Shown here: piece by piece, positions 1 to 64,000 of the stretch
Position numbering within the stretch: the first letter of the stretch is position 1
How the letters are laid out: each line of letters opens with the position of its first letter
From: Deltaproteobacteria bacterium
GTDB taxonomy: Bacteria > Desulfobacterota > Dissulfuribacteria > Dissulfuribacterales > DYLC01
DNA: 64,000 nt
Assembly (NCBI GenBank): GCA_028695735.1
Contig: JAQVIJ010000003.1
Location: 1 to 64,000 of the forward strand
Direction: 5' to 3'
The notes under the pieces: generated by a model
Seen by the model: the letters and a program-made list of their open reading frames with translations, nothing else
Told to the model about the DNA's origin: nothing
Database searches by the model: none
Made by a program: the position numbers and the translations under genes

Positions 1-106
<106 letters not shown>

Positions 107-116
107 TTAAATTTTA

Positions 117-141
117 GGCCCCCTTAACTGGGGGCTTTTTT
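117..141 (+). terminator. Rho-independent terminator of the rRNA operon
   Basis: GCCCCC (118-123) pairs with GGGGGC (130-135) across a short TTAACT loop, followed by six T. It lies 11 bases after the 5S 3' end, exactly where an rrn terminator is expected. Confidence 0.9.
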
Positions 142-143
142 AT

Positions 144-414
144 TTAATATGCATAAACAGCCGAAAGCCACGCCCGCTCCCTGGGATTGTTGGCACTCTG
201 GGACAAGACCTCCGTCTGATAGAGGTAGGGAATATGTTGCGGAGTCACTGTCCCGCTGTTGTTGTTCACCACACCACCTGTCTCCAATACATTCGTAGAA
301 GTACTGCTGTTGCCTTCGTCGTTTTTTCTCAGAAATGGTGCATCGTCTTGTGAGATTGATAGTTATCTGCAACTGATTGGTTTCATTATAGGGGGCTGAA
401 ATGAGGTTCTTCAT
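144..414 (-). pseudogene. frameshifted gene remnant of unknown function
   Basis: Read on the minus strand, an open frame starts near 414 with MKNLISAPYNETNQLQ. About two dozen codons later (near 345) it loses sense. A neighbouring frame then reads QDDAPFLRKNDEG and continues to a stop at 144-146 with a protein-like C-terminus (PYLYQTEVLSQSANNPRE, then RAWLSAVYAY). The two pieces join naturally with a one-base shift, so this looks like the tail of a decayed gene wedged behind the 5S gene. I recognise no family. No upstream start with a spaced ribosome binding site is visible. An alternative is chance coding in non-genic DNA. Confidence 0.4.
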
Positions 415-492
415 CTCCTCCGAAAGTTTTACATTTTACAATTTAAAATTTGTTTTTGTGCGTCTATTTCAGTAAATTTCGTAAAAATTTTA

Positions 493-521
493 TTGACAAA
501 ATTGATTCTATTTTTTAAAAT
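493..521 (+). promoter_or_regulatory. sigma-70-type promoter of the Yip1-family gene
   Basis: TTGACA at 493-498, a 17-base spacer, then TAAAAT at 516-521 (5 of 6 matches to the -10 consensus). It sits in AT-rich DNA about 55 bases before the start codon at 575, the best textbook promoter in the window. Confidence 0.75.
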
Positions 522-574
522 AAAATTTCTGCAAAATATTGATATAAACTTGATTCGAAAAGGGGGGGACGAGT

Positions 575-1177
575 ATGAATCTTATTGCAAGGGCCAAGGC
601 AATTTTATTGCATCCCAGAGAGGAATGGCAGATTATTACAGAGGAATCAACAAACATACAGAATCTTTATAAAGAGTATATTATGATTCTGGCAGGAATC
701 GGACCAATAGCCTCAATTATCGGAATGTCGATAGTTGGTATAAGCCTGCCTTTTGTTGGTTCATTTAGAGTGCCATTGACTACCTCAATTGCATCTTCTG
801 TCGTTAATTATCTGATGACACTTGCCGGTGTTTATGTGTTTGCTTTGATTATCGATGCATTGGCCCCTACTTTTTCAGGTGAAAAAAATTTTGGCCAGGC
901 ATTTAAATTGGCTACTTACAGTTCTACAGCAGCGTGGATAGCTGGTATTTTTACAATAATTCCTGCAATGAGCGTATTGGGAATATTGGGTTGTTATAGC
1001 TTATTTCTATTGTATACTGGTCTTCCTATTCTTATGAAAGTTCCTAAAGAGAAGGCATTGGGTTATACCATAACAGTTGTTATCGCTGCTATTATCATTT
1101 TTATGATTATCGGAGCAGTATCTCATACATTTATTTCCTATCCTGTGCCCAATATGCCTGTACCCAATATACGATAG
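575..1177 (+). CDS. Yip1-family integral membrane protein
   Basis: A 200-residue protein starting MNLIARAKAILLHPREEW, which matches the N-terminal signature of bacterial Yip1-domain (PF04893-type) proteins: a short cytoplasmic helix with a P-x-EEW motif, then about five hydrophobic segments (near 38-58, 68-100, 110-130, 135-155 and 165-190). The molecular function is unknown; the family is named after eukaryotic vesicle-traffic proteins, and bacterial members are uncharacterised. A purine-rich GGGGGGG ribosome binding site lies 8 bases upstream. It is a single gene behind its own strong promoter, clearly more AT-rich than what follows. Confidence 0.8.
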   Translation: MNLIARAKAILLHPREEWQIITEESTNIQNLYKEYIMILAGIGPIASIIGMSIVGISLPFVGSFRVPLTTSIASSVVNYLMTLAGVYVFALIIDALAPTFSGEKNFGQAFKLATYSSTAAWIAGIFTIIPAMSVLGILGCYSLFLLYTGLPILMKVPKEKALGYTITVVIAAIIIFMIIGAVSHTFISYPVPNMPVPNIR

Positions 1178-1331
1178 CTGTTGAGTAGGCCATTTGAATT
1201 CATGCAGAATGAGGGATTATGTAGTGTTTTTAAATAGCTCCTTGGCTGTAAGGTAATGAAACCAATGGCCCTATATGGAGATGCAGCAGCTTTCAGGTTG
1301 ATGTGTTGTGTGAGAATTGATGCTTCTGATG

Positions 1332-3776
1332 CTATAAAGGTGATAAGTGAAAAGTAGTTCTTATCACCTTGCCGCCTTCAGGGCCGCCTTTGGGCCCCAA
1401 TTCTATTACACAATCACATAATTCAATGAGTTCTTCCATGTGTTCTATAATGACTATGGAATGGCCTAACTGTATCAGTTCATTCCAGATGTCTAAAAGT
1501 TGTTGTATATCGCACAGATGCAGCCCTCTGGAGGGTTCGTCCATTAGGTATATGTTGGGTTGTTTAGATGGCGTTATGAGTGCCTGACAGAGTTTGAGCC
1601 GTTGGCATTCACCTCCTGAGAGATTTACTGCCCACTGACCCAGCTGCAGATACCCCAGCCCCATTCGCATGGCTTCCTTGAGGGGTTTTCTGATATATGC
1701 GACCTTGGAGAAGAAGTTGTGTGCCTCTTCAATGGTCATCTGAAGCACCTCAGCTATATTGAAGCCCTTGTATCGAATTCTCAATGTGTCCCTATTATAT
1801 CGGGCGCCTCCGCAGATCTCACATACTGACTTTATGGGAGGCAGGTATTCCACATCTGTGGTCACAAAGCCCTGGCCCTGGCATGCCTCACACCTACCTC
1901 CTGGTTGCATAAGATTGAAATGAGAAGGGCCGTAGCCGCTGGCCCTGGCTGCCTGAGTCATGGAAAAGAGCTTTTTGATGTGAGCAAAGATGCCCAGATA
2001 TGTGGCAGGCATGGAGAATTTGGAACGAAAAAGGGGTTGCTGATTTACGATGCGCGGCACAGGCCAGCTTTGGGTATTATATAAGGACAGCAGCGGAGTA
2101 GCTGCGGTGGTTTCGAGTTGATTGCGTTCGTGTTTTTGTAGCAATGCCTCATAAAGGGCACTGGCCAGGCTGCTCTTTCCCGAGCCTGAGACACCTGTTA
2201 TGCAGGAGAGGGTGTTTAAGGGAAAGGCCACTGATATGTTTTGCAGGTTATTTTTGGAGACATGCTGAAGCATCAGATACGGCCATGATTTTGATATAGC
2301 TTGTCTTTGGCGGAATAGCCGCTTTTGACCCGTTAGATATGGTCGAGTGACGGAGGCCTCACAGGCATTCAAGTCGGCTGGAGGGCCTGCATAGATGAGT
2401 TCACCCCCCTTTTTGCCCGACCCTGGCCCAAGTTCCACCACATAATCCGCCTGCTCAATGCTCTTTAGGTCGTGCTCCACCAGCACAATGGTATTGCCCA
2501 TTTCCTTAAGTGCCTTTAGTTCGTTCCACAACGCCGCCTGTTCCTTTGTGTGTAGGCCGCAGGTGGGTTCATCCAGCACATAGAGGACACCGGTAAGCGC
2601 CCTTCCCAACTGCGCTGACAGCCGCATTCTCTGTATCTCTCCGCCGGATAGATTTTGAAGGGGCATATTCAAGGGAACATAGCCCAAGCCCAAGCGTTCC
2701 ATGGACTGCAGTCTGTTTTGAATGGCCTTGATCAGCTCCTCCGCTGCACATTTGCGGGCTGATTCCCTGTGAAATGACAGGGTGGCAAGGAGCTTTTCCA
2801 TAAAAATAGACAGGTCCTGAATGTTACAGGACAGGAGTTCGTAAATGGAGCGGTTTAAGACCTTGACAGCCCTTGCAAAGGAATTGAGTCCTGTATGTTC
2901 ACATTGGGCGCATCCTTTGCCGCTGCATGACTCACATGCGCCGTCGGCATGAAAAGGCGAGAAGAGCTGCGGTGTAAGGGAAGGGAATTGCAGCAGGCAG
3001 TCAGGGCAGAAAGGGCGTTCTGTAAAGGTAAGGCAGTTGGGGGCGGCCTGCGTTGTGTCTTGCGCCTCCACTTTTACCACTCCGTCTCCAAGCCGCAGGG
3101 CTATGCGCAATGAATCTGTGATGCGGGCAAGCCCTCCTGGTTTCAGCAGGATTCGGTCCACTACCACGTCAATGGTCCTGATTGATTCTATATCGGTGCC
3201 GATGTCATTCAGCATGGATTGTTCATCATTGATCCTGACCCGTATAAAGCCTTCTCTTGCCAATTGTTCAAGGATTTTTTCTGCTTTTTGTTTTTTGAGC
3301 CGCTGAGTGACTGGTGCCAATAGGGTCAGTTTTGTGCCTTCGGCCATGGAACACAGGGTTTCTGCCATTCGTTCCAGTGTCATGGTTAGAATGCGGCGGT
3401 GGCAGGACGGACAATACATCTCACCCATCTGCGCAAACAGATTTCTTAAAAATGAACTGATGTCAGTGAGATTGGCCACAGTGGTTTTGAGATTGGCAGG
3501 GACATAATTGTGTTCCAGCAGCAGAGGAGGGGGGAGGCCGTGAATCGCCTGTGCCTTCGGTCTTTCCCACAGACGAAGGAGCCTTTTGACCTCAAGCCCC
3601 ATGGACTCAAGATATCTGTGCTGGCCTTCTGCAAACAACACATCTATGGCCAGAGTGGATTTCCCCGAGCCAGAAGGGCCTGTGATGACTGTTAGTTGGC
3701 CAATGGGTATGGAAAGGTCGAATCCTTTGAGATTGTGATGTGTTACTCCCTTCAGAAGGATCTGTTTTTGTCCCAT
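1332..3776 (-). CDS. uvrA: compact UvrA-like excinuclease ABC subunit A
   Basis: A tandem ABC ATPase of the UvrA family, which scans DNA for damage and loads UvrB. Half one has Walker A GPSGSGKST, a CPSC pair, a UvrB-binding-type region, a zinc module (CPDC ... CESC), signature LSGGEIQRMRLS and Walker B YVLDEPTCGLH. Half two has GVSGSGKSS, zinc module CEAC ... CEIC, signature LSGGECQRLKL and YLMDEPSRGLH. At 814 residues from the chosen start it is over 100 shorter than usual UvrA (about 940). The segment that normally separates CESCSGKG from the next CxxC is missing. A start at 3833 is possible, but ATG 3776 (MGQKQILLKG) begins at the family N-terminus, with GGAG upstream. It could be a paralogue rather than the housekeeping UvrA. 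Confidence 0.85.
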   Translation of the reverse strand: MGQKQILLKGVTHHNLKGFDLSIPIGQLTVITGPSGSGKSTLAIDVLFAEGQHRYLESMGLEVKRLLRLWERPKAQAIHGLPPPLLLEHNYVPANLKTTVANLTDISSFLRNLFAQMGEMYCPSCHRRILTMTLERMAETLCSMAEGTKLTLLAPVTQRLKKQKAEKILEQLAREGFIRVRINDEQSMLNDIGTDIESIRTIDVVVDRILLKPGGLARITDSLRIALRLGDGVVKVEAQDTTQAAPNCLTFTERPFCPDCLLQFPSLTPQLFSPFHADGACESCSGKGCAQCEHTGLNSFARAVKVLNRSIYELLSCNIQDLSIFMEKLLATLSFHRESARKCAAEELIKAIQNRLQSMERLGLGYVPLNMPLQNLSGGEIQRMRLSAQLGRALTGVLYVLDEPTCGLHTKEQAALWNELKALKEMGNTIVLVEHDLKSIEQADYVVELGPGSGKKGGELIYAGPPADLNACEASVTRPYLTGQKRLFRQRQAISKSWPYLMLQHVSKNNLQNISVAFPLNTLSCITGVSGSGKSSLASALYEALLQKHERNQLETTAATPLLSLYNTQSWPVPRIVNQQPLFRSKFSMPATYLGIFAHIKKLFSMTQAARASGYGPSHFNLMQPGGRCEACQGQGFVTTDVEYLPPIKSVCEICGGARYNRDTLRIRYKGFNIAEVLQMTIEEAHNFFSKVAYIRKPLKEAMRMGLGYLQLGQWAVNLSGGECQRLKLCQALITPSKQPNIYLMDEPSRGLHLCDIQQLLDIWNELIQLGHSIVIIEHMEELIELCDCVIELGPKGGPEGGKVIRTTFHLSPL
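1337..1370. repeat. perfect 11-bp inverted repeat at the 3' end of the uvrA-like gene
   Basis: AAGGTGATAAG (1337-1347) and CTTATCACCTT (1360-1370) are perfect inverted copies around a 12-base loop. On the minus strand this hairpin covers the last codons of the UvrA-like gene and abuts its stop. There is no T-run, so it is more likely an mRNA 3'-end stabiliser or weak terminator than a strong intrinsic terminator. Confidence 0.6.
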
Positions 3777-3863
3777 GTGGTTTTCTGTCGTCTCCGCAAT
3801 AGCATTGCAGGAGCTTGCCTTATGGTCATACATGATAAAACATGATGGGAACCGCTCAATCCA

Positions 3864-4127
3864 TCAGTTCTTTTTCAATACAGGGCATGTCATGGTGTGT
3901 TTGATGGCGTCTATGGACTGGAGTTTATGCAGCACAAGATTGGACAAGGCATCGTGGCTGTCAGCTTCCACCTCCGCTATAATATCGTAAGGCCCCATGA
4001 TGATGTCATATCTTTTGATTTCAGGCATGTCAGACAGAAGTTTAGCCACAAGAGTGGTCTTGCCTATGACTGTATTGAGAAGAACATAGGCCTTTATACT
4101 GTTGGTCTGTGCGTTCGAGCTCGTCAT
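3864..4127 (-). CDS. stand-alone Lrp/AsnC-type ligand-binding (RAM) domain protein
   Basis: An 87-residue protein that matches only the C-terminal sensor half of Lrp/AsnC regulators (AYVLLNT ... YDIIMGPYDIIAEVEA ... IKHTMTCPVL), with no helix-turn-helix in front. Such solo RAM domains bind amino acids and can assemble with full-length Lrp proteins. ATG 4127 is chosen because AGGAG lies 8 bases upstream; the longer reading frame adds an unrelated lysine-rich stretch. The gene lies between HU and the UvrA-like gene on the same strand. The ligand cannot be told from sequence. Confidence 0.8.
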   Translation of the reverse strand: MTSSNAQTNSIKAYVLLNTVIGKTTLVAKLLSDMPEIKRYDIIMGPYDIIAEVEADSHDALSNLVLHKLQSIDAIKHTMTCPVLKKN

Positions 4128-4213
4128 GGTTTTTTCTCCTTTTTTTGAAATTTTTGATATAGATAACGCCATCCACCGCAAGTTTTATGGCCAATGGCAA
4201 AAAAAACCAGATA

Positions 4214-4555
4214 CTATTTTTGTGCTTCATCTTCTTGTTTTTCTACAGAGTTGTCGGACTGGCGGCTTTTCACTCTCTGATGTGATAAAAGGGGGCTTGG
4301 TTGAAAGTGTATGCGTTTGCAGGTGTCATAACGGACTGTTTTGTGTGTTTTGGGGTTTTGGAATGTCCTGCCTGACTGGGTTGTCGCATTGAAACTGCCG
4401 AACCCGCGTATCTCGACACGTTGCCCGTGCGCTATGGCCTCTGTTATGCTGTCGAGAATGATATCAACGGCCAGGGCGATATCTTGCTTGTAGTGTTGTG
4501 GGAGTCTTTTGTGCAGTATGTCCAAGAATTCCGGCTTCAAAACAGTGATTGCCAT
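4214..4555 (-). CDS. HU/IHF-family DNA-binding protein
   Basis: A 113-residue histone-like protein. Residues 1-90 show the HU fold: a helical N-terminus, the RVEIRGFGSFNATT strand motif, then an arm with the NPKTHKTV element, here diverged to GRTFQNPKTHKTVRY. This arm inserts into the minor groove and bends DNA. The tail (about 90-113, SRQSDNSVEKQEDEAQK) is longer than in E. coli HU or IHF. The position directly after rpsA-sppA fits an IHF-beta-like role, since rpsA and ihfB are often neighbours. It starts 5 bases after the sppA stop, so it is probably translationally coupled. Confidence 0.85.
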   Translation of the reverse strand: MAITVLKPEFLDILHKRLPQHYKQDIALAVDIILDSITEAIAHGQRVEIRGFGSFNATTQSGRTFQNPKTHKTVRYDTCKRIHFQPSPLLSHQRVKSRQSDNSVEKQEDEAQK

Positions 4556-4560
4556 GGTAT

Positions 4561-5487
4561 TTAGGAAATAGGCTGAGGGGTGGTCTGCTTGAGTAAGAAA
4601 TGATTTACAATAGATGAAAGTGTGTTGGCGCCTTCTTCTTCCAGAAGCTGTTTAAATGACATAAAACGGTCTTTCTGCGGATAGAACAGTTCAGGTTCGC
4701 TGGTCAGTCCTGCCTCTTTGGAGGTGATGCGTATGGCTTCGTTGAAGTTTCCGATGTGATCTATCAGTTTGAGCTCAAGTGCCTGATTACCTGAAAATAT
4801 ACGTCCGTCCGCAAGGGTTTCCACCTGTTCCAGTGGGAGTTTTCTGGATTCTGCAACCGCTGCAATGAACTGTCTGTGAATATCGTGCATGACTGACTCT
4901 ATCACGGCCTTTTCTTCCGGAGTCAGGTCGCGAGTCATGGGGCCCAGGTCCTTCAATGCCCCGCTCTTTATGACATCCAGTTTGATGCCGAGCTTCTCAA
5001 GCATGGTGCCCACATTCGGCAGTTTCATTATGACGCCTATACTGCCGGTTATCGTGCCCGGGTTGGAGAGAATCTTTCTCGCCCCAATGGCGGTGTAATA
5101 GCCTCCGGATGCAGCCAGGTTGCCCAGGGATGCGATAACGGGTTTGGTCTTGTCCAGGGATTTCAGTTCGGAATATAGTTCCTGAGACGCCCCGACCGCC
5201 CCTCCGGGGCAGTCTATTCGGACTATTACGGCCTTTATTGAATCATCTTTTTGGAATTGTCGGATGTATTTCAGATAGTCGTCGCTACCGTCAAGAATAC
5301 CCTTTACCTCAAGGACTCCTATGCGGTTCGCATTGGGCAGCACGGGTTTTTTGAAGCTGTTGAAGGCAAAGAAAAAGAGTGCAAATATAGAAAGCAGGCC
5401 CAGAAGGGTCAGGCCACCGATGGTGGCCAGGACGATCAAAAATGTGTTGCCGTGTTGTTTCTGGTTGGTTTCCTGGGCCTGATTCAT
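4561..5487 (-). CDS. sppA: signal peptide peptidase SppA, short (36K) type
   Basis: A membrane-anchored serine protease that degrades cleaved signal peptides. One transmembrane helix (about 17-42) is followed by a ClpP-like fold: RIDCPGGAVGASQE (substrate region), LAASGGYYTA with the nucleophile Ser127, and KSGALKDLGP carrying the general-base lysine (174 or 179). The 308 residues fit the half-length Bacillus-type SppA rather than the E. coli double-length form. The gene follows rpsA with a gap of a few bases in the same operon. Confidence 0.92.
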   Translation of the reverse strand: MNQAQETNQKQHGNTFLIVLATIGGLTLLGLLSIFALFFFAFNSFKKPVLPNANRIGVLEVKGILDGSDDYLKYIRQFQKDDSIKAVIVRIDCPGGAVGASQELYSELKSLDKTKPVIASLGNLAASGGYYTAIGARKILSNPGTITGSIGVIMKLPNVGTMLEKLGIKLDVIKSGALKDLGPMTRDLTPEEKAVIESVMHDIHRQFIAAVAESRKLPLEQVETLADGRIFSGNQALELKLIDHIGNFNEAIRITSKEAGLTSEPELFYPQKDRFMSFKQLLEEEGANTLSSIVNHFLLKQTTPQPIS

Positions 5488-5493
5488 TTGGAT

Positions 5494-7269
5494 TTAGTTT
5501 TCGGTTTTTGCCCTCGCCTCTTTAAGCAGGCTGCCGAGAGTGGCTGGACCTTTTTGGACATTGGTGGCGTATTCTTCGTAATAGGTCTTTTCACTTTCTT
5601 CGTTGATCTTTTTTATGGAGAGCCCTATACGTTTGTCAACAGTGGAGATATTGATTACCTTGGCAGATATTTCCTGGCCAGGTTCATACATGCCTACTGG
5701 TGTCTTGATTTTTTGATTGGAGACTTCAGAAACATGTATCAGCCCTTCTATGCCATCTTCTATTTCCACAAAGATACCAAAATCCGTAACATTGGTAATC
5801 TTGCCGGTTATAATTGATCCCAATGGATAACGTTCAGGCACAGTTGCCCATGGCTCGGGATGGAGTTGTTTTACACCAAGCGAAAAGCGTTCTTTTTCTT
5901 TGTCTATATTCAACACTACTGCTTGTATGCGGTCACCTTTTTTGTAGAGTTGGTTGGGATGATTGACTTTTTTGCTCCAGGACAGATCAGAGAGATGCAC
6001 CAGACCATCAATACCTTCTTCTATTCCCATGAAGAGGCCGAAGTCTGTTATGTTTTTGACAGTGCCTTCTATGACAGTTCCGATAGGATAGCGTTCTTCG
6101 AGGCTGTCCCATGGATTGGGCTCTAATTGCCTGAGGCTCAGTGAGATGCGTTTTGCATTGGTATCTACATTCAGAACTGCTGCCTCCACGCGATCTCCGG
6201 TTTTCATGATCTGTGATGGTTTTTTGACGCGTTTGGTCCATGACATCTCGGAGATGTGGATCATGCCCTCCACACCCTCTTCCAGCTCTACAAAAGCACC
6301 ATAATCGGTCATGCTGACAACCTTGCCTGTGACCCGATCGCCTGTATGATAGCGGTCGGCAATGGTGAGCCATGGGTCCTCTGTCATCTGTTTGATGCCT
6401 ATGGATATCTTTTCTGTAGCCGGATCGAAACTCAATATCTTGACCGTGACTTTATCGCCTGTCTTGAAGATTTTTGCAGGATTTTCGGCACGGCCCCAGG
6501 ATATATCGCTGACATGCAGAAGCCCGTCGATGCCTCCGATATCTACGAATACGCCATAATCCATGACATTTTTGACAATACCTTCCCGTACCTGCCCAAC
6601 TTCAAGGGTTTTGAGGGTCTCTTCCTTGCTCTTGTTCCTTTCTTTCTCCAGAAGCGCCCTGCGGGAGACCACTACATTTTCCCTGCTGCGGTTGCATTTG
6701 ACAACCAGGCATTCAATGGTGTCCCCGATTAGTGATTCGGCATTGCCGACGGGTTTGAGGTCGATCTGGGACAGAGGCAGAAATGCCTTGATTCCGCTTT
6801 TGACATCGCCGAGCAGGACTTCAAGTCCACCCTTCACCCTGTTCAGCACAGTGCCTTTAATCGGGGTCTGGTTGTCAAAGGCATTTTTTATCTCATCCCA
6901 TGCCTGGCGTTTGAGGAGTTTACCGTAAGAGAGTCTCAATGAGCCGGTGTCACTGTCCCATCTCTCGATGAGAACCTGTATGGTGTCACCGGGCTGTACT
7001 GTAATTTTTTGGTCGATTCCGATAAAATCCTGCATGGGAAGTGGTATTTCAGCTTTATAGCCCACATCTACCATGACATGATCCTTATCTATGCGGACTA
7101 CCTTGGCGTCTATAATGTCTCCTTGATGGAAGTCGGTGAGACCTGATTCAAAGAGCTGATTCATGTCGGTGATCTCATCCATTTTGTTAAATGAGGATGG
7201 CGCGGTCATCTCTGCCGCGGCTTGAGCCTGTTGTTGAGTTGTTTCGTTTGCGTTGACCATGTTTTCCAT
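5494..7269 (-). CDS. rpsA: 30S ribosomal protein S1
   Basis: A 591-residue protein with six S1 RNA-binding repeats, seen as recurring blocks such as GIVKNVMDYGVFVDIGG, GKVVSMTDYGAFVELEEG, GTVKNITDFGLFMGIEEG and GKITNVTDFGIFVEIEDG. Repeats 1 and 2 are more divergent, as in all S1 proteins, where they bind the ribosome. S1 helps the 30S subunit capture mRNA. Start 7269 is supported by AGGGGG ten bases upstream; an in-frame ATG three codons on is the alternative. It heads the rpsA-sppA-HU operon. Confidence 0.96.
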   Translation of the reverse strand: MENMVNANETTQQQAQAAAEMTAPSSFNKMDEITDMNQLFESGLTDFHQGDIIDAKVVRIDKDHVMVDVGYKAEIPLPMQDFIGIDQKITVQPGDTIQVLIERWDSDTGSLRLSYGKLLKRQAWDEIKNAFDNQTPIKGTVLNRVKGGLEVLLGDVKSGIKAFLPLSQIDLKPVGNAESLIGDTIECLVVKCNRSRENVVVSRRALLEKERNKSKEETLKTLEVGQVREGIVKNVMDYGVFVDIGGIDGLLHVSDISWGRAENPAKIFKTGDKVTVKILSFDPATEKISIGIKQMTEDPWLTIADRYHTGDRVTGKVVSMTDYGAFVELEEGVEGMIHISEMSWTKRVKKPSQIMKTGDRVEAAVLNVDTNAKRISLSLRQLEPNPWDSLEERYPIGTVIEGTVKNITDFGLFMGIEEGIDGLVHLSDLSWSKKVNHPNQLYKKGDRIQAVVLNIDKEKERFSLGVKQLHPEPWATVPERYPLGSIITGKITNVTDFGIFVEIEDGIEGLIHVSEVSNQKIKTPVGMYEPGQEISAKVINISTVDKRIGLSIKKINEESEKTYYEEYATNVQKGPATLGSLLKEARAKTEN

Positions 7270-7466
7270 TAATGGAAATCCCCCTAAACTGAATAAAATA
7301 GACTTTGTTTAACAGAAAATCCCTCATACTTCAATGGCTAAAAAGAAAAAAGTGCTTGCTATGCCTGGCCGTGTTTTTTAAAGGTGATTCATCCATCTAT
7401 TGGGAAATGCAAAAAAGCAATTTTTTTGTTTTACTTAAACGTGAATTTTGGGATGTTATAAATCTC

Positions 7467-7495
7467 TTGACATGTAAGAAAGTCGGTGGTTATTT
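7467..7495 (+). promoter_or_regulatory. sigma-70-type promoter for the small secreted protein
   Basis: TTGACA (7467-7472), a 17-base spacer, then TTATTT (7490-7495). The -35 is perfect and the -10 is weak. It lies 36 bases before the start codon at 7531. Confidence 0.55.
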
Positions 7496-7530
7496 TACAT
7501 GTACCAAAAAAAACAAGGAGGAGATTCAAA

Positions 7531-7770
7531 ATGCGTACAAAGGTATTGGCTATTTGTTCAGCTCTGATGTTCACGGTTGCAATGACTGGTATGGCTTTTG
7601 CTGAGGATTGCGCCAGCGGCACAGTAAAGTCTGTTGACGGTCAGAATGTGGTCGTGGATTGCGGTGGCAAGGATGTCAAGGCCACTGGTGATGCAAAGGT
7701 CGGCGACAAGGTCGCAGTCAAGGATGGCAAGGTAGCAAAGGCCGCCAAGAAGAAGACCGAAGGTTGCTAA
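7531..7770 (+). CDS. small secreted protein of unknown function
   Basis: 79 residues. A cleavable signal peptide (MRTKVLAICSALMFTVAMTGMAFA, with the A-F-A cleavage site near 24) precedes a mature part of about 55 residues. The mature protein has an internal near-repeat (GTVKSVDGQNVVVDCGG, then KVGDKVAVKDGKV), three cysteines and a lysine-rich end. A full AAGGAGGAG ribosome binding site, a perfect -35 box and a strong terminator suggest high expression. I do not recognise a family; the repeats look like a small beta-barrel or a periplasmic metal or redox buffer, but that is speculation. Confidence 0.75.
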   Translation: MRTKVLAICSALMFTVAMTGMAFAEDCASGTVKSVDGQNVVVDCGGKDVKATGDAKVGDKVAVKDGKVAKAAKKKTEGC

Positions 7771-7800
7771 TCTTTTCCATAAATTGACATGAGATTCGAA

Positions 7801-7832
7801 AAAGGGCGTCCTGTAAGGGCGCCCTTTTTTTA
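7801..7832. terminator. bidirectional Rho-independent terminator
   Basis: AAAGGGCG (7801-7808) pairs with CGCCCTTT (7820-7827), flanked by A-run and T-run. It lies between the convergent small secreted protein gene (plus) and rpe (minus) and can serve both. Confidence 0.9.
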
Positions 7833-7851
7833 TTGGGTTTGCATACGCCTG

Positions 7852-8517
7852 TTATGCCTCAGCCATCCTTTTCAATGCCTCGATGCGCATCCTGTAGTCC
7901 GTTTTTCCAAATACGGCTGAACCTGCCACAACAATATCCGCTCCTGCCTCCGACACCTGTGCGATGGTCTGTTCATTGATTCCGCCATCCACCTCGATCG
8001 CGGGATGGTGATTGTTTTTTCTTGCCATCTCCTGAATCTTGTGGATTTTTTGCAGACTGGAAGGAAGGAAATGCTGGCCTCCGAAGCCGGGGTTTACGCT
8101 CATGACCAGTATCATATCTACATCGGCCATACAATACTCCAAGAGTTGGGGAGGGGTGGCCGGATTGAGGGATACGCCGGCCTTTATCCCTAACTCCTTG
8201 ATTCTGTTGATGGTTCTGTTCAGATGTGGACATGCCTCGATGTGTACCGTCAGCCAGTCCGCCCCTGCCCTGGCAAAGGCCTCCAGATATCTGTCGGGGT
8301 CTTCTATCATCAAATGGACATCCAGCTCAAGGGATGTGACCTGGCGCACTGCCTGCACCACCAGGGGGCCAAGCGTGATGTTGGGTACGAAATGCCCGTC
8401 CATGACATCGATGTGGATGAGGTCGGCTCCTGCCGCTTCCACTGCACGTATTTCATCCCCGAGACGACTGAAATCAGCTGAGAGAATGGATGGTGCTATT
8501 TTGATTTTTTTTCTCAT
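7852..8517 (-). CDS. rpe: ribulose-phosphate 3-epimerase
   Basis: Interconverts ribulose 5-phosphate and xylulose 5-phosphate in the pentose phosphate pathway, in the cytoplasm. The 221-residue TIM barrel shows the family signatures IAPSILSADFSRLG at the N-terminus, HIDVMDGHFVPNITLG (metal-binding His and Asp), the HLMIEDP loop, VMSVNPGFGGQ (phosphate and substrate loop) and the terminal VDGGI motif with the catalytic aspartate. Length is normal. AAGGAC lies just before the start. It is followed by the bidirectional terminator and sits behind hypF with a 22-base gap. Confidence 0.96.
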   Translation of the reverse strand: MRKKIKIAPSILSADFSRLGDEIRAVEAAGADLIHIDVMDGHFVPNITLGPLVVQAVRQVTSLELDVHLMIEDPDRYLEAFARAGADWLTVHIEACPHLNRTINRIKELGIKAGVSLNPATPPQLLEYCMADVDMILVMSVNPGFGGQHFLPSSLQKIHKIQEMARKNNHHPAIEVDGGINEQTIAQVSEAGADIVVAGSAVFGKTDYRMRIEALKRMAEA

Positions 8518-8539
8518 AGGTTAGTCCTTTTGAATATTT

Positions 8540-10897
8540 TTATGGGTTCCCTTGTGTTGTTGAGTGGGCGGCTATGAAAAGCTGCCCCAATGAGAGTCCT
8601 CCATCGTTTACAGGAACGGTTTCGCCTGTATAGGCATTAAGTCCCATTTTTTCAATGCCAGCCATGAGGTGAGTAAGCAGTATCCTGTTCTGCATACTTC
8701 CGCCGCCCAGGACTACCGGTCTGTCTCCGATATGTGAGATGAGCTTTTCGATGAGCTGCATAATAGCATGAACGAGCCAGGCGTGAAAGCGCATGGCGAT
8801 GTCGGTTTTTGGAGTCCCGATGCACAGGTCATCGAGAATGCCCTGAATGGCGGCGGTACATGGGAATGACAGACAGCCATTGTATCGCCCCGAGCCGATT
8901 TTGGTTGAATAGCCCTGGGCAGCGGCGGTTTCAAAGGTAATCGAGGCGTTTTCGGCCAGGGCTTCCAGCTCCATGGCCGCCTGTCCCTCATAAGTGGAGA
9001 TGAGTCTGACGCCCAGCAGGGCTGCCACAGCGTCGAACAGACGGCCGCAGCTGGAGGTCAAGGGTGTATTGATGGAGGATTCGAGCATTTGCAGTACGAG
9101 ACCTGTGCGTTCTCTTGAAAGCTGTTTGAAATGTGGTGGCAGGCATTCAAGGGCATCCCTGCCATAAATGTCGTAAAGGGCTGACAGACCCATGCGCCAG
9201 GGTTCTTTGGCGGCCATATCGCCGCCTGGCATATGAAGATAGGGGAGGTGCGCCATGCGCTTATAGTGCGCCGGTGTACAGAGCAGTATCTCTCCTCCCC
9301 AGATCGTGCCGTCCGGGCCGAGTCCTGTGCCGTCCAGTATGATTGCAAGGACTTCTTGATGCAGGTGATGTTCCGCCATTACGGCTGCTGCGTGAGCGTG
9401 GTGGTGTTGCACCTGCACCAGGGGCAGGCCGGTGCCTTTTGCATATTGCGTGGAGAGATAATCAGGGTGCAGGTCGCAGACCACTTGCCCTGGTTCTATG
9501 GAAAACAACCCTTGCATATGGCTTGCAGTGGTTTCGAAAAACTGAAGGTTCTCTATGGAATTCAAATCACCTATGTGGGGGCTCAGAAAGGCCTTGTCGG
9601 CCTTTGCGATGCAGAAGGTGTTCTTGAGTTCCGCTCCGCAGGCCAGTATGGAAGCTGCCGGCGCATCAATCTTGATGTAATCAGGGACATAGCCACGGCT
9701 GCGCCGAATGATCTGTATTCGATCGCCGTTGATGCGGCAAACCGAGTCATCCACTCTGGATATGATGTCCCTGTTATGTAGAAGGAAATAGTCGGCTATA
9801 TTTACAAGTTTTTTCAGGGCATCTTCGTTATCTGTGCAGATGGGCGAACCCGTTGCATTGCCGCTGGTCATTACCAGGGCGTCGATGGAATTCAGGGTTT
9901 CAAAAAGCAGGAGATGAAGAGGGGTGTATGGCAGCATCACGCCCAACTCATTTAGGTTGCAAGCGAGGTTTTCGGGAAGTGGAAATGGCGTGCGTTTTTT
10001 CAGACATACTATGGGCTGAAGCCTGCCGGAAAGCAGTGCTTCTTCACAGGAAGAGACATGACACAGCCGTTTTGCCGTAGGGAGGTCGCGGACCATGACC
10101 GCCAGGGGTTTGTGGGGCCGTTTCTTTCGCTCCCGAAGCCGTTGTACGGCCTCGAACGAATGCGCGTTTACAGCCAGATGAAAGCCGCCCAACCCTTTTA
10201 TGGCCAGTATCAGGCCGTTTTTCAGGCACTCAGCCGCTGTTTTCAGAAGTCTTTGAGTGGCTGTCGCAGCATCGCTGCCGGGTGTCACGCGTTCTGACAG
10301 CCGGCCTTCGCAGGTCACAAGTTCAAGGGTGGGGCCGCAGTCGCGGCAGGAGATGGGCTGTGCATGAAACCGTCTGTCAGATATGTCTTCATATTCCTTA
10401 CGGCAGAGGGAGCACATGGGGAAGATATCCATGGAGGTGTTTTGCCGGTCATAGGGTGTGGTCTTCACGATGGACCAGCGGGGGCCGCAGTGAGTGCAGT
10501 TTATAAACGGGTAGCAGTAACGTCTGTCCGTAACATCAAGGCATTCCCTTTTGCAGGCATCACATACAGCTATATCCGGAGAAACCAATGCCTCTTTGGC
10601 CGAGGCAGCGCGGCTTGGCAGAATGGAGAATGTCTCCGGCAGGGCTTGCAGTGAGATCGCCCTGGTTTCACAGGAATCGATGCGGGCCAGGGGCGGCGGT
10701 GACTCCAGCAGCGTCTTCAGAAAGGCGGCGAGCGCATGTTTTTCACCGAAGCAACGAATGGTAACGCCACTGGTGGTATTCCATGCCCAGCCTTTGATGC
10801 CAAATCGCTGAGCGAGCTGCACAACAAACGGCCTGAACCCCACGCCTTGGACAATGCCCTCCAGGCGTATCTCCAGACCGTCGTCATCTGCATTCAT
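8540..10897 (-). CDS. hypF: carbamoyltransferase HypF (hydrogenase maturation)
   Basis: Makes the thiocarbamate on HypE that becomes the cyanide ligands of [NiFe]-hydrogenase. Domains in order: acylphosphatase (residues 1-90, VQGVGFRPFV), two zinc fingers (CDAC..CTHC and CSLC..CRDC, about 105-185), a YrdC-like domain (about 200-380, KGLGGFHLAVNA), and a Kae1-like carbamoyltransferase with HHHAHAAAVMAEH. Length is normal. ATG 10897 follows the leuA stop; a GTG at 10912 would add five residues, and neither has a clear ribosome binding site. No hydrogenase or other hyp genes lie in the window, so its client enzyme is elsewhere. Confidence 0.93.
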   Translation of the reverse strand: MNADDDGLEIRLEGIVQGVGFRPFVVQLAQRFGIKGWAWNTTSGVTIRCFGEKHALAAFLKTLLESPPPLARIDSCETRAISLQALPETFSILPSRAASAKEALVSPDIAVCDACKRECLDVTDRRYCYPFINCTHCGPRWSIVKTTPYDRQNTSMDIFPMCSLCRKEYEDISDRRFHAQPISCRDCGPTLELVTCEGRLSERVTPGSDAATATQRLLKTAAECLKNGLILAIKGLGGFHLAVNAHSFEAVQRLRERKKRPHKPLAVMVRDLPTAKRLCHVSSCEEALLSGRLQPIVCLKKRTPFPLPENLACNLNELGVMLPYTPLHLLLFETLNSIDALVMTSGNATGSPICTDNEDALKKLVNIADYFLLHNRDIISRVDDSVCRINGDRIQIIRRSRGYVPDYIKIDAPAASILACGAELKNTFCIAKADKAFLSPHIGDLNSIENLQFFETTASHMQGLFSIEPGQVVCDLHPDYLSTQYAKGTGLPLVQVQHHHAHAAAVMAEHHLHQEVLAIILDGTGLGPDGTIWGGEILLCTPAHYKRMAHLPYLHMPGGDMAAKEPWRMGLSALYDIYGRDALECLPPHFKQLSRERTGLVLQMLESSINTPLTSSCGRLFDAVAALLGVRLISTYEGQAAMELEALAENASITFETAAAQGYSTKIGSGRYNGCLSFPCTAAIQGILDDLCIGTPKTDIAMRFHAWLVHAIMQLIEKLISHIGDRPVVLGGGSMQNRILLTHLMAGIEKMGLNAYTGETVPVNDGGLSLGQLFIAAHSTTQGNP

Positions 10898-10902
10898 AGG
10901 AT

Positions 10903-12456
10903 TTAACAGCACATGGGTTTTGCAGTGGCCTTGTCGCTCTTTTTGTGGCCGAGGCGGTTCAATGCATTGATATATGCCTTGGCGCTGGCAGTGATGATGT
11001 CGGAGTCGGCGCCCTGGCCTGTGACCACCACGCCATCCTCTTCTATGCGGACGGTCACCTCTCCTTGGGCATCCAGCCCGCCTGTCACTGAGTTTACGGA
11101 GAATTTGAGGAGTTTGCTGCCGGTCTGAGTGAGCTGGGAAATGGCGTTGAAAGCCGCATCCACAGGGCCTGCACCCAGGCTTACAGTGGTCTTTTCCTCC
11201 CCGTCTATCTCCATGGAGACAGTGGCTGTGGGCTTGATGCCGCTGCCCGCTGCCACATGTAGATATGTCAGGCGGTATCTGTCTGGGATCCGAAGGATTT
11301 CATCGGCGATGAGGGTCTCCAGGTCCTCGGTATATATCTCCTTTTTCTTGTCTGCCAGGGCCTTGAAGCGAGCAAATACGCGATCCACATCCTCTTCTGT
11401 GAGGTTGTAGCCTAGTTCCTCCAGCTTGGCCTTCATGGCATGTCTGCCCGAGTGTTTGCCCATTACAAGGGCGCCCTTAGTCAGGCCGATATCTGCGGGA
11501 TCCATAATCTCGTAGGTGGTGCGTTCCTTGAGCACGCCGTCTTGATGAATGCCTGATTCATGGGCAAAGGCATTTGCTCCAACTATTGCCTTGTTGGGCT
11601 GCACTACCATGCCGGTCAGCAGACTGACCAGGCGGCTGGTGGCTGTGATGAAACGGGTATTGATGTTGTTAGTGAACGGCAGGAGGTCGTGTCGAGTTTT
11701 GATGGCCATTACAACCTCTTCCAGAGAGGTATTCCCTGCCCGTTCTCCGATGCCGTTTATGGTGCATTCCACCTGTTCCGCACCGTTTTGAATGGCGTTC
11801 AGCACATTAGCTGTGGCCAGTCCCAGGTCATTGTGGCAGTGCACACTGAGGACAGCCTTGTGTATATTTGAGGTGTTGGCCCTCACATACTGAATCATGC
11901 GGCCAAAGTCCCATGGCAGTGCATAACCCACAGTATCCGGAAAATTCACTACTCGCGCCCCTGCCTCTATGACCGTTTCGAACACGCGGCAGAGATAGTC
12001 CAGGTCGCTTCTGCTGGCATCTTCTGCGGAGAATTCCACATTGCCGGTATATCTGGCGGCGTAAGCCACTGCATTTCGCGCCATTTCCAGGGCCTCTTCC
12101 CTGGTTTTGCGCAGTTTGTGTTTCAAATGTATGTCAGAGGTGGCAAGAAAGGTATGTATGCGAGGGTTGGCGCCGTTTTTAATGGCCTCCCATGCAACGT
12201 CTATATCTTTTGGGTTGGCACGGGCCAGGGCGGCCACCTGAAGGCCCCTCAGCTCGTCAGCCAATTTTTTAACGCCTTCGAAGTCGCCAGGGGATGCCAC
12301 AGGAAAACCTGCCTCCAATACATCCACGCCCAGTTTTTCAAGCTGTTTGCCAATCTGCAATTTTTCTTCCATGTTCAGGGAGACGCCCGGCGACTGTTCG
12401 CCGTCCCTGAGTGTGGTGTCGAATATGATGATGTTTTTGCCGGATTCCGTTGTCAT
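10903..12456 (-). CDS. leuA: 2-isopropylmalate synthase
   Basis: Condenses acetyl-CoA with 2-ketoisovalerate, the first committed step of leucine synthesis. The catalytic HMGL-like barrel has [16 protein letters not shown], the metal site [12 protein letters not shown] and [10 protein letters not shown] linker and a C-terminal allosteric domain (about 390-505) follow, where leucine binds for feedback control. The 517 residues match the bacterial LeuA class rather than citramalate synthase, though that paralogue cannot be fully excluded. The start overlaps the pssA stop by 4 bases. Confidence 0.92.
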
Positions 12457-13226
12457 GATTGCACCTCCGTGGTGTGTGTAATATCCTCAGGCGTCTTCTT
12501 TTTCAGGAATTTGAACGGAAAAAGGATCGGGCCGGACAGGATATATGTCAGGAAGATAGCAAAGAGGGTTATCTTATACTCGATGGCTGTTACAGAGAGC
12601 AGCAGGAGGATGATGATGAGTCCTGAAAATGGGTGTTGACGCAGCCACGGCATTTCCTTGAAGCTGTAATAGTGTATGTTGCTGACCATCAGGAATGCAA
12701 CCCCGTACATCATCCCTAAAATCCATGGAGAGTGAACCTGTTCCTGCATACCCAGATAGTTGCAGAAGAGCACGGATGTCGCCACCATTGCTGCGGCTGA
12801 CGGACAGGGTAATCCGAGAAAATATGTCTTGGAGCTGCTTCCGGCCATGCTAAGGGTATTGAATCTTGCCAATCGCAAGGCCGTTGTGGCTACATAAAGA
12901 AATGCGGCCAGCCAGCCAAGACGCCCATAACCCTGCAAACCCCATAGAAAGCCCAGTATGCCTGGGGCTACTCCGAAGGATATCAGGTCCGAAAGGGAAT
13001 CGTACTCCACGCCGAATCTGCTGGTGGTCTTGGTGAGTCTGGCTACGCGGCCATCTAAGCCGTCGAAGACAGCGGCCAGCAGGATTGCGTCGGCAGCCAG
13101 GGTGTAATTGCCTTTTATGGAGGATATGATGGAATAAAAACCGCTGAAGAGACAGAGGGAGGTCAAGAGATTGGGCAACAGATAAACGCTCTTGTACTTG
13201 GGCATGGTTTGCATGTCATCCATCAT
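12453..13226 (-). CDS. pssA: CDP-diacylglycerol-serine O-phosphatidyltransferase
   Basis: Makes phosphatidylserine from CDP-diacylglycerol and serine in the inner membrane. The CDP-alcohol phosphatidyltransferase motif is complete: DGRVAR, then eight residues, G, three residues, D, three residues, D (DSLSD). Six or so hydrophobic segments surround it. ATG 13226 (MMDDMQ) is chosen because AGGAGG lies 5 bases before it; the longer frame would place that site inside the gene. The adjacent psd gene converts the product to phosphatidylethanolamine. 257 residues is normal for the Bacillus-like type II PssA. Confidence 0.93.
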
Positions 13227-13305
13227 GGCAGCCTCCTGAAATAAATTAGTCAATGATATGATTGTGTGGTTAGGATTCTGAGGTCTTGTAAGTGCAGCCG
13301 TCTTT

Positions 13306-13974
13306 TTACTGGGTTGATACCTTCAATATGGCTAATACAGTCTGCCCTGCTACCACCTTCTGGTTTATCTCCGCACAGATGTGGCATGAGCCTGGTACAT
13401 ATAGGTCCACTCTGGAGCCGAATCTGATGAGGCCTATCCTTTGGCCTTTTTTGATGCAATCGTCCTCTTCCGCCCAGCAGACGATGCGGCGGGCTATCAG
13501 GCCTGCCACCTGTACCATGGAACATTGTATGCCATTTTCTGTACAAAGCAATATGGCATTTTTTTCGTTCTCCAGCATGGCCCTGTGACGGTCAGCGGGC
13601 AGAAATCTGCCCTCGCTGTAGGATATTCGTTGTACGACCCCGCTTACGGGGCTTCTGTTTACATGCACATCGAATACGTTCATGAAGATGCTGATGCGAG
13701 TGTAACCAGTCAGGTTGAATGCATCAAGGGACGCATTCTGCTGAATATCGACTATTCTGCCATCGGCAGGTGATACGAAACTGATGGTATGGCTGGTGTC
13801 CTGAGGCGTGACCCGTTCAGGGTCCCTGAAGAAGTAAAAAATGAAAAGAAATCCTGCCAGCGCGATGCCGGCAGGAATCTGCCAGTTCAATATGGCGAAT
13901 ATAACGGCGAAAAATGCGGCTGTGCCCCAAAAAGGTATGCCTTCCTTGGCAATGGGTATGCGTTCATGCAGCAT
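13306..13974 (-). CDS. psd: phosphatidylserine decarboxylase proenzyme, short type
   Basis: Decarboxylates phosphatidylserine to phosphatidylethanolamine. It is a pyruvoyl enzyme that cleaves itself: IRFGSRVDLYVP carries the Gly186-Ser187 site where Ser becomes the pyruvoyl group. The N-terminus has two close hydrophobic helices (about 13-48), then FFRDPER and the SPADGRIVDI and FMNVFDVHVNRSP motifs typical of the 210-230-residue Psd-B-like class. It lies 2 bases after the ilvC stop and before pssA, so the two lipid enzymes are embedded in the branched-chain operon. Confidence 0.94.
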   Translation of the reverse strand: MLHERIPIAKEGIPFWGTAAFFAVIFAILNWQIPAGIALAGFLFIFYFFRDPERVTPQDTSHTISFVSPADGRIVDIQQNASLDAFNLTGYTRISIFMNVFDVHVNRSPVSGVVQRISYSEGRFLPADRHRAMLENEKNAILLCTENGIQCSMVQVAGLIARRIVCWAEEDDCIKKGQRIGLIRFGSRVDLYVPGSCHICAEINQKVVAGQTVLAILKVSTQ

Positions 13975-13976
13975 CT

Positions 13977-14966
<990 letters not shown>

Positions 14967-14993
14967 CTTTGTCTTCCTTTCATTTTTGATGGA

Positions 14994-15482
14994 TTATGTA
15001 TTTTTTTGTTCGCGTTGCATGGCAATGGTGCCGGTTCTGACAAGTTCCTTTATACCGATGGGCAAAAGCAGGTCGATGACCGCCTTGAGTTTGCTTTCCG
15101 GGCCAGTCACCTCCAGGGTGTATGTCTTGGCTGTGACATCCACTATCTTGCAGCGGAAGATCTCGCATATACGCAGGACCTCGGAACGGGTTTCGGATTC
15201 CGCTGCATTGACCTTGATCAGGGCCATTTCCCTCTCCACAAATTCATCCTGACTGACATCGGTTACCTTATAGACATCCACCAGCCGATTCAGTTGTTTG
15301 ATAATTTGATCGATAATGGCGTCATCACCGATGGTGACCAGTGTCATGTGGGAAAGTGTCGAATCCAGTGTGGAGGCCACACAAAGGCTTTCGATGTTGA
15401 AGCCTCTGCCGCTGAAGAGGCCCGCCACTCGAGAGAGGGCGCCAGGGCTGTTTTCCAAAAGTATAGACAGCGTGTGTCGCAT
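14994..15482 (-). CDS. ilvN: acetolactate synthase small (regulatory) subunit
   Basis: Regulatory partner of IlvB that confers valine feedback inhibition. An N-terminal ACT domain (residues 2-80, LSILLENSPGALSRVAGLFSGRGFNIESL) is followed by the C-terminal small-subunit domain that activates the large subunit. The 162 residues fit the bacterial IlvH/IlvN class. A clear AAGGAG site stands ahead of the start, and the gene follows ilvB by about 45 bases. Confidence 0.95.
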   Translation of the reverse strand: MRHTLSILLENSPGALSRVAGLFSGRGFNIESLCVASTLDSTLSHMTLVTIGDDAIIDQIIKQLNRLVDVYKVTDVSQDEFVEREMALIKVNAAESETRSEVLRICEIFRCKIVDVTAKTYTLEVTGPESKLKAVIDLLLPIGIKELVRTGTIAMQREQKNT

Positions 15483-15525
15483 ATTTTAATACTCCTTTCT
15501 TGGGCTAATTTTGTATAACACCAAA

Positions 15526-17226
15526 TTAGACGAGCAACATCTCTGTATGAGCCTTGCCAGCAGGTATCATGGGGAATACGCCTTCTTCCCTGGCTATGAC
15601 GAATTCCATGATGGCCAGGCCCGGGTACTCCAGCCCTTCTTTCAGTACCTTGTCAACATCGTCAGGATTGGTGGCCCTGATGCCCTTTGCACCGTATGCC
15701 TCTGCAATCTTTATGAAATCAGGTGTGAATTCGAAATCCGTGGCAACATAGCGTTTTTCATAGAAGAGTTCCTGCCACTGCCTCACCATGCCCAAAAATT
15801 GATTGTTCAGGATTACGATCTTGATGGGCAGTTTTTCCTGCATGGCCGTGGCCAGTTCCTGTATGTTCATCTGAATGCTACCGTCTCCAGCCATATCTAT
15901 GACCAATTTGTCAGGGAAGGCCATCTGTGCACCTATGGCAGCGGGCAGTCCATATCCCATGGTTCCAAGACCGCCTGATGTAAGGAAGGTGCGAGGCTGG
16001 TCAAACTTATAGAATTGGGCTGTCCACATCTGGTTCTGTCCTACCTCAGTGGTGATGATGGCCCTGCCTTTGGTCATTTCGTAAAGCCGTTCTATGACAT
16101 ACTGGGGTTTGATGATGTTTGGGTCTTTCTTGTATGTGAGGGGGTGGCGTTTCTCCCATGCGCGCAGCTGTTCCCACCACGCCTGATGTTTGGCCTGCCA
16201 GGCCTCAGGCTTTGAACCGTTGTCCTTGAGGCATTTGAGCATCTTTGCCAGAGTGAGCTTGCAGTCACCTACTATGGGGATATCCACACGAACATTTTTC
16301 TGTATGGAGGTGGGATCCACATCCACATGTATGATCTTGGCATGGGGCGCAAAGGCCTCGATCTTGCCTGTGACGCGATCGTCGAAGCGTGCGCCGATGG
16401 CGATTATCAGGTCCGTGTTGGCCATGGCCATGTTGGCGCAATATGTGCCGTGCATTCCGAGCATACCAAGATTCTGTGGGTGCGTGCCCGGAAACCCGCT
16501 GATGCCCATCAGTGTGGTGGTGACCGGACAGTTGATCTCCTCAGCCAACGCCCTTAATTCCTCATGCGCCCCTGAGCTGATGACGCCGCCGCCCACATAG
16601 AGGACCGGTTTTTTGGATTCTTCCATCTGGCGGCAGGCCTTTTCGATCTGTTTTATATGGGGTTCTTTTACGGGGTCGTAGGAGCGAAGGGTGATGGTCT
16701 CTGGATAGTTAAAATCCGTAACGGCATTCTGAACGTCTTTGGGGATGTCCACCAGCACCGGGCCTGGTCTGCCGGATTTGGCTACATAGAAGGCCTCTTT
16801 GAGTATGCGGGGCAGGTCCTTGACGTTCTTGACCAGGTAATTGTGTTTGGTGCAGGGCCTTGTTATGCCGACTATGTCAACCTCTTGAAAGGCGTCATTT
16901 CCTATAAGGGCTGTGGGCACCTGACCCGTGAGCACCACTATGGGAATGGAGTCCATGTTGGCAGTGGCGATGCCTGTCACGGCATTGGTGGCGCCTGGTC
17001 CGGATGTGACAAGGCACACCCCGACTCGGCCCGTCGCCCTGGCATAGCCGTCGGCTGCATGGGCTGCGCCCTGCTCGTGGCGCACAAGCACATGCTTGAT
17101 GGAGCCGTCTTTGGCGAGGGCATCGTAGATGTCTATGATGGCGCCGCCTGGATAGCCGAAGATCACCTCGACCCCTTCTTTTTTCAAGGCCTCAACAATT
17201 ATTTGTTTGCCAGCCATTTTTGTCAT
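15526..17226 (-). CDS. ilvB: acetolactate synthase large (catalytic) subunit
   Basis: Thiamine-diphosphate enzyme that forms acetolactate or acetohydroxybutyrate, the entry step of branched-chain synthesis. It shows the N-terminal [19 protein letters not shown] region with the catalytic glutamate in [16 protein letters not shown], a central FAD-binding domain, and the ThDP motif [16 protein letters not shown] with NN (about 440-470). ATG 17226 is chosen because GAGGTG lies 6 bases upstream; a start three codons earlier lacks this spacing. It is the first gene of an operon running ilvB-ilvN-ilvC-psd-pssA-leuA-hypF and perhaps rpe. Confidence 0.96.
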
Positions 17227-17265
17227 GCAAATCACCTCATGAGTAGTTATTCTTAAATTTTATGG

Positions 17266-17294
17266 AGCTTATTCATTAGAACGCCTCTTGTCAA
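17266..17294 (-). promoter_or_regulatory. candidate promoter of the ilvB operon
   Basis: On the minus strand TTGACA (17294-17289), a 17-base spacer, then TAAGCT (17271-17266). The -35 is perfect and the -10 poor. It gives a 5' leader of about 30 bases. I found no leader peptide or T-box-like leader in the divergent region to 17457. Confidence 0.35.
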
Positions 17295-17457
17295 TTCTTT
17301 GCCTCCAAAAAAACTGGATGAGAATAAAAAACCCATGTGACATAAGGGGTTATTGAGACAAAATGCACAAATCCGCTTTCTTTTTTTTAAATCTTGTGTG
17401 ATAATTCTAAAAAGAATACTATGATAGCAATTAACTTTGAATTTGGGAGAAAAACTC

Positions 17458-17694
17458 GTGCCTATCTATGAATTTCACTGTAATGACTGTAACGCTGAGT
17501 TTGAATCGCTGGTAAGGATGTCGGACCCATCGGCCGTGTGTCCGGTGTGTGGCTCCAAAAATGTACAAAAGAAGATGTCTGTCTGCGCCTTTAAGGCCGG
17601 AGACGGCCCTGGCAACTTCGTAGGCACAGGCAAGAGGGCATCCTCGGGTTGTAGCGGCTGTTCCAGTTCCAATTGCAGTTCCTGCGGAGGTTGA
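17458..17694 (+). CDS. FmdB-family zinc ribbon protein
   Basis: A 78-residue protein starting with GTG: (M)PIYEFHCNDCNAEFE, then CPVCGSKNVQKK. This is the FmdB/CxxC_CXXC_SSSS zinc ribbon, proposed from work in Methylophilus to act in regulation; the role here is unknown. The tail is an unusual Cys/Ser/Gly-rich run with six cysteines (GCSGCSSSNCSSCGG). GTG 17458 is preceded by GGGAG. It is divergent from ilvB and 10 bases upstream of hemC, probably in one transcript with it. Confidence 0.85.
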   Translation: MPIYEFHCNDCNAEFESLVRMSDPSAVCPVCGSKNVQKKMSVCAFKAGDGPGNFVGTGKRASSGCSGCSSSNCSSCGG

Positions 17695-17703
17695 TGCCTG
17701 CCC

Positions 17704-18648
17704 ATGCATAAGAAACATTTTGTGCTCGCCACCCGTAAGAGCATGCTGGCCATGTGCCAGAGTAACTGGGTAAAGAGCTGTCTGGAGCAGATTTTTGCTG
17801 AGAAGGGTATCACCATCGAGTTGTTACAGGTGGTCACCAAGGGAGACAAGATACTTGATGTGCCTTTGGCCCAAATAGGCGGCAAGGGGCTCTTTGTCAA
17901 GGAAATAGAAGAGGCTATGCTGGAAGGCCGTGCGGATTTTGCCGTCCACAGCCTCAAGGATGTGCCCACCGAGATACCAGAAGGGCTGGAGGTTACGGTA
18001 TTTCCCCAGCGGGAGGATGCCAGGGATGCCTTTCTTTCACACCGGTATAATTCCATTTCCGAATTGCCGCAGGAGGCCACAGTGGGCACCAGCAGTCTGC
18101 GCAGAAAGGCCCAGCTCATGGCCATGCGTCCTGATTTGCGAATAGTCAATCTCAGGGGTAATCTGGATACAAGGCTCAAAAAATTAGAGGCTGGGAATTT
18201 TGATGCCATTATTCTGGCGGCCGCAGGACTGCATCGTTTGGGCCTTAAAGACCATATAAAACAGTATCTCCCACCCCAATTCTTGTTGCCTGCCATAGGC
18301 CAGGGCTGTCTTGGCATAGAATTCAGGTCCAACGATTCAGATACCAGAGGGCTTTTAAGCGCACTTCATTCCCCTGAAACAGCCACCTGTGTGCGGGCCG
18401 AGAGGGCATTCCTTGCCGCATTGGGTGGTGGCTGCCAGGTGCCCATAGCCGCTCATGCCTGGTTTGCGCCCGACAGGCCGAATGTGCTTCTTATGGAGGG
18501 GCTGGTTGCGGATGAGAGAGGGGACAGGCTGGTGCGTCTGCGCCTTGCAGGCAGTCAGGCACAGCCTGAAGAGTTGGGCAGCAGGCTTGGCCAGCAGATT
18601 TTGGCCGCAGGGGGCCAGGAGATTTTAAGTGATGTCTATGAAAAGTGA
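17704..18648 (+). CDS. hemC: porphobilinogen deaminase (hydroxymethylbilane synthase)
   Basis: Polymerises four porphobilinogens to hydroxymethylbilane in tetrapyrrole synthesis. Family motifs: VLATRKSMLAMCQ at the start, VVTKGDKILDVPL, GGKGLFVKEIEEAM, DFAVHSLKDVPTE (substrate-binding aspartate), GTSSLRRKAQL, and GGGCQVPIAAHAW with the cysteine that carries the dipyrromethane cofactor. The 314 residues are normal. It overlaps the next gene by 17 bases, so HemC and the fused CobA-HemD are translationally coupled and make uroporphyrinogen III and precorrin-2 for siroheme, heme and corrinoids. Confidence 0.96.
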   Translation: MHKKHFVLATRKSMLAMCQSNWVKSCLEQIFAEKGITIELLQVVTKGDKILDVPLAQIGGKGLFVKEIEEAMLEGRADFAVHSLKDVPTEIPEGLEVTVFPQREDARDAFLSHRYNSISELPQEATVGTSSLRRKAQLMAMRPDLRIVNLRGNLDTRLKKLEAGNFDAIILAAAGLHRLGLKDHIKQYLPPQFLLPAIGQGCLGIEFRSNDSDTRGLLSALHSPETATCVRAERAFLAALGGGCQVPIAAHAWFAPDRPNVLLMEGLVADERGDRLVRLRLAGSQAQPEELGSRLGQQILAAGGQEILSDVYEK

Positions 18649-20182
18649 TGAGCAAAAAAGGGGTAAGGCATATCTGGTGGGTGCCGGGCCTGGTGATGCA
18701 GGGCTTTTGACCATAAAAGGCATGAAACTCCTATCCCAGGCCGATGTGGTCATATATGACCGCCTGGCAAGCCCCCGCATTCTGTCTTATGCACCCCGAA
18801 ACGCCGAGTTTATATATGTGGGAAAGACAGCAGGCCGTCATGCCGTCAGTCAGGATGCGATCAATCACCTCATAGTCAGCAAGGCTCAGGAAAACAAGAT
18901 GGTGGTGCGTCTAAAGGGTGGAGACCCCTTTATCTTCGGCAGAGGAGGTGAGGAGGCACAGGTCCTTGCCCAGGCAGGCATTCCCTTTGAGATCGTACCT
19001 GGTGTGAGCTCCTCCATAGCGGCCCCTGCCTATGCCGGTATCCCCCTCACTCACAGGGCACATGCCGCCTGTGTCACATTGATAACGGGTCATCGCAAAT
19101 TCGGAGTGGACGAGATAGATGTGAATTGGGAGGGCCTTGCCAAGTCCAATGGCACCCTGGTCTTTCTCATGGGCATGACCAATCTGCCCAACATAGTCTC
19201 ACAGCTGACACAGCATGGCTTGTCTGCCCAGACTCCAGCGGCAGTGGTGCAATGGGGCACTACCGCCAGGCAGAAGACCGTTACAGGTGTGCTCTCCGAC
19301 ATCGTGCAACGGGTCAAGGATGCAGGGTTGACCTCTCCTGCCGTGATAGTGGTGGGGACGGTTGTGGGGCTGCGAGAGACCATACAGTGGTTTGAAAAGA
19401 GGCCGCTTTTCGGCAGGCGTATTCTGGTGACGCGGTCCCGTGAACAGGCCAGTGAACTGGTGGAGCTGCTGGAGGAAAAGGGCGCGGAGTGTATAGAATT
19501 GCCTGCCATTTCCGTGGTTCCGGTGCAGGATGCGCAGACAACAGAAAGGATTGTCTCTGCCTTTTGTGGTGAGAGCAAGGTGCAATGGGTGGTTTTCACC
19601 AGCGTAAATGCTGTGAGGTGCTTTTTTGAGTTGTGTTTTGCAAACGGCCTGGACATGAGGGCATTTGGGGGTGTGAGGTTTGCTGTCATCGGAAGCGGCA
19701 CTGCCAATGCCTTAAGCGCATATCACCTGAAACCCGATTTGATTCCCACGACCTTTGATGCCGAGGGATTGGTGGAGGCATTTAAGACATTGGGTGTGCA
19801 GAATCAGCACATCCTCATACCCAAGGCGGAAAAGACACGGGATGTACTTGTAAACGGTCTGAAGGCCCTGGGCGCAAGAGTGGAGCCTGTGACGGTCTAT
19901 GAAAATGTCATGCCTGTTCTGGCTGAAGATGTGCTGGAGGCCCTCTCTCAGAAAGTGGATGTGGTGACCTTTACCAGCTCTTCCACGGTCAAAAACCTGT
20001 CTGCCCTTTTGCCTTCACATGTAAAAGAGAGGCTCATCAGCCATACAAAGGCTGCATGTATAGGCCCGGTCACAGGCCAGACCGCCAGGGCCATGGGTTT
20101 TGATGTGGCTATTCAGCCGGATACCGCCACCATTTCCGCCTTGGTCAAGGCCATAGAGGAATTTTTTTGCCCAAAGGGGTAG
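18632..20182 (+). CDS. cobA-hemD: fused uroporphyrinogen-III C-methyltransferase / uroporphyrinogen-III synthase
   Basis: Two enzymes in one chain. Residues about 12-250 are a SUMT: YLVGAGPGDAGLLTIKG (SAM site), IYDRL, RLKGGDPFIFGRGGEEA, VPGVSSSIAAPAYAGIPLTHR and GHRKFG. Residues about 265-510 are HemD (GRRILVTRSREQASELVELLEE ... FTSSSTVKNLSALL). The enzyme cyclises hydroxymethylbilane and methylates the product to precorrin-2, the siroheme branch point. ATG 18632 is preceded by AGGAG. The HemC/CobA-HemD pair is common in anaerobic deltaproteobacteria and Firmicutes. Siroheme supply fits the siroheme protein at 28875. Confidence 0.94.
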   Translation: MSMKSDEQKRGKAYLVGAGPGDAGLLTIKGMKLLSQADVVIYDRLASPRILSYAPRNAEFIYVGKTAGRHAVSQDAINHLIVSKAQENKMVVRLKGGDPFIFGRGGEEAQVLAQAGIPFEIVPGVSSSIAAPAYAGIPLTHRAHAACVTLITGHRKFGVDEIDVNWEGLAKSNGTLVFLMGMTNLPNIVSQLTQHGLSAQTPAAVVQWGTTARQKTVTGVLSDIVQRVKDAGLTSPAVIVVGTVVGLRETIQWFEKRPLFGRRILVTRSREQASELVELLEEKGAECIELPAISVVPVQDAQTTERIVSAFCGESKVQWVVFTSVNAVRCFFELCFANGLDMRAFGGVRFAVIGSGTANALSAYHLKPDLIPTTFDAEGLVEAFKTLGVQNQHILIPKAEKTRDVLVNGLKALGARVEPVTVYENVMPVLAEDVLEALSQKVDVVTFTSSSTVKNLSALLPSHVKERLISHTKAACIGPVTGQTARAMGFDVAIQPDTATISALVKAIEEFFCPKG

Positions 20183-20211
20183 TTCTGCAAACTGAGATGT
20201 GAGGTGTGGCC

Positions 20212-21636
20212 ATGAGTATATATTGTCCCAGCGACCCTCCGGAATTGTCCTCCATCTTGCAGCGTCTGCGCAAGAAAAAGAGCGATTATGAGCAATATGA
20301 CTTCAACAGCCTTCAGACGCGAGCCCTCATGGCCTTTTTCGACCTGGCCCAGGAATACGAGACCCTCGCTAACTTCTATCGTGTGGCGGTGTTCGTACCC
20401 AAGGAGTTTCTGGGGTTTGATTGTTGTCTATATCTGGTGGACTATCAAACAAAGCAGTTACAGATGGCATGCGATTCGCTGAACGAACTTTCGGTGTGTG
20501 GCATGCCTCCGCCTGCAGGTATAACGGTGCAGGAGGAGTCTTATATCTCGGGTGACTCCTTTGTGGCGCCTATTCGCGGCAACCTGAAGTTGCTGGCGGC
20601 CCAGCCGCTGGTGCATGCAGAGGATGTCATCGGCCTGCTGGAGGTCTTTCCTTATTCTCATTTCGGCGAAAAGGACCGCCTGTTTTTTGAAAAATATGCC
20701 AATCGCATAGGATACAACCTGCATTACAAGCTTATTTCCATACAGAACGAAAATCATCTAAAATTCATAAACACATTGATAGCCGACATTGATCACAACA
20801 TCATAGTGCCTAATATGCGTTTCAAGGTACTTCTGAGTAATATCAAGAAGAAGATAGCATTAATGTATGATTTGAAACAAAAGATAGAATATTGTAGTGA
20901 TATGCACAATAAAACAGCAGAAGAACTCGTTAAGTCTGTAGAGCAGATTAAATATGATTTGTCAGCAATTATTGCTGGATTATCTGTCGCATATGACGAG
21001 CTTGACAAACATTATACCAATACGAGCCTGTTCCTGGAGAGTCTGCTGCGCAGAGAGCATTTCGAAAAGGGCGAATTCGTACTGCGCCGAAGGCTGTGTA
21101 ATGTCAAGAAAGAGATTATAGACACTCAGCTGGAACGTTACAGAAGCAGATTGGAAAGAAGAGGTATTCAGATAGATGAACATTTAGGCGGAGTTCCGTC
21201 TGAAGAGATACCCCTTGCAGTAGATGTAGGATTGATGTCTCAAGTATATGCCAATCTATTCTCCAATGCCGAGAAGTATTGTGAAGAGGTGATAAACGAA
21301 CACGGCCAGCCGGTAAAATTCGTGTCATATGGCAGGGAGTTGCTGCCCAATTTCTTCGGTCCTGGCATGCACGGCATAAAATTCAATGTGTTTTCCACAG
21401 GACCTCACCTGTCTCCGGAGGAGGCTGCTCATGTGTTTGCCGAGGGTTTTCGTGGTAAAAATGTGGGGAATAAGCCAGGGGCAGGCCATGGCCTGCATTT
21501 TGTCAAAAAGATTATAGATGTCCATGGCGGTAAGGTTGGATGCGAGCCCACATTTCTCGGCAACAATTTCTATTTCATCCTGCCGGTTCAAACCAGTCCG
21601 GAGTCTGAAAACGTATCCAGTGCCCAGGAAGGTTAG
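20212..21636 (+). CDS. GAF-type sensor histidine kinase, cytoplasmic
   Basis: A 474-residue soluble protein. A GAF-like sensor region spans about 45-180. The presumed phospho-accepting helix contains ADIDHNIIVPN with His195, a coiled-coil-like lysine-rich stretch runs over about 215-290, and a HATPase domain covers 335-465 (N-box NLFSNAEKY, G-box KPGAGHGLHFVKKIIDVHGG). The H-box is atypical, so kinase activity is inferred from the ATPase domain. No response regulator is adjacent, making it an orphan. The central part (about 20760-21020) is visibly more AT-rich than the ends. It sits between cobA-hemD and the helicase, with GAGGTG before the ATG. Confidence 0.75.
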   Translation: MSIYCPSDPPELSSILQRLRKKKSDYEQYDFNSLQTRALMAFFDLAQEYETLANFYRVAVFVPKEFLGFDCCLYLVDYQTKQLQMACDSLNELSVCGMPPPAGITVQEESYISGDSFVAPIRGNLKLLAAQPLVHAEDVIGLLEVFPYSHFGEKDRLFFEKYANRIGYNLHYKLISIQNENHLKFINTLIADIDHNIIVPNMRFKVLLSNIKKKIALMYDLKQKIEYCSDMHNKTAEELVKSVEQIKYDLSAIIAGLSVAYDELDKHYTNTSLFLESLLRREHFEKGEFVLRRRLCNVKKEIIDTQLERYRSRLERRGIQIDEHLGGVPSEEIPLAVDVGLMSQVYANLFSNAEKYCEEVINEHGQPVKFVSYGRELLPNFFGPGMHGIKFNVFSTGPHLSPEEAAHVFAEGFRGKNVGNKPGAGHGLHFVKKIIDVHGGKVGCEPTFLGNNFYFILPVQTSPESENVSSAQEG

Positions 21637-21641
21637 TTGAT

Positions 21642-23798
21642 TTGTCCTTATTAAACCTGGAAGCCCACTTAAACCCTCAACAGCTTGAGGCGGTCACCAC
21701 CATTCTCGGGCCTGTGTTGGTGATAGCAGGCGCCGGAAGCGGTAAGACGCGCACCATTGTATATCGCTTAGCCTATCTCATGGACCAGGGCATTGATCCA
21801 TCTAGTATCCTGCTTCTGACCTTTACAAAGAAGGCAGCCTCTTCCATGCTGCAGAGGACAAGTGAATTGGTGGGCATGGAGAGCAATCGCGTAAGGGGCG
21901 GGACATTTCATGGGTTTGCCCATCGCATGTTGCGCATCTATGGCCACTTAGTGGGGCTCCCCTTGAATTTTGTGATTCTGGACCGGACTGATGTGCAGAA
22001 TATCTTTGGAATGTTGGTAAAGGAGATGGACCTGGCAGGCAAGGGCAAGCGATTTCCCAGTAAGGCCACCTTGGCAGCCATGGCCAGCAAGCTGGCCAAT
22101 ACAGGCATGTCCGTAAGGGAACTCATTCGAAATGAGTTTTCCCATATGGAGTCTGAGACCTTGAGTATAGAGGCGGTGATGAGGGGTTATACTCAATACA
22201 AACAGGCCAATGGATTAGTGGATTATGACGACCTGCTTTTGTATTGGCTGCAAGTGCTCAGAGAACACAGCACAGTCAGAGAGGCCGTGGGCAGGGAATG
22301 CCAGTTCATTATGGTGGATGAGTATCAGGACACCAATGGGCTTCAGGCAGAGATGGTCAGATTGGTGGCCACAGGCCATGACAATGTCATGGCAGTAGGG
22401 GATGATGCACAGTCCATCTATGCCTTTAGGGGTGCCAATTACCGCAACATCCTGGATTTCCCTAACCACTTTCCTGGTACCAAGATAATCGTTCTGGAGA
22501 AGAATTACCGCAGTACTCAGCCCAATTTGGACTGCGCCAATGCCATCATCGCCAGTGGAGAACAGTATTTCACCAAGCGTCTTTGCGCTCACAGGCCCGG
22601 CGGCGTGCGGCCTCTGCTCTATGGGGCCGTGGACGAAGGGGATCAGGCCATATTTGTGGCGAATCGCATAGAGGAATGCCTGCAAAACGGCATTCCTGCC
22701 CATGAGATTGCCGTGCTTTTTCGTGCCGCCTTTCATTCCTTTCATTTAGAGGCAGAGCTGAAGGCTCGGTCCATACCGTTTGTAAAACGGGGTGGTCAGG
22801 CCTTGGTGGAGGCCTCTCATATCAAGGACCTGCTCTCCCTTCTGCGCATGCTCATCAATCCCCTGGACAGGCTTGCCACCACTCGTGTGCTGTGTCTTGT
22901 CAAGGGCCTGGGGCCCAAGGCTGCGGACCGTATTCTTGCAGAGATGTTGCGTTCAGAAGACCCTTGGCAGTACATGGCAGTGGGTGCCTTCAAGGGTGCT
23001 TGGGCCGATGCTGTGAGGGACCTTGGCAGGCTGTTACAGGACATACGAAGTAAAGAGGATATGGGGCTTTTCACTGCAATAAAGCTCCTTTTGGAGTGGT
23101 ATAGGCCGTATTTAGAGATGCATTACTATGACGACTACCCTAAAAGGCTTCAGGAACTTCAACAGCTTCTGGCCATGTCCAATAGATATGCAGACGCCAT
23201 GGATATGTTGACGGACCTGACTCTTGAGGCGCCGGACATGACGCAGGACGATGCCGGCAGGGTGTGTCTTTCCACTATTCATTCGGCCAAGGGGCTGGAG
23301 TGGCAGGCCGTTTTTCTTCTTTCCCTGTGCGAAGGCAGATTCCCGTCTCATTTTGCGGAAAGTGACCAGGAATTAGACGAAGAGCGCAGGCTCTTTTATG
23401 TGGCTGTTACTCGGGCCAAGGACCTACTCTGCCTTTCCTGCCCTGCCTTTATCTATGTGCCAGGGGGTGGAAATATACCAGTGAACCCTTCCCGTTTTTT
23501 GAAGGAGATTCCAGGCGAGCTTTTCAGTGTCCTGCGTTACGAGGGACTGACCTCTGGAGTTAAAGAAAGGATATCCACGGGTCCGAAGTTTGCGGAATCA
23601 AGGCCGGCTGCCACAGCCGTCTTACGGGAAGGCGTGGCCAATGCGTATGGTGTCGGCATGAAGGTCAGGCATTCCATTTTCGGCGCAGGTCTTGTAAAGA
23701 GATGCCTGGGCCCGAATAAGATCGTGGTGGCGTTTGATACGGCGGGAGAAAAGACCTTGAATACCACTGTGGCAAAGTTAACCATAATAGACTATTAA
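21642..23798 (+). CDS. UvrD/PcrA-type ATP-dependent DNA helicase
   Basis: Superfamily 1A 3'-5' helicase for repair and replication. Motifs: Q-motif LNPQQLEAVT, Walker A AGAGSGKTRT, TFTKKAA, motif II MVDEYQDTN, motif III GDDAQSIYAFRGA, motif IV EKNYRST, motif V TIHSAKGLEW and motif VI VAVTRAKDLL. The C-terminus (about 665-718, HSIFGAGLVKRCLGPN) is the Tudor-like tail that links UvrD and PcrA to RNA polymerase. The start is TTG, supported by AGGAAGG; 718 residues is typical. It begins 5 bases after the histidine kinase stop. Confidence 0.93.
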   Translation: MSLLNLEAHLNPQQLEAVTTILGPVLVIAGAGSGKTRTIVYRLAYLMDQGIDPSSILLLTFTKKAASSMLQRTSELVGMESNRVRGGTFHGFAHRMLRIYGHLVGLPLNFVILDRTDVQNIFGMLVKEMDLAGKGKRFPSKATLAAMASKLANTGMSVRELIRNEFSHMESETLSIEAVMRGYTQYKQANGLVDYDDLLLYWLQVLREHSTVREAVGRECQFIMVDEYQDTNGLQAEMVRLVATGHDNVMAVGDDAQSIYAFRGANYRNILDFPNHFPGTKIIVLEKNYRSTQPNLDCANAIIASGEQYFTKRLCAHRPGGVRPLLYGAVDEGDQAIFVANRIEECLQNGIPAHEIAVLFRAAFHSFHLEAELKARSIPFVKRGGQALVEASHIKDLLSLLRMLINPLDRLATTRVLCLVKGLGPKAADRILAEMLRSEDPWQYMAVGAFKGAWADAVRDLGRLLQDIRSKEDMGLFTAIKLLLEWYRPYLEMHYYDDYPKRLQELQQLLAMSNRYADAMDMLTDLTLEAPDMTQDDAGRVCLSTIHSAKGLEWQAVFLLSLCEGRFPSHFAESDQELDEERRLFYVAVTRAKDLLCLSCPAFIYVPGGGNIPVNPSRFLKEIPGELFSVLRYEGLTSGVKERISTGPKFAESRPAATAVLREGVANAYGVGMKVRHSIFGAGLVKRCLGPNKIVVAFDTAGEKTLNTTVAKLTIIDY

Positions 23799-23866
23799 AT
23801 TCTTCTCAAATTCCGTGATTGAATCTACCATTGTGGAATTTAGGTTCTTATAAAGGATGGCATGAT

Positions 23867-24202
23867 ATGAGACAATATGTAATAGATGAACTGAGACCAA
23901 GTGAGATTGACAGGATTCGCACATACCTTGCTAAACACTGCGAGATGTCTGATCTGGATGATTTTTATTGGCTTTTGCTGCCGGAGGATACCTTGTCAGA
24001 GGTTCAGAAAGGGCATGTGGCCTCATGCGGCCCCTTTGGTGTAGGTGTTCAGATAGGAAGGGATCGGCTGGTCATCGAATTCCTGGTGCGCAGCCGCAAG
24101 AAGATCCGCTGCAATTGTATCGCCTTTGCAAACCATAGCCAAAGGGATTTCATTCTGGCCTTTGCCGATGAGCTGGTGAAATTCAACAATATAGTCGTGT
24201 GA
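23867..24202 (+). CDS. conserved protein of unknown function
   Basis: 111 residues, MRQYVIDELRPSEIDRIRTYL onward, without signal peptide or membrane segment. It ends in a strand-rich part (VGVQIGRDRLVIEFLVRSRKKIRCNC) and a helix. The compact alpha-beta pattern and the position directly before a HAD-like gene suggest a real gene with AAGGATGG before the ATG. I do not recognise the family; a small regulatory or RNA-binding role would be a guess. Confidence 0.7.
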   Translation: MRQYVIDELRPSEIDRIRTYLAKHCEMSDLDDFYWLLLPEDTLSEVQKGHVASCGPFGVGVQIGRDRLVIEFLVRSRKKIRCNCIAFANHSQRDFILAFADELVKFNNIVV

Positions 24203-24211
24203 GGGCGGGGC

Positions 24212-25303
24212 ATGATACAGATCGATATGGATTGTGAAGGCCCTATTACGCAAAACGACAACGCCTTTGAGTTGTGCGAGGCCTTTTTGCCTCGGGGAGG
24301 CGCCTTTTTCAGCCGTGTGAGCAGATACGATGATTTTCTGGCGGACATAGAAAAACGGCCTGGTTACAAGGCAGGGGATACCCTGAAGCTAGTCCTGCCC
24401 TTTTTGCTGGCCGCAGGCGTAAACAGCCAGGTGATGCGGGAGTTTTCTTTCAAGACACTGGTGATCCTGCCCAAGGCCGAGCTGATGCTCTCTTTCCTTA
24501 CCAGCCGCTTTCCCACCTTTATCATCAGCACCAGCTACCGGCCGTATCTGGATGCCCTTTCCGTGCGCACCGGTTTTCCGGCGGCCAGTATTTACTGCAC
24601 TGAATTAACTGGTGAAATCCCTGCGCCCACGCCACAGGAGCGTTCACTATTGCAGGAATTGGCCATGGAGATCGCAGACCAGCCTGTGTTGGACTGGCCG
24701 GAGCACGCCGTTTCCATTCATGACCTCTCCTATGAGGACCAAAAGCTGGTAGAGCGGCTGAACCAGATATTTTGGGATATATTGCCTTCAATGCCGGTGG
24801 CTGCCGCCTGTTATGCCATCAATACCGTGGGAGGTGCGGAAAAGGCGGTGGCCTTGCAGGACAGCCTGTTGCGCACAGGAAACCAGGCGTTTCAGGTGCT
24901 TTATGCAGGAGACAGCATTACGGATGTGCAGGCCCTGGAACTGGTGCGCAAAGGCGGCGGTGTGGCCGTCTCCTTCAATGGCAACGGCTATGCAGTGCGC
25001 AGTTGTGAGTATGTCTGCACAGGGCATACGCCTGTGGTGATAGCAGCCATGGCCCAGGTCTTTGAGCAAAAGGGCAAAAATGGCTTAAATGCCATGTTAC
25101 AAAATGGGCCTTTGTCAGGAAATGATGTCCTCAATGTGCTGGCGCAAAATGGCGTGTCCTCCACCCTTATCTCCTGTATGGAGCCCTATGGCCCCAGCTT
25201 TTATCTGGCTAAATTGAACGATGCGGGCATGGAGACCGCCCTTAAAAGGAGTGAACAGGTTAGAAAAGAGGTGCGCGGCGGCCGAATCGCTGCGCTTGGA
25301 TAA
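24212..25303 (+). CDS. HAD-like protein resembling archaeal EhaR
   Basis: A 363-residue protein with the motif I variant DMDCEGPITQNDNAFEL at the N-terminus, a cap segment with SRYDDFLADIEKRPGY, motif II-like IISTSY, and motif IV-like YAGDSITDVQAL with the acidic pair for Mg2+. The DCEGP start and SRYDD block recall the EHA-R family, annotated in methanogens as energy-converting hydrogenase A subunit R, though that link to hydrogenase is only by neighbourhood. The gene is probably a phosphatase of unknown substrate. It lies 9 bases after the unknown gene and 14 before the transglycosylase. Confidence 0.65.
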   Translation: MIQIDMDCEGPITQNDNAFELCEAFLPRGGAFFSRVSRYDDFLADIEKRPGYKAGDTLKLVLPFLLAAGVNSQVMREFSFKTLVILPKAELMLSFLTSRFPTFIISTSYRPYLDALSVRTGFPAASIYCTELTGEIPAPTPQERSLLQELAMEIADQPVLDWPEHAVSIHDLSYEDQKLVERLNQIFWDILPSMPVAAACYAINTVGGAEKAVALQDSLLRTGNQAFQVLYAGDSITDVQALELVRKGGGVAVSFNGNGYAVRSCEYVCTGHTPVVIAAMAQVFEQKGKNGLNAMLQNGPLSGNDVLNVLAQNGVSSTLISCMEPYGPSFYLAKLNDAGMETALKRSEQVRKEVRGGRIAALG

Positions 25304-25317
25304 AGGAGCATGAATTT

Positions 25318-26595
25318 ATGTTAAGCCGTAAAATCTTTGCCGTTGCCTTTGTTGTGATGTCCTTTAGTTGTATTCAGCCGGTGTTTGCCTTGTCTCTTTT
25401 TGGTGGGGCTGACAAGGAGCCGGTGAAGCCCTCCAGTGTTCAGCCTGTGGCGGTAACCAATAATATCCCATCTCCTGCTCAGCCTGTCGCCGGTGACACG
25501 CCAGTGCGTGGCTCTGTAAGTGGGCAGAGTCTCATAAATCAGCTTCTGCGCCTGCCCATACCTGAAAGTGTTTACTTTTGTGATGAGCCTGTGCCCCTCA
25601 ATTTCGAGGATTCCTATGAGCGTCTGGACTACGAGCTGGTCTCCATTCTGGGTTCTCCTGTGGCCACAACCCTGTGGTTCAAACGGGCGCCCCGCTATTT
25701 TCCCCTCATCGAAGCCATTATTCAGGAGATGGGGCTTCCCTCGGACCTCAAGTATGTAGCACTTATCGAAAGCGACCTTAGGGCATCTGCTGTGAGCACT
25801 GCAGGGGCTGTGGGGCCGTGGCAGTTTATGCTGCCCACAGCCAATTTCTGCGGTTTGAACAAGAACGGCTGGTGTGACGATCGAATGCACTGGGAAAGGG
25901 CCACGCGAGCCGCCCTCAAGCACCTTTCGGACCTGAAAAATTCCCTCGGTTCCTGGGCATTGGCCCTTGCAGCCTACAACGCAGGTCAGGGCCGGGTTGC
26001 CAAGGCATTGGAGGAACAGGGCGCCTATGATTTTTACAGCCTGAGGCTTGCCAGGGAGACGGAACGCTATGTGTTTCGGGCCATTGCTGCCAAACTGGTC
26101 ATGGAGAATCCATCCTGGTTCGGCATAGATCTGACAGGTGCGCGGCTCTACAGGCCTGAGGCCGTCTCCAGTGTGAGCGTCAACATCCCTGTGGTCAGCG
26201 TCAGTGTGGCCGGTATGGCCAAGGCAGTGGGGGTCTCCTATCGCCGTTTTCTGGAGCTCAACCCATGGATAACCGCACGGGAGCTGCCTCGCGGCACCTA
26301 TGAGATTTTGGTGCCCGCCGGCAGGGAGGGGCTGCTCAAGGACTTTGTTTCAGGTTTGACGGCGCGACTGCCTGCTGTGCAGGAGGCCTCATCGTCCCTT
26401 TCTTTGGGACCTTCAGTCGCAGTTGCCTCCACATCTGCGCCTGCAGGTGTCAGACATCATGTGGTCAAAAAAGGGGATACCCTGAGTTCCATAGCCCGGG
26501 AATATGGGGTATCAGTGGAGGATATTCGGGAATGGAACAAGCTCTCTTCAAATACACCCATTCAGCCGGGCCAGAGGTTGTTGTTGCGTCGATGA
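25318..26595 (+). CDS. membrane-bound lytic murein transglycosylase, MltD-like, with LysM
   Basis: Cleaves peptidoglycan strands to anhydromuropeptides in the periplasm. A signal peptide covers about 1-25. The SLT catalytic domain at about 125-260 has YVALIESDLRASAVSTAGAV with the catalytic glutamate (ALIES), GPWQFM, and the ALAAYNAGQGRV motif. A degenerate region follows, then a C-terminal LysM domain (about 378-424, HHVVKKGDTLSSIAREYGV) that binds peptidoglycan. The signal peptide lacks a clear lipobox, so it is periplasmic rather than lipid-anchored. AAGGAGC precedes the ATG. Confidence 0.92.
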   Translation: MLSRKIFAVAFVVMSFSCIQPVFALSLFGGADKEPVKPSSVQPVAVTNNIPSPAQPVAGDTPVRGSVSGQSLINQLLRLPIPESVYFCDEPVPLNFEDSYERLDYELVSILGSPVATTLWFKRAPRYFPLIEAIIQEMGLPSDLKYVALIESDLRASAVSTAGAVGPWQFMLPTANFCGLNKNGWCDDRMHWERATRAALKHLSDLKNSLGSWALALAAYNAGQGRVAKALEEQGAYDFYSLRLARETERYVFRAIAAKLVMENPSWFGIDLTGARLYRPEAVSSVSVNIPVVSVSVAGMAKAVGVSYRRFLELNPWITARELPRGTYEILVPAGREGLLKDFVSGLTARLPAVQEASSSLSLGPSVAVASTSAPAGVRHHVVKKGDTLSSIAREYGVSVEDIREWNKLSSNTPIQPGQRLLLRR

Positions 26596-26628
26596 AGGCG
26601 ACCGGCATGACCATGTAAGGGCCGCGGC

Positions 26629-28182
26629 ATGAGACTTGGGCAAAAGATCTTTATCTATCTGGTTACTGGATTTGTCCTGATGGGTGTGATTTTTTTTATA
26701 TGGTTGCAAAATGTCCAGCACACCCTTGTCAGTGAGCAGCTGCGCAATCAGGCGGCAGGCATCTATCACTATATCATTCTCACACGGCAGTGGATCTCTG
26801 GTTATGGCGGCATCTATGTGCAGCATGAAGGCGGTTTTGAGCGTATTACGCCATCTGGTTTTATTGCCGAGCTCTCCCGTTACGGCCAGGACAAGCACCT
26901 GCCTTACATGGTCAAGGTGGCCGTGCCCAATGCCAGTAATCCACTTCATGCGCCGGATGTCTTTGAAACAAGGGCCATAGACCTGCTTCAAAGCGGCCGT
27001 GCCAGGGAGGTATGGGAGGTGGAAAGGGTCAAGGGAATGCCGGTCTTCAGGTATGGGGCGCCCCTTGTGTTTCAGACCGAGTGCCAGACCTGTCATGCCG
27101 GTCTCAAGACATCGGATGTCATGGGCGCCATCAGCATCTCCCTGCCAGCTACTGCCATCTATAACGAAGTGAGACAAAATATCTTTCAGTTTTTTGGTAT
27201 ATTTCTCTGTGTTTTGGCCGTTTTTCTGGGCCTTGCATGGACGATTTTACGTTTTTTTGTGCTTTCACCCCTGAGACAGCTTGCCTCCACAGCCGGACAT
27301 ATTCAAAACGGCGAGCTGGATGTGAGAGTGGATTTGAATATGAGCGAGGAGTGGAAGACCGTTTCCAGGAGTTTTAACAGTATGGTGGCCGCCCTGACGA
27401 ATCAGCAGAGAAACCTGGAAAAGGAGGTCAGAAGGGCTGTAAGTGAGCTGGAGTCTGCCTATCAACAACTGAAGGCCACTGAGCAGTACCGCCAGGACTT
27501 TTTTGCAAACATCACTCATGACCTGAAGACCCCCATCACGGCCATCAAGGGCGCCCAGGGAATTTTGGCAAAGAGGTTGAGTGATTCGGAACATGCCACC
27601 TACCTCGAGATCATTCAGAGAAATACAGAGAAGCTCCTCAAGATGGTAAAGGACATTCTGGCCTGTGCCAAGATAGAATCAGGCACCCTGGAGATACATA
27701 AAAGACAGGAGGATATAGCGGAGGTGCTGGAGGACGCCATCTTGATGATCATGCCTGTTGCATGGGAAAAGGGCGTGGAGATTCGCTATGAGGTGCCCGA
27801 AACCCCTGTATATCTCATGTGTGACAGGGGGCTTTTGGAGCAGGCCGTTACCAATCTGCTCTCCAATGCCCTTCGCTTTTCTCCCACGGGCGCATCTGTG
27901 GATGTGGGGATTGTAAAAAAGGGCGGGCAGGTTATGCTCACAGTACGAGACTATGGGCCTGGCATACCTGAGGACCAGAGGGGTTTGGTGTTTGAGAAGT
28001 TCTTCAGACGTCCCAATGAAAAGGCCGGAGAGGGCATGGGGCTTGGACTTGCCATTGCCCGTGGCATAGTGGCGGCCCACGGTGGTGCCATAACCATCTC
28101 CACCCCTGAACAGGGAAGTGGTTGCGTTTTTACCATTATATTGCCCGATGAAAAAATAGAGGGTAGCCATGGAACATGCTGA
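26629..28182 (+). CDS. sensor histidine kinase with a periplasmic c-type heme domain
   Basis: 517 residues: TM1 about 7-26, a periplasmic sensor of about 155 residues, TM2 about 185-211, HAMP about 212-265, a dimerisation helix with NITHDLKTPITAIKG (phospho-His297), and HATPase with N-box NLLSNALRFSP, DYGPGIPED and GMGLGLAIARGIV. The periplasmic part ends in CQTCH (152-156), a covalent heme c site, and starts with RQWISGYGGIYV, as in Tll0287-like/DUF3365 heme sensors. It should sense redox state or a diatomic gas. It overlaps the response regulator gene by 14 bases. Confidence 0.92.
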   Translation: MRLGQKIFIYLVTGFVLMGVIFFIWLQNVQHTLVSEQLRNQAAGIYHYIILTRQWISGYGGIYVQHEGGFERITPSGFIAELSRYGQDKHLPYMVKVAVPNASNPLHAPDVFETRAIDLLQSGRAREVWEVERVKGMPVFRYGAPLVFQTECQTCHAGLKTSDVMGAISISLPATAIYNEVRQNIFQFFGIFLCVLAVFLGLAWTILRFFVLSPLRQLASTAGHIQNGELDVRVDLNMSEEWKTVSRSFNSMVAALTNQQRNLEKEVRRAVSELESAYQQLKATEQYRQDFFANITHDLKTPITAIKGAQGILAKRLSDSEHATYLEIIQRNTEKLLKMVKDILACAKIESGTLEIHKRQEDIAEVLEDAILMIMPVAWEKGVEIRYEVPETPVYLMCDRGLLEQAVTNLLSNALRFSPTGASVDVGIVKKGGQVMLTVRDYGPGIPEDQRGLVFEKFFRRPNEKAGEGMGLGLAIARGIVAAHGGAITISTPEQGSGCVFTIILPDEKIEGSHGTC

Positions 28183-28858
28183 TATCCTTGTCATAGAAGA
28201 CGACAAAGACATTCGAAAGGTCCTCAAGGACCAACTGGAGTTGGACGGCTTCTCCATTCTGGAGGCGGCCTCAGGCACAGAAGGGATGTATATATTTAAA
28301 AAAAGGCCTCCCGCCCTCATTCTATTGGACCTGAACCTTCCAGACCTGGACGGCATCAAGCTGTGCCAGATGATTCGTAATATCTCTGATGTGCCCATTA
28401 TCATGCTTACGGCGCGTGATGCCTTGGCGGACAAGGTGCGCGGTTTTGAGTGCGGGGCCGACGACTATCTGGTAAAACCCTTTGAATATCTGGAACTCAA
28501 GGCGCGTATTCTGGCGAATCTGCGCAGAAGGGCGGCCGCCCAAAAGGACGAATTGATATTTGAAAACCTCAGAATCTCGCTGAAAACAAGGGAGGTCTTT
28601 TTGAACGGCCAGGCTGTTCCCCTGACCCGTAAGGAGTATGACTTGCTGGAGTTGTTTGTAGTACAGCCCAACCGGGTGCTGGAGCGGGAATACATTGTGA
28701 GGCAACTCTGGCCCAACGGTGAGGTCTATGCCTGGAGCAGGGCCTTGGACGTCCACATTCGAAGACTGCGTCAGAAGATAGAAGCTGACCCGGAACGACC
28801 GCGGTTTATTGTGACACACCCAGGGGTGGGATATCGTTTTCAGACATCGCGGGATTAG
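28169..28858 (+). CDS. OmpR/PhoB-family response regulator
   Basis: 229 residues. The receiver domain has the acidic pair Asp11-Asp12, phospho-acceptor Asp54 in ILLDLNLPDLDG, the MLTAR switch threonine and VKPF lysine. The C-terminal winged helix (about 130-228) ends with PGVGYRFQ, typical of DNA-binding OmpR members. It is coupled to the heme-binding kinase and is its obvious partner. Targets are not shown by sequence; the siroheme protein 16 bases downstream is probably in the same operon, and the hcp-HAO cluster 2.7 kb on is a plausible target. Confidence 0.95.
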   Translation: MEHADILVIEDDKDIRKVLKDQLELDGFSILEAASGTEGMYIFKKRPPALILLDLNLPDLDGIKLCQMIRNISDVPIIMLTARDALADKVRGFECGADDYLVKPFEYLELKARILANLRRRAAAQKDELIFENLRISLKTREVFLNGQAVPLTRKEYDLLELFVVQPNRVLEREYIVRQLWPNGEVYAWSRALDVHIRRLRQKIEADPERPRFIVTHPGVGYRFQTSRD

Positions 28859-28874
28859 TCAAACCATAGAGCAT

Positions 28875-29519
28875 ATGTCGAATACCATTCAAAGATATCA
28901 GTTGACCTTTTGTGCCGGTGCAGACGGCTGCCATGAGAGGGCGGTCTTCTCCAGGGATTTTCACTCAAGACTTGCAACCCTATTGGAGGAGCTGTTTACC
29001 GGCCCCGATGGCCTCGCTGAAACGGCAGGACATGGGAAAAAGACCCACGGCGGTTTTCGTGTGGCGGTCTCTGACTGCCCCAATGCCTGTTCCAGGCCGC
29101 AGATCGTCGATATCGGGCTCATAGGCGCCAGTGAACCCCTTGTGACAGATGCCCAGTGTAAGGACTGCGGCGGCTGTGTGGAGGCATGTAAGGAGCAGGC
29201 CATAACCTTCTGGGATGGCGTCAGCTTCCCCATCATAGACGATGCCCTGTGTGTGCGATGCGGGGCATGTATTCGAGCCTGTCCAAGGGGTACCCTGCAG
29301 GAGCTGAGACACGGCTATCGCATTCTGGTGGGCGGCAGGCTGGGCAGGCATCCGCAATTGGGGACCGAGCTTTCAGGCATTTATGACGAGACAGAATCCC
29401 TTGAGCTGGTGCGTCGCATTGTCTCATGGTATTTGGCCAATGCCCGAGTGGGCGAGCGGCTGGCGGATGTGTTGAATAGGAATGCGAATGCCCTGAAGGA
29501 GATTCTAAAAAAGACATAG
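28875..29519 (+). CDS. small siroheme-type/ferredoxin iron-sulfur protein
   Basis: 214 residues. The first half has both cysteine pairs of a coupled siroheme-[4Fe-4S] centre: C-x5-C (CAGADGC, near 13-19) and C-x3-C (VSDCPNACSRP). The second half has two [4Fe-4S] ferredoxin motifs (CKDCGGCVEAC and CVRCGACIRACPRG). The layout matches the C-terminal half of sulfite and nitrite reductase subunits such as AsrC, but it lacks the N-terminal half that holds substrate residues. It may be an electron carrier or a partial reductase. Its place behind the heme kinase and regulator suggests redox control. Confidence 0.85.
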   Translation: MSNTIQRYQLTFCAGADGCHERAVFSRDFHSRLATLLEELFTGPDGLAETAGHGKKTHGGFRVAVSDCPNACSRPQIVDIGLIGASEPLVTDAQCKDCGGCVEACKEQAITFWDGVSFPIIDDALCVRCGACIRACPRGTLQELRHGYRILVGGRLGRHPQLGTELSGIYDETESLELVRRIVSWYLANARVGERLADVLNRNANALKEILKKT

Positions 29520-30389
<870 letters not shown>

Positions 30390-30399
30390 GTTACATCGA

Positions 30400-30477
30400 A
30401 TGCGAATACTAATTGCAGTTTTATTTACGGCTCGGAAAGAACAAAAGGACAGACACATTCCTGAACAACTTTTTTAA
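30400..30477 (+). pseudogene. 5' remnant of a second gene cassette
   Basis: Ten bases after the attC a frame opens ATGCGAATACTAATTGCAG (MRILIAVLFTARK), which looks like the start of a secreted protein. At about 30436 it runs into a repeat (AAGAACAAAAGGACAGACAC) found twice more downstream and stops at 30475-30477. The cassette seems to be cut off by the repeat array. Confidence 0.5.
30437..30459. repeat. 23-bp repeat C, copy 1
   Basis: AAGAACAAAAGGACAGACAC, then ATT; identical copies at 31102-31124 and 31298-31320. In the later copies it joins repeat B to repeat A. Confidence 0.8.
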
Positions 30478-30573
30478 CTAAATCTCCTGGGGCGGCAGCG
30501 GTGAAGCATTTGTTCCATGCGGCGCATAACTGCCAAGGAAGGAGGGGCGGTACAGACTCATCGTCATTGCGAG

Positions 30574-30600
30574 CCTGTCTGCGTGCAACGCACAGGCAGG
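30574..30600. repeat. 27-bp hairpin repeat, copy 1
   Basis: CCTGTCTGCGTG-CAA-CGCACAGGCAGG forms a near-perfect hairpin with G-U pairs and a CAA loop. An identical copy is at 58209-58235, more than 27 kb away. Confidence 0.85.
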
Positions 30601-30618
30601 ACGGCGATAGCCGCCGAA

Positions 30619-30646
30619 GTAGGGGCGACCGGCCGGTCGCCCCTAC
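30619..30646. repeat. 28-bp perfect palindrome
   Basis: GTAGGGGCGACCGG followed by its exact reverse complement CCGGTCGCCCCTAC. No spacer. It lies inside the repeat island between the 27-bp hairpin and repeat B copy 1. Similar GTAGGGGCGA palindromes are dispersed repeats in many environmental bacteria (family knowledge, not checked). Confidence 0.9.
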
Positions 30647-30658
30647 ATTCTTTGTACA

Positions 30659-30711
30659 GGGGATTGCTTCGCTTCGCTCGCAATGACAACCGCCTGTACC
30701 ATCGCAAGAAC
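30659..30711. repeat. repeat B, copy 1
   Basis: GGGGATTGCTTCGCTTCGCT, then CGCAATGACAACCGCCTGTACCATCGCAAGAAC. Copies: about 31055-31107 (same length) and about 31207-31302 (with a GC-rich insertion of about 43 bases). The GATTGCTTCGCTTCGCTCG core is a widespread dispersed element. Confidence 0.8.
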
Positions 30712-30967
30712 ACTGCAAAACTCCATGTCCAGAACGGGTGCCCTATCCATTCCTGATGTAATTTCACTAATGACGGATTGACCTGCTGGAATAATGAGCG
30801 GCGTTTCTGCCAATAAAAATCGTAGAATTGGCCTTTACCCTCTGTTAACCAAAGTTCAAAGGATATGTGGTCTTTTTGAAGCGTCGTTTACAGTTGGGCG
30901 TGGGGTTCCGGAGGGGCGAGGGTAGCCGGTGTTTGTGGAATAGGCGCCATGGAGGGCGCCGGCCCCA

Positions 30968-31374
30968 CATTACCGCCAAGGAGGGCGGTTATGTGGGGCA
31001 TGAAACAAATATCGGCTGCCCTCGCCCACAAAAACAAAAAAACATGTTATTAGTGGGGATTGCTTCGCTTCGCTCGCAATGACAACCGCCTGTACCATCG
31101 CAAGAACAAAAGGACAGACACATTACCGCCAAGAAGGGCGGTTATGTGGGGCATGGAACAAATGCCGGCTGCCCTCGCCCACAAAAACAAAAAACATGTT
31201 ATTAGTGGGGATTGCCTCGCTTCGCTCGCCTCGGCGCGAGCGCCCTTCTGGCCGAGGCCTCGGCGCGTGGCGCAATGACAACCGCCTGTGCCATCGCAAG
31301 AACAAAAGGACAGACACATTTTCCGCTAGGGAAGGGCGGTTATGTGGGGCATGGAACAAATACCGGCTGTCCTC
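30968..31374. repeat. imperfect tandem array of A-B-C repeat units
   Basis: Three units begin at 30968, 31121 and 31317 with CATTACCGCC (or CATTTTCCGC). Each has a short hairpin (CCGCC..GGCGG), GGTTATGTGGGGCATG, AACAAAT, a CGGCTG(C/T)CCTC segment, and a CCACAAAAACAAAA-type stretch. Units one and two continue with repeat B and the 23-base repeat C. Spacings are 153 and 196 bases, the difference being the insertion in the second repeat B. No gene is credible within. Confidence 0.75.
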
Positions 31375-31501
31375 CCCAAAAACAAAAAATCATGTTATAA
31401 TATTTGCAATATCATTCAATCATCTTGGCTGCATTGGTTTCCAACAGAAATTATTACTCTTATGGTAAATTCAATAGTGAAATTTTGTAATTGAGCCTTT
31501 C

Positions 31502-31515
31502 TTGACTTAAGTCAA
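31502..31515. promoter_or_regulatory. HcpR/FNR-type operator of hcp
   Basis: TTGACTTAAGTCAA is a perfect 14-bp palindrome of the TTGAC-N4-GTCAA form described for CRP/FNR-family HcpR regulators in deltaproteobacteria. Its centre (31508.5) is 41.5 bases before the start inferred from the -10 box, an ideal class II activator position. The regulator gene is not in the window. Confidence 0.8.
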
Positions 31516-31537
31516 GGCGCATTACCCCTTGTGCTGT

Positions 31538-31543
31538 TATCAT
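31538..31543 (+). promoter_or_regulatory. -10 box of the hcp promoter
   Basis: TATCAT, 5 of 6 matches to TATAAT; no independent -35, as expected when an activator bound at the palindrome replaces it. Transcription should begin near 31550, giving a leader of about 60 bases. Confidence 0.6.
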
Positions 31544-31611
31544 TGGAATCAACATTCTTAAATACGATGCAAATCGTGAAGTCAATAATCCCATGTAAAG
31601 GAGAATTCAAC

Positions 31612-33243
31612 ATGTTTTGTTTTCAGTGCGAACAGACGGCAAAGGGCGAAGGTTGCAAAATAATGGGTGTGTGCGGCAAGACAGCCGATGTGGCCGCCCT
31701 TCAGGACCTATTGATGTATGCCCTAAAGGGGCTGTCAGTGGTGGCCACAGAGGGCCGCAGGGTGGGTGTGGTGGACAGAAATGTCAATGTATTCACCTGT
31801 GAGGCCGTGTTTTCCACCCTTACCAATGTGGACTTTGATCCAGCCCGCATCGAGGCCTTGATTCGAAAGGCCGTGGAGCTGCGGGAGCAGTTGAAGGCCA
31901 AAGTCAAGGCCGCAGGCGGTAAGATCAATGAATCCATGGACGCCGTGAGTTTTCAGCCGGCTTCTGATACGGCAGGCCTGGTAAAACAGGGCGAAGAACA
32001 CGGTGTGCTCTCCAACGGCGGTATCGACCCTGACATCCGTTCCCTGCGCGAGACATTGGTCTATGGGCTCAAGGGTGTGGCCGCCTATGCCGATCACGCC
32101 CAGATTCTGGGGCAGGAGGACGACAAGGTCTATGCCTTTATTCATGAGGGATTGGCCGCCACTCTCAACAAGGACCTGACCCTCAATGACTGGGTGAATC
32201 TGGTGCTGCGCTGTGGTGAGGCCAATCTGCGGGCCATGGAGCTTCTGGATGCAGGAAACACCTCCACCTACGGCCATCCCACTCCCACAAAGGTGCCCCT
32301 GGGACACAAGAAGGGAAAGGCCATTCTGGTCTCCGGCCATGACCTCAAGGACCTGGAGGAGATTTTGAAACAGACCGAGGGCAAGGGAATTTATGTCTAT
32401 ACACACGGAGAGATGCTTCCCTGCCACGGATACCCAGGTTTGAAGAAATATGCCCATTTCTATGGCCATTATGGCACCGCCTGGCAGAATCAGGCCAAGG
32501 AGTTCGACAAGTTCCCTGGGGCCATTGTGATGACCACCAACTGCATTCAAAAGCCACTGGAGACCTACAAGGCCAATATCTTCACCAGCGGCCTGGTGGG
32601 CTGGCCTGGTGTCACTCACATTCAAAACAGGGACTTTACTCCGGCCATTCAAAGGGCCCTGGAGCTTTCAGGTTTTGCCGAAGACGAGGACAAGGGCTAT
32701 GTCATGACCGGTTTTGCCCGCAATGCAGTGCTTTCAGTGGCAGACAAGGTCATAGAGGCAGTCAAGGCCGGAAAGATAAGGCACTTCTTTTTGGTGGCGG
32801 GCTGTGACGGCGCCAAGCCAGGCAGAAACTACTACACCGAGTTTGTGGAGAAGGTGCCCCAGGACTGTATTGTGCTCACACTGGCCTGCGGAAAGTTTCG
32901 TTTCTTTGACAAGGACCTGGGCGATATCGGCGGTATTCCAAGGCTTTTGGACATCGGACAGTGCAACGATGCCTATTCAGCCATTCAGATAGCAGTGGCC
33001 CTGGCCAATGCCTTTGGTTGCAGCGTGAACGAGCTGCCCCTCTCTTTGGTGCTCTCCTGGTATGAGCAGAAGGCGGTGGCCATTCTTCTGACCCTTTTCC
33101 ATCTTGGAATCAAAAACATCAGGCTTGGGCCGAGTCTTCCAGCCTTTATCACGCCCAATGTCTTAAATGTCCTGGTGCAGAACTACAACATAAGGCCCAT
33201 TACCACGCCTGATGAGGACCTGAAGGCGATTCTCAACAAATAA
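31612..33243 (+). CDS. hcp: hybrid cluster protein (hydroxylamine / NO reductase)
   Basis: 543 residues. The N-terminal cysteines Cys3, Cys6, Cys15 and Cys21 (CFQCEQTAKGEGCKIMGVC) hold the cubane cluster. The C-terminal half has the hybrid-cluster ligands, e.g. GYPGLKKYAHFYGHYG, VAGCDGAKPGRNYYTEF, LACGKFRFF and GQCNDAYSAI. Hcp reduces hydroxylamine in vitro and is a high-affinity NO reductase or S-nitrosylase in E. coli. ATG 31612 is preceded by AAAGGAG; the longer frame reading from 31531 is leader. It is the first gene of a four-gene cluster under an FNR/HcpR-type box. Confidence 0.97.
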   Translation: MFCFQCEQTAKGEGCKIMGVCGKTADVAALQDLLMYALKGLSVVATEGRRVGVVDRNVNVFTCEAVFSTLTNVDFDPARIEALIRKAVELREQLKAKVKAAGGKINESMDAVSFQPASDTAGLVKQGEEHGVLSNGGIDPDIRSLRETLVYGLKGVAAYADHAQILGQEDDKVYAFIHEGLAATLNKDLTLNDWVNLVLRCGEANLRAMELLDAGNTSTYGHPTPTKVPLGHKKGKAILVSGHDLKDLEEILKQTEGKGIYVYTHGEMLPCHGYPGLKKYAHFYGHYGTAWQNQAKEFDKFPGAIVMTTNCIQKPLETYKANIFTSGLVGWPGVTHIQNRDFTPAIQRALELSGFAEDEDKGYVMTGFARNAVLSVADKVIEAVKAGKIRHFFLVAGCDGAKPGRNYYTEFVEKVPQDCIVLTLACGKFRFFDKDLGDIGGIPRLLDIGQCNDAYSAIQIAVALANAFGCSVNELPLSLVLSWYEQKAVAILLTLFHLGIKNIRLGPSLPAFITPNVLNVLVQNYNIRPITTPDEDLKAILNK

Positions 33244-33314
33244 CCTCTCCTCTCAAACTGAATCGGTGGCGGCCTTGGCCGCCGCTGAATTCAGTGACCC
33301 TTAGGAGATATTCA

Positions 33315-33578
33315 ATGAAATGCCCTGGACAAGACAGCCGTTATTGGAAGGGTGACGCCATCTATGAGATGAAGTGTCCACACTGTGGTGCGGGCATGGA
33401 GTTTTTCAAGGACGACCCTGTAAGAAGGTGTTCCAACTGTGGCAAACAGGTGCCCAATCCCAAACTGGATTTTGGTTGCGCCACATATTGCCCCTATGCC
33501 AAGGAGTGTCTTGGCAGCATATCCTTTGGAGATAAGGAATCAAAAAATGAAACGGATGCGAAAGATCATCGAGATTAA
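33315..33578 (+). CDS. small cysteine-rich zinc ribbon-like protein
   Basis: 87 residues. A leading CPGQDSRYW is followed by CPHCGAGMEFF and CSNCGKQVPNP, the four cysteines of a zinc ribbon, then CATYCPYAKECLG, a second cysteine cluster that could bind another metal or an iron-sulfur cluster. It sits between hcp and an iron-sulfur protein gene and overlaps the latter by 32 bases, so it probably acts with them in electron transfer or as an assembly factor. The exact role is unknown. GGAG precedes the ATG. Confidence 0.8.
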   Translation: MKCPGQDSRYWKGDAIYEMKCPHCGAGMEFFKDDPVRRCSNCGKQVPNPKLDFGCATYCPYAKECLGSISFGDKESKNETDAKDHRD

Positions 33579-34293
33579 CGAAGAATTGTGCAACGGCTGT
33601 GGTCAGTGTGTGCTGTCCTGTGCCGAAGGCGCCATAGCCATTATCGACGGCAAGGCCCGACTGGTGTCGGAGCGCTATTGTGATGGCCTTGGCGCATGTC
33701 TGGGTGAGTGCCCCACAGGCGCACTGAAGGTGGTGGAACGGGAGGCGGAGGATTTCGACGAACAGGCCGCCCATGAGTATGTCAATGCCCTGAAGGCCAA
33801 ACAACAGGCCCAGCCCATGGCCTGTGGCTGTCCTTCCACTCAAATAAGGCAGTTTAGCCCCGTTTCTTCCTCAATTAGCCCGTGTGAGGCGGCCAATCGG
33901 CCTGTATCTCACGAGAATACCCGGTCCTGTCTCAGTCACTGGCCTGTGCAGATTCGGCTCATTCCACCTTCGGCCCCGTTTTTGAAGGGCGCCCATCTCT
34001 TGATCGCAGCAGACTGTGTGCCAGTGGCCTATCCTGCCTTTCATACACACCTGCTCAAGGGTAGGACCGTTATGGTGGGCTGTCCCAAGTTCGATGACGC
34101 CCAGGAGTATGTGCAGCGCTTTGCCCAGATATTCAAGACAGCACAGATTCAGTCGGTAACCTTGGCCATTATGGAGGTGCCCTGTTGTTCGGCTATGGCA
34201 GGCATTCTGAACAAGGCCATGGAGGCGGCAGGGGTGACAGTGCCTGTCAAAAAGGTGGTGGTTACCGCACGCGGGGAGGCCCAAGGCCTTTAG
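33547..34293 (+). CDS. iron-sulfur protein with two ferredoxin motifs and a C-terminal domain, Hcp partner
   Basis: 248 residues. The N-terminal part binds [4Fe-4S] through CNGCGQCVLSC and CDGLGACLGECP (the last lacks one cysteine of a canonical motif). A proline- and serine-rich linker (about 95-140) leads to a C-terminal domain with LIAADCVPVAYPAFH, VGCPKFDD and VPCCSAM, whose cysteines could hold another cluster. Such proteins often adjoin hcp in anaerobes and may deliver electrons to it. AAGGAA lies before the ATG; an earlier start is less likely, as it would overlap far into the previous gene. Confidence 0.85.
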   Translation: MKRMRKIIEINEELCNGCGQCVLSCAEGAIAIIDGKARLVSERYCDGLGACLGECPTGALKVVEREAEDFDEQAAHEYVNALKAKQQAQPMACGCPSTQIRQFSPVSSSISPCEAANRPVSHENTRSCLSHWPVQIRLIPPSAPFLKGAHLLIAADCVPVAYPAFHTHLLKGRTVMVGCPKFDDAQEYVQRFAQIFKTAQIQSVTLAIMEVPCCSAMAGILNKAMEAAGVTVPVKKVVVTARGEAQGL

Positions 34294-34434
34294 GGTCGTA
34301 GGGTTCCCTTGAATTGCAAAAAGAAGGGGGGTGAGCATCAAAGAAAGACGATTTTGAAATCTAAAGGCGGCCATTAGAGGGTTTTTGTGTGTTTCTTTGC
34401 ATGTTTTTGAACGCTTGAACATTAGGAGGAGATC

Positions 34435-35736
34435 ATGTTTGAAATCAAAAAGATGTGTGTAGCTGGGACGATTTCATTGGCGTTTTTGGTGGGTTCTTTT
34501 GGTTTGGCGGCTGCCAAGCCCTCTGCCTGTGAGGACTGTCACGCCAAGATATCGCCAAAGATGGTGCAGGATTTTAACAGGGGCAAGATGTCTCAACATC
34601 TCACCTGTGAGGCCTGTCATGGCAGTGAACACCAGAATGAAAAGGATGTGGCCAAGGCCAAGCTCCCCACCATTGAGACCTGCAAGCAGTGCCACCCACA
34701 GCAGGCCAAGCAGTATTTAGACGGCAAGCATGCCCTTGGTCTGGTGGCCTTGAATGCCATGCCGTACACTCATATGCAGCCCAAGGCCTTTATGGAAGGC
34801 CAGAAGGGCTGTGGCGGCTGCCATACCTTGGGGTTGGCTACTCAGAAGGATAGGGAGACTGAGGGCCGCAAGTACTACAAATATGGCATGGACTGTCAGA
34901 ATTGTCATACCAGGCACGCCTTTTCCAAGGCCGAGGCCTCTGAGCCTGAGGCATGTATGACCTGTCACATGGGCTTTGACCATCCCCAGTGGGAGATGTG
35001 GTCAGGTTCCAAGCACGGCGTGACCTATCTGATGAACCGCACCATAGACCCCAAAAACAAGGACAGGGCGCCCAAGTGCCAGACCTGCCACATGCGTAAC
35101 GGCGACCATCGTGTCTTTTCTGCATGGGGCTTTTTGGCTGTGAGACTGCCTGAGGACGATGCGGAGTGGATGGGTTATCGGGCGACCATTCTAAAGGCCC
35201 TGGGTGTCCTGGACCCTGACGGCAAGCCCACAGGCAGACTGGATGTGGTCAAGGCAGGTAAGGTGGCTCGTCTGACCAAAGAGGACTTTGAGGCCGAGAG
35301 AAAGCGCATTGTGGAGGTATGTTATCAGTGCCATTCCCCCAACTTTGCCGATGAAAACATCAAGAATGCCGACAAGATGGTGAAGGAGGCGGATAAACTC
35401 TTTGCTGAGGCCATCGAGGTGGTGGCTGGTCTGTATAAGGACGGCATCATTCAGCAAAAGAAGGGGCAGCCCTATGCCTATCCGGATCTCCTGACCTTCT
35501 ATGATGTGAACACCAAGGTGGAGGAGGTGCTCTACGAGATGTTCATGGACCACAGAATGAAGGCATTCCAGGCCAATTTCCACATGAACCCCGATTATTC
35601 CACCTGGTATGGCTATGCCAAGATGGTGAAGGATGTGGTGGAGATCAAGGAATTGGCGAAGGAGATGAGGGCTATGCATGCTGAGGGCAAGGCCCCTGAA
35701 AAGGCATCTCAACCTGCTGCCAAGACAAAGAAGTAA
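34435..35736 (+). CDS. octaheme hydroxylamine oxidoreductase-like cytochrome c
   Basis: 433 residues with a signal peptide (about 1-27) and eight CxxCH heme motifs, with heme-binding histidines at 36, 62, 87, 130, 158, 178, 219 and 300. This is the HAO/ONR family: in family members heme 4 (here CGGCH) is the catalytic one. The epsilon-HAO subgroup of anaerobes is thought to reduce nitrite or hydroxylamine to ammonium; which direction applies here cannot be seen. No membrane anchor follows, so it is a soluble periplasmic enzyme. TAGGAGGAGATC precedes the ATG. It is probably co-regulated with hcp upstream. Confidence 0.9.
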   Translation: MFEIKKMCVAGTISLAFLVGSFGLAAAKPSACEDCHAKISPKMVQDFNRGKMSQHLTCEACHGSEHQNEKDVAKAKLPTIETCKQCHPQQAKQYLDGKHALGLVALNAMPYTHMQPKAFMEGQKGCGGCHTLGLATQKDRETEGRKYYKYGMDCQNCHTRHAFSKAEASEPEACMTCHMGFDHPQWEMWSGSKHGVTYLMNRTIDPKNKDRAPKCQTCHMRNGDHRVFSAWGFLAVRLPEDDAEWMGYRATILKALGVLDPDGKPTGRLDVVKAGKVARLTKEDFEAERKRIVEVCYQCHSPNFADENIKNADKMVKEADKLFAEAIEVVAGLYKDGIIQQKKGQPYAYPDLLTFYDVNTKVEEVLYEMFMDHRMKAFQANFHMNPDYSTWYGYAKMVKDVVEIKELAKEMRAMHAEGKAPEKASQPAAKTKK

Positions 35737-35788
35737 TGTTTTCGAGGGAATAGCCAATACATGGCTGTTTCCGGTTGATGAATAACCA

Positions 35789-35832
35789 CGGTGTTCTCGA
35801 GTGCGTAAATGCACTTGGGAACACCGTTTTTT
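35789..35832 (+). terminator. Rho-independent terminator after the HAO-like gene
   Basis: CGGTGTTC (35789-35796) pairs with GAACACCG (35819-35826), with a second inner stem (GTGC..GCAC) in the loop, then six T. Ends the hcp-HAO cluster. Confidence 0.93.
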
Positions 35833-35977
35833 ATTTTGCGGAATATTTAAATTCCGTTGCCGTCATCTTCGTCTCTTCAGAACCCTCTCTCATAATTGGG
35901 TTGTCTATCGCTTTTTCTTCTAATCCTACTGAGATGTAATTGGCTGATATTGAATTGGCTTGGTATGGGCGGGCCTC

Positions 35978-36133
35978 GTGCCTGTTCGTTATAATGCGTA
36001 CCGGGCTGCTATGGAGATTCAGGCATTAAATGTGATGGTTGGAGCATTGCCCGCCAAGGTGCGCGAATTAGTTGAAGAATGGGCGGAACTCCACAAGGAT
36101 GAATTGCTGGAAATGTGGAATGTTAATAGCTGA
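35978..36133 (+). pseudogene. 3' remnant of a DUF4160-family gene
   Basis: In one frame this stretch reads VPVRYNAYRAAMEIQALNV, then GALPAKVRELVEEWAELH, KDELLEMWN and a stop at 36131-36133. That is the C-terminal end of DUF4160-type proteins, which are common in toxin-antitoxin-like loci. The N-terminal half is absent: upstream the frame no longer matches. It is probably a degraded mobile gene. Rest of the 35837-36218 stretch: AT-rich, nothing else seen. Confidence 0.5.
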
Positions 36134-36218
36134 ACGAATCCACTCTCAAAAAAATCAGGTCAGATAAAGGTATGGCGGAATTTGTGGGTATTTTCCCCTT
36201 TATTGTAAACATAAAATA

Positions 36219-36237
36219 GTTTATATGTATTATAAAC
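36219..36237. promoter_or_regulatory. perfect inverted repeat, candidate operator
   Basis: GTTTATA-TGTAT-TATAAAC, two perfect 7-bp arms 5 bases apart, 31 bases before the chosen start of the globin-coupled sensor gene. Its position and symmetry fit a dimeric regulator's operator; the cognate regulator is unknown. Confidence 0.5.
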
Positions 36238-36267
36238 TTACACGAAGTAAAAATGGAGATGATGTCC

Positions 36268-38667
36268 ATGACCGATGCACTGACTGACAAGGCAAGGGAG
36301 CTGGCGCAATACCTGGGTTTTGATGAGGCGGCAGCGAGTGAGAAGCTTTCATACCTGTCTTTGACTCCAGAAGAGATGGCCCTTGTAAAGAGGGTTGGAG
36401 AGCTTGCAAGGACACAAGATACTGCCTGGCTTTGGGACAGATTTTATGCCCACTTACAGGGTTTTGAGAAGAGCAGTCATTTTTTGCAGGACCGTGATGT
36501 GCTGGAACGGCTTAAACTGGCTCAAAACAGGCATTTTTTAGAGCTGCTTTCGAGTGATTATTCCCTGGATTTTTTTGTGGAACGCCTCAAGCTGGGCATT
36601 CGCCATGACCTTGAGGGCATAGATTACTGTCTATATGCCGGCGCATATGGAAAGTTTTTGGACCTGGTAATGGAGTTTGTGGCAAGGCATACTCCGGCCG
36701 AGCTGCTCTTGCCCACCTTGAAGGCGGTTTGTAAGGTTGTTCTCCTTGACCTGAATTTGGGCAGTTATAGCTATTTCGGCGTTCGAGAAAAGAGGCTGCT
36801 GGAGTCCTCAATGACCCTTGAACGGGTAACCCGTGCGTTTCAGCTCATTCATGAAATAAATCAACTTATTGTAAGGGTTACTGACATAGACGACCTCCTG
36901 CAGAGGGCCACTCAGCTAATCGTGGAACAAGGTGGTTTCGCCTTGGCCTGGATCGGAATGGTGGATGAAAAGACAGGCCGTATCCTGCCCAAGGCCGCCC
37001 ATGGTCTTATGGCATATCTTGATGGCATTCAGGTCTCCATTGACTCGAACCTACCCGAGGGCAGAGGTCCCACCGGCACTGCCGCCAGAGAGAAAAAGGT
37101 GGTGGTTATTCAGTCCACCGATGAAGATTTGCGCTTTACTCCATGGCAGGAGAGGGCACTGACGTTTGGCATTCACTCCTCAATAGCCTTGCCCCTGGTG
37201 ATAGCAGGTGAGGCCAAGGGCACCTTGAATATCTACTCCACGCGTTACGATGCATTCATTGATATCGAGATCTCCCTGCTGGAAGAGGTGGCGGGCGACA
37301 TCGCCTATGCCATAGACCACATGGAAAAGCAAGCCCAGATAGATAGGCTTTTGTTTTGGGATGCACTTACCGGCTTGGGGAATTACAATCAGTTCACTTC
37401 CTGGCTTGCCTCTTGTCTGCAGAGCCAGATGTCTGGGGAGTTGCAAGTCTTGGTGATGGTTTTGGATATAGATCACTTCTCATCCATAAATCATGCCCTG
37501 GGTACATCTAAAGGTGATTTAATCCTTCAGGAGATCGCAAAAAGGCTCAAGGTCTTTACAGAAGGGATTGGAGATGCAGCAAGATTGGGTGCCGATGAAT
37601 TTGGTGTGGCAATGGAGAACCATGGAGAAAATCCACTGAATATTGCCATGGCACTTCAGACAAGTGTGTTGCAGCAGCCCATAAGGTTGGATGGTCATGA
37701 GATAAATGTCACTGCATCCGCAGGACTGGCTGTCTTCCCTCAAGACGGTCAGCAGACCTCCCAGCTTATTGATAGGGCCAAGATGGCCCTTACAGAGGCC
37801 AAAAAAAGAGGCGAGGGACGGCTTTACTTCTATTCCCAGGGGTTATTCGAAAAGAATCTCCAAAAAGTAGAATTAGAGAGGGAACTGAAGAGGGCCATAA
37901 CGAATAGGGAGTTCGTGCTCTTTTTTCAGCCCAAGATAGACCTCCTGGCTCGAGAGATTTCAGGGTTTGAGGCATTGATTCGTTGGCAGCACCCGGAAAA
38001 GGGGTTGGTGCAGCCGGGTCAATTCATTCCCTTTTTGGAGGAGTCTGGATTGATAATAGATGTGGGTTGGTGGGTCATGGAGGAGACCATTCGGCATGTG
38101 AAGGAAAGCCCCATCTGTAAACAAAACAATTTCTTCATCTCCTTCAATGTCTCCATCAAGCAGTTTGATCAGCCTGACTTTGTGGAACGATTTATTTCCA
38201 CGGTCAGGTCTTCAGGCGTGGCCTCAAATAAGCTTAAGATTGAGGTGACTGAGAGCCTGTTTATGCATAATGCCAAAGAGATTATTCGGCAGTTGACGCA
38301 GATACATACGGAAACGGGAATCCGTATCTCCATAGATGACTTCGGTACAGGGTATTCTTCCCTGCAGTATCTGAAGGATATACCTGCCTCGATTATCAAA
38401 ATCGATTACTCTTTTGTAAAGGGCCTGCCTGATGAACGGGACGATATCGAGATCATAAAGACCATTCTGCTACTTGCCCAGGGGCTCGGCAAAAGGACCG
38501 TGGCAGAGGGTGTAGAGACTCGTGAGCAGCTTGTCTTTCTTGCAGGGCTTGGAGTGAATGAGGGACAGGGTTTTTATTTCGCCAGGCCGATGCCAGAGGT
38601 GGAATGCATTAAGTGGATTCAGGACTACAGGCAGGAATCATATTTCTGGCCCAAAAGGTTCAAATAG
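36268..38667 (+). CDS. globin-coupled GAF-GGDEF-EAL cyclic di-GMP protein
   Basis: 799 residues. Residues 1-170 are a globin-coupled sensor domain, with the FLQDRDVLERLKLAQ and LKLGIRHDLEGIDY blocks; His113 is the probable proximal heme ligand. A GAF domain follows (about 205-350), then GGDEF (about 360-520) with a degenerate GADEF at 441-445, and an intact EAL domain (about 540-790: FEALIRW, IDDFGTGYSS, AEGVET). It is therefore probably an oxygen- or NO-controlled phosphodiesterase. ATG 36268 is preceded by GGAG; a start at 36253 is possible. Confidence 0.88.
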   Translation: MTDALTDKARELAQYLGFDEAAASEKLSYLSLTPEEMALVKRVGELARTQDTAWLWDRFYAHLQGFEKSSHFLQDRDVLERLKLAQNRHFLELLSSDYSLDFFVERLKLGIRHDLEGIDYCLYAGAYGKFLDLVMEFVARHTPAELLLPTLKAVCKVVLLDLNLGSYSYFGVREKRLLESSMTLERVTRAFQLIHEINQLIVRVTDIDDLLQRATQLIVEQGGFALAWIGMVDEKTGRILPKAAHGLMAYLDGIQVSIDSNLPEGRGPTGTAAREKKVVVIQSTDEDLRFTPWQERALTFGIHSSIALPLVIAGEAKGTLNIYSTRYDAFIDIEISLLEEVAGDIAYAIDHMEKQAQIDRLLFWDALTGLGNYNQFTSWLASCLQSQMSGELQVLVMVLDIDHFSSINHALGTSKGDLILQEIAKRLKVFTEGIGDAARLGADEFGVAMENHGENPLNIAMALQTSVLQQPIRLDGHEINVTASAGLAVFPQDGQQTSQLIDRAKMALTEAKKRGEGRLYFYSQGLFEKNLQKVELERELKRAITNREFVLFFQPKIDLLAREISGFEALIRWQHPEKGLVQPGQFIPFLEESGLIIDVGWWVMEETIRHVKESPICKQNNFFISFNVSIKQFDQPDFVERFISTVRSSGVASNKLKIEVTESLFMHNAKEIIRQLTQIHTETGIRISIDDFGTGYSSLQYLKDIPASIIKIDYSFVKGLPDERDDIEIIKTILLLAQGLGKRTVAEGVETREQLVFLAGLGVNEGQGFYFARPMPEVECIKWIQDYRQESYFWPKRFK

Positions 38668-38742
38668 AAAAGGGTGCCGATACCAACTAAAGAGCAGATT
38701 CAACTGGCTGGTCTTTTGTAAAAAAAACTGTGGAAATCCGCC

Positions 38743-40873
38743 ATGATAACTGATAGATGGAAGAAAGTAATCAGCATCGGACTTGTTCTCGCATTTCTGG
38801 TGGTTGTAGGGCTGGCTTTGTCATTTGCACTGGAGTATTACAGATACCGGTATGATATTACCTTTAAGACGCAGCAACAGCTTGTTGACCTGACAAAAAA
38901 TGCTGCCTCCAGTATTGATCTTTTACTCCGGGATGCCGTGATTGCAACGGACAGCCTTGCGCAAGACATAAGCAACGGCAGACTCAACCAAAAAGAAGTA
39001 GATCAGAGGAGCAGGGAACTGATTGCTGCGAACGGTCTTTTTTATGGGGTTTGCGTGGCATATAAGCCGTATGCTTTCTCGCCGGATGCCAGATTATATG
39101 CCCGCCCGGTACTGGGTCAGGAAACAGGACAGCATAGATACCATCAGGCTTGAATCAATGTATGATTACACTGAGCCCGAGCATGCCTGGTTCAATACGC
39201 CATTAAAGGGAGCTGCCTGGGTAGAGCCGTATTTCGGCCAGGCGAGCGACACCCTCATCACTGCCTATGGTGCGCCGTTTTACATGAACGGCCATGCTGG
39301 CGACCCTGAATATATCCTTGGTGTAGTGGTAATCACAATCTCCTTGGACAAGATCAGGGATTTGATAAAATCTCTCGACCTTGGCCCAAGTGGTTTTCCC
39401 GCCCTTGTATCAAAAAAAGGAATCTATATCTACCATCCGTCAACTGATTATGTGTTGTTGCAAAAAAGCATCTTTGATGTGGCCCATGAAACAGACGATT
39501 ATGACAGACTGAGGATGGGCAAGGATGCGCTGCTGGGTAAGAGCGGCCTGATTAAGCATAAAAGCGTAACCACCGGCCTTGAAAGCTGGTTAGTCTATGC
39601 GCCTGTGTCGTTAACAGGCTGGTCGCTTCAAAATACCTTTATTAACGATGACATACCCCTGGATATTGATAAAATAAGGCGTGGTCTTATCGGTTTTGTC
39701 TGTTGTTCCGTATTTGCCATTGTGTGCGCGTTGTCTTTTTTTGCAATCAGGACCAGCAATGTCCGTATCCTCTGGGCAATCGCAGCAATAAATACCATTC
39801 TTATGGCAGTGGCTATCATCATAATCTGGGATGTCGCTCTGAACTGGGGGCAGTGCATAAAGGGTAATGGCTTTAATGTGCTGAACAGGCACAGCGTCAG
39901 TAATTTTATTCAGGCCCTGAATAGTGAAAAACAGCATAAGCATGAGGCCCTTCCTGTTTATATTCCCGCTGGAGTTGTTATCAAATCAATAGAGTTTCAT
40001 GATTCCAACAAGCTCAAAATAGATGGCTTTACATGGCAGCGTTATGATAAAAAGCAGTTAAACGATATTTCTCCGGGCGTATCTCTGACAAATGGTATAG
40101 ATATAAAGATGCATGAAGTTGTGCGCTATACGGACAATTCTAAGACAGTGGTCGGCTGGGATTTCTATGGTGATTTCTATCAGAATTTAGATTATTCGAC
40201 ATATCCGGTTGACTGCATGAGGCTTACATTGGGCATGCAACATGCTGACCGCGTTCATAATATTATACTTGTGCCGGATGTAGATGCTTATGATGTCCTG
40301 AACCCGAGTACGCTTCCGGGGATCAAAAGAGATTTCATGCTTTCAGGCTGGAATCTTGAGAAATCGTTTTTTACCATGAAGCAGGTCGTAGCTCACACAA
40401 ATTTGGGATTGGAAATAGGCCGCGGAGACCAGAAAGATTATGATATGGATTTCAATATCATAATCACACGACGCGTGTTTAATGCCTTTGTCCAGAATAT
40501 GACCCCACTTATAGTGGTAGCTCTACTGATTTTTCTGGTCTTGACCAGCCTCACAAATGACATGGACAGGGCGAAGAGAATGGATCTGAAGCCAGGAGCG
40601 GCCCTCAGATTGCTTGGGTCAATGTTTCTGGTGGTGGTGTTTGTCCATATAAATCTCAGGAGCAGACTCTTTGTTGACAGCATTTTTTATCTTGAATATT
40701 TTTATTTCATCACCTATCTTACATTATTTGCCACCTCAATAAATTTTGTTCTTTTTGCAGTTAAGACTCCGTTCTTGTTTATTCATCGTGAGGACGGTCT
40801 GTTGACCAAACTTATGTATTTCCCTAACATGCTTGCTGTGTTGCTTATTATTACGGCATTAATTTTTTACTAA
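38743..40873 (+). pseudogene. Cache-domain multi-pass membrane protein, split by a one-base frameshift
   Basis: The first frame (38743 on) has a TM helix (about 8-30) and an extracytoplasmic Cache-like start ending AYKPYAFSPDARLYAR. One extra C in the run at 39105-39107 moves it out of frame; removing it continues ARRYWVRKQDSIDTIRLESMYDYTEPEHAW and the rest of the Cache domain. Further TM helices follow (about 40 and 55 residues after the Cache part), a second soluble domain of about 200 residues and about four C-terminal TM helices. The repaired protein would be about 709 residues. No known catalytic motif; probably a ligand sensor or transport partner for the neighbouring fusion protein. 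Confidence 0.7.
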
Positions 40874-40898
40874 GGGGAATCTATATAAAGGAGCGGGT

Positions 40899-42431
40899 AT
40901 GGGAAGATTTATCTGGTTATCTGTCTTTCTTGTGTTTCAGGTTTTGTGTTGCGGCAATCTGCTTGCGGAGCAGACTAAAACAAAGATAGCTGTCCTTGAT
41001 TTTACCGTGCAGGGCAAGGGGCTTGACCAGGACCTGGGCAAAATTGTTTCAGATTGGTTTATTACCTCGCTCGTAAAAAATGAAAGATTCGAGGTCGTGG
41101 AACGGGGGACACTCAAAAGAATTCTGGATGAGCAGGCGCTTGCCATGTCCGGCATTGTTGATGAACAGACAGCTACCAGGGCCGGAAAAATGCTTGGAGT
41201 CAATGTGTTGATTACCGGTTCAGTGGTAAGGCTTGGGGAGCGTATTGAGATTACGGCCCGCGGTATAGATATAGAAACCGCAGCAGTACTGGCTGCCGAG
41301 AGTGAAAAAGCCGAGAATCTCAATGGCCTCATGGATTCTGTAAATGAGTTGTCAGTCCGTCTTGTCAGGACATTATCTGGCATGTTGAGCAGGAATAGTC
41401 CGGCAAAACAACAGACAGGGTTTGTGCCGCAGGGCAAAACATCCATATTGCATCTCAGCGGTCTGGTCGCGTCTGAAAAGGCCTCCATATTCCATGATCC
41501 CAGGGTGCTCGGTCTCCTGCAGCAGCATGGCATGCTGATTGATATTGGTGTCGCAGGTTCCAGGGAAATGCTGTCCATGTCCGGGCATGGAGGTTATGAT
41601 TTCGTGTTTCCATCAGGCGGGTATCTTGCAAATGAGATAGCCAAAACCCATCATGCCGATCAGACATATAATATTTTTTATACACCTATAATTGTCGCCT
41701 CCTGGAAGCCTGTAGCCGATATTCTTATTGCCAATGGGGCGGTTGAAGAAAGAAACGGCGTCTATTATCTCAAGATGAGAAAGATTCTTCCCATGATTGC
41801 GGATGGCAAAAGATGGTCTGATCTCAGAAACAACAAGGCATATCCATCGGATAAGCCTATATTTATCACATCCACGGATGTGGCCACGTCGAACTCAGGG
41901 GCCATGTATCTCTCTATAGCCAGTTATGTCTCTAATGACAATAAGATGCCTGAAACGGACGGTGACATTGAACGGTTGTCGTCCATGGTGCAGAAATTTT
42001 TTACTAATCAGGGGAGCCAGGCTGTCTCATCAAAAGAACCTTTTGATGACTATCTTTCAATGGGAATGGGCAGAACCCCTATGGTCATTGCCTATGAATC
42101 GCAGTTCCTGGAGGCGGTTGCCAAAGGTGCCACTACTGCAGACATGGTGATGCTGTATCCTGAACCGACCATTTATGTGAAGGGTGTCGTTGTTCCATTG
42201 ACTGAGGACGGCAAAAAAGTAGGCGAGTTTCTTATGGAGGATGCTGCATTCAGCAAGATCGCGACAGAGTATGGCTATCACATAAAAAATGCCCGCCTAT
42301 TTCGTGAAACATTCAATGACAAAGGCGTCCAGTTGCCGGACAGCCTGATTTCTGTGATAAATCCTCTTAATATGAATGTGATGAATCGGATGATCACTAC
42401 GTTGACATCCGTCAAGAGCGCCGCAAGATAG
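40899..42431 (+). CDS. CsgG/FlgO-like domain fused to a solute-binding domain
   Basis: 510 residues with a signal peptide (about 1-24). Residues 28-160 match CsgG/FlgO-type outer-membrane assembly domains (KIAVLDFTVQGKGLDQDLG ... RFEVVERGTLKRILDEQ ... VLITGSVVRLGERIEI). Residues 180-500 look like a type II periplasmic solute-binding protein (YDFVFPSGGYLANEIA, TPIIVASWKPV, WSDLRN, FITSTDVATSNSGAMYL). This combination is unusual. It is 25 bases after the Cache protein, with AAAGGAG, and the two probably form one extracytoplasmic sensing or uptake pair. The ligand is unknown. Confidence 0.7.
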   Translation: MGRFIWLSVFLVFQVLCCGNLLAEQTKTKIAVLDFTVQGKGLDQDLGKIVSDWFITSLVKNERFEVVERGTLKRILDEQALAMSGIVDEQTATRAGKMLGVNVLITGSVVRLGERIEITARGIDIETAAVLAAESEKAENLNGLMDSVNELSVRLVRTLSGMLSRNSPAKQQTGFVPQGKTSILHLSGLVASEKASIFHDPRVLGLLQQHGMLIDIGVAGSREMLSMSGHGGYDFVFPSGGYLANEIAKTHHADQTYNIFYTPIIVASWKPVADILIANGAVEERNGVYYLKMRKILPMIADGKRWSDLRNNKAYPSDKPIFITSTDVATSNSGAMYLSIASYVSNDNKMPETDGDIERLSSMVQKFFTNQGSQAVSSKEPFDDYLSMGMGRTPMVIAYESQFLEAVAKGATTADMVMLYPEPTIYVKGVVVPLTEDGKKVGEFLMEDAAFSKIATEYGYHIKNARLFRETFNDKGVQLPDSLISVINPLNMNVMNRMITTLTSVKSAAR

Positions 42432-42519
42432 AGTGGACAGTGATTACAGGATGGTTTCAAAAATATTTTGGAGGGAAAGGAAGAAAAAGGCCAGTTACCT
42501 TCTTGTATCCATTCAAAAA

Positions 42520-42548
42520 GGGCTGAAAGGGGTTTGCCTTTACAGCCC
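42520..42548. terminator. hairpin, possible terminator
   Basis: GGGCTG-AAAGG pairs with CCTTT-A-CAGCCC around GGTTTG. It is stable but without a T-run on the plus side. It lies 90 bases after the CsgG-like gene, so it may end that transcript. Confidence 0.4.
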
Positions 42549-42755
42549 TCGCTCACAAATCAGTTCACAACCCTCACCCTCATCTGTTCTTGCCGTCTTA
42601 ACCAGCCAATAGTCAAAAAAATGACATGACCGCTTTTTCACGCCGAATCTTTATCAAAAAATGGAATTTGCATTTTATCTTGTGATTTTGGGTAGTTAAA
42701 TAATGGGCTCCTGAAAATGACAAAAGGATGATGGCATTATTTTGCTTGTGGACTT

Positions 42756-42771
42756 TGGCATAAAACTTGTT
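42756..42771 (+). promoter_or_regulatory. sigma-54-like promoter of the flagellar cluster
   Basis: TGGCATAAAACTTGTT matches TGGCAC-N5-TTGC(A/T) with the correct 10-base gap between the GG and G(C), but the -12 GC is GT. The predicted start is near 42783, about 42 bases before fliL. Flagellar structural genes in this group are usually sigma-54-dependent. The rest of the intergenic stretch 42549-42755 shows nothing clear. Confidence 0.5.
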
Positions 42772-42824
42772 AGATTGTTTGTCCAAGAGACATAAAGTCT
42801 GTAATTCTGTTACGAGGTGTCAAG

Positions 42825-43397
42825 ATGGCAAAAGAAGACAAGGCTGCTCAACAACCGGAACAAAATGCCCAGCAGGCGGAGGCCTCTCCTAAAAAGAAGA
42901 AGACCATGCTTTTTATCATAATCGGCTTGGTGGTTGTGCTGCTTTTGGGAGGAGGTGCGGGCGCCTATTTCTTTTTCTTCGCCAAGCCCCATGATGACCA
43001 GTTAGAGGCAGAAGGCGCTCAGGGGCATTCGTCACAGAAGGCTGAAACAAAGTCTGCGTCCAAGAGTAAAGGCAAGGACAAGAAGGAAGAGGAAAAGCCT
43101 GGTTTTATGCTGCCCATGGATGCCTTTGTGGTCAATCTGGCTGATCCACAGGCCAAACACTATATAAAAGTAACCATCACCCTGGAACTCAAGGATGAAA
43201 AGGCAAAGGCCGAGGCCGAGCATGTCATGCCGAGGCTGAAGAATGACATCATAATGCTTTTGAGCAGTAAAACCATGGAGGATGTGATACCTCTGGAAGG
43301 CAAAACCAGGTTGAGGGATGAGGTGGCAGCCCGTGCCCAGGCCGTGCTTGGTGACAATCTGAAGGATGTATATTTCGTGCAGTTGGTTATACAATAG
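42825..43397 (+). CDS. fliL: flagellar basal body-associated protein FliL
   Basis: 190 residues. A short cytoplasmic lysine-rich N-terminus, one TM helix (about 26-50, with a Gly-rich centre GGGAGAY), a charged linker, then the periplasmic FliL domain with MDAFVVNLADPQAKHYIKVTITLEL and VYFVQLVIQ at the end. FliL supports stator rings and motor torque. It is the first gene of the fliL-M-N-O-P-Q-R-flhB-flhA cluster. GAGGTG precedes the start. Confidence 0.92.
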   Translation: MAKEDKAAQQPEQNAQQAEASPKKKKTMLFIIIGLVVVLLLGGGAGAYFFFFAKPHDDQLEAEGAQGHSSQKAETKSASKSKGKDKKEEEKPGFMLPMDAFVVNLADPQAKHYIKVTITLELKDEKAKAEAEHVMPRLKNDIIMLLSSKTMEDVIPLEGKTRLRDEVAARAQAVLGDNLKDVYFVQLVIQ

Positions 43398-43423
43398 CTT
43401 AACTAAATGAAAAGGCTATAGAT

Positions 43424-44398
43424 ATGGCACAGATACTTAGCCAGGATGAGATAGACGCCCTTCTTACAGGTCTGGACGAGGTAACAGAGGAGAAAAAGGC
43501 CGCTGACAAGTCAGTGGAGGGTGAGGTAATACCTTATGATTTCACGAGTGCAGCCATTACCAGTCATATCAAGCTGCCTGGTCTGGATGTCATACATGAT
43601 CAGTTCAACCGTGGATTGAGGGCTACCCTTTCCTCCACGCTGCGTATCGTGGTGGACAGCACCGTGGTGCCCACTGAGGTCATATCCTTCAAGGAATTTC
43701 TGCGGCGTGTGCCCGTGCCTTGCAACATTCATATTATCAAAATGGAACCGCTTCGGGGTCATGCCCTGCTTTTGGTGGACTCCCGCCTGGTATTCGGCAT
43801 TGTGGAGGTCTTTTTAGGCTCCAGCAAGATAGGTCAGGCAAGAGTGGAGGGAAGGGAGTTCACATCTATTGAACAGAGATTAATCCGTAAGGTTGTGAAT
43901 GCTGTTTTATTGGACCTGCAGAAGGCATGGAAGCACATAGCCAAACTGGATATTCATTATGTCAGAAGCGAGATCAACCCCCAGTTTGCCAAGATAGCGC
44001 AGAACGATGAGACTGTGATCGTGTCCAAATTCCAGCTTGATATGGACGAGATAAGCGGCGCAATAACCCTTTGTGTGCCATTGACCATGTTGCAGCCCTT
44101 GAAGGCCAAATTGCAGAGCACATACCAGATGGAGGCGGAAGAGGACCCTGTGTGGAGAAAACTGTTCTTGCAGAATCTTGCGCAGATCGATCTGGATGTA
44201 GTGGTGCCCTTGGGCAACGCCGTTTTGACCACATCGGAGCTCATGGACCTGGCTATCGGGGATGTCATCATGCTGGATACTGATTTGGACACATTACTGC
44301 CTGTTTTGGTGCAGAATTGTCCGAAATTCCTTGGACATCCAGGTGTGGTAAAGGGACAAATGGCGGTGGAGATAAAGAAAGAGTATGAAAATGCATGA
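43424..44398 (+). CDS. fliM: flagellar motor switch protein FliM
   Basis: 324 residues. The extreme N-terminus, ILSQDEIDALLTGL, is the conserved CheY-P docking motif. A middle domain (about 45-235, HIKLPGLDVIHDQFNRGLRATLS ... GLPxx-type core) and a C-terminal SpoA-like domain (about 245-320, LGNAVLTTSELMDLAIGDVIMLD) follow. FliM forms the C-ring that switches rotation. Normal length. Confidence 0.95.
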   Translation: MAQILSQDEIDALLTGLDEVTEEKKAADKSVEGEVIPYDFTSAAITSHIKLPGLDVIHDQFNRGLRATLSSTLRIVVDSTVVPTEVISFKEFLRRVPVPCNIHIIKMEPLRGHALLLVDSRLVFGIVEVFLGSSKIGQARVEGREFTSIEQRLIRKVVNAVLLDLQKAWKHIAKLDIHYVRSEINPQFAKIAQNDETVIVSKFQLDMDEISGAITLCVPLTMLQPLKAKLQSTYQMEAEEDPVWRKLFLQNLAQIDLDVVVPLGNAVLTTSELMDLAIGDVIMLDTDLDTLLPVLVQNCPKFLGHPGVVKGQMAVEIKKEYENA

Positions 44399-44410
44399 GG
44401 TGAATGAGTT

Positions 44411-45028
44411 ATGTTGACCCAGGAAGAATTGGACAAGTTGCTGGAACAGGGCGCTGAAGGTTTGGAGGAGACCCCTGCAAAACCTGAACCTCCGCCACAG
44501 GCTGCGGCTGAGCCTGATCTTTCGCAGGATATGGATTGGGGGGCGGCCTTTGAGGAGGCGGCAAAGGCAGGGGATGCCGCAGCGGCCAAGGCCATGGATG
44601 ACCCTTCGCGAGGACTTGGCGGTGCTGAGCCAGCTTCACTCAAACAGCCCACGGCAGTCCAGCAGCCTGCCCCGGTCACATCAAAGCCGCCGAAATTCAC
44701 CAGTGCAGCCCCGCCTGTTTTTGATGACCTTTCCAAAAAGGGCAAGGTGAGTGGGGCACAGGTTGACAGGCCCAATCTGGATTTCATTCTCGATATACCG
44801 CTGGATATAGCGGTGGAACTCGGCAGGACAAAGATGCAGATTCGGGACCTGCTGCAACTGGGCCAGGGTTCTATTGTAACCTTGAATAAACTGGCAGGCG
44901 AACCCGCCGAGATATACATAAACCAGAAATTGATAGGCAAAGGCGAGGTGGTGGTCATAAATGAGAAGTTCGGCATTCGTTTGAACGAGATCATAAGCCC
45001 CGCTGATCGCGTCAAAAATCTGGCTTAA
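44411..45028 (+). CDS. fliN: flagellar motor switch protein FliN
   Basis: 205 residues. The C-terminal SpoA domain (about 120-200) reads LDFILDIPLDIAVELGRTKM, then LLQLGQGSIVTLNKLAGEPAE and FGIRLNEIISPADRVKNL, the FliN signature. A long Pro/Ala/Glu-rich N-terminal part (1-115), with an N-terminal LTQEELDKLLEQ similar to the FliM docking helix, makes it longer than E. coli FliN (137). That head may recruit CheY-P or FliH, as in FliY-like forms. GAGGTG precedes the start. Confidence 0.93.
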   Translation: MLTQEELDKLLEQGAEGLEETPAKPEPPPQAAAEPDLSQDMDWGAAFEEAAKAGDAAAAKAMDDPSRGLGGAEPASLKQPTAVQQPAPVTSKPPKFTSAAPPVFDDLSKKGKVSGAQVDRPNLDFILDIPLDIAVELGRTKMQIRDLLQLGQGSIVTLNKLAGEPAEIYINQKLIGKGEVVVINEKFGIRLNEIISPADRVKNLA

Positions 45029-45040
45029 AACGAGGGATGC

Positions 45041-45376
45041 ATGGAGAACGATCTGGGGGCCATGGTGCGGGTCATAGCCAGCCTTGCTATAGTGCTGGGG
45101 CTTTTGTTCGTGTGTATGTATGGTCTCAGACGCTGGCAGCGAAGGATTCAGGGGCAGGGCAGGCAGGATATTCAGGTGCTTACCACACAGATGATCCTGC
45201 CCAAGAGATATGTCAGCCTCGTGCGTGTTTGTGGCAAAACATTGATACTTGGAATAACCGACGCCTCCATGACGCTTCTCGGCGTGCTGGAGCCGGACGG
45301 ATTTCATGAAATGCTGATGCAGGCCCAGGAAAACGGACAGGACAACGAGCCGGCGTCATCGAAAACAGTGCATTGA
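45041..45376 (+). CDS. fliO: flagellar biosynthesis protein FliO
   Basis: 111 residues. One TM helix (about 9-31) follows a short periplasmic start, then a cytoplasmic region with LTTQMILPKRYVSLVRVCGKTLILGITDASMTLLG, the FliO-domain pattern. FliO helps the FliP pore assemble in the flagellar export gate. It begins 12 bases after fliN. Confidence 0.88.
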   Translation: MENDLGAMVRVIASLAIVLGLLFVCMYGLRRWQRRIQGQGRQDIQVLTTQMILPKRYVSLVRVCGKTLILGITDASMTLLGVLEPDGFHEMLMQAQENGQDNEPASSKTVH

Positions 45377-45404
45377 TTTATTGCAGCAAACGGAGGAGGG
45401 CAGG

Positions 45405-46160
45405 GTGTTTTTCATGAGGAATTGCCTTTTTGTGTTGTTCTCAGCGGCTGTTCTGCTGCTGGTTTCGCAGGATGCGTCAGCGGTCACAATCCCTGACATC
45501 AATCTCGGCCTGGCCTCCACCAGCAATCCCCAGAAGGTAGCCACTGCCATGGAGATACTGGCAATGCTGACGGTGCTTTCAGTTGCGCCGGCCATCCTTC
45601 TGATGATGACATCTTTTACAAGGCTGATTATCGTATTCGGTTTTCTGCGCATGGCATTGGGCACTCAGCAGATGCCGCCCAATCAGGTCCTGATAGGGCT
45701 TTCCCTGTTTCTGACATTTTTCATTATGCAGCCCGTGTGGTCTGTGGCCAATTCCGACGGTATTCAGCCCTATCTTCAGGAGAAGATCGGCTTTGAGGAG
45801 GCCCTGAAGCGGGTCGAAGCGCCTGTGAGAAACTTCATGTTCAATCAGACTCGCGAGGCGGACCTGGCCCTGTTCGTGCGTCTCGCAAAACTGGAGGATC
45901 CAAAGGACAAAAATGCCATTCCAACTACAGTGCTTACGCCCGCTTTTATGATCAGTGAACTAAAGACCGCTTTTGAGATTGGTTTTATTTTGTATGTGCC
46001 GTTTTTGATCATAGACATGGTCATCTCCAGCGTGCTTTTGTCTATGGGTATGATGATGCTGCCTCCGGTCCTGATCTCCCTGCCCTTCAAGTTGCTGCTT
46101 TTTGTGCTGGTGGATGGATGGAATCTGTTGATCGGTTCCTTGGTGAAGAGTTTTGCATAG
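45405..46160 (+). CDS. fliP: flagellar export gate protein FliP
   Basis: About 251 residues from the GTG at 45405, which has GGAGGAGG 5 bases upstream; an ATG at 45414 is the alternative. A signal peptide (FVLFSAAVLLLVSQDASA), then SFTRLIIVFGFLRMALGTQQMPPNQVLIGLS, FFIMQPVW, the TREADLALFV domain, and the terminal MGMMMLPPVLISLPFKLLLFVLVDGWNLLIGSLV. These are the conserved helices of the FliP pentamer core in the export gate. Confidence 0.95.
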   Translation: MFFMRNCLFVLFSAAVLLLVSQDASAVTIPDINLGLASTSNPQKVATAMEILAMLTVLSVAPAILLMMTSFTRLIIVFGFLRMALGTQQMPPNQVLIGLSLFLTFFIMQPVWSVANSDGIQPYLQEKIGFEEALKRVEAPVRNFMFNQTREADLALFVRLAKLEDPKDKNAIPTTVLTPAFMISELKTAFEIGFILYVPFLIIDMVISSVLLSMGMMMLPPVLISLPFKLLLFVLVDGWNLLIGSLVKSFA

Positions 46161-46174
46161 GTGGTAAGAAAATT

Positions 46175-46444
46175 ATGACGCAAGAGATGATTATAGGAAT
46201 AGCGAGAAATGCCGTGGAGCTGACATTGCTTTTGAGTCTGCCCACATTGATTGCAGGGTTGGTGGTGGGTGTGCTTGTGAGCATCTTTCAGGCGGCTACA
46301 CAGATTCAGGAGATGACCCTTTCATTTGTGCCGAAACTGCTGGCCATTTTTCTGGTGTCCATTTTGACCTTTCCCTTTCTCTTGAACAAACTTCTGGATT
46401 TCACACGTAATCTCATCGAACAGATACCTGTGTTCATTCGATGA
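46175..46444 (+). CDS. fliQ: flagellar export gate protein FliQ
   Basis: 89 residues with two TM helices (about 15-38 and 52-75) and the family pattern LLSLPTLIAGLVVGVLVSIFQAATQIQEMTLSFVPK. FliQ belts the FliP-FliR helical gate in the inner membrane. ATG 46175 is chosen; a longer frame would overlap fliP. Confidence 0.94.
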   Translation: MTQEMIIGIARNAVELTLLLSLPTLIAGLVVGVLVSIFQAATQIQEMTLSFVPKLLAIFLVSILTFPFLLNKLLDFTRNLIEQIPVFIR

Positions 46445-46462
46445 GCATTTTTTTGTAAAGAC

Positions 46463-47257
46463 ATGAGTGAAGCAGACCTGCTGGCCCGTATAATAGAACA
46501 TTTCGAGGTGTTTATACTGGTGTTGATGCGCATAGGCGGAATGTTTTTTTTGATGCCGGTCTTTTCCGGGGCGGCCATACCGCCACAGGCCAAGGTGGTG
46601 ATGGCCATGGCCGCGGCCATGTTGCTGACTCCCATTGTAGCTGTTTCCCGTGATTTGATGCCTCAAAGCGCTGTGGGTTTTCTGCTGTATGGCGTTACCG
46701 AGCTTTTTGCGGGAATGACTCTGGCATTGATGCTGCGTCTGGTTTTTGCCGGTCTTCAGACCGCAGCGCAGATGGCCGGGTTTCAGATGGGGCTTTCCAT
46801 GGCCAACATCATGGATCCAAATGCCGGGGCGCAATCCCTGGTGGTGGCGGAACTGGTCTATATGGCCTCCCTGACCCTGTTGCTGGCTGTGAACGGGCAT
46901 CACCTCATATTGAGCGCCGTCGTGGGCAGCTTTGATTCCCTGCCCATAGGGACCCTGAAGTTGTCTGAACCCCTTTTCAATCTGATCATGGGCATATCCA
47001 GCGAGATGTTCGTGCTGTCGGTAAAACTGATGGCGCCTGTCATGGCGATCCTTCTGTTTTCTCAGGCCGCCCTTGGCATCCTGGCCCGAGTGGTCCCTCA
47101 AATGAACCTGCTGATGTTGAGTTTTAGTCTGAATATCGGGCTTGGCCTGTTTTTTCTCGGGCTGACAATGCAGCTTTTCTGGCCTGTTTTGAGTAAATCC
47201 CTGAATAATGTGCTGAAACTTATGCCTGTGGCCCTGAGACTCATGGGAGGCCAGTAG
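46463..47257 (+). CDS. fliR: flagellar export gate protein FliR
   Basis: 264 residues with about six to eight hydrophobic helices and the family blocks LVLMRIGGMFFLMPVFSG, FRLVFAGLQTAAQMAGFQMGLSMANIMDP, and LLLAVNGHHLILSAVVGSF. FliR completes the FliP/FliQ/FliR gate. The stop is directly followed by the FlhB start. Confidence 0.94.
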   Translation: MSEADLLARIIEHFEVFILVLMRIGGMFFLMPVFSGAAIPPQAKVVMAMAAAMLLTPIVAVSRDLMPQSAVGFLLYGVTELFAGMTLALMLRLVFAGLQTAAQMAGFQMGLSMANIMDPNAGAQSLVVAELVYMASLTLLLAVNGHHLILSAVVGSFDSLPIGTLKLSEPLFNLIMGISSEMFVLSVKLMAPVMAILLFSQAALGILARVVPQMNLLMLSFSLNIGLGLFFLGLTMQLFWPVLSKSLNNVLKLMPVALRLMGGQ

Positions 47258-48322
47258 ATGGCGGAAGAGTCCTTTCAGGAACGCACAGAAGAGGCCACAC
47301 CGCGAAGGCTGGAAGAGGCCCGAAAAAAGGGTCAGGTGGCCAAGAGCAGGGAGCTGCCTTCCGTTGCAGTGCTGATGGCAGGGCTTATGACCCTTTTCTG
47401 GGGGTCCGACTTCTTTTACCGGCATTTTCAAGGGCTTTTTGAGTTTTATCTCTCAAACCTGAGGTTTTCGCTGTCTGTTGACAACATGCCGACGTTGTTC
47501 TGGCTGATGCTCACACAGTACCTTTGGTTTTTGGGGCCTTTTCTCTTTATACTCTTTGCAGTGGCCTTTTTTGCAAATTATCTGCAGATCGGCCTCTTCT
47601 TTTCCACAGAGGCATTGGCCCCCAAATTTTCGAAGCTCAACCCGTTCGAAGGGATCAAAAGGCTTTTTTCCCTCTCATCCTGGGTCGAGCTTCTGAAGGC
47701 CATATTGAAGGTCGTGATAGTGGGATGGGTGGCGTTTTCCATTATAGCCAAAGAGTTACCCCGTATTACGCCGCTTCTGGACCAGTCTCCGGGGCAGATA
47801 CTGCTCTATACAGGCAATATCAGCTTTGATATCTTTTGGAAGTCCTGCCTGGTGATGATGTTTCTTGCTGCAATGGATTATCTTTTCCAGCGGTGGGAGT
47901 GGCAACGCAGCCTGAAAATGACCAAACAGGAGGTCAAGGAGGAGTACAAGCAGACGGAAGGTGACCCACAGGTCAAGGCCCGTATCAGATCCATTCAGCG
48001 GGAGATGGCCAGAAGACGCATGATGCAGGCCGTGCCGGAGGCGGATGTGGTGATCACCAACCCCACGCATCTGGCGGTGGCCCTGAAGTACGAGACCGGT
48101 AAAATGCCGGCTCCCATGGTGGTGGCCAAGGGCGCTGGAGTGATAGCTGAGAAAATAAAGGAACTGGCATCGAAGCACTCGGTGCCGGTGATTGAGAACA
48201 AACCGGTGGCCCAGGCCCTTTACAAACTGGTGGAGGTGGGGCAGTCCATTCCTGAGAGTCTGTATCATGCCGTGGCGGAGATACTGGCGTATGTGTATCG
48301 TTTGAAGAATAAAAGGCCGTAA
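47258..48322 (+). CDS. flhB: flagellar export switch protein FlhB
   Basis: 354 residues. The start ERTEEATPRRLEEARKKGQVAKS is the FlhB signature. Four TM helices follow (about 28-50, 80-110, 140-165 and 180-205), then a cytoplasmic domain with VVITNPTHLAVALKY, where the NPTH site self-cleaves between N and P to switch export from hook to filament. Normal length. Confidence 0.96.
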   Translation: MAEESFQERTEEATPRRLEEARKKGQVAKSRELPSVAVLMAGLMTLFWGSDFFYRHFQGLFEFYLSNLRFSLSVDNMPTLFWLMLTQYLWFLGPFLFILFAVAFFANYLQIGLFFSTEALAPKFSKLNPFEGIKRLFSLSSWVELLKAILKVVIVGWVAFSIIAKELPRITPLLDQSPGQILLYTGNISFDIFWKSCLVMMFLAAMDYLFQRWEWQRSLKMTKQEVKEEYKQTEGDPQVKARIRSIQREMARRRMMQAVPEADVVITNPTHLAVALKYETGKMPAPMVVAKGAGVIAEKIKELASKHSVPVIENKPVAQALYKLVEVGQSIPESLYHAVAEILAYVYRLKNKRP

Positions 48323-48336
48323 GCCTTACATTTTAT

Positions 48337-48366
48337 CTCGTTCCCAAGCTGGGGTTTGGTAACGAG
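48337..48366. repeat. REP-like palindrome between flhB and flhA
   Basis: CTCGTTCCCAAGCT-GG-GGTTTGGTAACGAG forms an imperfect 13-bp hairpin. It resembles the CTCGTTCCCA-type dispersed palindromes of many bacteria. It falls in the 94-base gap before flhA. Confidence 0.6.
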
Positions 48367-48416
48367 GGGAAAAGGTTTCCTTGAGTCCCTGATTGGAACA
48401 AAGAATAGAGGAGAAA

Positions 48417-50516
48417 ATGGCAGAGGAGCAATCTACTAAAAATATTTTCAGGATCATGAACTTGGACAGCACCAATGTGATTGCCGCGGCGGGCGTCCTG
48501 TCCATAGTGCTGATCATGGTGATGCCGGTGCCTCCCATTGCCCTGGATCTCCTGCTCGCATTCAATATGACCGCATCACTTCTGGTGCTGTTATTGTCAC
48601 TTTACATACTGAGACCATTGGATTTTCCCATATTTCCGTCCCTTTTGCTGGTTACGACCCTCTTCCGCCTGTCTCTGAACATAGCCAGTACACGTCTGAT
48701 CCTGCTGCACGGGCATGAGGGCATAGATGCGGCAGGCAAGATCATCATGGGTTTCGGCCAGTTTGCCGTTGGTGGAAATTTCGTGGTGGGCGCCATCATC
48801 TTTTTTATTCTGATTATCATAAATTTCGTTGTCATCACCAAGGGTGCAGGCCGTATAGCAGAGGTGGCGGCCCGTTTCACCCTGGACGCCATGCCAGGAA
48901 AACAGATGGCCATAGATGCGGATTTGAATGCCGGCCTTATAGATGAAAAGACAGCGAGACAGAGACGCAAGGAGATTGCAAGAGAGGCGGAATTTTATGG
49001 GGCCATGGATGGTGCCAGCAAGTTTGTGCGTGGTGAGGCCATAGCAGGCATCATTATTCTGCTCATAAATGTCATAGGCGGATTTATCATAGGTGTCTTG
49101 CAGCAGAATCTGGCTGTGGCGGTGGCAGCCAAGAGTTACACATTGCTCACCATCGGAGACGGCCTGGTCTCGCAGATTCCGGCGCTCATCATATCCACGG
49201 CGGCAGGTATTCTGGTCACTCGCGCCTCCTCGGATGCGAGCATGGGCCGGGAGTTTTTCAAACAGTTTGCGGTGCAGCCTGAGGCATTGGCTGTGACATC
49301 CGGCGTCATCTTTTTTTTCGGCATGGTGCCCGGTCTTCCGACCCTGCCTTTTTTTGTGCTTTCTCTGGGCATGGGTGGCCTGGCCTATCTGGCATACAGG
49401 GAAAGGCTCGCTGTACAGAAACAGGTGGCGGAAAGGCCCGAGACACAGCCTGCGGCGGCCAAAGGGCCTGAGCCAGGTTCACCTGAGGAGCTGGAAAAGC
49501 TGCTGTCCCTGGATGTCTTGAGCCTGGAGGTGGGCTACGGCCTGATTCCCCTCGTGGATGAGGAACAGGGCGGTGACCTGTTGGAGCGCATTCGTTCCAT
49601 ACGCAGACAGTTTGCTCAGGAAATGGGCATCATGGTGCCATCCCTGCATGTAAGGGATAACCTGCAATTGGCGCCCGGTGAGTATTCCATTCTCATCAAG
49701 GGGCTGGAGGTGGCCCGTGTTGAACTGCTGTTGGGACATCTCCTGGCAATGGCCCCTGATGAGGTCAAGAGACCCATCGAGGGTATTCCGACTACGGACC
49801 CTGCATTCGGTCTGGAGGCGGTCTGGATCCCTGAGGCCATGCGTGAAGAGGCGCAGCTGGCCGGCTATACGGTGGTGGATTTGTCCACCGTCATAGCCAC
49901 GCACCTCTCAGAGGTTATCCGTCAAAATGCTGACGAATTTATCGGCAGGCAGGAGGTGCAAAAGATGCTGGATAACCTGGCCAAGACCTATCCAAAGGCG
50001 GTGGAAGAGGCCAACAGCGTATGCCCATTGGGTCTGGCACAAAAAGTGCTTCAGAATCTTATAAAGGAACGGGTTTCCTTGCGTGACCTGCTCACTATCG
50101 TGGAGGCCCTTGCAGATTATGCCGGTTATACCAAGGACCCCGAGGTGCTCACCGAATATGTCAGGCAGCGGTTGGGTAAGTCCATCGTAAAGCCGTTTTT
50201 GAGGCCGGACAATACGCTGCTGGTTATGACCATGGAGCCTTCGATGGAGGATCAGATTCGGAAAGGTATTCAGCAGACGGAGCACGGCAGCTTTCTGACC
50301 CTGGATCCTGCCTCCATTCAAAGGCTTGTGCAGGCTGTTCAAAGGGCTGTGGAGGCCGTTACGGCTAAGGGCATACAGCCTGTGATTCTGTGCGGGCCTC
50401 AGGTCAGAAGGCATCTGAAGAAGATATTGGACCGGTTTATTCCGAATGTCACTGTGTTGTCTCATTCGGAGGTGACGGGAAGTATAAAATTAGAGGCGGT
50501 AGAGATAATAAGATAA
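48417..50516 (+). CDS. flhA: flagellar export gate protein FlhA
   Basis: 699 residues. The N-terminal half has eight TM helices with the FHIPEP signature RIAEVAARFTLDAMPGKQMAIDADLNAGL (FIPEP-like region about 150-210). The C-terminal cytoplasmic ring domain (about 350-699) has EVGYGLIPLVDEEQGGDLLERI and the export-chaperone docking surface. FlhA couples proton motive force to export. ATG 48417 is preceded by GAGGAG; a start 24 bases earlier is less likely. Confidence 0.96.
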   Translation: MAEEQSTKNIFRIMNLDSTNVIAAAGVLSIVLIMVMPVPPIALDLLLAFNMTASLLVLLLSLYILRPLDFPIFPSLLLVTTLFRLSLNIASTRLILLHGHEGIDAAGKIIMGFGQFAVGGNFVVGAIIFFILIIINFVVITKGAGRIAEVAARFTLDAMPGKQMAIDADLNAGLIDEKTARQRRKEIAREAEFYGAMDGASKFVRGEAIAGIIILLINVIGGFIIGVLQQNLAVAVAAKSYTLLTIGDGLVSQIPALIISTAAGILVTRASSDASMGREFFKQFAVQPEALAVTSGVIFFFGMVPGLPTLPFFVLSLGMGGLAYLAYRERLAVQKQVAERPETQPAAAKGPEPGSPEELEKLLSLDVLSLEVGYGLIPLVDEEQGGDLLERIRSIRRQFAQEMGIMVPSLHVRDNLQLAPGEYSILIKGLEVARVELLLGHLLAMAPDEVKRPIEGIPTTDPAFGLEAVWIPEAMREEAQLAGYTVVDLSTVIATHLSEVIRQNADEFIGRQEVQKMLDNLAKTYPKAVEEANSVCPLGLAQKVLQNLIKERVSLRDLLTIVEALADYAGYTKDPEVLTEYVRQRLGKSIVKPFLRPDNTLLVMTMEPSMEDQIRKGIQQTEHGSFLTLDPASIQRLVQAVQRAVEAVTAKGIQPVILCGPQVRRHLKKILDRFIPNVTVLSHSEVTGSIKLEAVEIIR

Positions 50517-50519
50517 GCC

Positions 50520-51611
50520 ATGCACATCAAACGATTCGAAGGTAAATCAGTCTCAGAGGCATTGGAAAGGGTCAAGGCGGAGTTCGGAGAGGACGCCGTC
50601 ATAGTGAAGACCAATCGCCTGAAACGCCGCAATCCTGAAACCGGGCTTGCAGAGGCCTGGGCTGAGGTGGTGGCTGCCATTGACAGGGATGCCGCCGCGG
50701 TTTCTCAGGAAGCACAAGAGGTTGTTCCGGAGACACAGACGCCTGAGGAAACCGCTGCGTGTCAGTCTTTTCAAGGGGTTATACCTGAATCCCCTGTTCA
50801 GGCCCTGGCCAGGGCATTTTCCTGTATGGGCATTGACTGCGAGCTCCAACAGAAACTGGCCATGGATTTTTTCAAAGGCCCATTGGCTCAACAGCTTGTG
50901 AGCGTGGAAATGGTCAAGAGATGGCTTCAGATTCACTGCGCCTCCCGCATGAAATACGGGGCCCGCGTGGATGATATGCCGCGTGGATTCCGTCTGGCCT
51001 TCATAGGGCCTACAGGCGTGGGCAAGACCACGACCCTGGCAAAGATAGCGGCCAGGTTGGTGTTCAAGTCAGGTATGAAGGGTGCCCTGATCACAACAGA
51101 CAGCTACAGGCTGGGGGCGGTGGATCAGCTCAAAAAATATGCACAGATCATGTCGGTGGACTTTGAATCCGTCAGGGACAGGGGTTCTTTGCTGGCCGCC
51201 TTTGAAAGGCACAGTGACAAGGATTTTGTGCTCGTGGACACCACTGGCCGAGGGTTGTGGGATAAAAGACACTCTGCAGAGCTGGGGACCCTGTTCGAGA
51301 CCATCGGGGATCTAAATGCGTATGTCTGTCTTTCCGCTACCGCAAAAACAGACGACCTGGTGGCCGCCAGCCGTTTCTACCGGAAATTTCCTGTAGTGGG
51401 CTGGGTGATCACCAAGATGGATGAAACCATGTCCTGCTCAGGGCTTTTGACGCCTTTTTTGTGCCATGATGTGAAGCCATCCTACATATCCCACGGCCAG
51501 CGTGTGCCAGAGGATATAAAACCGGCCGACTCGGCCGTTTTGAACGGTTTTTTGTTCAATTTCGATAAAATGGAAGAATATACTGAAAATAAAGAGAGAA
51601 CCATCGTATGA
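50520..51611 (+). CDS. flhF: flagellar SRP-like GTPase FlhF
   Basis: 363 residues. A short basic N-terminus (MHIKRFEGKSVSEALERVKAE), a linker with acidic and proline content, and a GTPase domain of the SRP54/FtsY/FlhF family: GPTGVGKTTTLAKIAARL (G1), TTDSYRLGAVDQLKKYA, DTTGRG (G3) and TKMDE (G4). FlhF sets flagellum place and number at the pole. It lies 3 bases after flhA and overlaps flhG by 4 bases. Confidence 0.95.
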   Translation: MHIKRFEGKSVSEALERVKAEFGEDAVIVKTNRLKRRNPETGLAEAWAEVVAAIDRDAAAVSQEAQEVVPETQTPEETAACQSFQGVIPESPVQALARAFSCMGIDCELQQKLAMDFFKGPLAQQLVSVEMVKRWLQIHCASRMKYGARVDDMPRGFRLAFIGPTGVGKTTTLAKIAARLVFKSGMKGALITTDSYRLGAVDQLKKYAQIMSVDFESVRDRGSLLAAFERHSDKDFVLVDTTGRGLWDKRHSAELGTLFETIGDLNAYVCLSATAKTDDLVAASRFYRKFPVVGWVITKMDETMSCSGLLTPFLCHDVKPSYISHGQRVPEDIKPADSAVLNGFLFNFDKMEEYTENKERTIV

Positions 51612-52513
51612 ATCAGGCGGAAACCATGCAATATCTCAAGGACGGAACGATTCAGTTCGATTTTGACCAGGGCGTATCGGATATGCCCGCGACAGCCCCG
51701 CGGGTTTTTTCCTTCAGCAGCGGAAAGGGGGGGGTAGGCAAGACCAATATAGTCGTAAATACAGCCATAGCCCTTTCAAGACTCGGGCAAAAGGTTTTGA
51801 TTCTGGATGCGGACATGGGACTGGCCAACATAGACGTCATGCTCGGACTGACCCCTCAATGGACCATAAACCATGTCTTCGCAGGCCAGAAAACCCTGAA
51901 CGACGTGGTGCTGGAGGGCCCTGAAGGCATTTTGATACTGCCGTCCAGTTCAGGCACTACGGAGCTTGTCAATCTGGGTGAGAGTGAGAAGCTGTTTCTG
52001 CTGGACGGGCTGGAGGACCTGGCGTCTGATATCGACATGTTGTTCATAGATAATTCAGCCGGCATCTCCGACAATGTCTTCTATTTCAATATGGCGGCTC
52101 AGCAGAGGGTGGTGGTCGTGACCCCTGAGCCGACTTCCATAACAGATGCCTATGCCCTTATAAAACTCATGTCATCCCGTCATCAGGTCAAGTCCTTCTC
52201 GATTTTGGTGAATTCCGTTCACAGTGCCAATGAAGCGAAAAAGGTTTACCGTCAGCTCACCACTGTCGCTGATCGTTTTCTGGATTCCATCTCTCTGGAT
52301 TATCTTGGTTTTATACTGAAGGACGAGTCTGTACCCCGTGCGATCTGCCAGCAGAAGGCCCTGTTGCAGGTATATCCGGATTCCAACGCCGGCAAGGGCT
52401 TTGTCACTCTGGCGCATACCATTCTGAGTCAGAGGCTCGATAATGCACCTCAAGGCAACATAGTTTTTTTCTGGAAGCAGCTTTTGGGCAGGGGGTTGAG
52501 TGGGAATTTATGA
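51608..52513 (+). CDS. flhG: flagellar number regulator FlhG (MinD-like ATPase)
   Basis: 301 residues. Deviant Walker A KGGVGKTNIVVNTAIAL, LILDADMGLANIDVMLGL, FIDNSAGIS, and the C-terminal ILVNSVHSANEAKKVYRQL block. Acts as a partner of FlhF and limits flagellar number. An N-terminal AETMQYLKDG-like region carries the FlhF-activating motif common in the family (inferred). Overlaps flhF by 4 bases in an ATGA arrangement. Confidence 0.93.
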   Translation: MNQAETMQYLKDGTIQFDFDQGVSDMPATAPRVFSFSSGKGGVGKTNIVVNTAIALSRLGQKVLILDADMGLANIDVMLGLTPQWTINHVFAGQKTLNDVVLEGPEGILILPSSSGTTELVNLGESEKLFLLDGLEDLASDIDMLFIDNSAGISDNVFYFNMAAQQRVVVVTPEPTSITDAYALIKLMSSRHQVKSFSILVNSVHSANEAKKVYRQLTTVADRFLDSISLDYLGFILKDESVPRAICQQKALLQVYPDSNAGKGFVTLAHTILSQRLDNAPQGNIVFFWKQLLGRGLSGNL

Positions 52514-52531
52514 GTCTAAGGAGAGACAGCG

Positions 52532-53320
52532 ATGTATCCTCATTCAGATATACGTCATGGAGTGCGCCGCAAGTTTGGAATGCGGGGGCATTGCGCCATG
52601 CAGAGCGATAAAGACGTGCTCTTTACTGAATATCTTCCCCTTGTTCGAGCATTGGCTGAGCGCATGATAGTCCGCCTGCCCGACAGCGTGACCCTCGACG
52701 AGCTCGTAAACGCCGGCACCATAGGGCTCTGGGATGCCATAAAAAAATACGATGTCTCCAAAGAGACGAGTTTCAAGACCTATGCCGAGTTTCGCATCAA
52801 GGGCGCTATGCTGGACGAATTGCGTTCAAGAGACTGGATGTCGAGGGGTATGCGCAGGAAGAACAACGAGGTTTTGTCTGTCCAGGAGGCCCTGGAGCGC
52901 AGACTGGGCAGGCCGCCGGAACACGAAGAGGTGGCTGAAGCCCTTGGAATGGATCTGGCAGATTATTTCCAGTTGGCGCAGGAATTGAACGGGGCGCATG
53001 TCATGGAACTGGATGCCAGATATGAGTATTTTGGAGACGGCTCCGAAGAAAATCCCCTGGAGATGCTGGCTGACGAAAATGCCCAGAGCCCTGCGGACGC
53101 GATGGAATCGGTTGAAACCAAAAGGATTTTGGAGGAAGCCATCGCTGCATTGCCTGATAAGGAACGGCTTGTGCTGTCTCTGTATTATGAAGAGGGCCTC
53201 ACATTGAAAGAGATCGGAGAGGTGATGGGTTATACCGAATCTCGAATCTCCCAGATTCGCAGCAAGGCCCTGTCGGGATTGAGGGCCTTGCTTGCAGAGA
53301 AAAGGTGTGATTTGGTCTGA
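52532..53320 (+). CDS. fliA: flagellar sigma factor FliA (sigma-28)
   Basis: 262 residues. Region 2: YLPLVRALAERMIVRLPD and DELVNAGTIGLWDAIKKYDVSKETSFKTYAEFRIKGAMLDELRSRDW. Region 3 covers about 105-150, and region 4 (ALPDKERLVLSLYYEEGLTLKEIGEVMGYTESRISQIRSKAL) ends the protein. It directs late flagellar and chemotaxis genes. The N-terminal extension (about 25 residues) is longer than in E. coli. AAGGAGA precedes the start. Confidence 0.95.
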   Translation: MYPHSDIRHGVRRKFGMRGHCAMQSDKDVLFTEYLPLVRALAERMIVRLPDSVTLDELVNAGTIGLWDAIKKYDVSKETSFKTYAEFRIKGAMLDELRSRDWMSRGMRRKNNEVLSVQEALERRLGRPPEHEEVAEALGMDLADYFQLAQELNGAHVMELDARYEYFGDGSEENPLEMLADENAQSPADAMESVETKRILEEAIAALPDKERLVLSLYYEEGLTLKEIGEVMGYTESRISQIRSKALSGLRALLAEKRCDLV

Positions 53321-53434
53321 GCCTGTTGCAAAAATCTCTTTTCAGGACTTCTCCTGAAGTATTAACATCTTGTTTTATGCCATTTCCATGTTATCTTTGA
53401 GCAGTTATCGTAGATGACGTTTTTAATTTAATTA

Positions 53435-53462
53435 AGGGAACCTCTTTCCAGGGTTCCTTTAA
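53435..53462 (+). terminator. weak Rho-independent terminator before cheY
   Basis: GGGAACC (53436-53442) pairs with GGGTTCC (53451-53457), then TTTAATAT. A second hairpin, TTCAGGA-CTTC-TCCTGAA, lies at 53341-53358. Either may end the fliA transcript; no clear sigma-28 promoter is visible before cheY. Confidence 0.5.
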
Positions 53463-53485
53463 TATATGGCAGGAGGAGCTGATAT

Positions 53486-53866
53486 ATGGCGATCGATTAC
53501 AATCTCAAGGTATTGATCGTTGACGATTTTGCCACCATGCGCAGAATAGTCAAAAATATCCTTACGCAGTTGGGTTTTAAAAATTTCATTGAAGCCGATG
53601 ATGGTTCCACGGCATGGGATATCCTGCAGAAGGAACAGGTGGATTTTATAGTTTCCGATTGGAATATGCCCAAGATGACAGGTATAGAGCTTCTGAAAAA
53701 GGTCAGGGCCGATGAAAGATTCCAGAATCTTCCATTTTTGATGGTCACCGCCGAGGCCCAGAAGGAAAATATCGTGGAGGCGGTCAAGGCGCGTGTCAGC
53801 AATTATATCGTCAAACCCTTCACGCCCGAGACCCTGAGCGAAAAGATCGAAAAGATATTTGCATAG
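53486..53866 (+). CDS. cheY: chemotaxis response regulator CheY
   Basis: 126 residues, a single receiver domain with the metal-binding pair Asp13-Asp14, the phospho-acceptor Asp58 (VSDWNMPKMTG), the switch threonine in LMVTAEA and the invariant lysine in YIVKPF. It matches E. coli CheY in length and phosphorylation motifs. CheY-P binds FliM and alters rotation. AGGAGGAGC precedes the start. Confidence 0.94.
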   Translation: MAIDYNLKVLIVDDFATMRRIVKNILTQLGFKNFIEADDGSTAWDILQKEQVDFIVSDWNMPKMTGIELLKKVRADERFQNLPFLMVTAEAQKENIVEAVKARVSNYIVKPFTPETLSEKIEKIFA

Positions 53867-53880
53867 ATCAGGATAGCAAA

Positions 53881-54966
53881 TTGGCAAACGAAGCAAAGGA
53901 ACCTTCCAAAGATATTGATGACCAAAAGCAGGATGCTGTGTTAGACCCTTTGGGTCTGGAGGAACCTGCCAAGCCGGATAAAAACCCTGAGGACCCCTTG
54001 GGCGACCTCAACTTTGAAGAGACAGACGGGTCTGAGGTTGACTCGACCGGTGTTACTTCTTCAGGCGATTCAACATCCGATACAAAGTCTGCCGCTTCAG
54101 TTTCCGGAGATAGAGATGTCGCGAATGAAAAGGCCTCCACGGGAGAAGATGCTGCGGATAAGGGCGCCAAGCCTGAGGACGAGCTTTGGGATGAAGGCGG
54201 TGACTTTGAAGAGGTTCCGCTTTTTGAGGAGTTCGCATCCAAGATAGCGGAAGCCGAGAGTAAACCCAAGGATATAGTGGACGAGCTTTCCTCTGAGCTG
54301 GAAGCCACTATGACAGGCACGGAACAGGCTGCCGGCCCCGAAAAACCAGAGGAATCCTCCGGTGACGATCAGCAATCTGTTGCATCATCGTCTTCAATCT
54401 TGCCATGGGTTATCACTGGTATCGCCTGTATTTTTATGCTGGCCGGCGGCTGGGTGTTTTGGCGTATGTATTCCGCTCTGTCAGCACCGGCTGGGCCTGT
54501 GCAGGTGCAGCAGCGTGTCCCGATTGCAGCTCCTCCTGCCCATCAGGCGTCTTCAGCCCCTGTTTCACTCAAAACGCCTGCGCAGACCACTCATGTTGCA
54601 GCCCCTCCAGCCCAAAAGATTGCTCAGGAACATTCAAATGCCGCCGATGCCCCGAGACTTGCTCCATTGGAGTATATCAGCCTTGCCCCGTTTCTTATTC
54701 CAGCCCAACAGGGAGGGGAACCGGTGTTTTTTAAGTTGCAGGTGGAGCTTATCTGCAGGGATAAACAAATGAAGGAGGAGCTGAATCGAAAAGAGACCTG
54801 GGTAAGGGATGCCATCTATAGAGAGATGAAGGGAATCGACCTGAGCGCCGGAATACAGGAAAACAATATAAATCGTTTCAGAAGACCCATTCTGGATCGT
54901 ATCAACAGGGAACTGGCCCCATTATATGTGGATGATGTCAGATTGATGGGTACGTTGCTCAAATGA
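53881..54966 (+). CDS. second FliL-like membrane protein with long acidic head
   Basis: 361 residues from a TTG start. Residues 1-165 are highly acidic and disordered (rich in E, D, S, P); one TM helix covers about 175-198 (WVITGIACIFMLAGGWVFW), a proline/alanine-rich linker follows (about 205-260), and the C-terminal periplasmic domain resembles FliL (FKLQVELICRDKQMKEELNRKE ... VRDAIYREMKGIDLS ... VDDVRLMG). It begins 14 bases after cheY. It may be a stator- or motor-associated paralogue, not canonical fliL. Confidence 0.65.
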   Translation: MANEAKEPSKDIDDQKQDAVLDPLGLEEPAKPDKNPEDPLGDLNFEETDGSEVDSTGVTSSGDSTSDTKSAASVSGDRDVANEKASTGEDAADKGAKPEDELWDEGGDFEEVPLFEEFASKIAEAESKPKDIVDELSSELEATMTGTEQAAGPEKPEESSGDDQQSVASSSSILPWVITGIACIFMLAGGWVFWRMYSALSAPAGPVQVQQRVPIAAPPAHQASSAPVSLKTPAQTTHVAAPPAQKIAQEHSNAADAPRLAPLEYISLAPFLIPAQQGGEPVFFKLQVELICRDKQMKEELNRKETWVRDAIYREMKGIDLSAGIQENNINRFRRPILDRINRELAPLYVDDVRLMGTLLK

Positions 54967-55047
54967 TGTTACATCTGTATTTGGATACATAATGCGATTA
55001 ACTCAATCCATCTGAATATGTCGTGATTATATAAAACGGAATGAACC

Positions 55048-55656
55048 GTGTGGTTAGATATTGATCCTGTTTCCCTGATTCTGTGGTTTCAATTCCTTCT
55101 GGATGTAATTCTTCTGACGCTTCTCTGCGTCATTTTTCTTCGTATCAGATATATCACTCCACAAAAGATAGACGCCTTTATAGTATCCTTGCGTGAGATG
55201 GATGCACTTTGTAAGGAGCTGGATGCAAATCTTCAGGAAAAGCGTAAGCTCGTTTCGGCCTTAAAGGAAGAACTGGCCGGGCTGAAGCCTGTTTCCTCAA
55301 GGCTAAAAACAGGGCAGCCCTTGCAGCAGAATACACATTCTCAGCCCGAGGGCCGAACGGCTTTTACATCGTCAGACCGGATTGAAACGGAAAAAGACGG
55401 CGTAGTGCTTTCTCTGGGCAGCGGCAATGCCAGAAAGAATGACGTCCGTCAGCGGCTCGTTAAACCTGTTGTCAACGCAAAGATAGGGCAGGCAGCCGCT
55501 GCAGGCGGGTCTGAACAAGACAGCCGGACCATGGTGGTATCCATGTGGCAATCTGGTGTGAATATGTCAGAGATAGCCAGAGTTACAGGCCTTTCACTTG
55601 GTGAGATTGAGCTTATATTGTCTATCACCGGAAATCTGAATGAGGATCGCCGGTGA
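55048..55656 (+). CDS. flagellar-region protein with a DUF2802-like C-terminal helix-turn-helix
   Basis: 202 residues from a GTG start. One N-terminal membrane segment (about 10-32) and a coiled-coil stretch (about 45-80) precede a variable linker. The end (about 165-200) reads MVVSMWQSGVNMSEIARVTG, then LSLGEIELILSITGNL, a helix-turn-helix-like motif found in DUF2802/DUF6115 proteins of flagellar and chemotaxis loci. Function unknown. No strong ribosome binding site. Confidence 0.65.
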   Translation: MWLDIDPVSLILWFQFLLDVILLTLLCVIFLRIRYITPQKIDAFIVSLREMDALCKELDANLQEKRKLVSALKEELAGLKPVSSRLKTGQPLQQNTHSQPEGRTAFTSSDRIETEKDGVVLSLGSGNARKNDVRQRLVKPVVNAKIGQAAAAGGSEQDSRTMVVSMWQSGVNMSEIARVTGLSLGEIELILSITGNLNEDRR

Positions 55657-55747
55657 TTCGTTTTTTATTGAGTTCCCTTTAGCGGAACGGTAATGGTTTC
55701 TTTTGCAAGAAATCCATAACTTATTCTTGAAACAGGAGATATAACCA

Positions 55748-56515
55748 ATGAGTGAGCAGGAATGTTATATAGATCACGAGCACCCTCTTTTGGAAGAAGA
55801 CAGTTTTTGTTTCTCATGTACGCCGGAAAAGGAGTGTTTCACCGCGTGTTGTTATGATGTGAATCTGGTGTTGATGCCCTATGATGTAGTGCGGCTCAAA
55901 CGCAGGCTGAATATGCGTTCGGACGAGTTCCTGAAGCGTTATACCAGTGTGCATGTGGGGCAGGGCAGCGGAGTGCCTGTCCTGACAATGAATATGGAGC
56001 GCAACAGTTTCAAATGTCTGTTCCTGGAGGAAGGAAAGGGTTGCTCGGTCTATGAAGACCGTCCCGGCGCCTGCCGCACCTACCCCCTGGCCCGAATGAT
56101 TCACAGAAGCGTGGACGATCAGATCACTGTTCGGCATTATGTGGTGCGGGAACCGGATTGCAGGGGGTTTGAAGCGGGCGCCAGGCATTCTGTCAAGGAG
56201 TGGATAGAGCATGAAGGCATAGCGCCTTACAACGCCATGAACGACATCTTCAGCGAGCTGTTACAGGCCAAGAATGAGGCAGGTGTGGGGTCATTGAATG
56301 CAGACCAGATAGAGCAATTCTATCTCGGTTGTTATAACATAGATGCCTTTCGGGATTTCTTTTTGAACGGCCCGAACCTGGACCGCTACATGGAAGACCC
56401 TCAGGTCATAGAGCGCATCTCTCAGAATGAGGATGCCCTTCTGGAGTATGCCATGAGGTGGGTGAAAAAAAAGCTCTTCAGCGGCTGTTCATGCGTGGGC
56501 TGTAAGGCATTTTAA
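55748..56515 (+). CDS. YkgJ-family cysteine-cluster protein
   Basis: 255 residues. The cysteine cluster of the YkgJ/UPF0153 family is visible: CFSCTPEKECFTACC near the N-terminus, then KCLFLEEGKGCSVYEDRPGACRTYPL, which suggests a zinc or iron-sulfur site. The C-terminal part (about 160-255) is helical and ends with CSCVGCKAF. The family is uncharacterised, though often near flagellar genes in deltaproteobacteria. AGGAG lies 12 bases upstream. Confidence 0.85.
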   Translation: MSEQECYIDHEHPLLEEDSFCFSCTPEKECFTACCYDVNLVLMPYDVVRLKRRLNMRSDEFLKRYTSVHVGQGSGVPVLTMNMERNSFKCLFLEEGKGCSVYEDRPGACRTYPLARMIHRSVDDQITVRHYVVREPDCRGFEAGARHSVKEWIEHEGIAPYNAMNDIFSELLQAKNEAGVGSLNADQIEQFYLGCYNIDAFRDFFLNGPNLDRYMEDPQVIERISQNEDALLEYAMRWVKKKLFSGCSCVGCKAF

Positions 56516-56530
56516 GGAGAATAAGCGGTT

Positions 56531-56947
56531 ATGCTTCAATTTGAACCGAACATGCGTGTGGGCATAGATGTACTGGACAATCAGCACAAGTCCTTGATAG
56601 GGGCCTTGAATCGGCTGATGGATGCCCTGTGGGACGGCAAGGGCAGGGAAGAGGTCTGTAACAGCATAAAATTCCTGTTAGACTATACCGTTACCCACTT
56701 TTCCGACGAAGAGGAGTGGATGGAGCGATACAGGTTCCCCGAGCTGGAGGGCCACAGGCTTATACACAGGCAGTTTGTGGAGCGTGTGCAGGGCCTTGCA
56801 AAGGCCTGTTCAGAGGGCACCATCACCTCTGACCTGGCCATTTCCACCTTTTACGACACATGGGATTGGTTGAAGGACCATATACTCAAGATGGACAAGA
56901 GATACGGCAAGTTCATCACCGAGCGCATGGGGCTTTCGCAGAAATAA
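56531..56947 (+). CDS. bacteriohemerythrin
   Basis: 138 residues; a four-helix bundle with all seven di-iron ligands: His19, His56, Glu60, His75, His79, His117 and Asp122. It binds O2 (or NO) reversibly. It lies 15 bases after the YkgJ-like gene and, with the globin-coupled sensor and the heme kinase, is the third O2/NO-binding or redox protein in the window. It may protect oxygen-sensitive enzymes or serve aerotaxis. Confidence 0.95.
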   Translation: MLQFEPNMRVGIDVLDNQHKSLIGALNRLMDALWDGKGREEVCNSIKFLLDYTVTHFSDEEEWMERYRFPELEGHRLIHRQFVERVQGLAKACSEGTITSDLAISTFYDTWDWLKDHILKMDKRYGKFITERMGLSQK

Positions 56948-56989
56948 TCCTGCACAGTGAAGAACTATTTTTCACAGGCATCCTTTGGG

Positions 56990-58063
56990 CTACAAAATCA
57001 ACATGGCATCCCCATAGCTGTAAAACCGGTAGCCTTCTTGAATCGCCTGGTTATATGCCATGAGTATTCGTTCCCTTCCTGCAAAGGCTGAGACCAACAC
57101 CAAAAGGGAGGAACCCGGCAGGTGAAAGTTGGTGAGCAGGGCATCCACTACCTGAAAATCAAAGCCTGGCAGAATGTAGAGGTCGCACATGGCCTCAAAG
57201 GGCTGTAATGCCGCCTCTTTCCAGGCCTCACCACCCGTTTTTTGTGCCCAAAACTCCAGGGTGCGTACGGCTGTAGTGCCCACAGCAAACACCCGTCCTC
57301 CCCTTTTTTGAGTGTCCTGTAAAAGCCGTTGCGTTTCCACAGGAATGGAGATCCACTCCGCATGAATCTTGTGCTTTCGAATGTCTTGAGTCTTGATGGG
57401 CGCAAAGGTGCCGTAGCCCACATGCAGGGTTACATGGCCGATGGCTATGCCTCGTTGTTTCAGCCTCTTGAGAATGGCCTCGTCGAAGTGTAATCCTGCT
57501 GTGGGGGCCGCTACTGACCCTGTGTGCCTGGCATAGACGGTCTGATAGGTCTTTTTATCCTCTTCAGCGGCGGGACGGTCGATATAAGGCGGCAGGGGCA
57601 TCTCGCCATGGCGTTCCAGGACCTCCTCCAGGCCTTCGCTAAAGTGTAGTTGCAATCGCACTTGACCGTTGGAAAGACCTTCCAGCACCTCTATTACCAG
57701 TTCATCCTGCCATGAAAAGACCTGTCCTGGCCTCAGAGGCTTGGAGCTGTGACAGAGGGCTGTGACAATGGCCGTTTTGTCCGAGAGCAGTTGGGGAAAG
57801 TGCAAAAACAGAAACTCCACCTTGCCGCCAGTGGGTTTGCGAGTGCGCAGCCTGGCCGGAAAGACACGGCTGTCATTTACTATGAGGCAGTCTTTTGGCT
57901 CAAGATACTCCAGGATATCCGGAAAAGAGCGATGTGTTATTTCACCTGTGCCGCGCTTCAGGACCAAGAGCCTGGATGTGCTGCGTTCAGGCGCAGGGTA
58001 TCTGGCAATGGCGGATTCAGGCAGATGAAATGTATAGGCATTCAGGTCATATCTATGGGTCAT
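56990..58063 (-). CDS. queA: S-adenosylmethionine:tRNA ribosyltransferase-isomerase
   Basis: Transfers and isomerises the ribosyl moiety of SAM onto preQ1-tRNA to make epoxyqueuosine. 357 residues with the family blocks YHLPESAIARYPAPERSTSRLL, DCLIVNDSRVFPARLR, VAAPTAGLHFDEAIL, VGYGTFAPIKTQDI and LLTNFHLPGSSLLVLVSAFAG. Length is normal. It faces the hemerythrin gene; no strong ribosome binding site is seen. Confidence 0.94.
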   Translation of the reverse strand: MTHRYDLNAYTFHLPESAIARYPAPERSTSRLLVLKRGTGEITHRSFPDILEYLEPKDCLIVNDSRVFPARLRTRKPTGGKVEFLFLHFPQLLSDKTAIVTALCHSSKPLRPGQVFSWQDELVIEVLEGLSNGQVRLQLHFSEGLEEVLERHGEMPLPPYIDRPAAEEDKKTYQTVYARHTGSVAAPTAGLHFDEAILKRLKQRGIAIGHVTLHVGYGTFAPIKTQDIRKHKIHAEWISIPVETQRLLQDTQKRGGRVFAVGTTAVRTLEFWAQKTGGEAWKEAALQPFEAMCDLYILPGFDFQVVDALLTNFHLPGSSLLVLVSAFAGRERILMAYNQAIQEGYRFYSYGDAMLIL

Positions 58064-58208
58064 GGGTGTTTCTGTCCATTGATTTTGGTGTCCCTTGTCT
58101 TTTTGATATGGGGTTGCTATTTTACGTCAATTTGTAGATAAAGGGAACCTTGGAAAATTGCCATTTCGCTCACAAGTGCGTTGTCCGTCGGCGAAAAATG
58201 CTCACATA

Positions 58209-58235
58209 CCTGTCTGCGTGCAACGCACAGGCAGG
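58209..58235. repeat. 27-bp hairpin repeat, copy 2
   Basis: Identical to 30574-30600, here in the 270-base gap between divergent queA and plsC. The gap also has other short inverted repeats (TTTTTCGCC near 58250) and holds no gene. Confidence 0.85.
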
Positions 58236-58333
58236 CAGTCAGCTCCACTTTTTCGCCTTCATCGCGCCTTGTTCTTGAACGAAAATTCTGATTTTTCAAG
58301 GCTCACCAAACTCAATGGTTAAGGGTCTATTCC

Positions 58334-59074
58334 ATGCGTGCATTCCTGTTCCTGCTGACCGTAGTTTTTGGTTTCTTTTTTTTCGGGCTGCTCAGCATTT
58401 TTTGCAAGGTTGTCTTGCGTTCCGAGCACGGCGTATATCGAATCGGACGGGCCTGGGCAAGGCTCTGTATACGGCTGGGTGGCATCACCTGTGAGGTGAC
58501 CGGAGTAGAGCATGTGCCCATGAATAGAACGGTGGTCTTCTGTGCCAATCATGCAAGTCAGGTGGATATTCTGGCCCTCTATGACACCCTTCCTGTGAGC
58601 ATTCGCTTTCTGGCTAAGAAAGAGCTGTTTTCAGTGCCGTTTTTCGGGTTTGTGATGACCATCGCAGGCCACATACCCATAGACCGCTCTGGCGGCAGGG
58701 CTGCGGTCAAGAGCATAAATGAGGCAGCCGAAAAGATTCGAAGCGGCGCCTCGGTGGTGATCTTTCCCGAGGGCACTCGCAGTCGTGACGGCAGGCTTCA
58801 GCCCTTCAAGACCGGCGGTATGCAGGTGGCCATGCGCTCCGGCTGTCCCATTGTGCCTGTGGCTATTTCAGGCAGCTATGAGATTCTGCCTCGCAGCCGA
58901 ATCTGGATACGGCCAGGGCACATCAAGGTCGCCATCGGTGAGCCCATTTCTCCATTAGGGCCTGATGGCACACCGCTTTCCAAGGAAGAGGTCTCTCAGC
59001 GCACATGGGAGGCCATTTCAGGGCTGTTGAACCGGTTACAGAAAGATAGAGAAGATGCCCGTCCTGCCCAGTGA
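58334..59074 (+). CDS. plsC: 1-acyl-sn-glycerol-3-phosphate acyltransferase
   Basis: Makes phosphatidic acid from lysophosphatidic acid at the inner membrane. 246 residues with an N-terminal TM helix (about 3-25) and the acyltransferase motifs: NHASQVD (HX4D, catalytic His and Asp), GHIPIDRSG, VIFPEGTRSRDG and IVPVAISG. Overlaps the AddA-like gene by 20 bases. Confidence 0.94.
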   Translation: MRAFLFLLTVVFGFFFFGLLSIFCKVVLRSEHGVYRIGRAWARLCIRLGGITCEVTGVEHVPMNRTVVFCANHASQVDILALYDTLPVSIRFLAKKELFSVPFFGFVMTIAGHIPIDRSGGRAAVKSINEAAEKIRSGASVVIFPEGTRSRDGRLQPFKTGGMQVAMRSGCPIVPVAISGSYEILPRSRIWIRPGHIKVAIGEPISPLGPDGTPLSKEEVSQRTWEAISGLLNRLQKDREDARPAQ

Positions 59075-62000
59075 TGTAACACTTCGATTTCCGCACATAA
59101 TGCGTGTCAATGCCTCTGCGGGTTCTGGCAAGACCTATTTGCTTGCCATGCGTTTCTTACAGTTTTTGCTTTCGTCGCATATTCCAAACAACCGCATCGC
59201 CAATTCTCTGGCCATCACATTTACGAACGATGCGGCATCGGAGATGAAGAGACGCGTCCTTTATTTTTTGAAGGAATTGGCCATAGTTCCCTCTTCTGAA
59301 CGCCTGGCTGAACTTTTCCATTTAGTGTCATGCAAGCCGGAAGACCTGTCCATGCGTGCCGGGGAACTGGTGGATGAGCTGTTTGCGAACTACGACTTCT
59401 GGCAGATTCGCACCATAGACAGCTTTCTGCATCAGTTGGTATATGCAGCCGGCTATGACCTGGGGATCTCTCCGGAATACGAGATTTGTTCAAATCAGCA
59501 GGAGTTTTTTCAGAGGGCATTGGACCGATTGCTTTTGCAGGCCGGCCGGGACACGGAGTTGTTTCAAAGGCTCTCCAGCTTTTTGAAATTCTATCTCTAT
59601 GAGGCGGAAAAGGCCTCGTGGTGGCCTCAATACGACATCTTGAGGGTGGTCACCGACCTGTATGCCCAGGAACAGGGTTACGGATTGCCCCTTGCAAGAC
59701 CTGTGGGCGTATGCCTGTCCAAGGATGAAATCCGGAATAAAATCGGTGCATTCATGCAGAAGGCATCGGCGTTGGGCTTGAAATTCAATCGAAATACAGA
59801 AACGGCTATGGAGCATGCCATCAATGGCAGGTTCGATAATGCCTTCGACAAGACCTGGTTTCAGAAAGAGGATGCAGCGGCGCTGTTTCTGAAGAAGTCT
59901 TGTCGTGAAATGCCCGGTGAAATTCAAATGGAATGGCAGGAAATCAGGAGGTGTTTGAGTGAATATGCCGTAGTGCGGGCGCAGAAAGACATCCTGTCCT
60001 ATCTGGATTTGATGGAGGCATGGAAGGGTGCCCTGGCTGCCTTGAAACAGGAGGAAAGGGCGGTCTTTTTTGGAGACATCACCGCCTTTGTGCACCGTAT
60101 CTATGCAGAGATTCCTCTGCCTGACCTGTTTTTCCGTCTGGGAGAGCGTATTTTTCACATCCTCATAGACGAGTTTCAGGACACCAGTTCCCTTCATTGG
60201 CGGGCCATGCAGCCTCTGGTGGAGGAGGCCCTGAGCAAAGGCGGTTCATTTTTCTGCGTCGGTGACGAAAAACAGCTGCTGTATCGCTGGCGCGGGGCGG
60301 CGCAGTCCGTGTTCAGGGATGCGCCGCTTGACCTGGCCCATCAGGTGGAGAATGGTGTGGAGGATGTATTCCTTCAGGAGAACTGGAGGAGTCACAGGGT
60401 TATAGTGGATTTTGTGGCCAGGTTGTTTCATGAAAACAATCTCAAGGACTGGGCGGCCTCTTTGAGCAATTCCAGATCGCATGATGGCTCAGACCTCACA
60501 TCAGAACTGGCGAAACAGGTGGGCCTTGTGTTTTCCCATGTCAGGCAGACAATCCCTCAAAGATTTGAAGAGAAGAGGGCCGGCGGTCTGGTGCATGTGG
60601 AGTGCATGGAAGGGCTGAAAGCGGAGGCATTACTGCTTTCCGCCTGTGAATGGACCGCCCGTCTGATTCAGGAACTGCTCAAACGCTACCGGCCTGAGGA
60701 TATCTTTGTGCTGCTTCGCAAGAACGACGAGGTGGAGCGTTTTACAGCGCACCTCGCCTTCAGGGGGATTGCCGTATATTCGGAAAGGCAGATGGATATT
60801 CGCAGGAATCGTCTGGTGCAGACCCTTCTGGCCATGTTGCGCCTCATTTCCAGGGCGGATGACCTGTGTGTGGCCCAGGTACTGACCAGTGAGCTTTTTG
60901 CCGGATTCTGGCAGATGTTTTGTGAAGGGATATCCCCTTTGCACTGGATAGAAAATGCCCCCAAACCCTTGATTGCCTCCTGGAAACGGGAACTGGGCGG
61001 GCTGTGGGAGGCCACCTTCGGAGGCCCTTTGAAGGCGTTGAGGTTCTGGCCTGTTTATGAGATCGTGTCCAAATTATTACAATTTTTCCATTACAGCGAG
61101 TCCGCATCTCATGAAGAGGCAGTGGTGGAGTATTTTCTGGAGCTGCTTCAAAATAAAAAAGATGGTGCGACCTTTGACATAGCCTCGCTTCTGGAGTGGT
61201 TCGAAAAGGCGGATGACGAAGTCTTTGTCATGAAAAATGTAAAATCCAGTGAGGCCGTGCGCATCATGACCATTCACAAGGCCAAGGGGTTGCAGGCGAA
61301 GGCGGTGATTTTGCCCATTGCAACTCTGACATGTGAAGGGCATAAAGGGGTTTATTTCGTGCCTGAAGGGCAGGGTTTGAAGGCCTTGAAGATCCCTAAA
61401 CACCTGCGCAATGTCTCCCGTGAATTGAATGAGATTGTTCAAAATGAGAAAATGAACGCCTGGCTGGATGAGTTGCGCACCCTGTATGTGGCCGTGACAC
61501 GCGCCGAAGAGGAGCTCTATATGCTTCTGCCTCAAAAGAAAGGGTTACATAAAAATCAACTGTTAACGCTGTTGAGCGGCGCAATTCCGGAGTTAGGTGC
61601 GGAAAATTCAGGAGACACGAGTGTATGTCCTGTGTTTCGCCTGGGTGTGCCGGTGGCCGGACCAACAGCACAGGTGTCTTCAAATCCGCAAGCGACTCAC
61701 GGGCTCTTATATCCTGAGGGGCAGGGGGACTGGGCCTGGCTGAGTTCCATTCGGCATCGGGCGTCTTCCCTGCCTTTGTCTGCAAATGTGCAGGCCGTGC
61801 AACTGGGAGAGGCAGTGCACAGGCTTCTGGCGGGCTTTACCAGCCTTCCTCAAGACCTGAAAGGTGATGTGCAAGGTGTATATGATTTTTTGAAGACCTT
61901 GTGGCAGGGCCATTTGAATGCCGTTGAAACAGCAGGTGCCGGTGATTATGCGCCCCTGCTGCAATCCGTGGCCCGGACCCTGTGCAGGGAGGACCTGGCA

Positions 62001-62267
62001 GCCTTTTTCTGGCCTTTCGCAAATGCGACGGTCTGGGTTGAAAGGGAGCTTGTGGGGAGGGACGGCGCACTCTATCGCATGGATCGAGTGGTGCAATCAA
62101 ACGGCGAGATTGTGGTCATGGAGTTCAAAACAGGCGAAGGCGGTGATGAAGGCGTGAAGCAGTTGAAACAATATCTTCAGGAGATGCAGGGTCTCTATGC
62201 CGGAATGAAGGTCAAGGGTTGTCTCATCCATCTCATGCACCAGGAGGTTTTATGGCTGACACCATAA
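59055..62267 (+). CDS. AddA-like helicase-nuclease
   Basis: 1070 residues. Superfamily 1A helicase motifs: VNASAGSGKTYLLAMRF (Walker A), FTNDAASEMKRRV, LIDEFQDTSSLHW (Walker B), GDEKQLLYRWRGA, TIHKAKGLQAKAV and YVAVTRAEEELY. The C-terminal nuclease of the RecB/AddA family covers about 960-1070, with YRMDRVVQSNGEIVVMEFKTG. Together with the next gene it should resect double-strand breaks. It is near the length of AddA (about 1200). It overlaps addB by 16 bases. Confidence 0.88.
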   Translation: MPVLPSDVTLRFPHIMRVNASAGSGKTYLLAMRFLQFLLSSHIPNNRIANSLAITFTNDAASEMKRRVLYFLKELAIVPSSERLAELFHLVSCKPEDLSMRAGELVDELFANYDFWQIRTIDSFLHQLVYAAGYDLGISPEYEICSNQQEFFQRALDRLLLQAGRDTELFQRLSSFLKFYLYEAEKASWWPQYDILRVVTDLYAQEQGYGLPLARPVGVCLSKDEIRNKIGAFMQKASALGLKFNRNTETAMEHAINGRFDNAFDKTWFQKEDAAALFLKKSCREMPGEIQMEWQEIRRCLSEYAVVRAQKDILSYLDLMEAWKGALAALKQEERAVFFGDITAFVHRIYAEIPLPDLFFRLGERIFHILIDEFQDTSSLHWRAMQPLVEEALSKGGSFFCVGDEKQLLYRWRGAAQSVFRDAPLDLAHQVENGVEDVFLQENWRSHRVIVDFVARLFHENNLKDWAASLSNSRSHDGSDLTSELAKQVGLVFSHVRQTIPQRFEEKRAGGLVHVECMEGLKAEALLLSACEWTARLIQELLKRYRPEDIFVLLRKNDEVERFTAHLAFRGIAVYSERQMDIRRNRLVQTLLAMLRLISRADDLCVAQVLTSELFAGFWQMFCEGISPLHWIENAPKPLIASWKRELGGLWEATFGGPLKALRFWPVYEIVSKLLQFFHYSESASHEEAVVEYFLELLQNKKDGATFDIASLLEWFEKADDEVFVMKNVKSSEAVRIMTIHKAKGLQAKAVILPIATLTCEGHKGVYFVPEGQGLKALKIPKHLRNVSRELNEIVQNEKMNAWLDELRTLYVAVTRAEEELYMLLPQKKGLHKNQLLTLLSGAIPELGAENSGDTSVCPVFRLGVPVAGPTAQVSSNPQATHGLLYPEGQGDWAWLSSIRHRASSLPLSANVQAVQLGEAVHRLLAGFTSLPQDLKGDVQGVYDFLKTLWQGHLNAVETAGAGDYAPLLQSVARTLCREDLAAFFWPFANATVWVERELVGRDGALYRMDRVVQSNGEIVVMEFKTGEGGDEGVKQLKQYLQEMQGLYAGMKVKGCLIHLMHQEVLWLTP

Positions 62268-64000
62268 AAATCGCCATGCAGGACTCACTGCTGGAGCATA
62301 TAGCAGGGCTTTTGCTGCAGGCCGGCGGCAGGGACCTCTCCGGTTTTGTGGTGGTCTTTCCCGGCGACCGGCCCTGCCTGTATCTCAGGGAGCTTCTGAA
62401 CAGACGCATTTCAGGCCCGTATCACCCGCCTCATCTCCTGAGCATAGATGCCTTGGTCACACTGCTTTCCCAACAGTATGCAGGTGGTGCAAGGCATGAT
62501 GTGGAGTCCCTGGAGCTTCTGCACGGGTTGTGGCAGGTGGTAAGGGCGGTCTCGGAGGGTGTGGAGACCAGGGATGTTATGAAAGAGGTGGTGAAGGACT
62601 TCGAGACCTTTTTTTTCTGGGGTATGGAGCTGCTTCAGGTGCTGAATGAGTTTGAATCCGAGGATTTTACTCCGGACTTCATAGACAGGTATGTGAATCT
62701 GGCCCTGGAGGCGGACGGTTTGAGCCCTGAAGCGGCGGGTGTATGGCCCTTTTTGGGGCGGATATACGAGGAATGGCTGAACCTTTTGCAGGAACGTTCG
62801 TGGTGGACACGGGGAGAGCGTTACAGATTGGCCTCGAAGCTGGAGCAGGTGGACTGGTCCTTTCTGCTTCGTTCAAACGCCGGTGGTACGCCCGTAATCT
62901 ATCTCGCAGGCTTTCTGCTGCCTTCCACAGACCCCGATGCATATCAGTCTCGCACGGAGCAAAAGATATTTGATCTGCTTGTCAACAGACACGACGCAAC
63001 ATGTATCACCTACGACCGGTCTATTTCAAGGCAGCCTGAAGTCAAGGTGTATGAAGCTGTCAATTTCCATGGCCAACTGGCCATGGCGGGCCGCATTCTT
63101 CATGAAAAAAATGTGGAGAAGGACCAGGTGTCCCATGAACTGCGGGCATTCGTGCTGCCCAGTCCGGACAGGCTCATTCCGGCACTGTGCTGGCTCATGA
63201 ATGCCCAGCCTGCGCCCTTCAATGTCACCATGGGCTATCCGATGGAAAGACTGCCCCTTACGGAGCTGGTGTTTTCTGTGCTCGCTCTTGTGCAGTCCAG
63301 TATATGGAGCGCTGAAAACGCTGGTGGCATCTCCATGGGTAATCTGCTTTATCTTCCTGATTTAATTTGTCTTTTGTCTCATCCATATCTCCTTGCATAT
63401 GAAAGGTCCCTGTTGAGGGAACCGGAGTCCACCACCGGCTCGGTGTTGGAGGCCTGGATGCAGGAGAAGCGCATGTCCTTCGGAGACCCACAGGAGCTTC
63501 GAGAGGCCCTGGCCGCAGCCTCAATGGATGACTCATTTTTTGAGGCGGTTCTGAGGGTTGCAAGAGAGACAGCCTCCTCTTCGACTGTCGAAGGCCGGGC
63601 CCTCTGCCTCATCGGATTCATCAATGGGTTGTCCCAGGCCGATGTGATGCTTCAGGATGTTATGCGCGGGGCCTTCTGGCAGGACGGGAATCGAGTGCTC
63701 ATGGAATTATTGCAGGCATTGGCCCGTTCTCCCCTGAGGCAGGAAGAAATGAGCGCAGCGGGATTCAAGCGGCTTTTGAGATATCTTATGGCCGAAAGAA
63801 GACTTCCATTCAAGGGCATTCCGCTGGAAGGCTTGCAGGTTCTGGGCATTCTGGAGACACGATGCCTGAATTTCGACGAGGTATTCATCTTTGATTTGAA
63901 CGAGGGGGTATTGCCGTCGGGTATAAGGCCCAACGCCATTTTGCCGTTCTCGCTGCGCAGGGCCATGAAGCTTTCGAATGTGAACAACACCATCAGGATC
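62252..64000 (+). CDS. AddB-like subunit, 5' part (runs off window)
   Basis: 583 codons are open, with no stop, from ATG 62252 (AGGAGG just upstream) to the window end. The start MADTIKIAMQDSLLEHIAG and a blocked LSGFVVVFPGDRPCLYLRELL (a Walker-like region replaced by PGDRP) match AddB/RexB. Near the end lies LQVLGILETRCLNFDEVFIFDLNEGVLPSG, the AddB hallmark before the C-terminal nuclease. Paired with the AddA-like gene it completes an AddAB-type recombination machine. Confidence 0.85.
   Translation, partial: MADTIKIAMQDSLLEHIAGLLLQAGGRDLSGFVVVFPGDRPCLYLRELLNRRISGPYHPPHLLSIDALVTLLSQQYAGGARHDVESLELLHGLWQVVRAVSEGVETRDVMKEVVKDFETFFFWGMELLQVLNEFESEDFTPDFIDRYVNLALEADGLSPEAAGVWPFLGRIYEEWLNLLQERSWWTRGERYRLASKLEQVDWSFLLRSNAGGTPVIYLAGFLLPSTDPDAYQSRTEQKIFDLLVNRHDATCITYDRSISRQPEVKVYEAVNFHGQLAMAGRILHEKNVEKDQVSHELRAFVLPSPDRLIPALCWLMNAQPAPFNVTMGYPMERLPLTELVFSVLALVQSSIWSAENAGGISMGNLLYLPDLICLLSHPYLLAYERSLLREPESTTGSVLEAWMQEKRMSFGDPQELREALAAASMDDSFFEAVLRVARETASSSTVEGRALCLIGFINGLSQADVMLQDVMRGAFWQDGNRVLMELLQALARSPLRQEEMSAAGFKRLLRYLMAERRLPFKGIPLEGLQVLGILETRCLNFDEVFIFDLNEGVLPSGIRPNAILPFSLRRAMKLSNVNNTIRI

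Follow-up and report, generated by a model that had tools for sequence, protein, structure and literature searches.

The gene hcp encodes the hybrid cluster protein, an enzyme whose presumed task is to clear toxic nitrogen compounds. In the DNA analysed here, a stretch of 64,000 nucleotides that we call the window, hcp is preceded by the perfect palindrome TTGACTTAAGTCAA (31502-31515, centre at 31508.5) and, 22 bp past it, by a -10 box, TATCAT (31538-31543), both on the + strand and both as an earlier note had described them. The locus raises the question of whether this palindrome controls hcp and, if so, through which regulator. Judging from the sequence, we consider it highly probable that the palindrome is the operator within a class II promoter of the hcp operon activated by an HcpR-type protein, binding and induction both being predicted.

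The window holds nine perfect 14-bp palindromes where 3.9 are expected, so that a bare palindrome proves little and the case must rest on comparison. The significance of TTGACTTAAGTCAA is that it matches a published motif, stands before hcp, is conserved and keeps a fixed 22-bp spacing to the -10 box. Rodionov et al. (2004, PMC545781; 2005, PMC1274295) described HcpR as a CRP/FNR protein and, Desulfovibrio excepted, gave wyTTGACnnnnGTCAArw as the consensus of its sites ahead of hcp in delta-proteobacteria, and tc-TTGACTTAAGTCAA-gg fits this consensus at all positions except the last, a weak one. When three or fewer mismatches are allowed the window contains two copies of the motif, roughly as many as shuffled sequence, and the exact copy is found at hcp only.

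The promoter and the operon behind it

The arrangement is that of a class II promoter: the site is near -41.5, the -10 box follows 22 bp on, and a proper -35 element is missing. A search of the hcp leader for a sigma-70 -35/-10 pair found none (no 9-of-12 match), and a tandem-repeat scan of the leader revealed nothing. Class II sites of E. coli FNR are centred at -41.5 +/- 4 nt (PMC3688515), and there too the site takes the place of the -35 element with the -10 box 22 bp on. The two systems differ in the inner pair of the site, which is C/G here (TTGAC) and T/A for FNR (TTGAT), and in the regulator, our candidate not being an Fe-S FNR.

Transcription is predicted to start at 31550-31551. The operator centre is at -41.5 if transcription begins at C31550, 7 nt beyond the end of the -10 box; the conserved CA stands one base later in the window and points to A31551, which places the centre at -42.5. 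The exact -41.5 spacing claimed earlier is right for C31550 and, given the CA context, one base too strong. Two further features flank the operator: a GG abutting it downstream (31516-31517), of which G31517 lies at about -33, and an A/T-rich stretch (31480-31492) overlapping the zone from -63 to -58, which is a possible contact for the alpha-CTD.

The hcp gene itself (31612-33243, + strand, 543 aa; PF03063, NF003658/TIGR01703) starts at ATG 31612 behind AAGGAG, and because this start is conserved in relatives GTG 31531 was rejected. On the same strand follow genes for a small zinc-ribbon-like protein (33315-33578), conserved directly after hcp, and for a 4Fe-4S ferredoxin-type protein (33550-34293), and both are present after hcp in many named loci. 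The ferredoxin-type product is probably the FrdX of the literature; being conserved after hcp, it fits better than the product of the NIR_SIR/ferredoxin gene at 28875-29519, which we rejected for this role. The probable last gene of the operon (34435-35736, + strand) encodes an octahaem cytochrome c with eight CxxCH motifs that resembles HAO and hydrazine dehydrogenase (PF13447; NF052343 below cut-off), and among the loci looked at only G006 has it in the same position, with 84% identity. A strong intrinsic terminator with an 18-pair stem and a T-rich tail (35788-35827, + strand) probably closes the operon, and no comparable terminator was found between hcp and the octahaem cytochrome gene. 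The promoter thus probably drives hcp, the two small genes and the octahaem cytochrome gene.

The neighbourhood is of some interest in its own right. Just upstream, 26629-29519 appears to be a single operon for a histidine kinase (Tll0287-like domain with CxxCH), a response regulator and a NIR_SIR/4Fe-4S protein. The kinase is possibly a c-haem sensor, and no HcpR site was found before this operon. In several relatives a related NIR_SIR/ferredoxin gene lies directly before hcp, under an HcpR-type site. Here some 1.8 kb of repeats, both direct and inverted (29569-31392; units of 27-76 nt in up to three copies), part the upstream operon from hcp, and a BrnT toxin gene (29856-30350) lies among them. 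Immediately past the hcp operon, 36253-38667 encodes a Protoglobin-GAF-GGDEF-EAL protein, probably a gas-sensing cyclic-di-GMP enzyme beside NO defence genes.

Conservation of the site and of its spacing

We scanned the 400 bp upstream of hcp in 80 hcp loci from named genomes and found perfect TTGAYNNNNRTCAA in 59, with one mismatch in two more, the loci being related and the counts therefore not independent. The same pattern is present in 2 of 320 coding windows, and the reversed pattern in none of the 80 loci. The full 14-mer TTGACTTAAGTCAA recurs in G006 and G014, of the same order, and in G054, of the same phylum, while variants of it are found in G001, G008 and G015. Many members of one family have no site directly before hcp, which is explained by the ferredoxin gene that precedes hcp there: in relatives with this gene order the site is at the head of the operon, about 0.9-1.1 kb upstream of hcp, and most of these operon-head sites have a -10 box at 22 bp. 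In G011 we found neither the site nor a close HcpR relative. Two Bacillota loci (L130 and L139) have a CRP-like GTGA-N6-TCAC in place of the motif and keep the 22-bp spacing, to TAAAAT.

The arms of the site were chosen by the search itself, which leaves spacing, start, flanks and centre as the only features that are independent of it. We therefore aligned 60 loci on the site and scored the positions that had not been used for selection. TA is found at a spacing of 22 in 51 of the 60 loci, the best other spacing reaching 13, and TANNNT at the same spacing in 32 (at most 4 at any other). A CA start with A at the +1 that corresponds to -41.5 is present in 20 loci, and one base later in 12. The centre of the site is YTAR in 42/60. 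Just past the site, at the position matched by G31517 in the window, 51/60 have a G, compared to 10/60 for the mirror-image C; YTAR and this one-sided G are additional to the HcpR1 consensus as quoted. Upstream, positions -63 to -58 are A-rich (A+T 84% against 56% in the adjacent sequence), a zone in which a class II promoter would be expected to meet the alpha subunit.

We tentatively suggest that HcpR-type hcp promoters of the Desulfobacterota and some Nitrospirota may follow a fixed grammar beyond the operator, consisting of the YTAR centre, the G at about -33, the A-rich stretch from -63 to -58 and the -10 box at 22 bp. If so, they would amount to a stereotyped NO switch with nearly a single target, and the half of the operator closer to the promoter would add a contact, with sigma or with the wing of the regulator, that the distal half does not make.

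The same geometry bears on the direction of control. A site at -41.5 could block RNA polymerase as well as assist it, and in the model for HcpR2 of D. desulfuricans hcp is released when NO damages the cluster of HcpR2 (PMC5701242); an HcpR-bound site could on this precedent be the operator of a repressor. A -10 box at a fixed 22 bp without a -35 element is, however, the layout of an activator, and FNR sites in this position, -41.5, mostly activate (PMC3688515). Moreover, the hcp-frdX sites have been predicted from their position to be activating, and nitrite strongly induces hcp of D. vulgaris (PMC545781, PMC1274295). Repression is thus unlikely. Activation from a site that replaces the -35 element, as first proposed for this locus, agrees with a class II layout kept across species and with a leader in which no sigma-70 pair was found.

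The candidate regulator and its targets

The genome (2.22 Mb in 9 contigs, 97% complete) encodes two HTH_Crp_2 proteins. The first, at G000:C1:19551-20237, has the cNMP-binding domain PF00027 and the HTH_Crp_2 domain PF13545, with the recognition helix GTIPETLSR (E. coli FNR: GLTVETISR; CRP: GCSRETVGR), which carries the S/P180-E181-R185 combination. The HcpR motif of delta-proteobacteria has been tied to Ser/Pro180 with Glu181 in this helix (PMC1274295). The C1 protein has a single cysteine, none of the N-terminal cysteine cluster of an E. coli-type FNR, and is therefore not an FNR. An HcpR-type CRP/FNR gene, which the earlier note had advised looking for, is thus present; of the HcpR/FNR-type label the HcpR half is supported and the FNR half is not.

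All of the best 29 relatives of the C1 regulator in kindred genomes share G-T-x-P-E-T-x-S-R. In 23 of the 80 named loci a relative is encoded on the strand opposite to hcp and no more than 5 kb from it, two of these having A or Q in place of the P; in this genome the gene is not beside hcp. The C1 protein reaches 55% identity to near-hcp regulators at most, compared to about 35% at most to other CRP/FNR proteins. A regulator tree, built without named reference HcpR sequences, left the deep branches unsettled, and its bootstrap had not converged. We also counted co-occurrence over 60 genomes: an HcpR relative (E < 1e-35) accompanies hcp in 36 of the 42 genomes that have this gene and is present in 3 of the 18 that lack it (Fisher p = 5.5e-7, uncorrected for kinship). 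In G035, G037 and G045 the site is present and a close HcpR relative was not found, G045 being especially incomplete.

The existence of the second HTH_Crp_2 protein (G000:C7:13532-14176) and the closeness of the FNR site, TTGAT-N4-ATCAA, to the motif would suit a scheme in which the operator is bound by this protein or by a genuine, oxygen-sensing FNR. In the helix of the C7 protein, S-G-Q-S-K-R-T-V-A-R, the E181 associated with TTGA/TCAA sites is nevertheless missing, the C1 protein combines the expected helix with the lack of an FNR cysteine cluster, and no third HTH_Crp_2 protein was found in the genome, which makes such a scheme very improbable. A chance palindrome, with hcp transcribed from some other promoter, ordinary or unrelated, is hardly credible even with nine such palindromes in the window, given the site at 59 of 80 hcp loci, the fixed -10 spacing and a leader in which no ordinary sigma-70 promoter was found.

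The C1 regulator would control few other genes. The genome contains only two copies of TTGACNNNNGTCAA, of which the one at hcp alone is intergenic; the second copy, at 42402, is inside the end of a CDS and was not taken as a target. The composite of site and -10 box (at most one mismatch) is found in this genome at the hcp locus alone, and over 60 genomes it matches 71 times and its reversed control 6 times, where a palindromic site may count on both strands. With TTGACNNNNGTCAA elsewhere only in a gene and the composite only at hcp, the HcpR regulon here probably has one main target, the hcp operon. TTGACTTGAATCAA at C9:60836, before a polyferredoxin-type gene (spacing 21, TATCCT), is a weak candidate for a second target, and C2:516708 and C5:219832 were rejected, both being in genes. 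We also rejected TTGACAACCGTCAT at C1:28478 before sat, which is more simply read as sigma-70 TTGACA-17-TATAAG; this sequence (L018:1501-1514, equal to G000:C1:28478) overlaps a good sigma-70 promoter of sat. In Desulfovibrio, sat is reportedly a predicted HcpR-repressed gene.

The earlier note had held that its reading would fall if no other target shared the palindrome, and taken literally this is the outcome of the genome scan, in which the one other copy is in a gene. Shared targets are a poor test because HcpR regulons with one target have been reported for cyanobacteria and for several anaerobes (PMC1274295); the conservation of the site across species is the better guide. Our results support that first reading in substance.

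Mechanism and meaning

We propose that a dimer of the C1 HcpR-type protein binds TTGACTTAAGTCAA, in the position of a -35 element, and that the bound protein contacts RNA polymerase (sigma region 4 and alpha) and so promotes transcription from TATCAT at about 31550/31551. By analogy with published HcpR work (PMC1274295, PMC5701242), NO or nitrite would be the inducer. The signal is likely to be NO formed from nitrite, which HcpR would sense probably through haem, and the NrfA-type nitrite reductase encoded at C6:43609-44928 is a likely source of this NO. The transcript would probably run from hcp through the zinc-ribbon and ferredoxin genes to the octahaem cytochrome gene and end at the terminator at 35827.

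The closest known system is the delta-proteobacterial HcpR (HcpR1) regulon, which shares the motif, hcp with its ferredoxin, the P180/E181/R185 helix and the activating position. It differs in that there is effectively one target in the genome here and that the octahaem cytochrome gene is probably part of the same operon. Control of hcp by a CRP/FNR-type protein in response to NO or nitrite is also found with Desulfovibrio HcpR and with HcpR2 of Clostridia, Bacteroides and Porphyromonas, although their operators differ (TGTGA-N6-TCACA and GTAAC-N4-GTTAC) and HcpR2 belongs to another branch of the family (PMC1274295).

The hcp promoter thus adds a new and well-supported case to a kind of nitrosative-stress switch that has been described before. 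It links the hcp gene of an organism whose lineage has been little studied to a regulator known from nitrosative stress and yields a prediction of the hcp transcription start to nearly one base. The cross-species alignment describes an HcpR/hcp promoter with a conserved class II architecture and extra fixed positions, and in this organism the octahaem cytochrome is probably placed under the same control as hcp.
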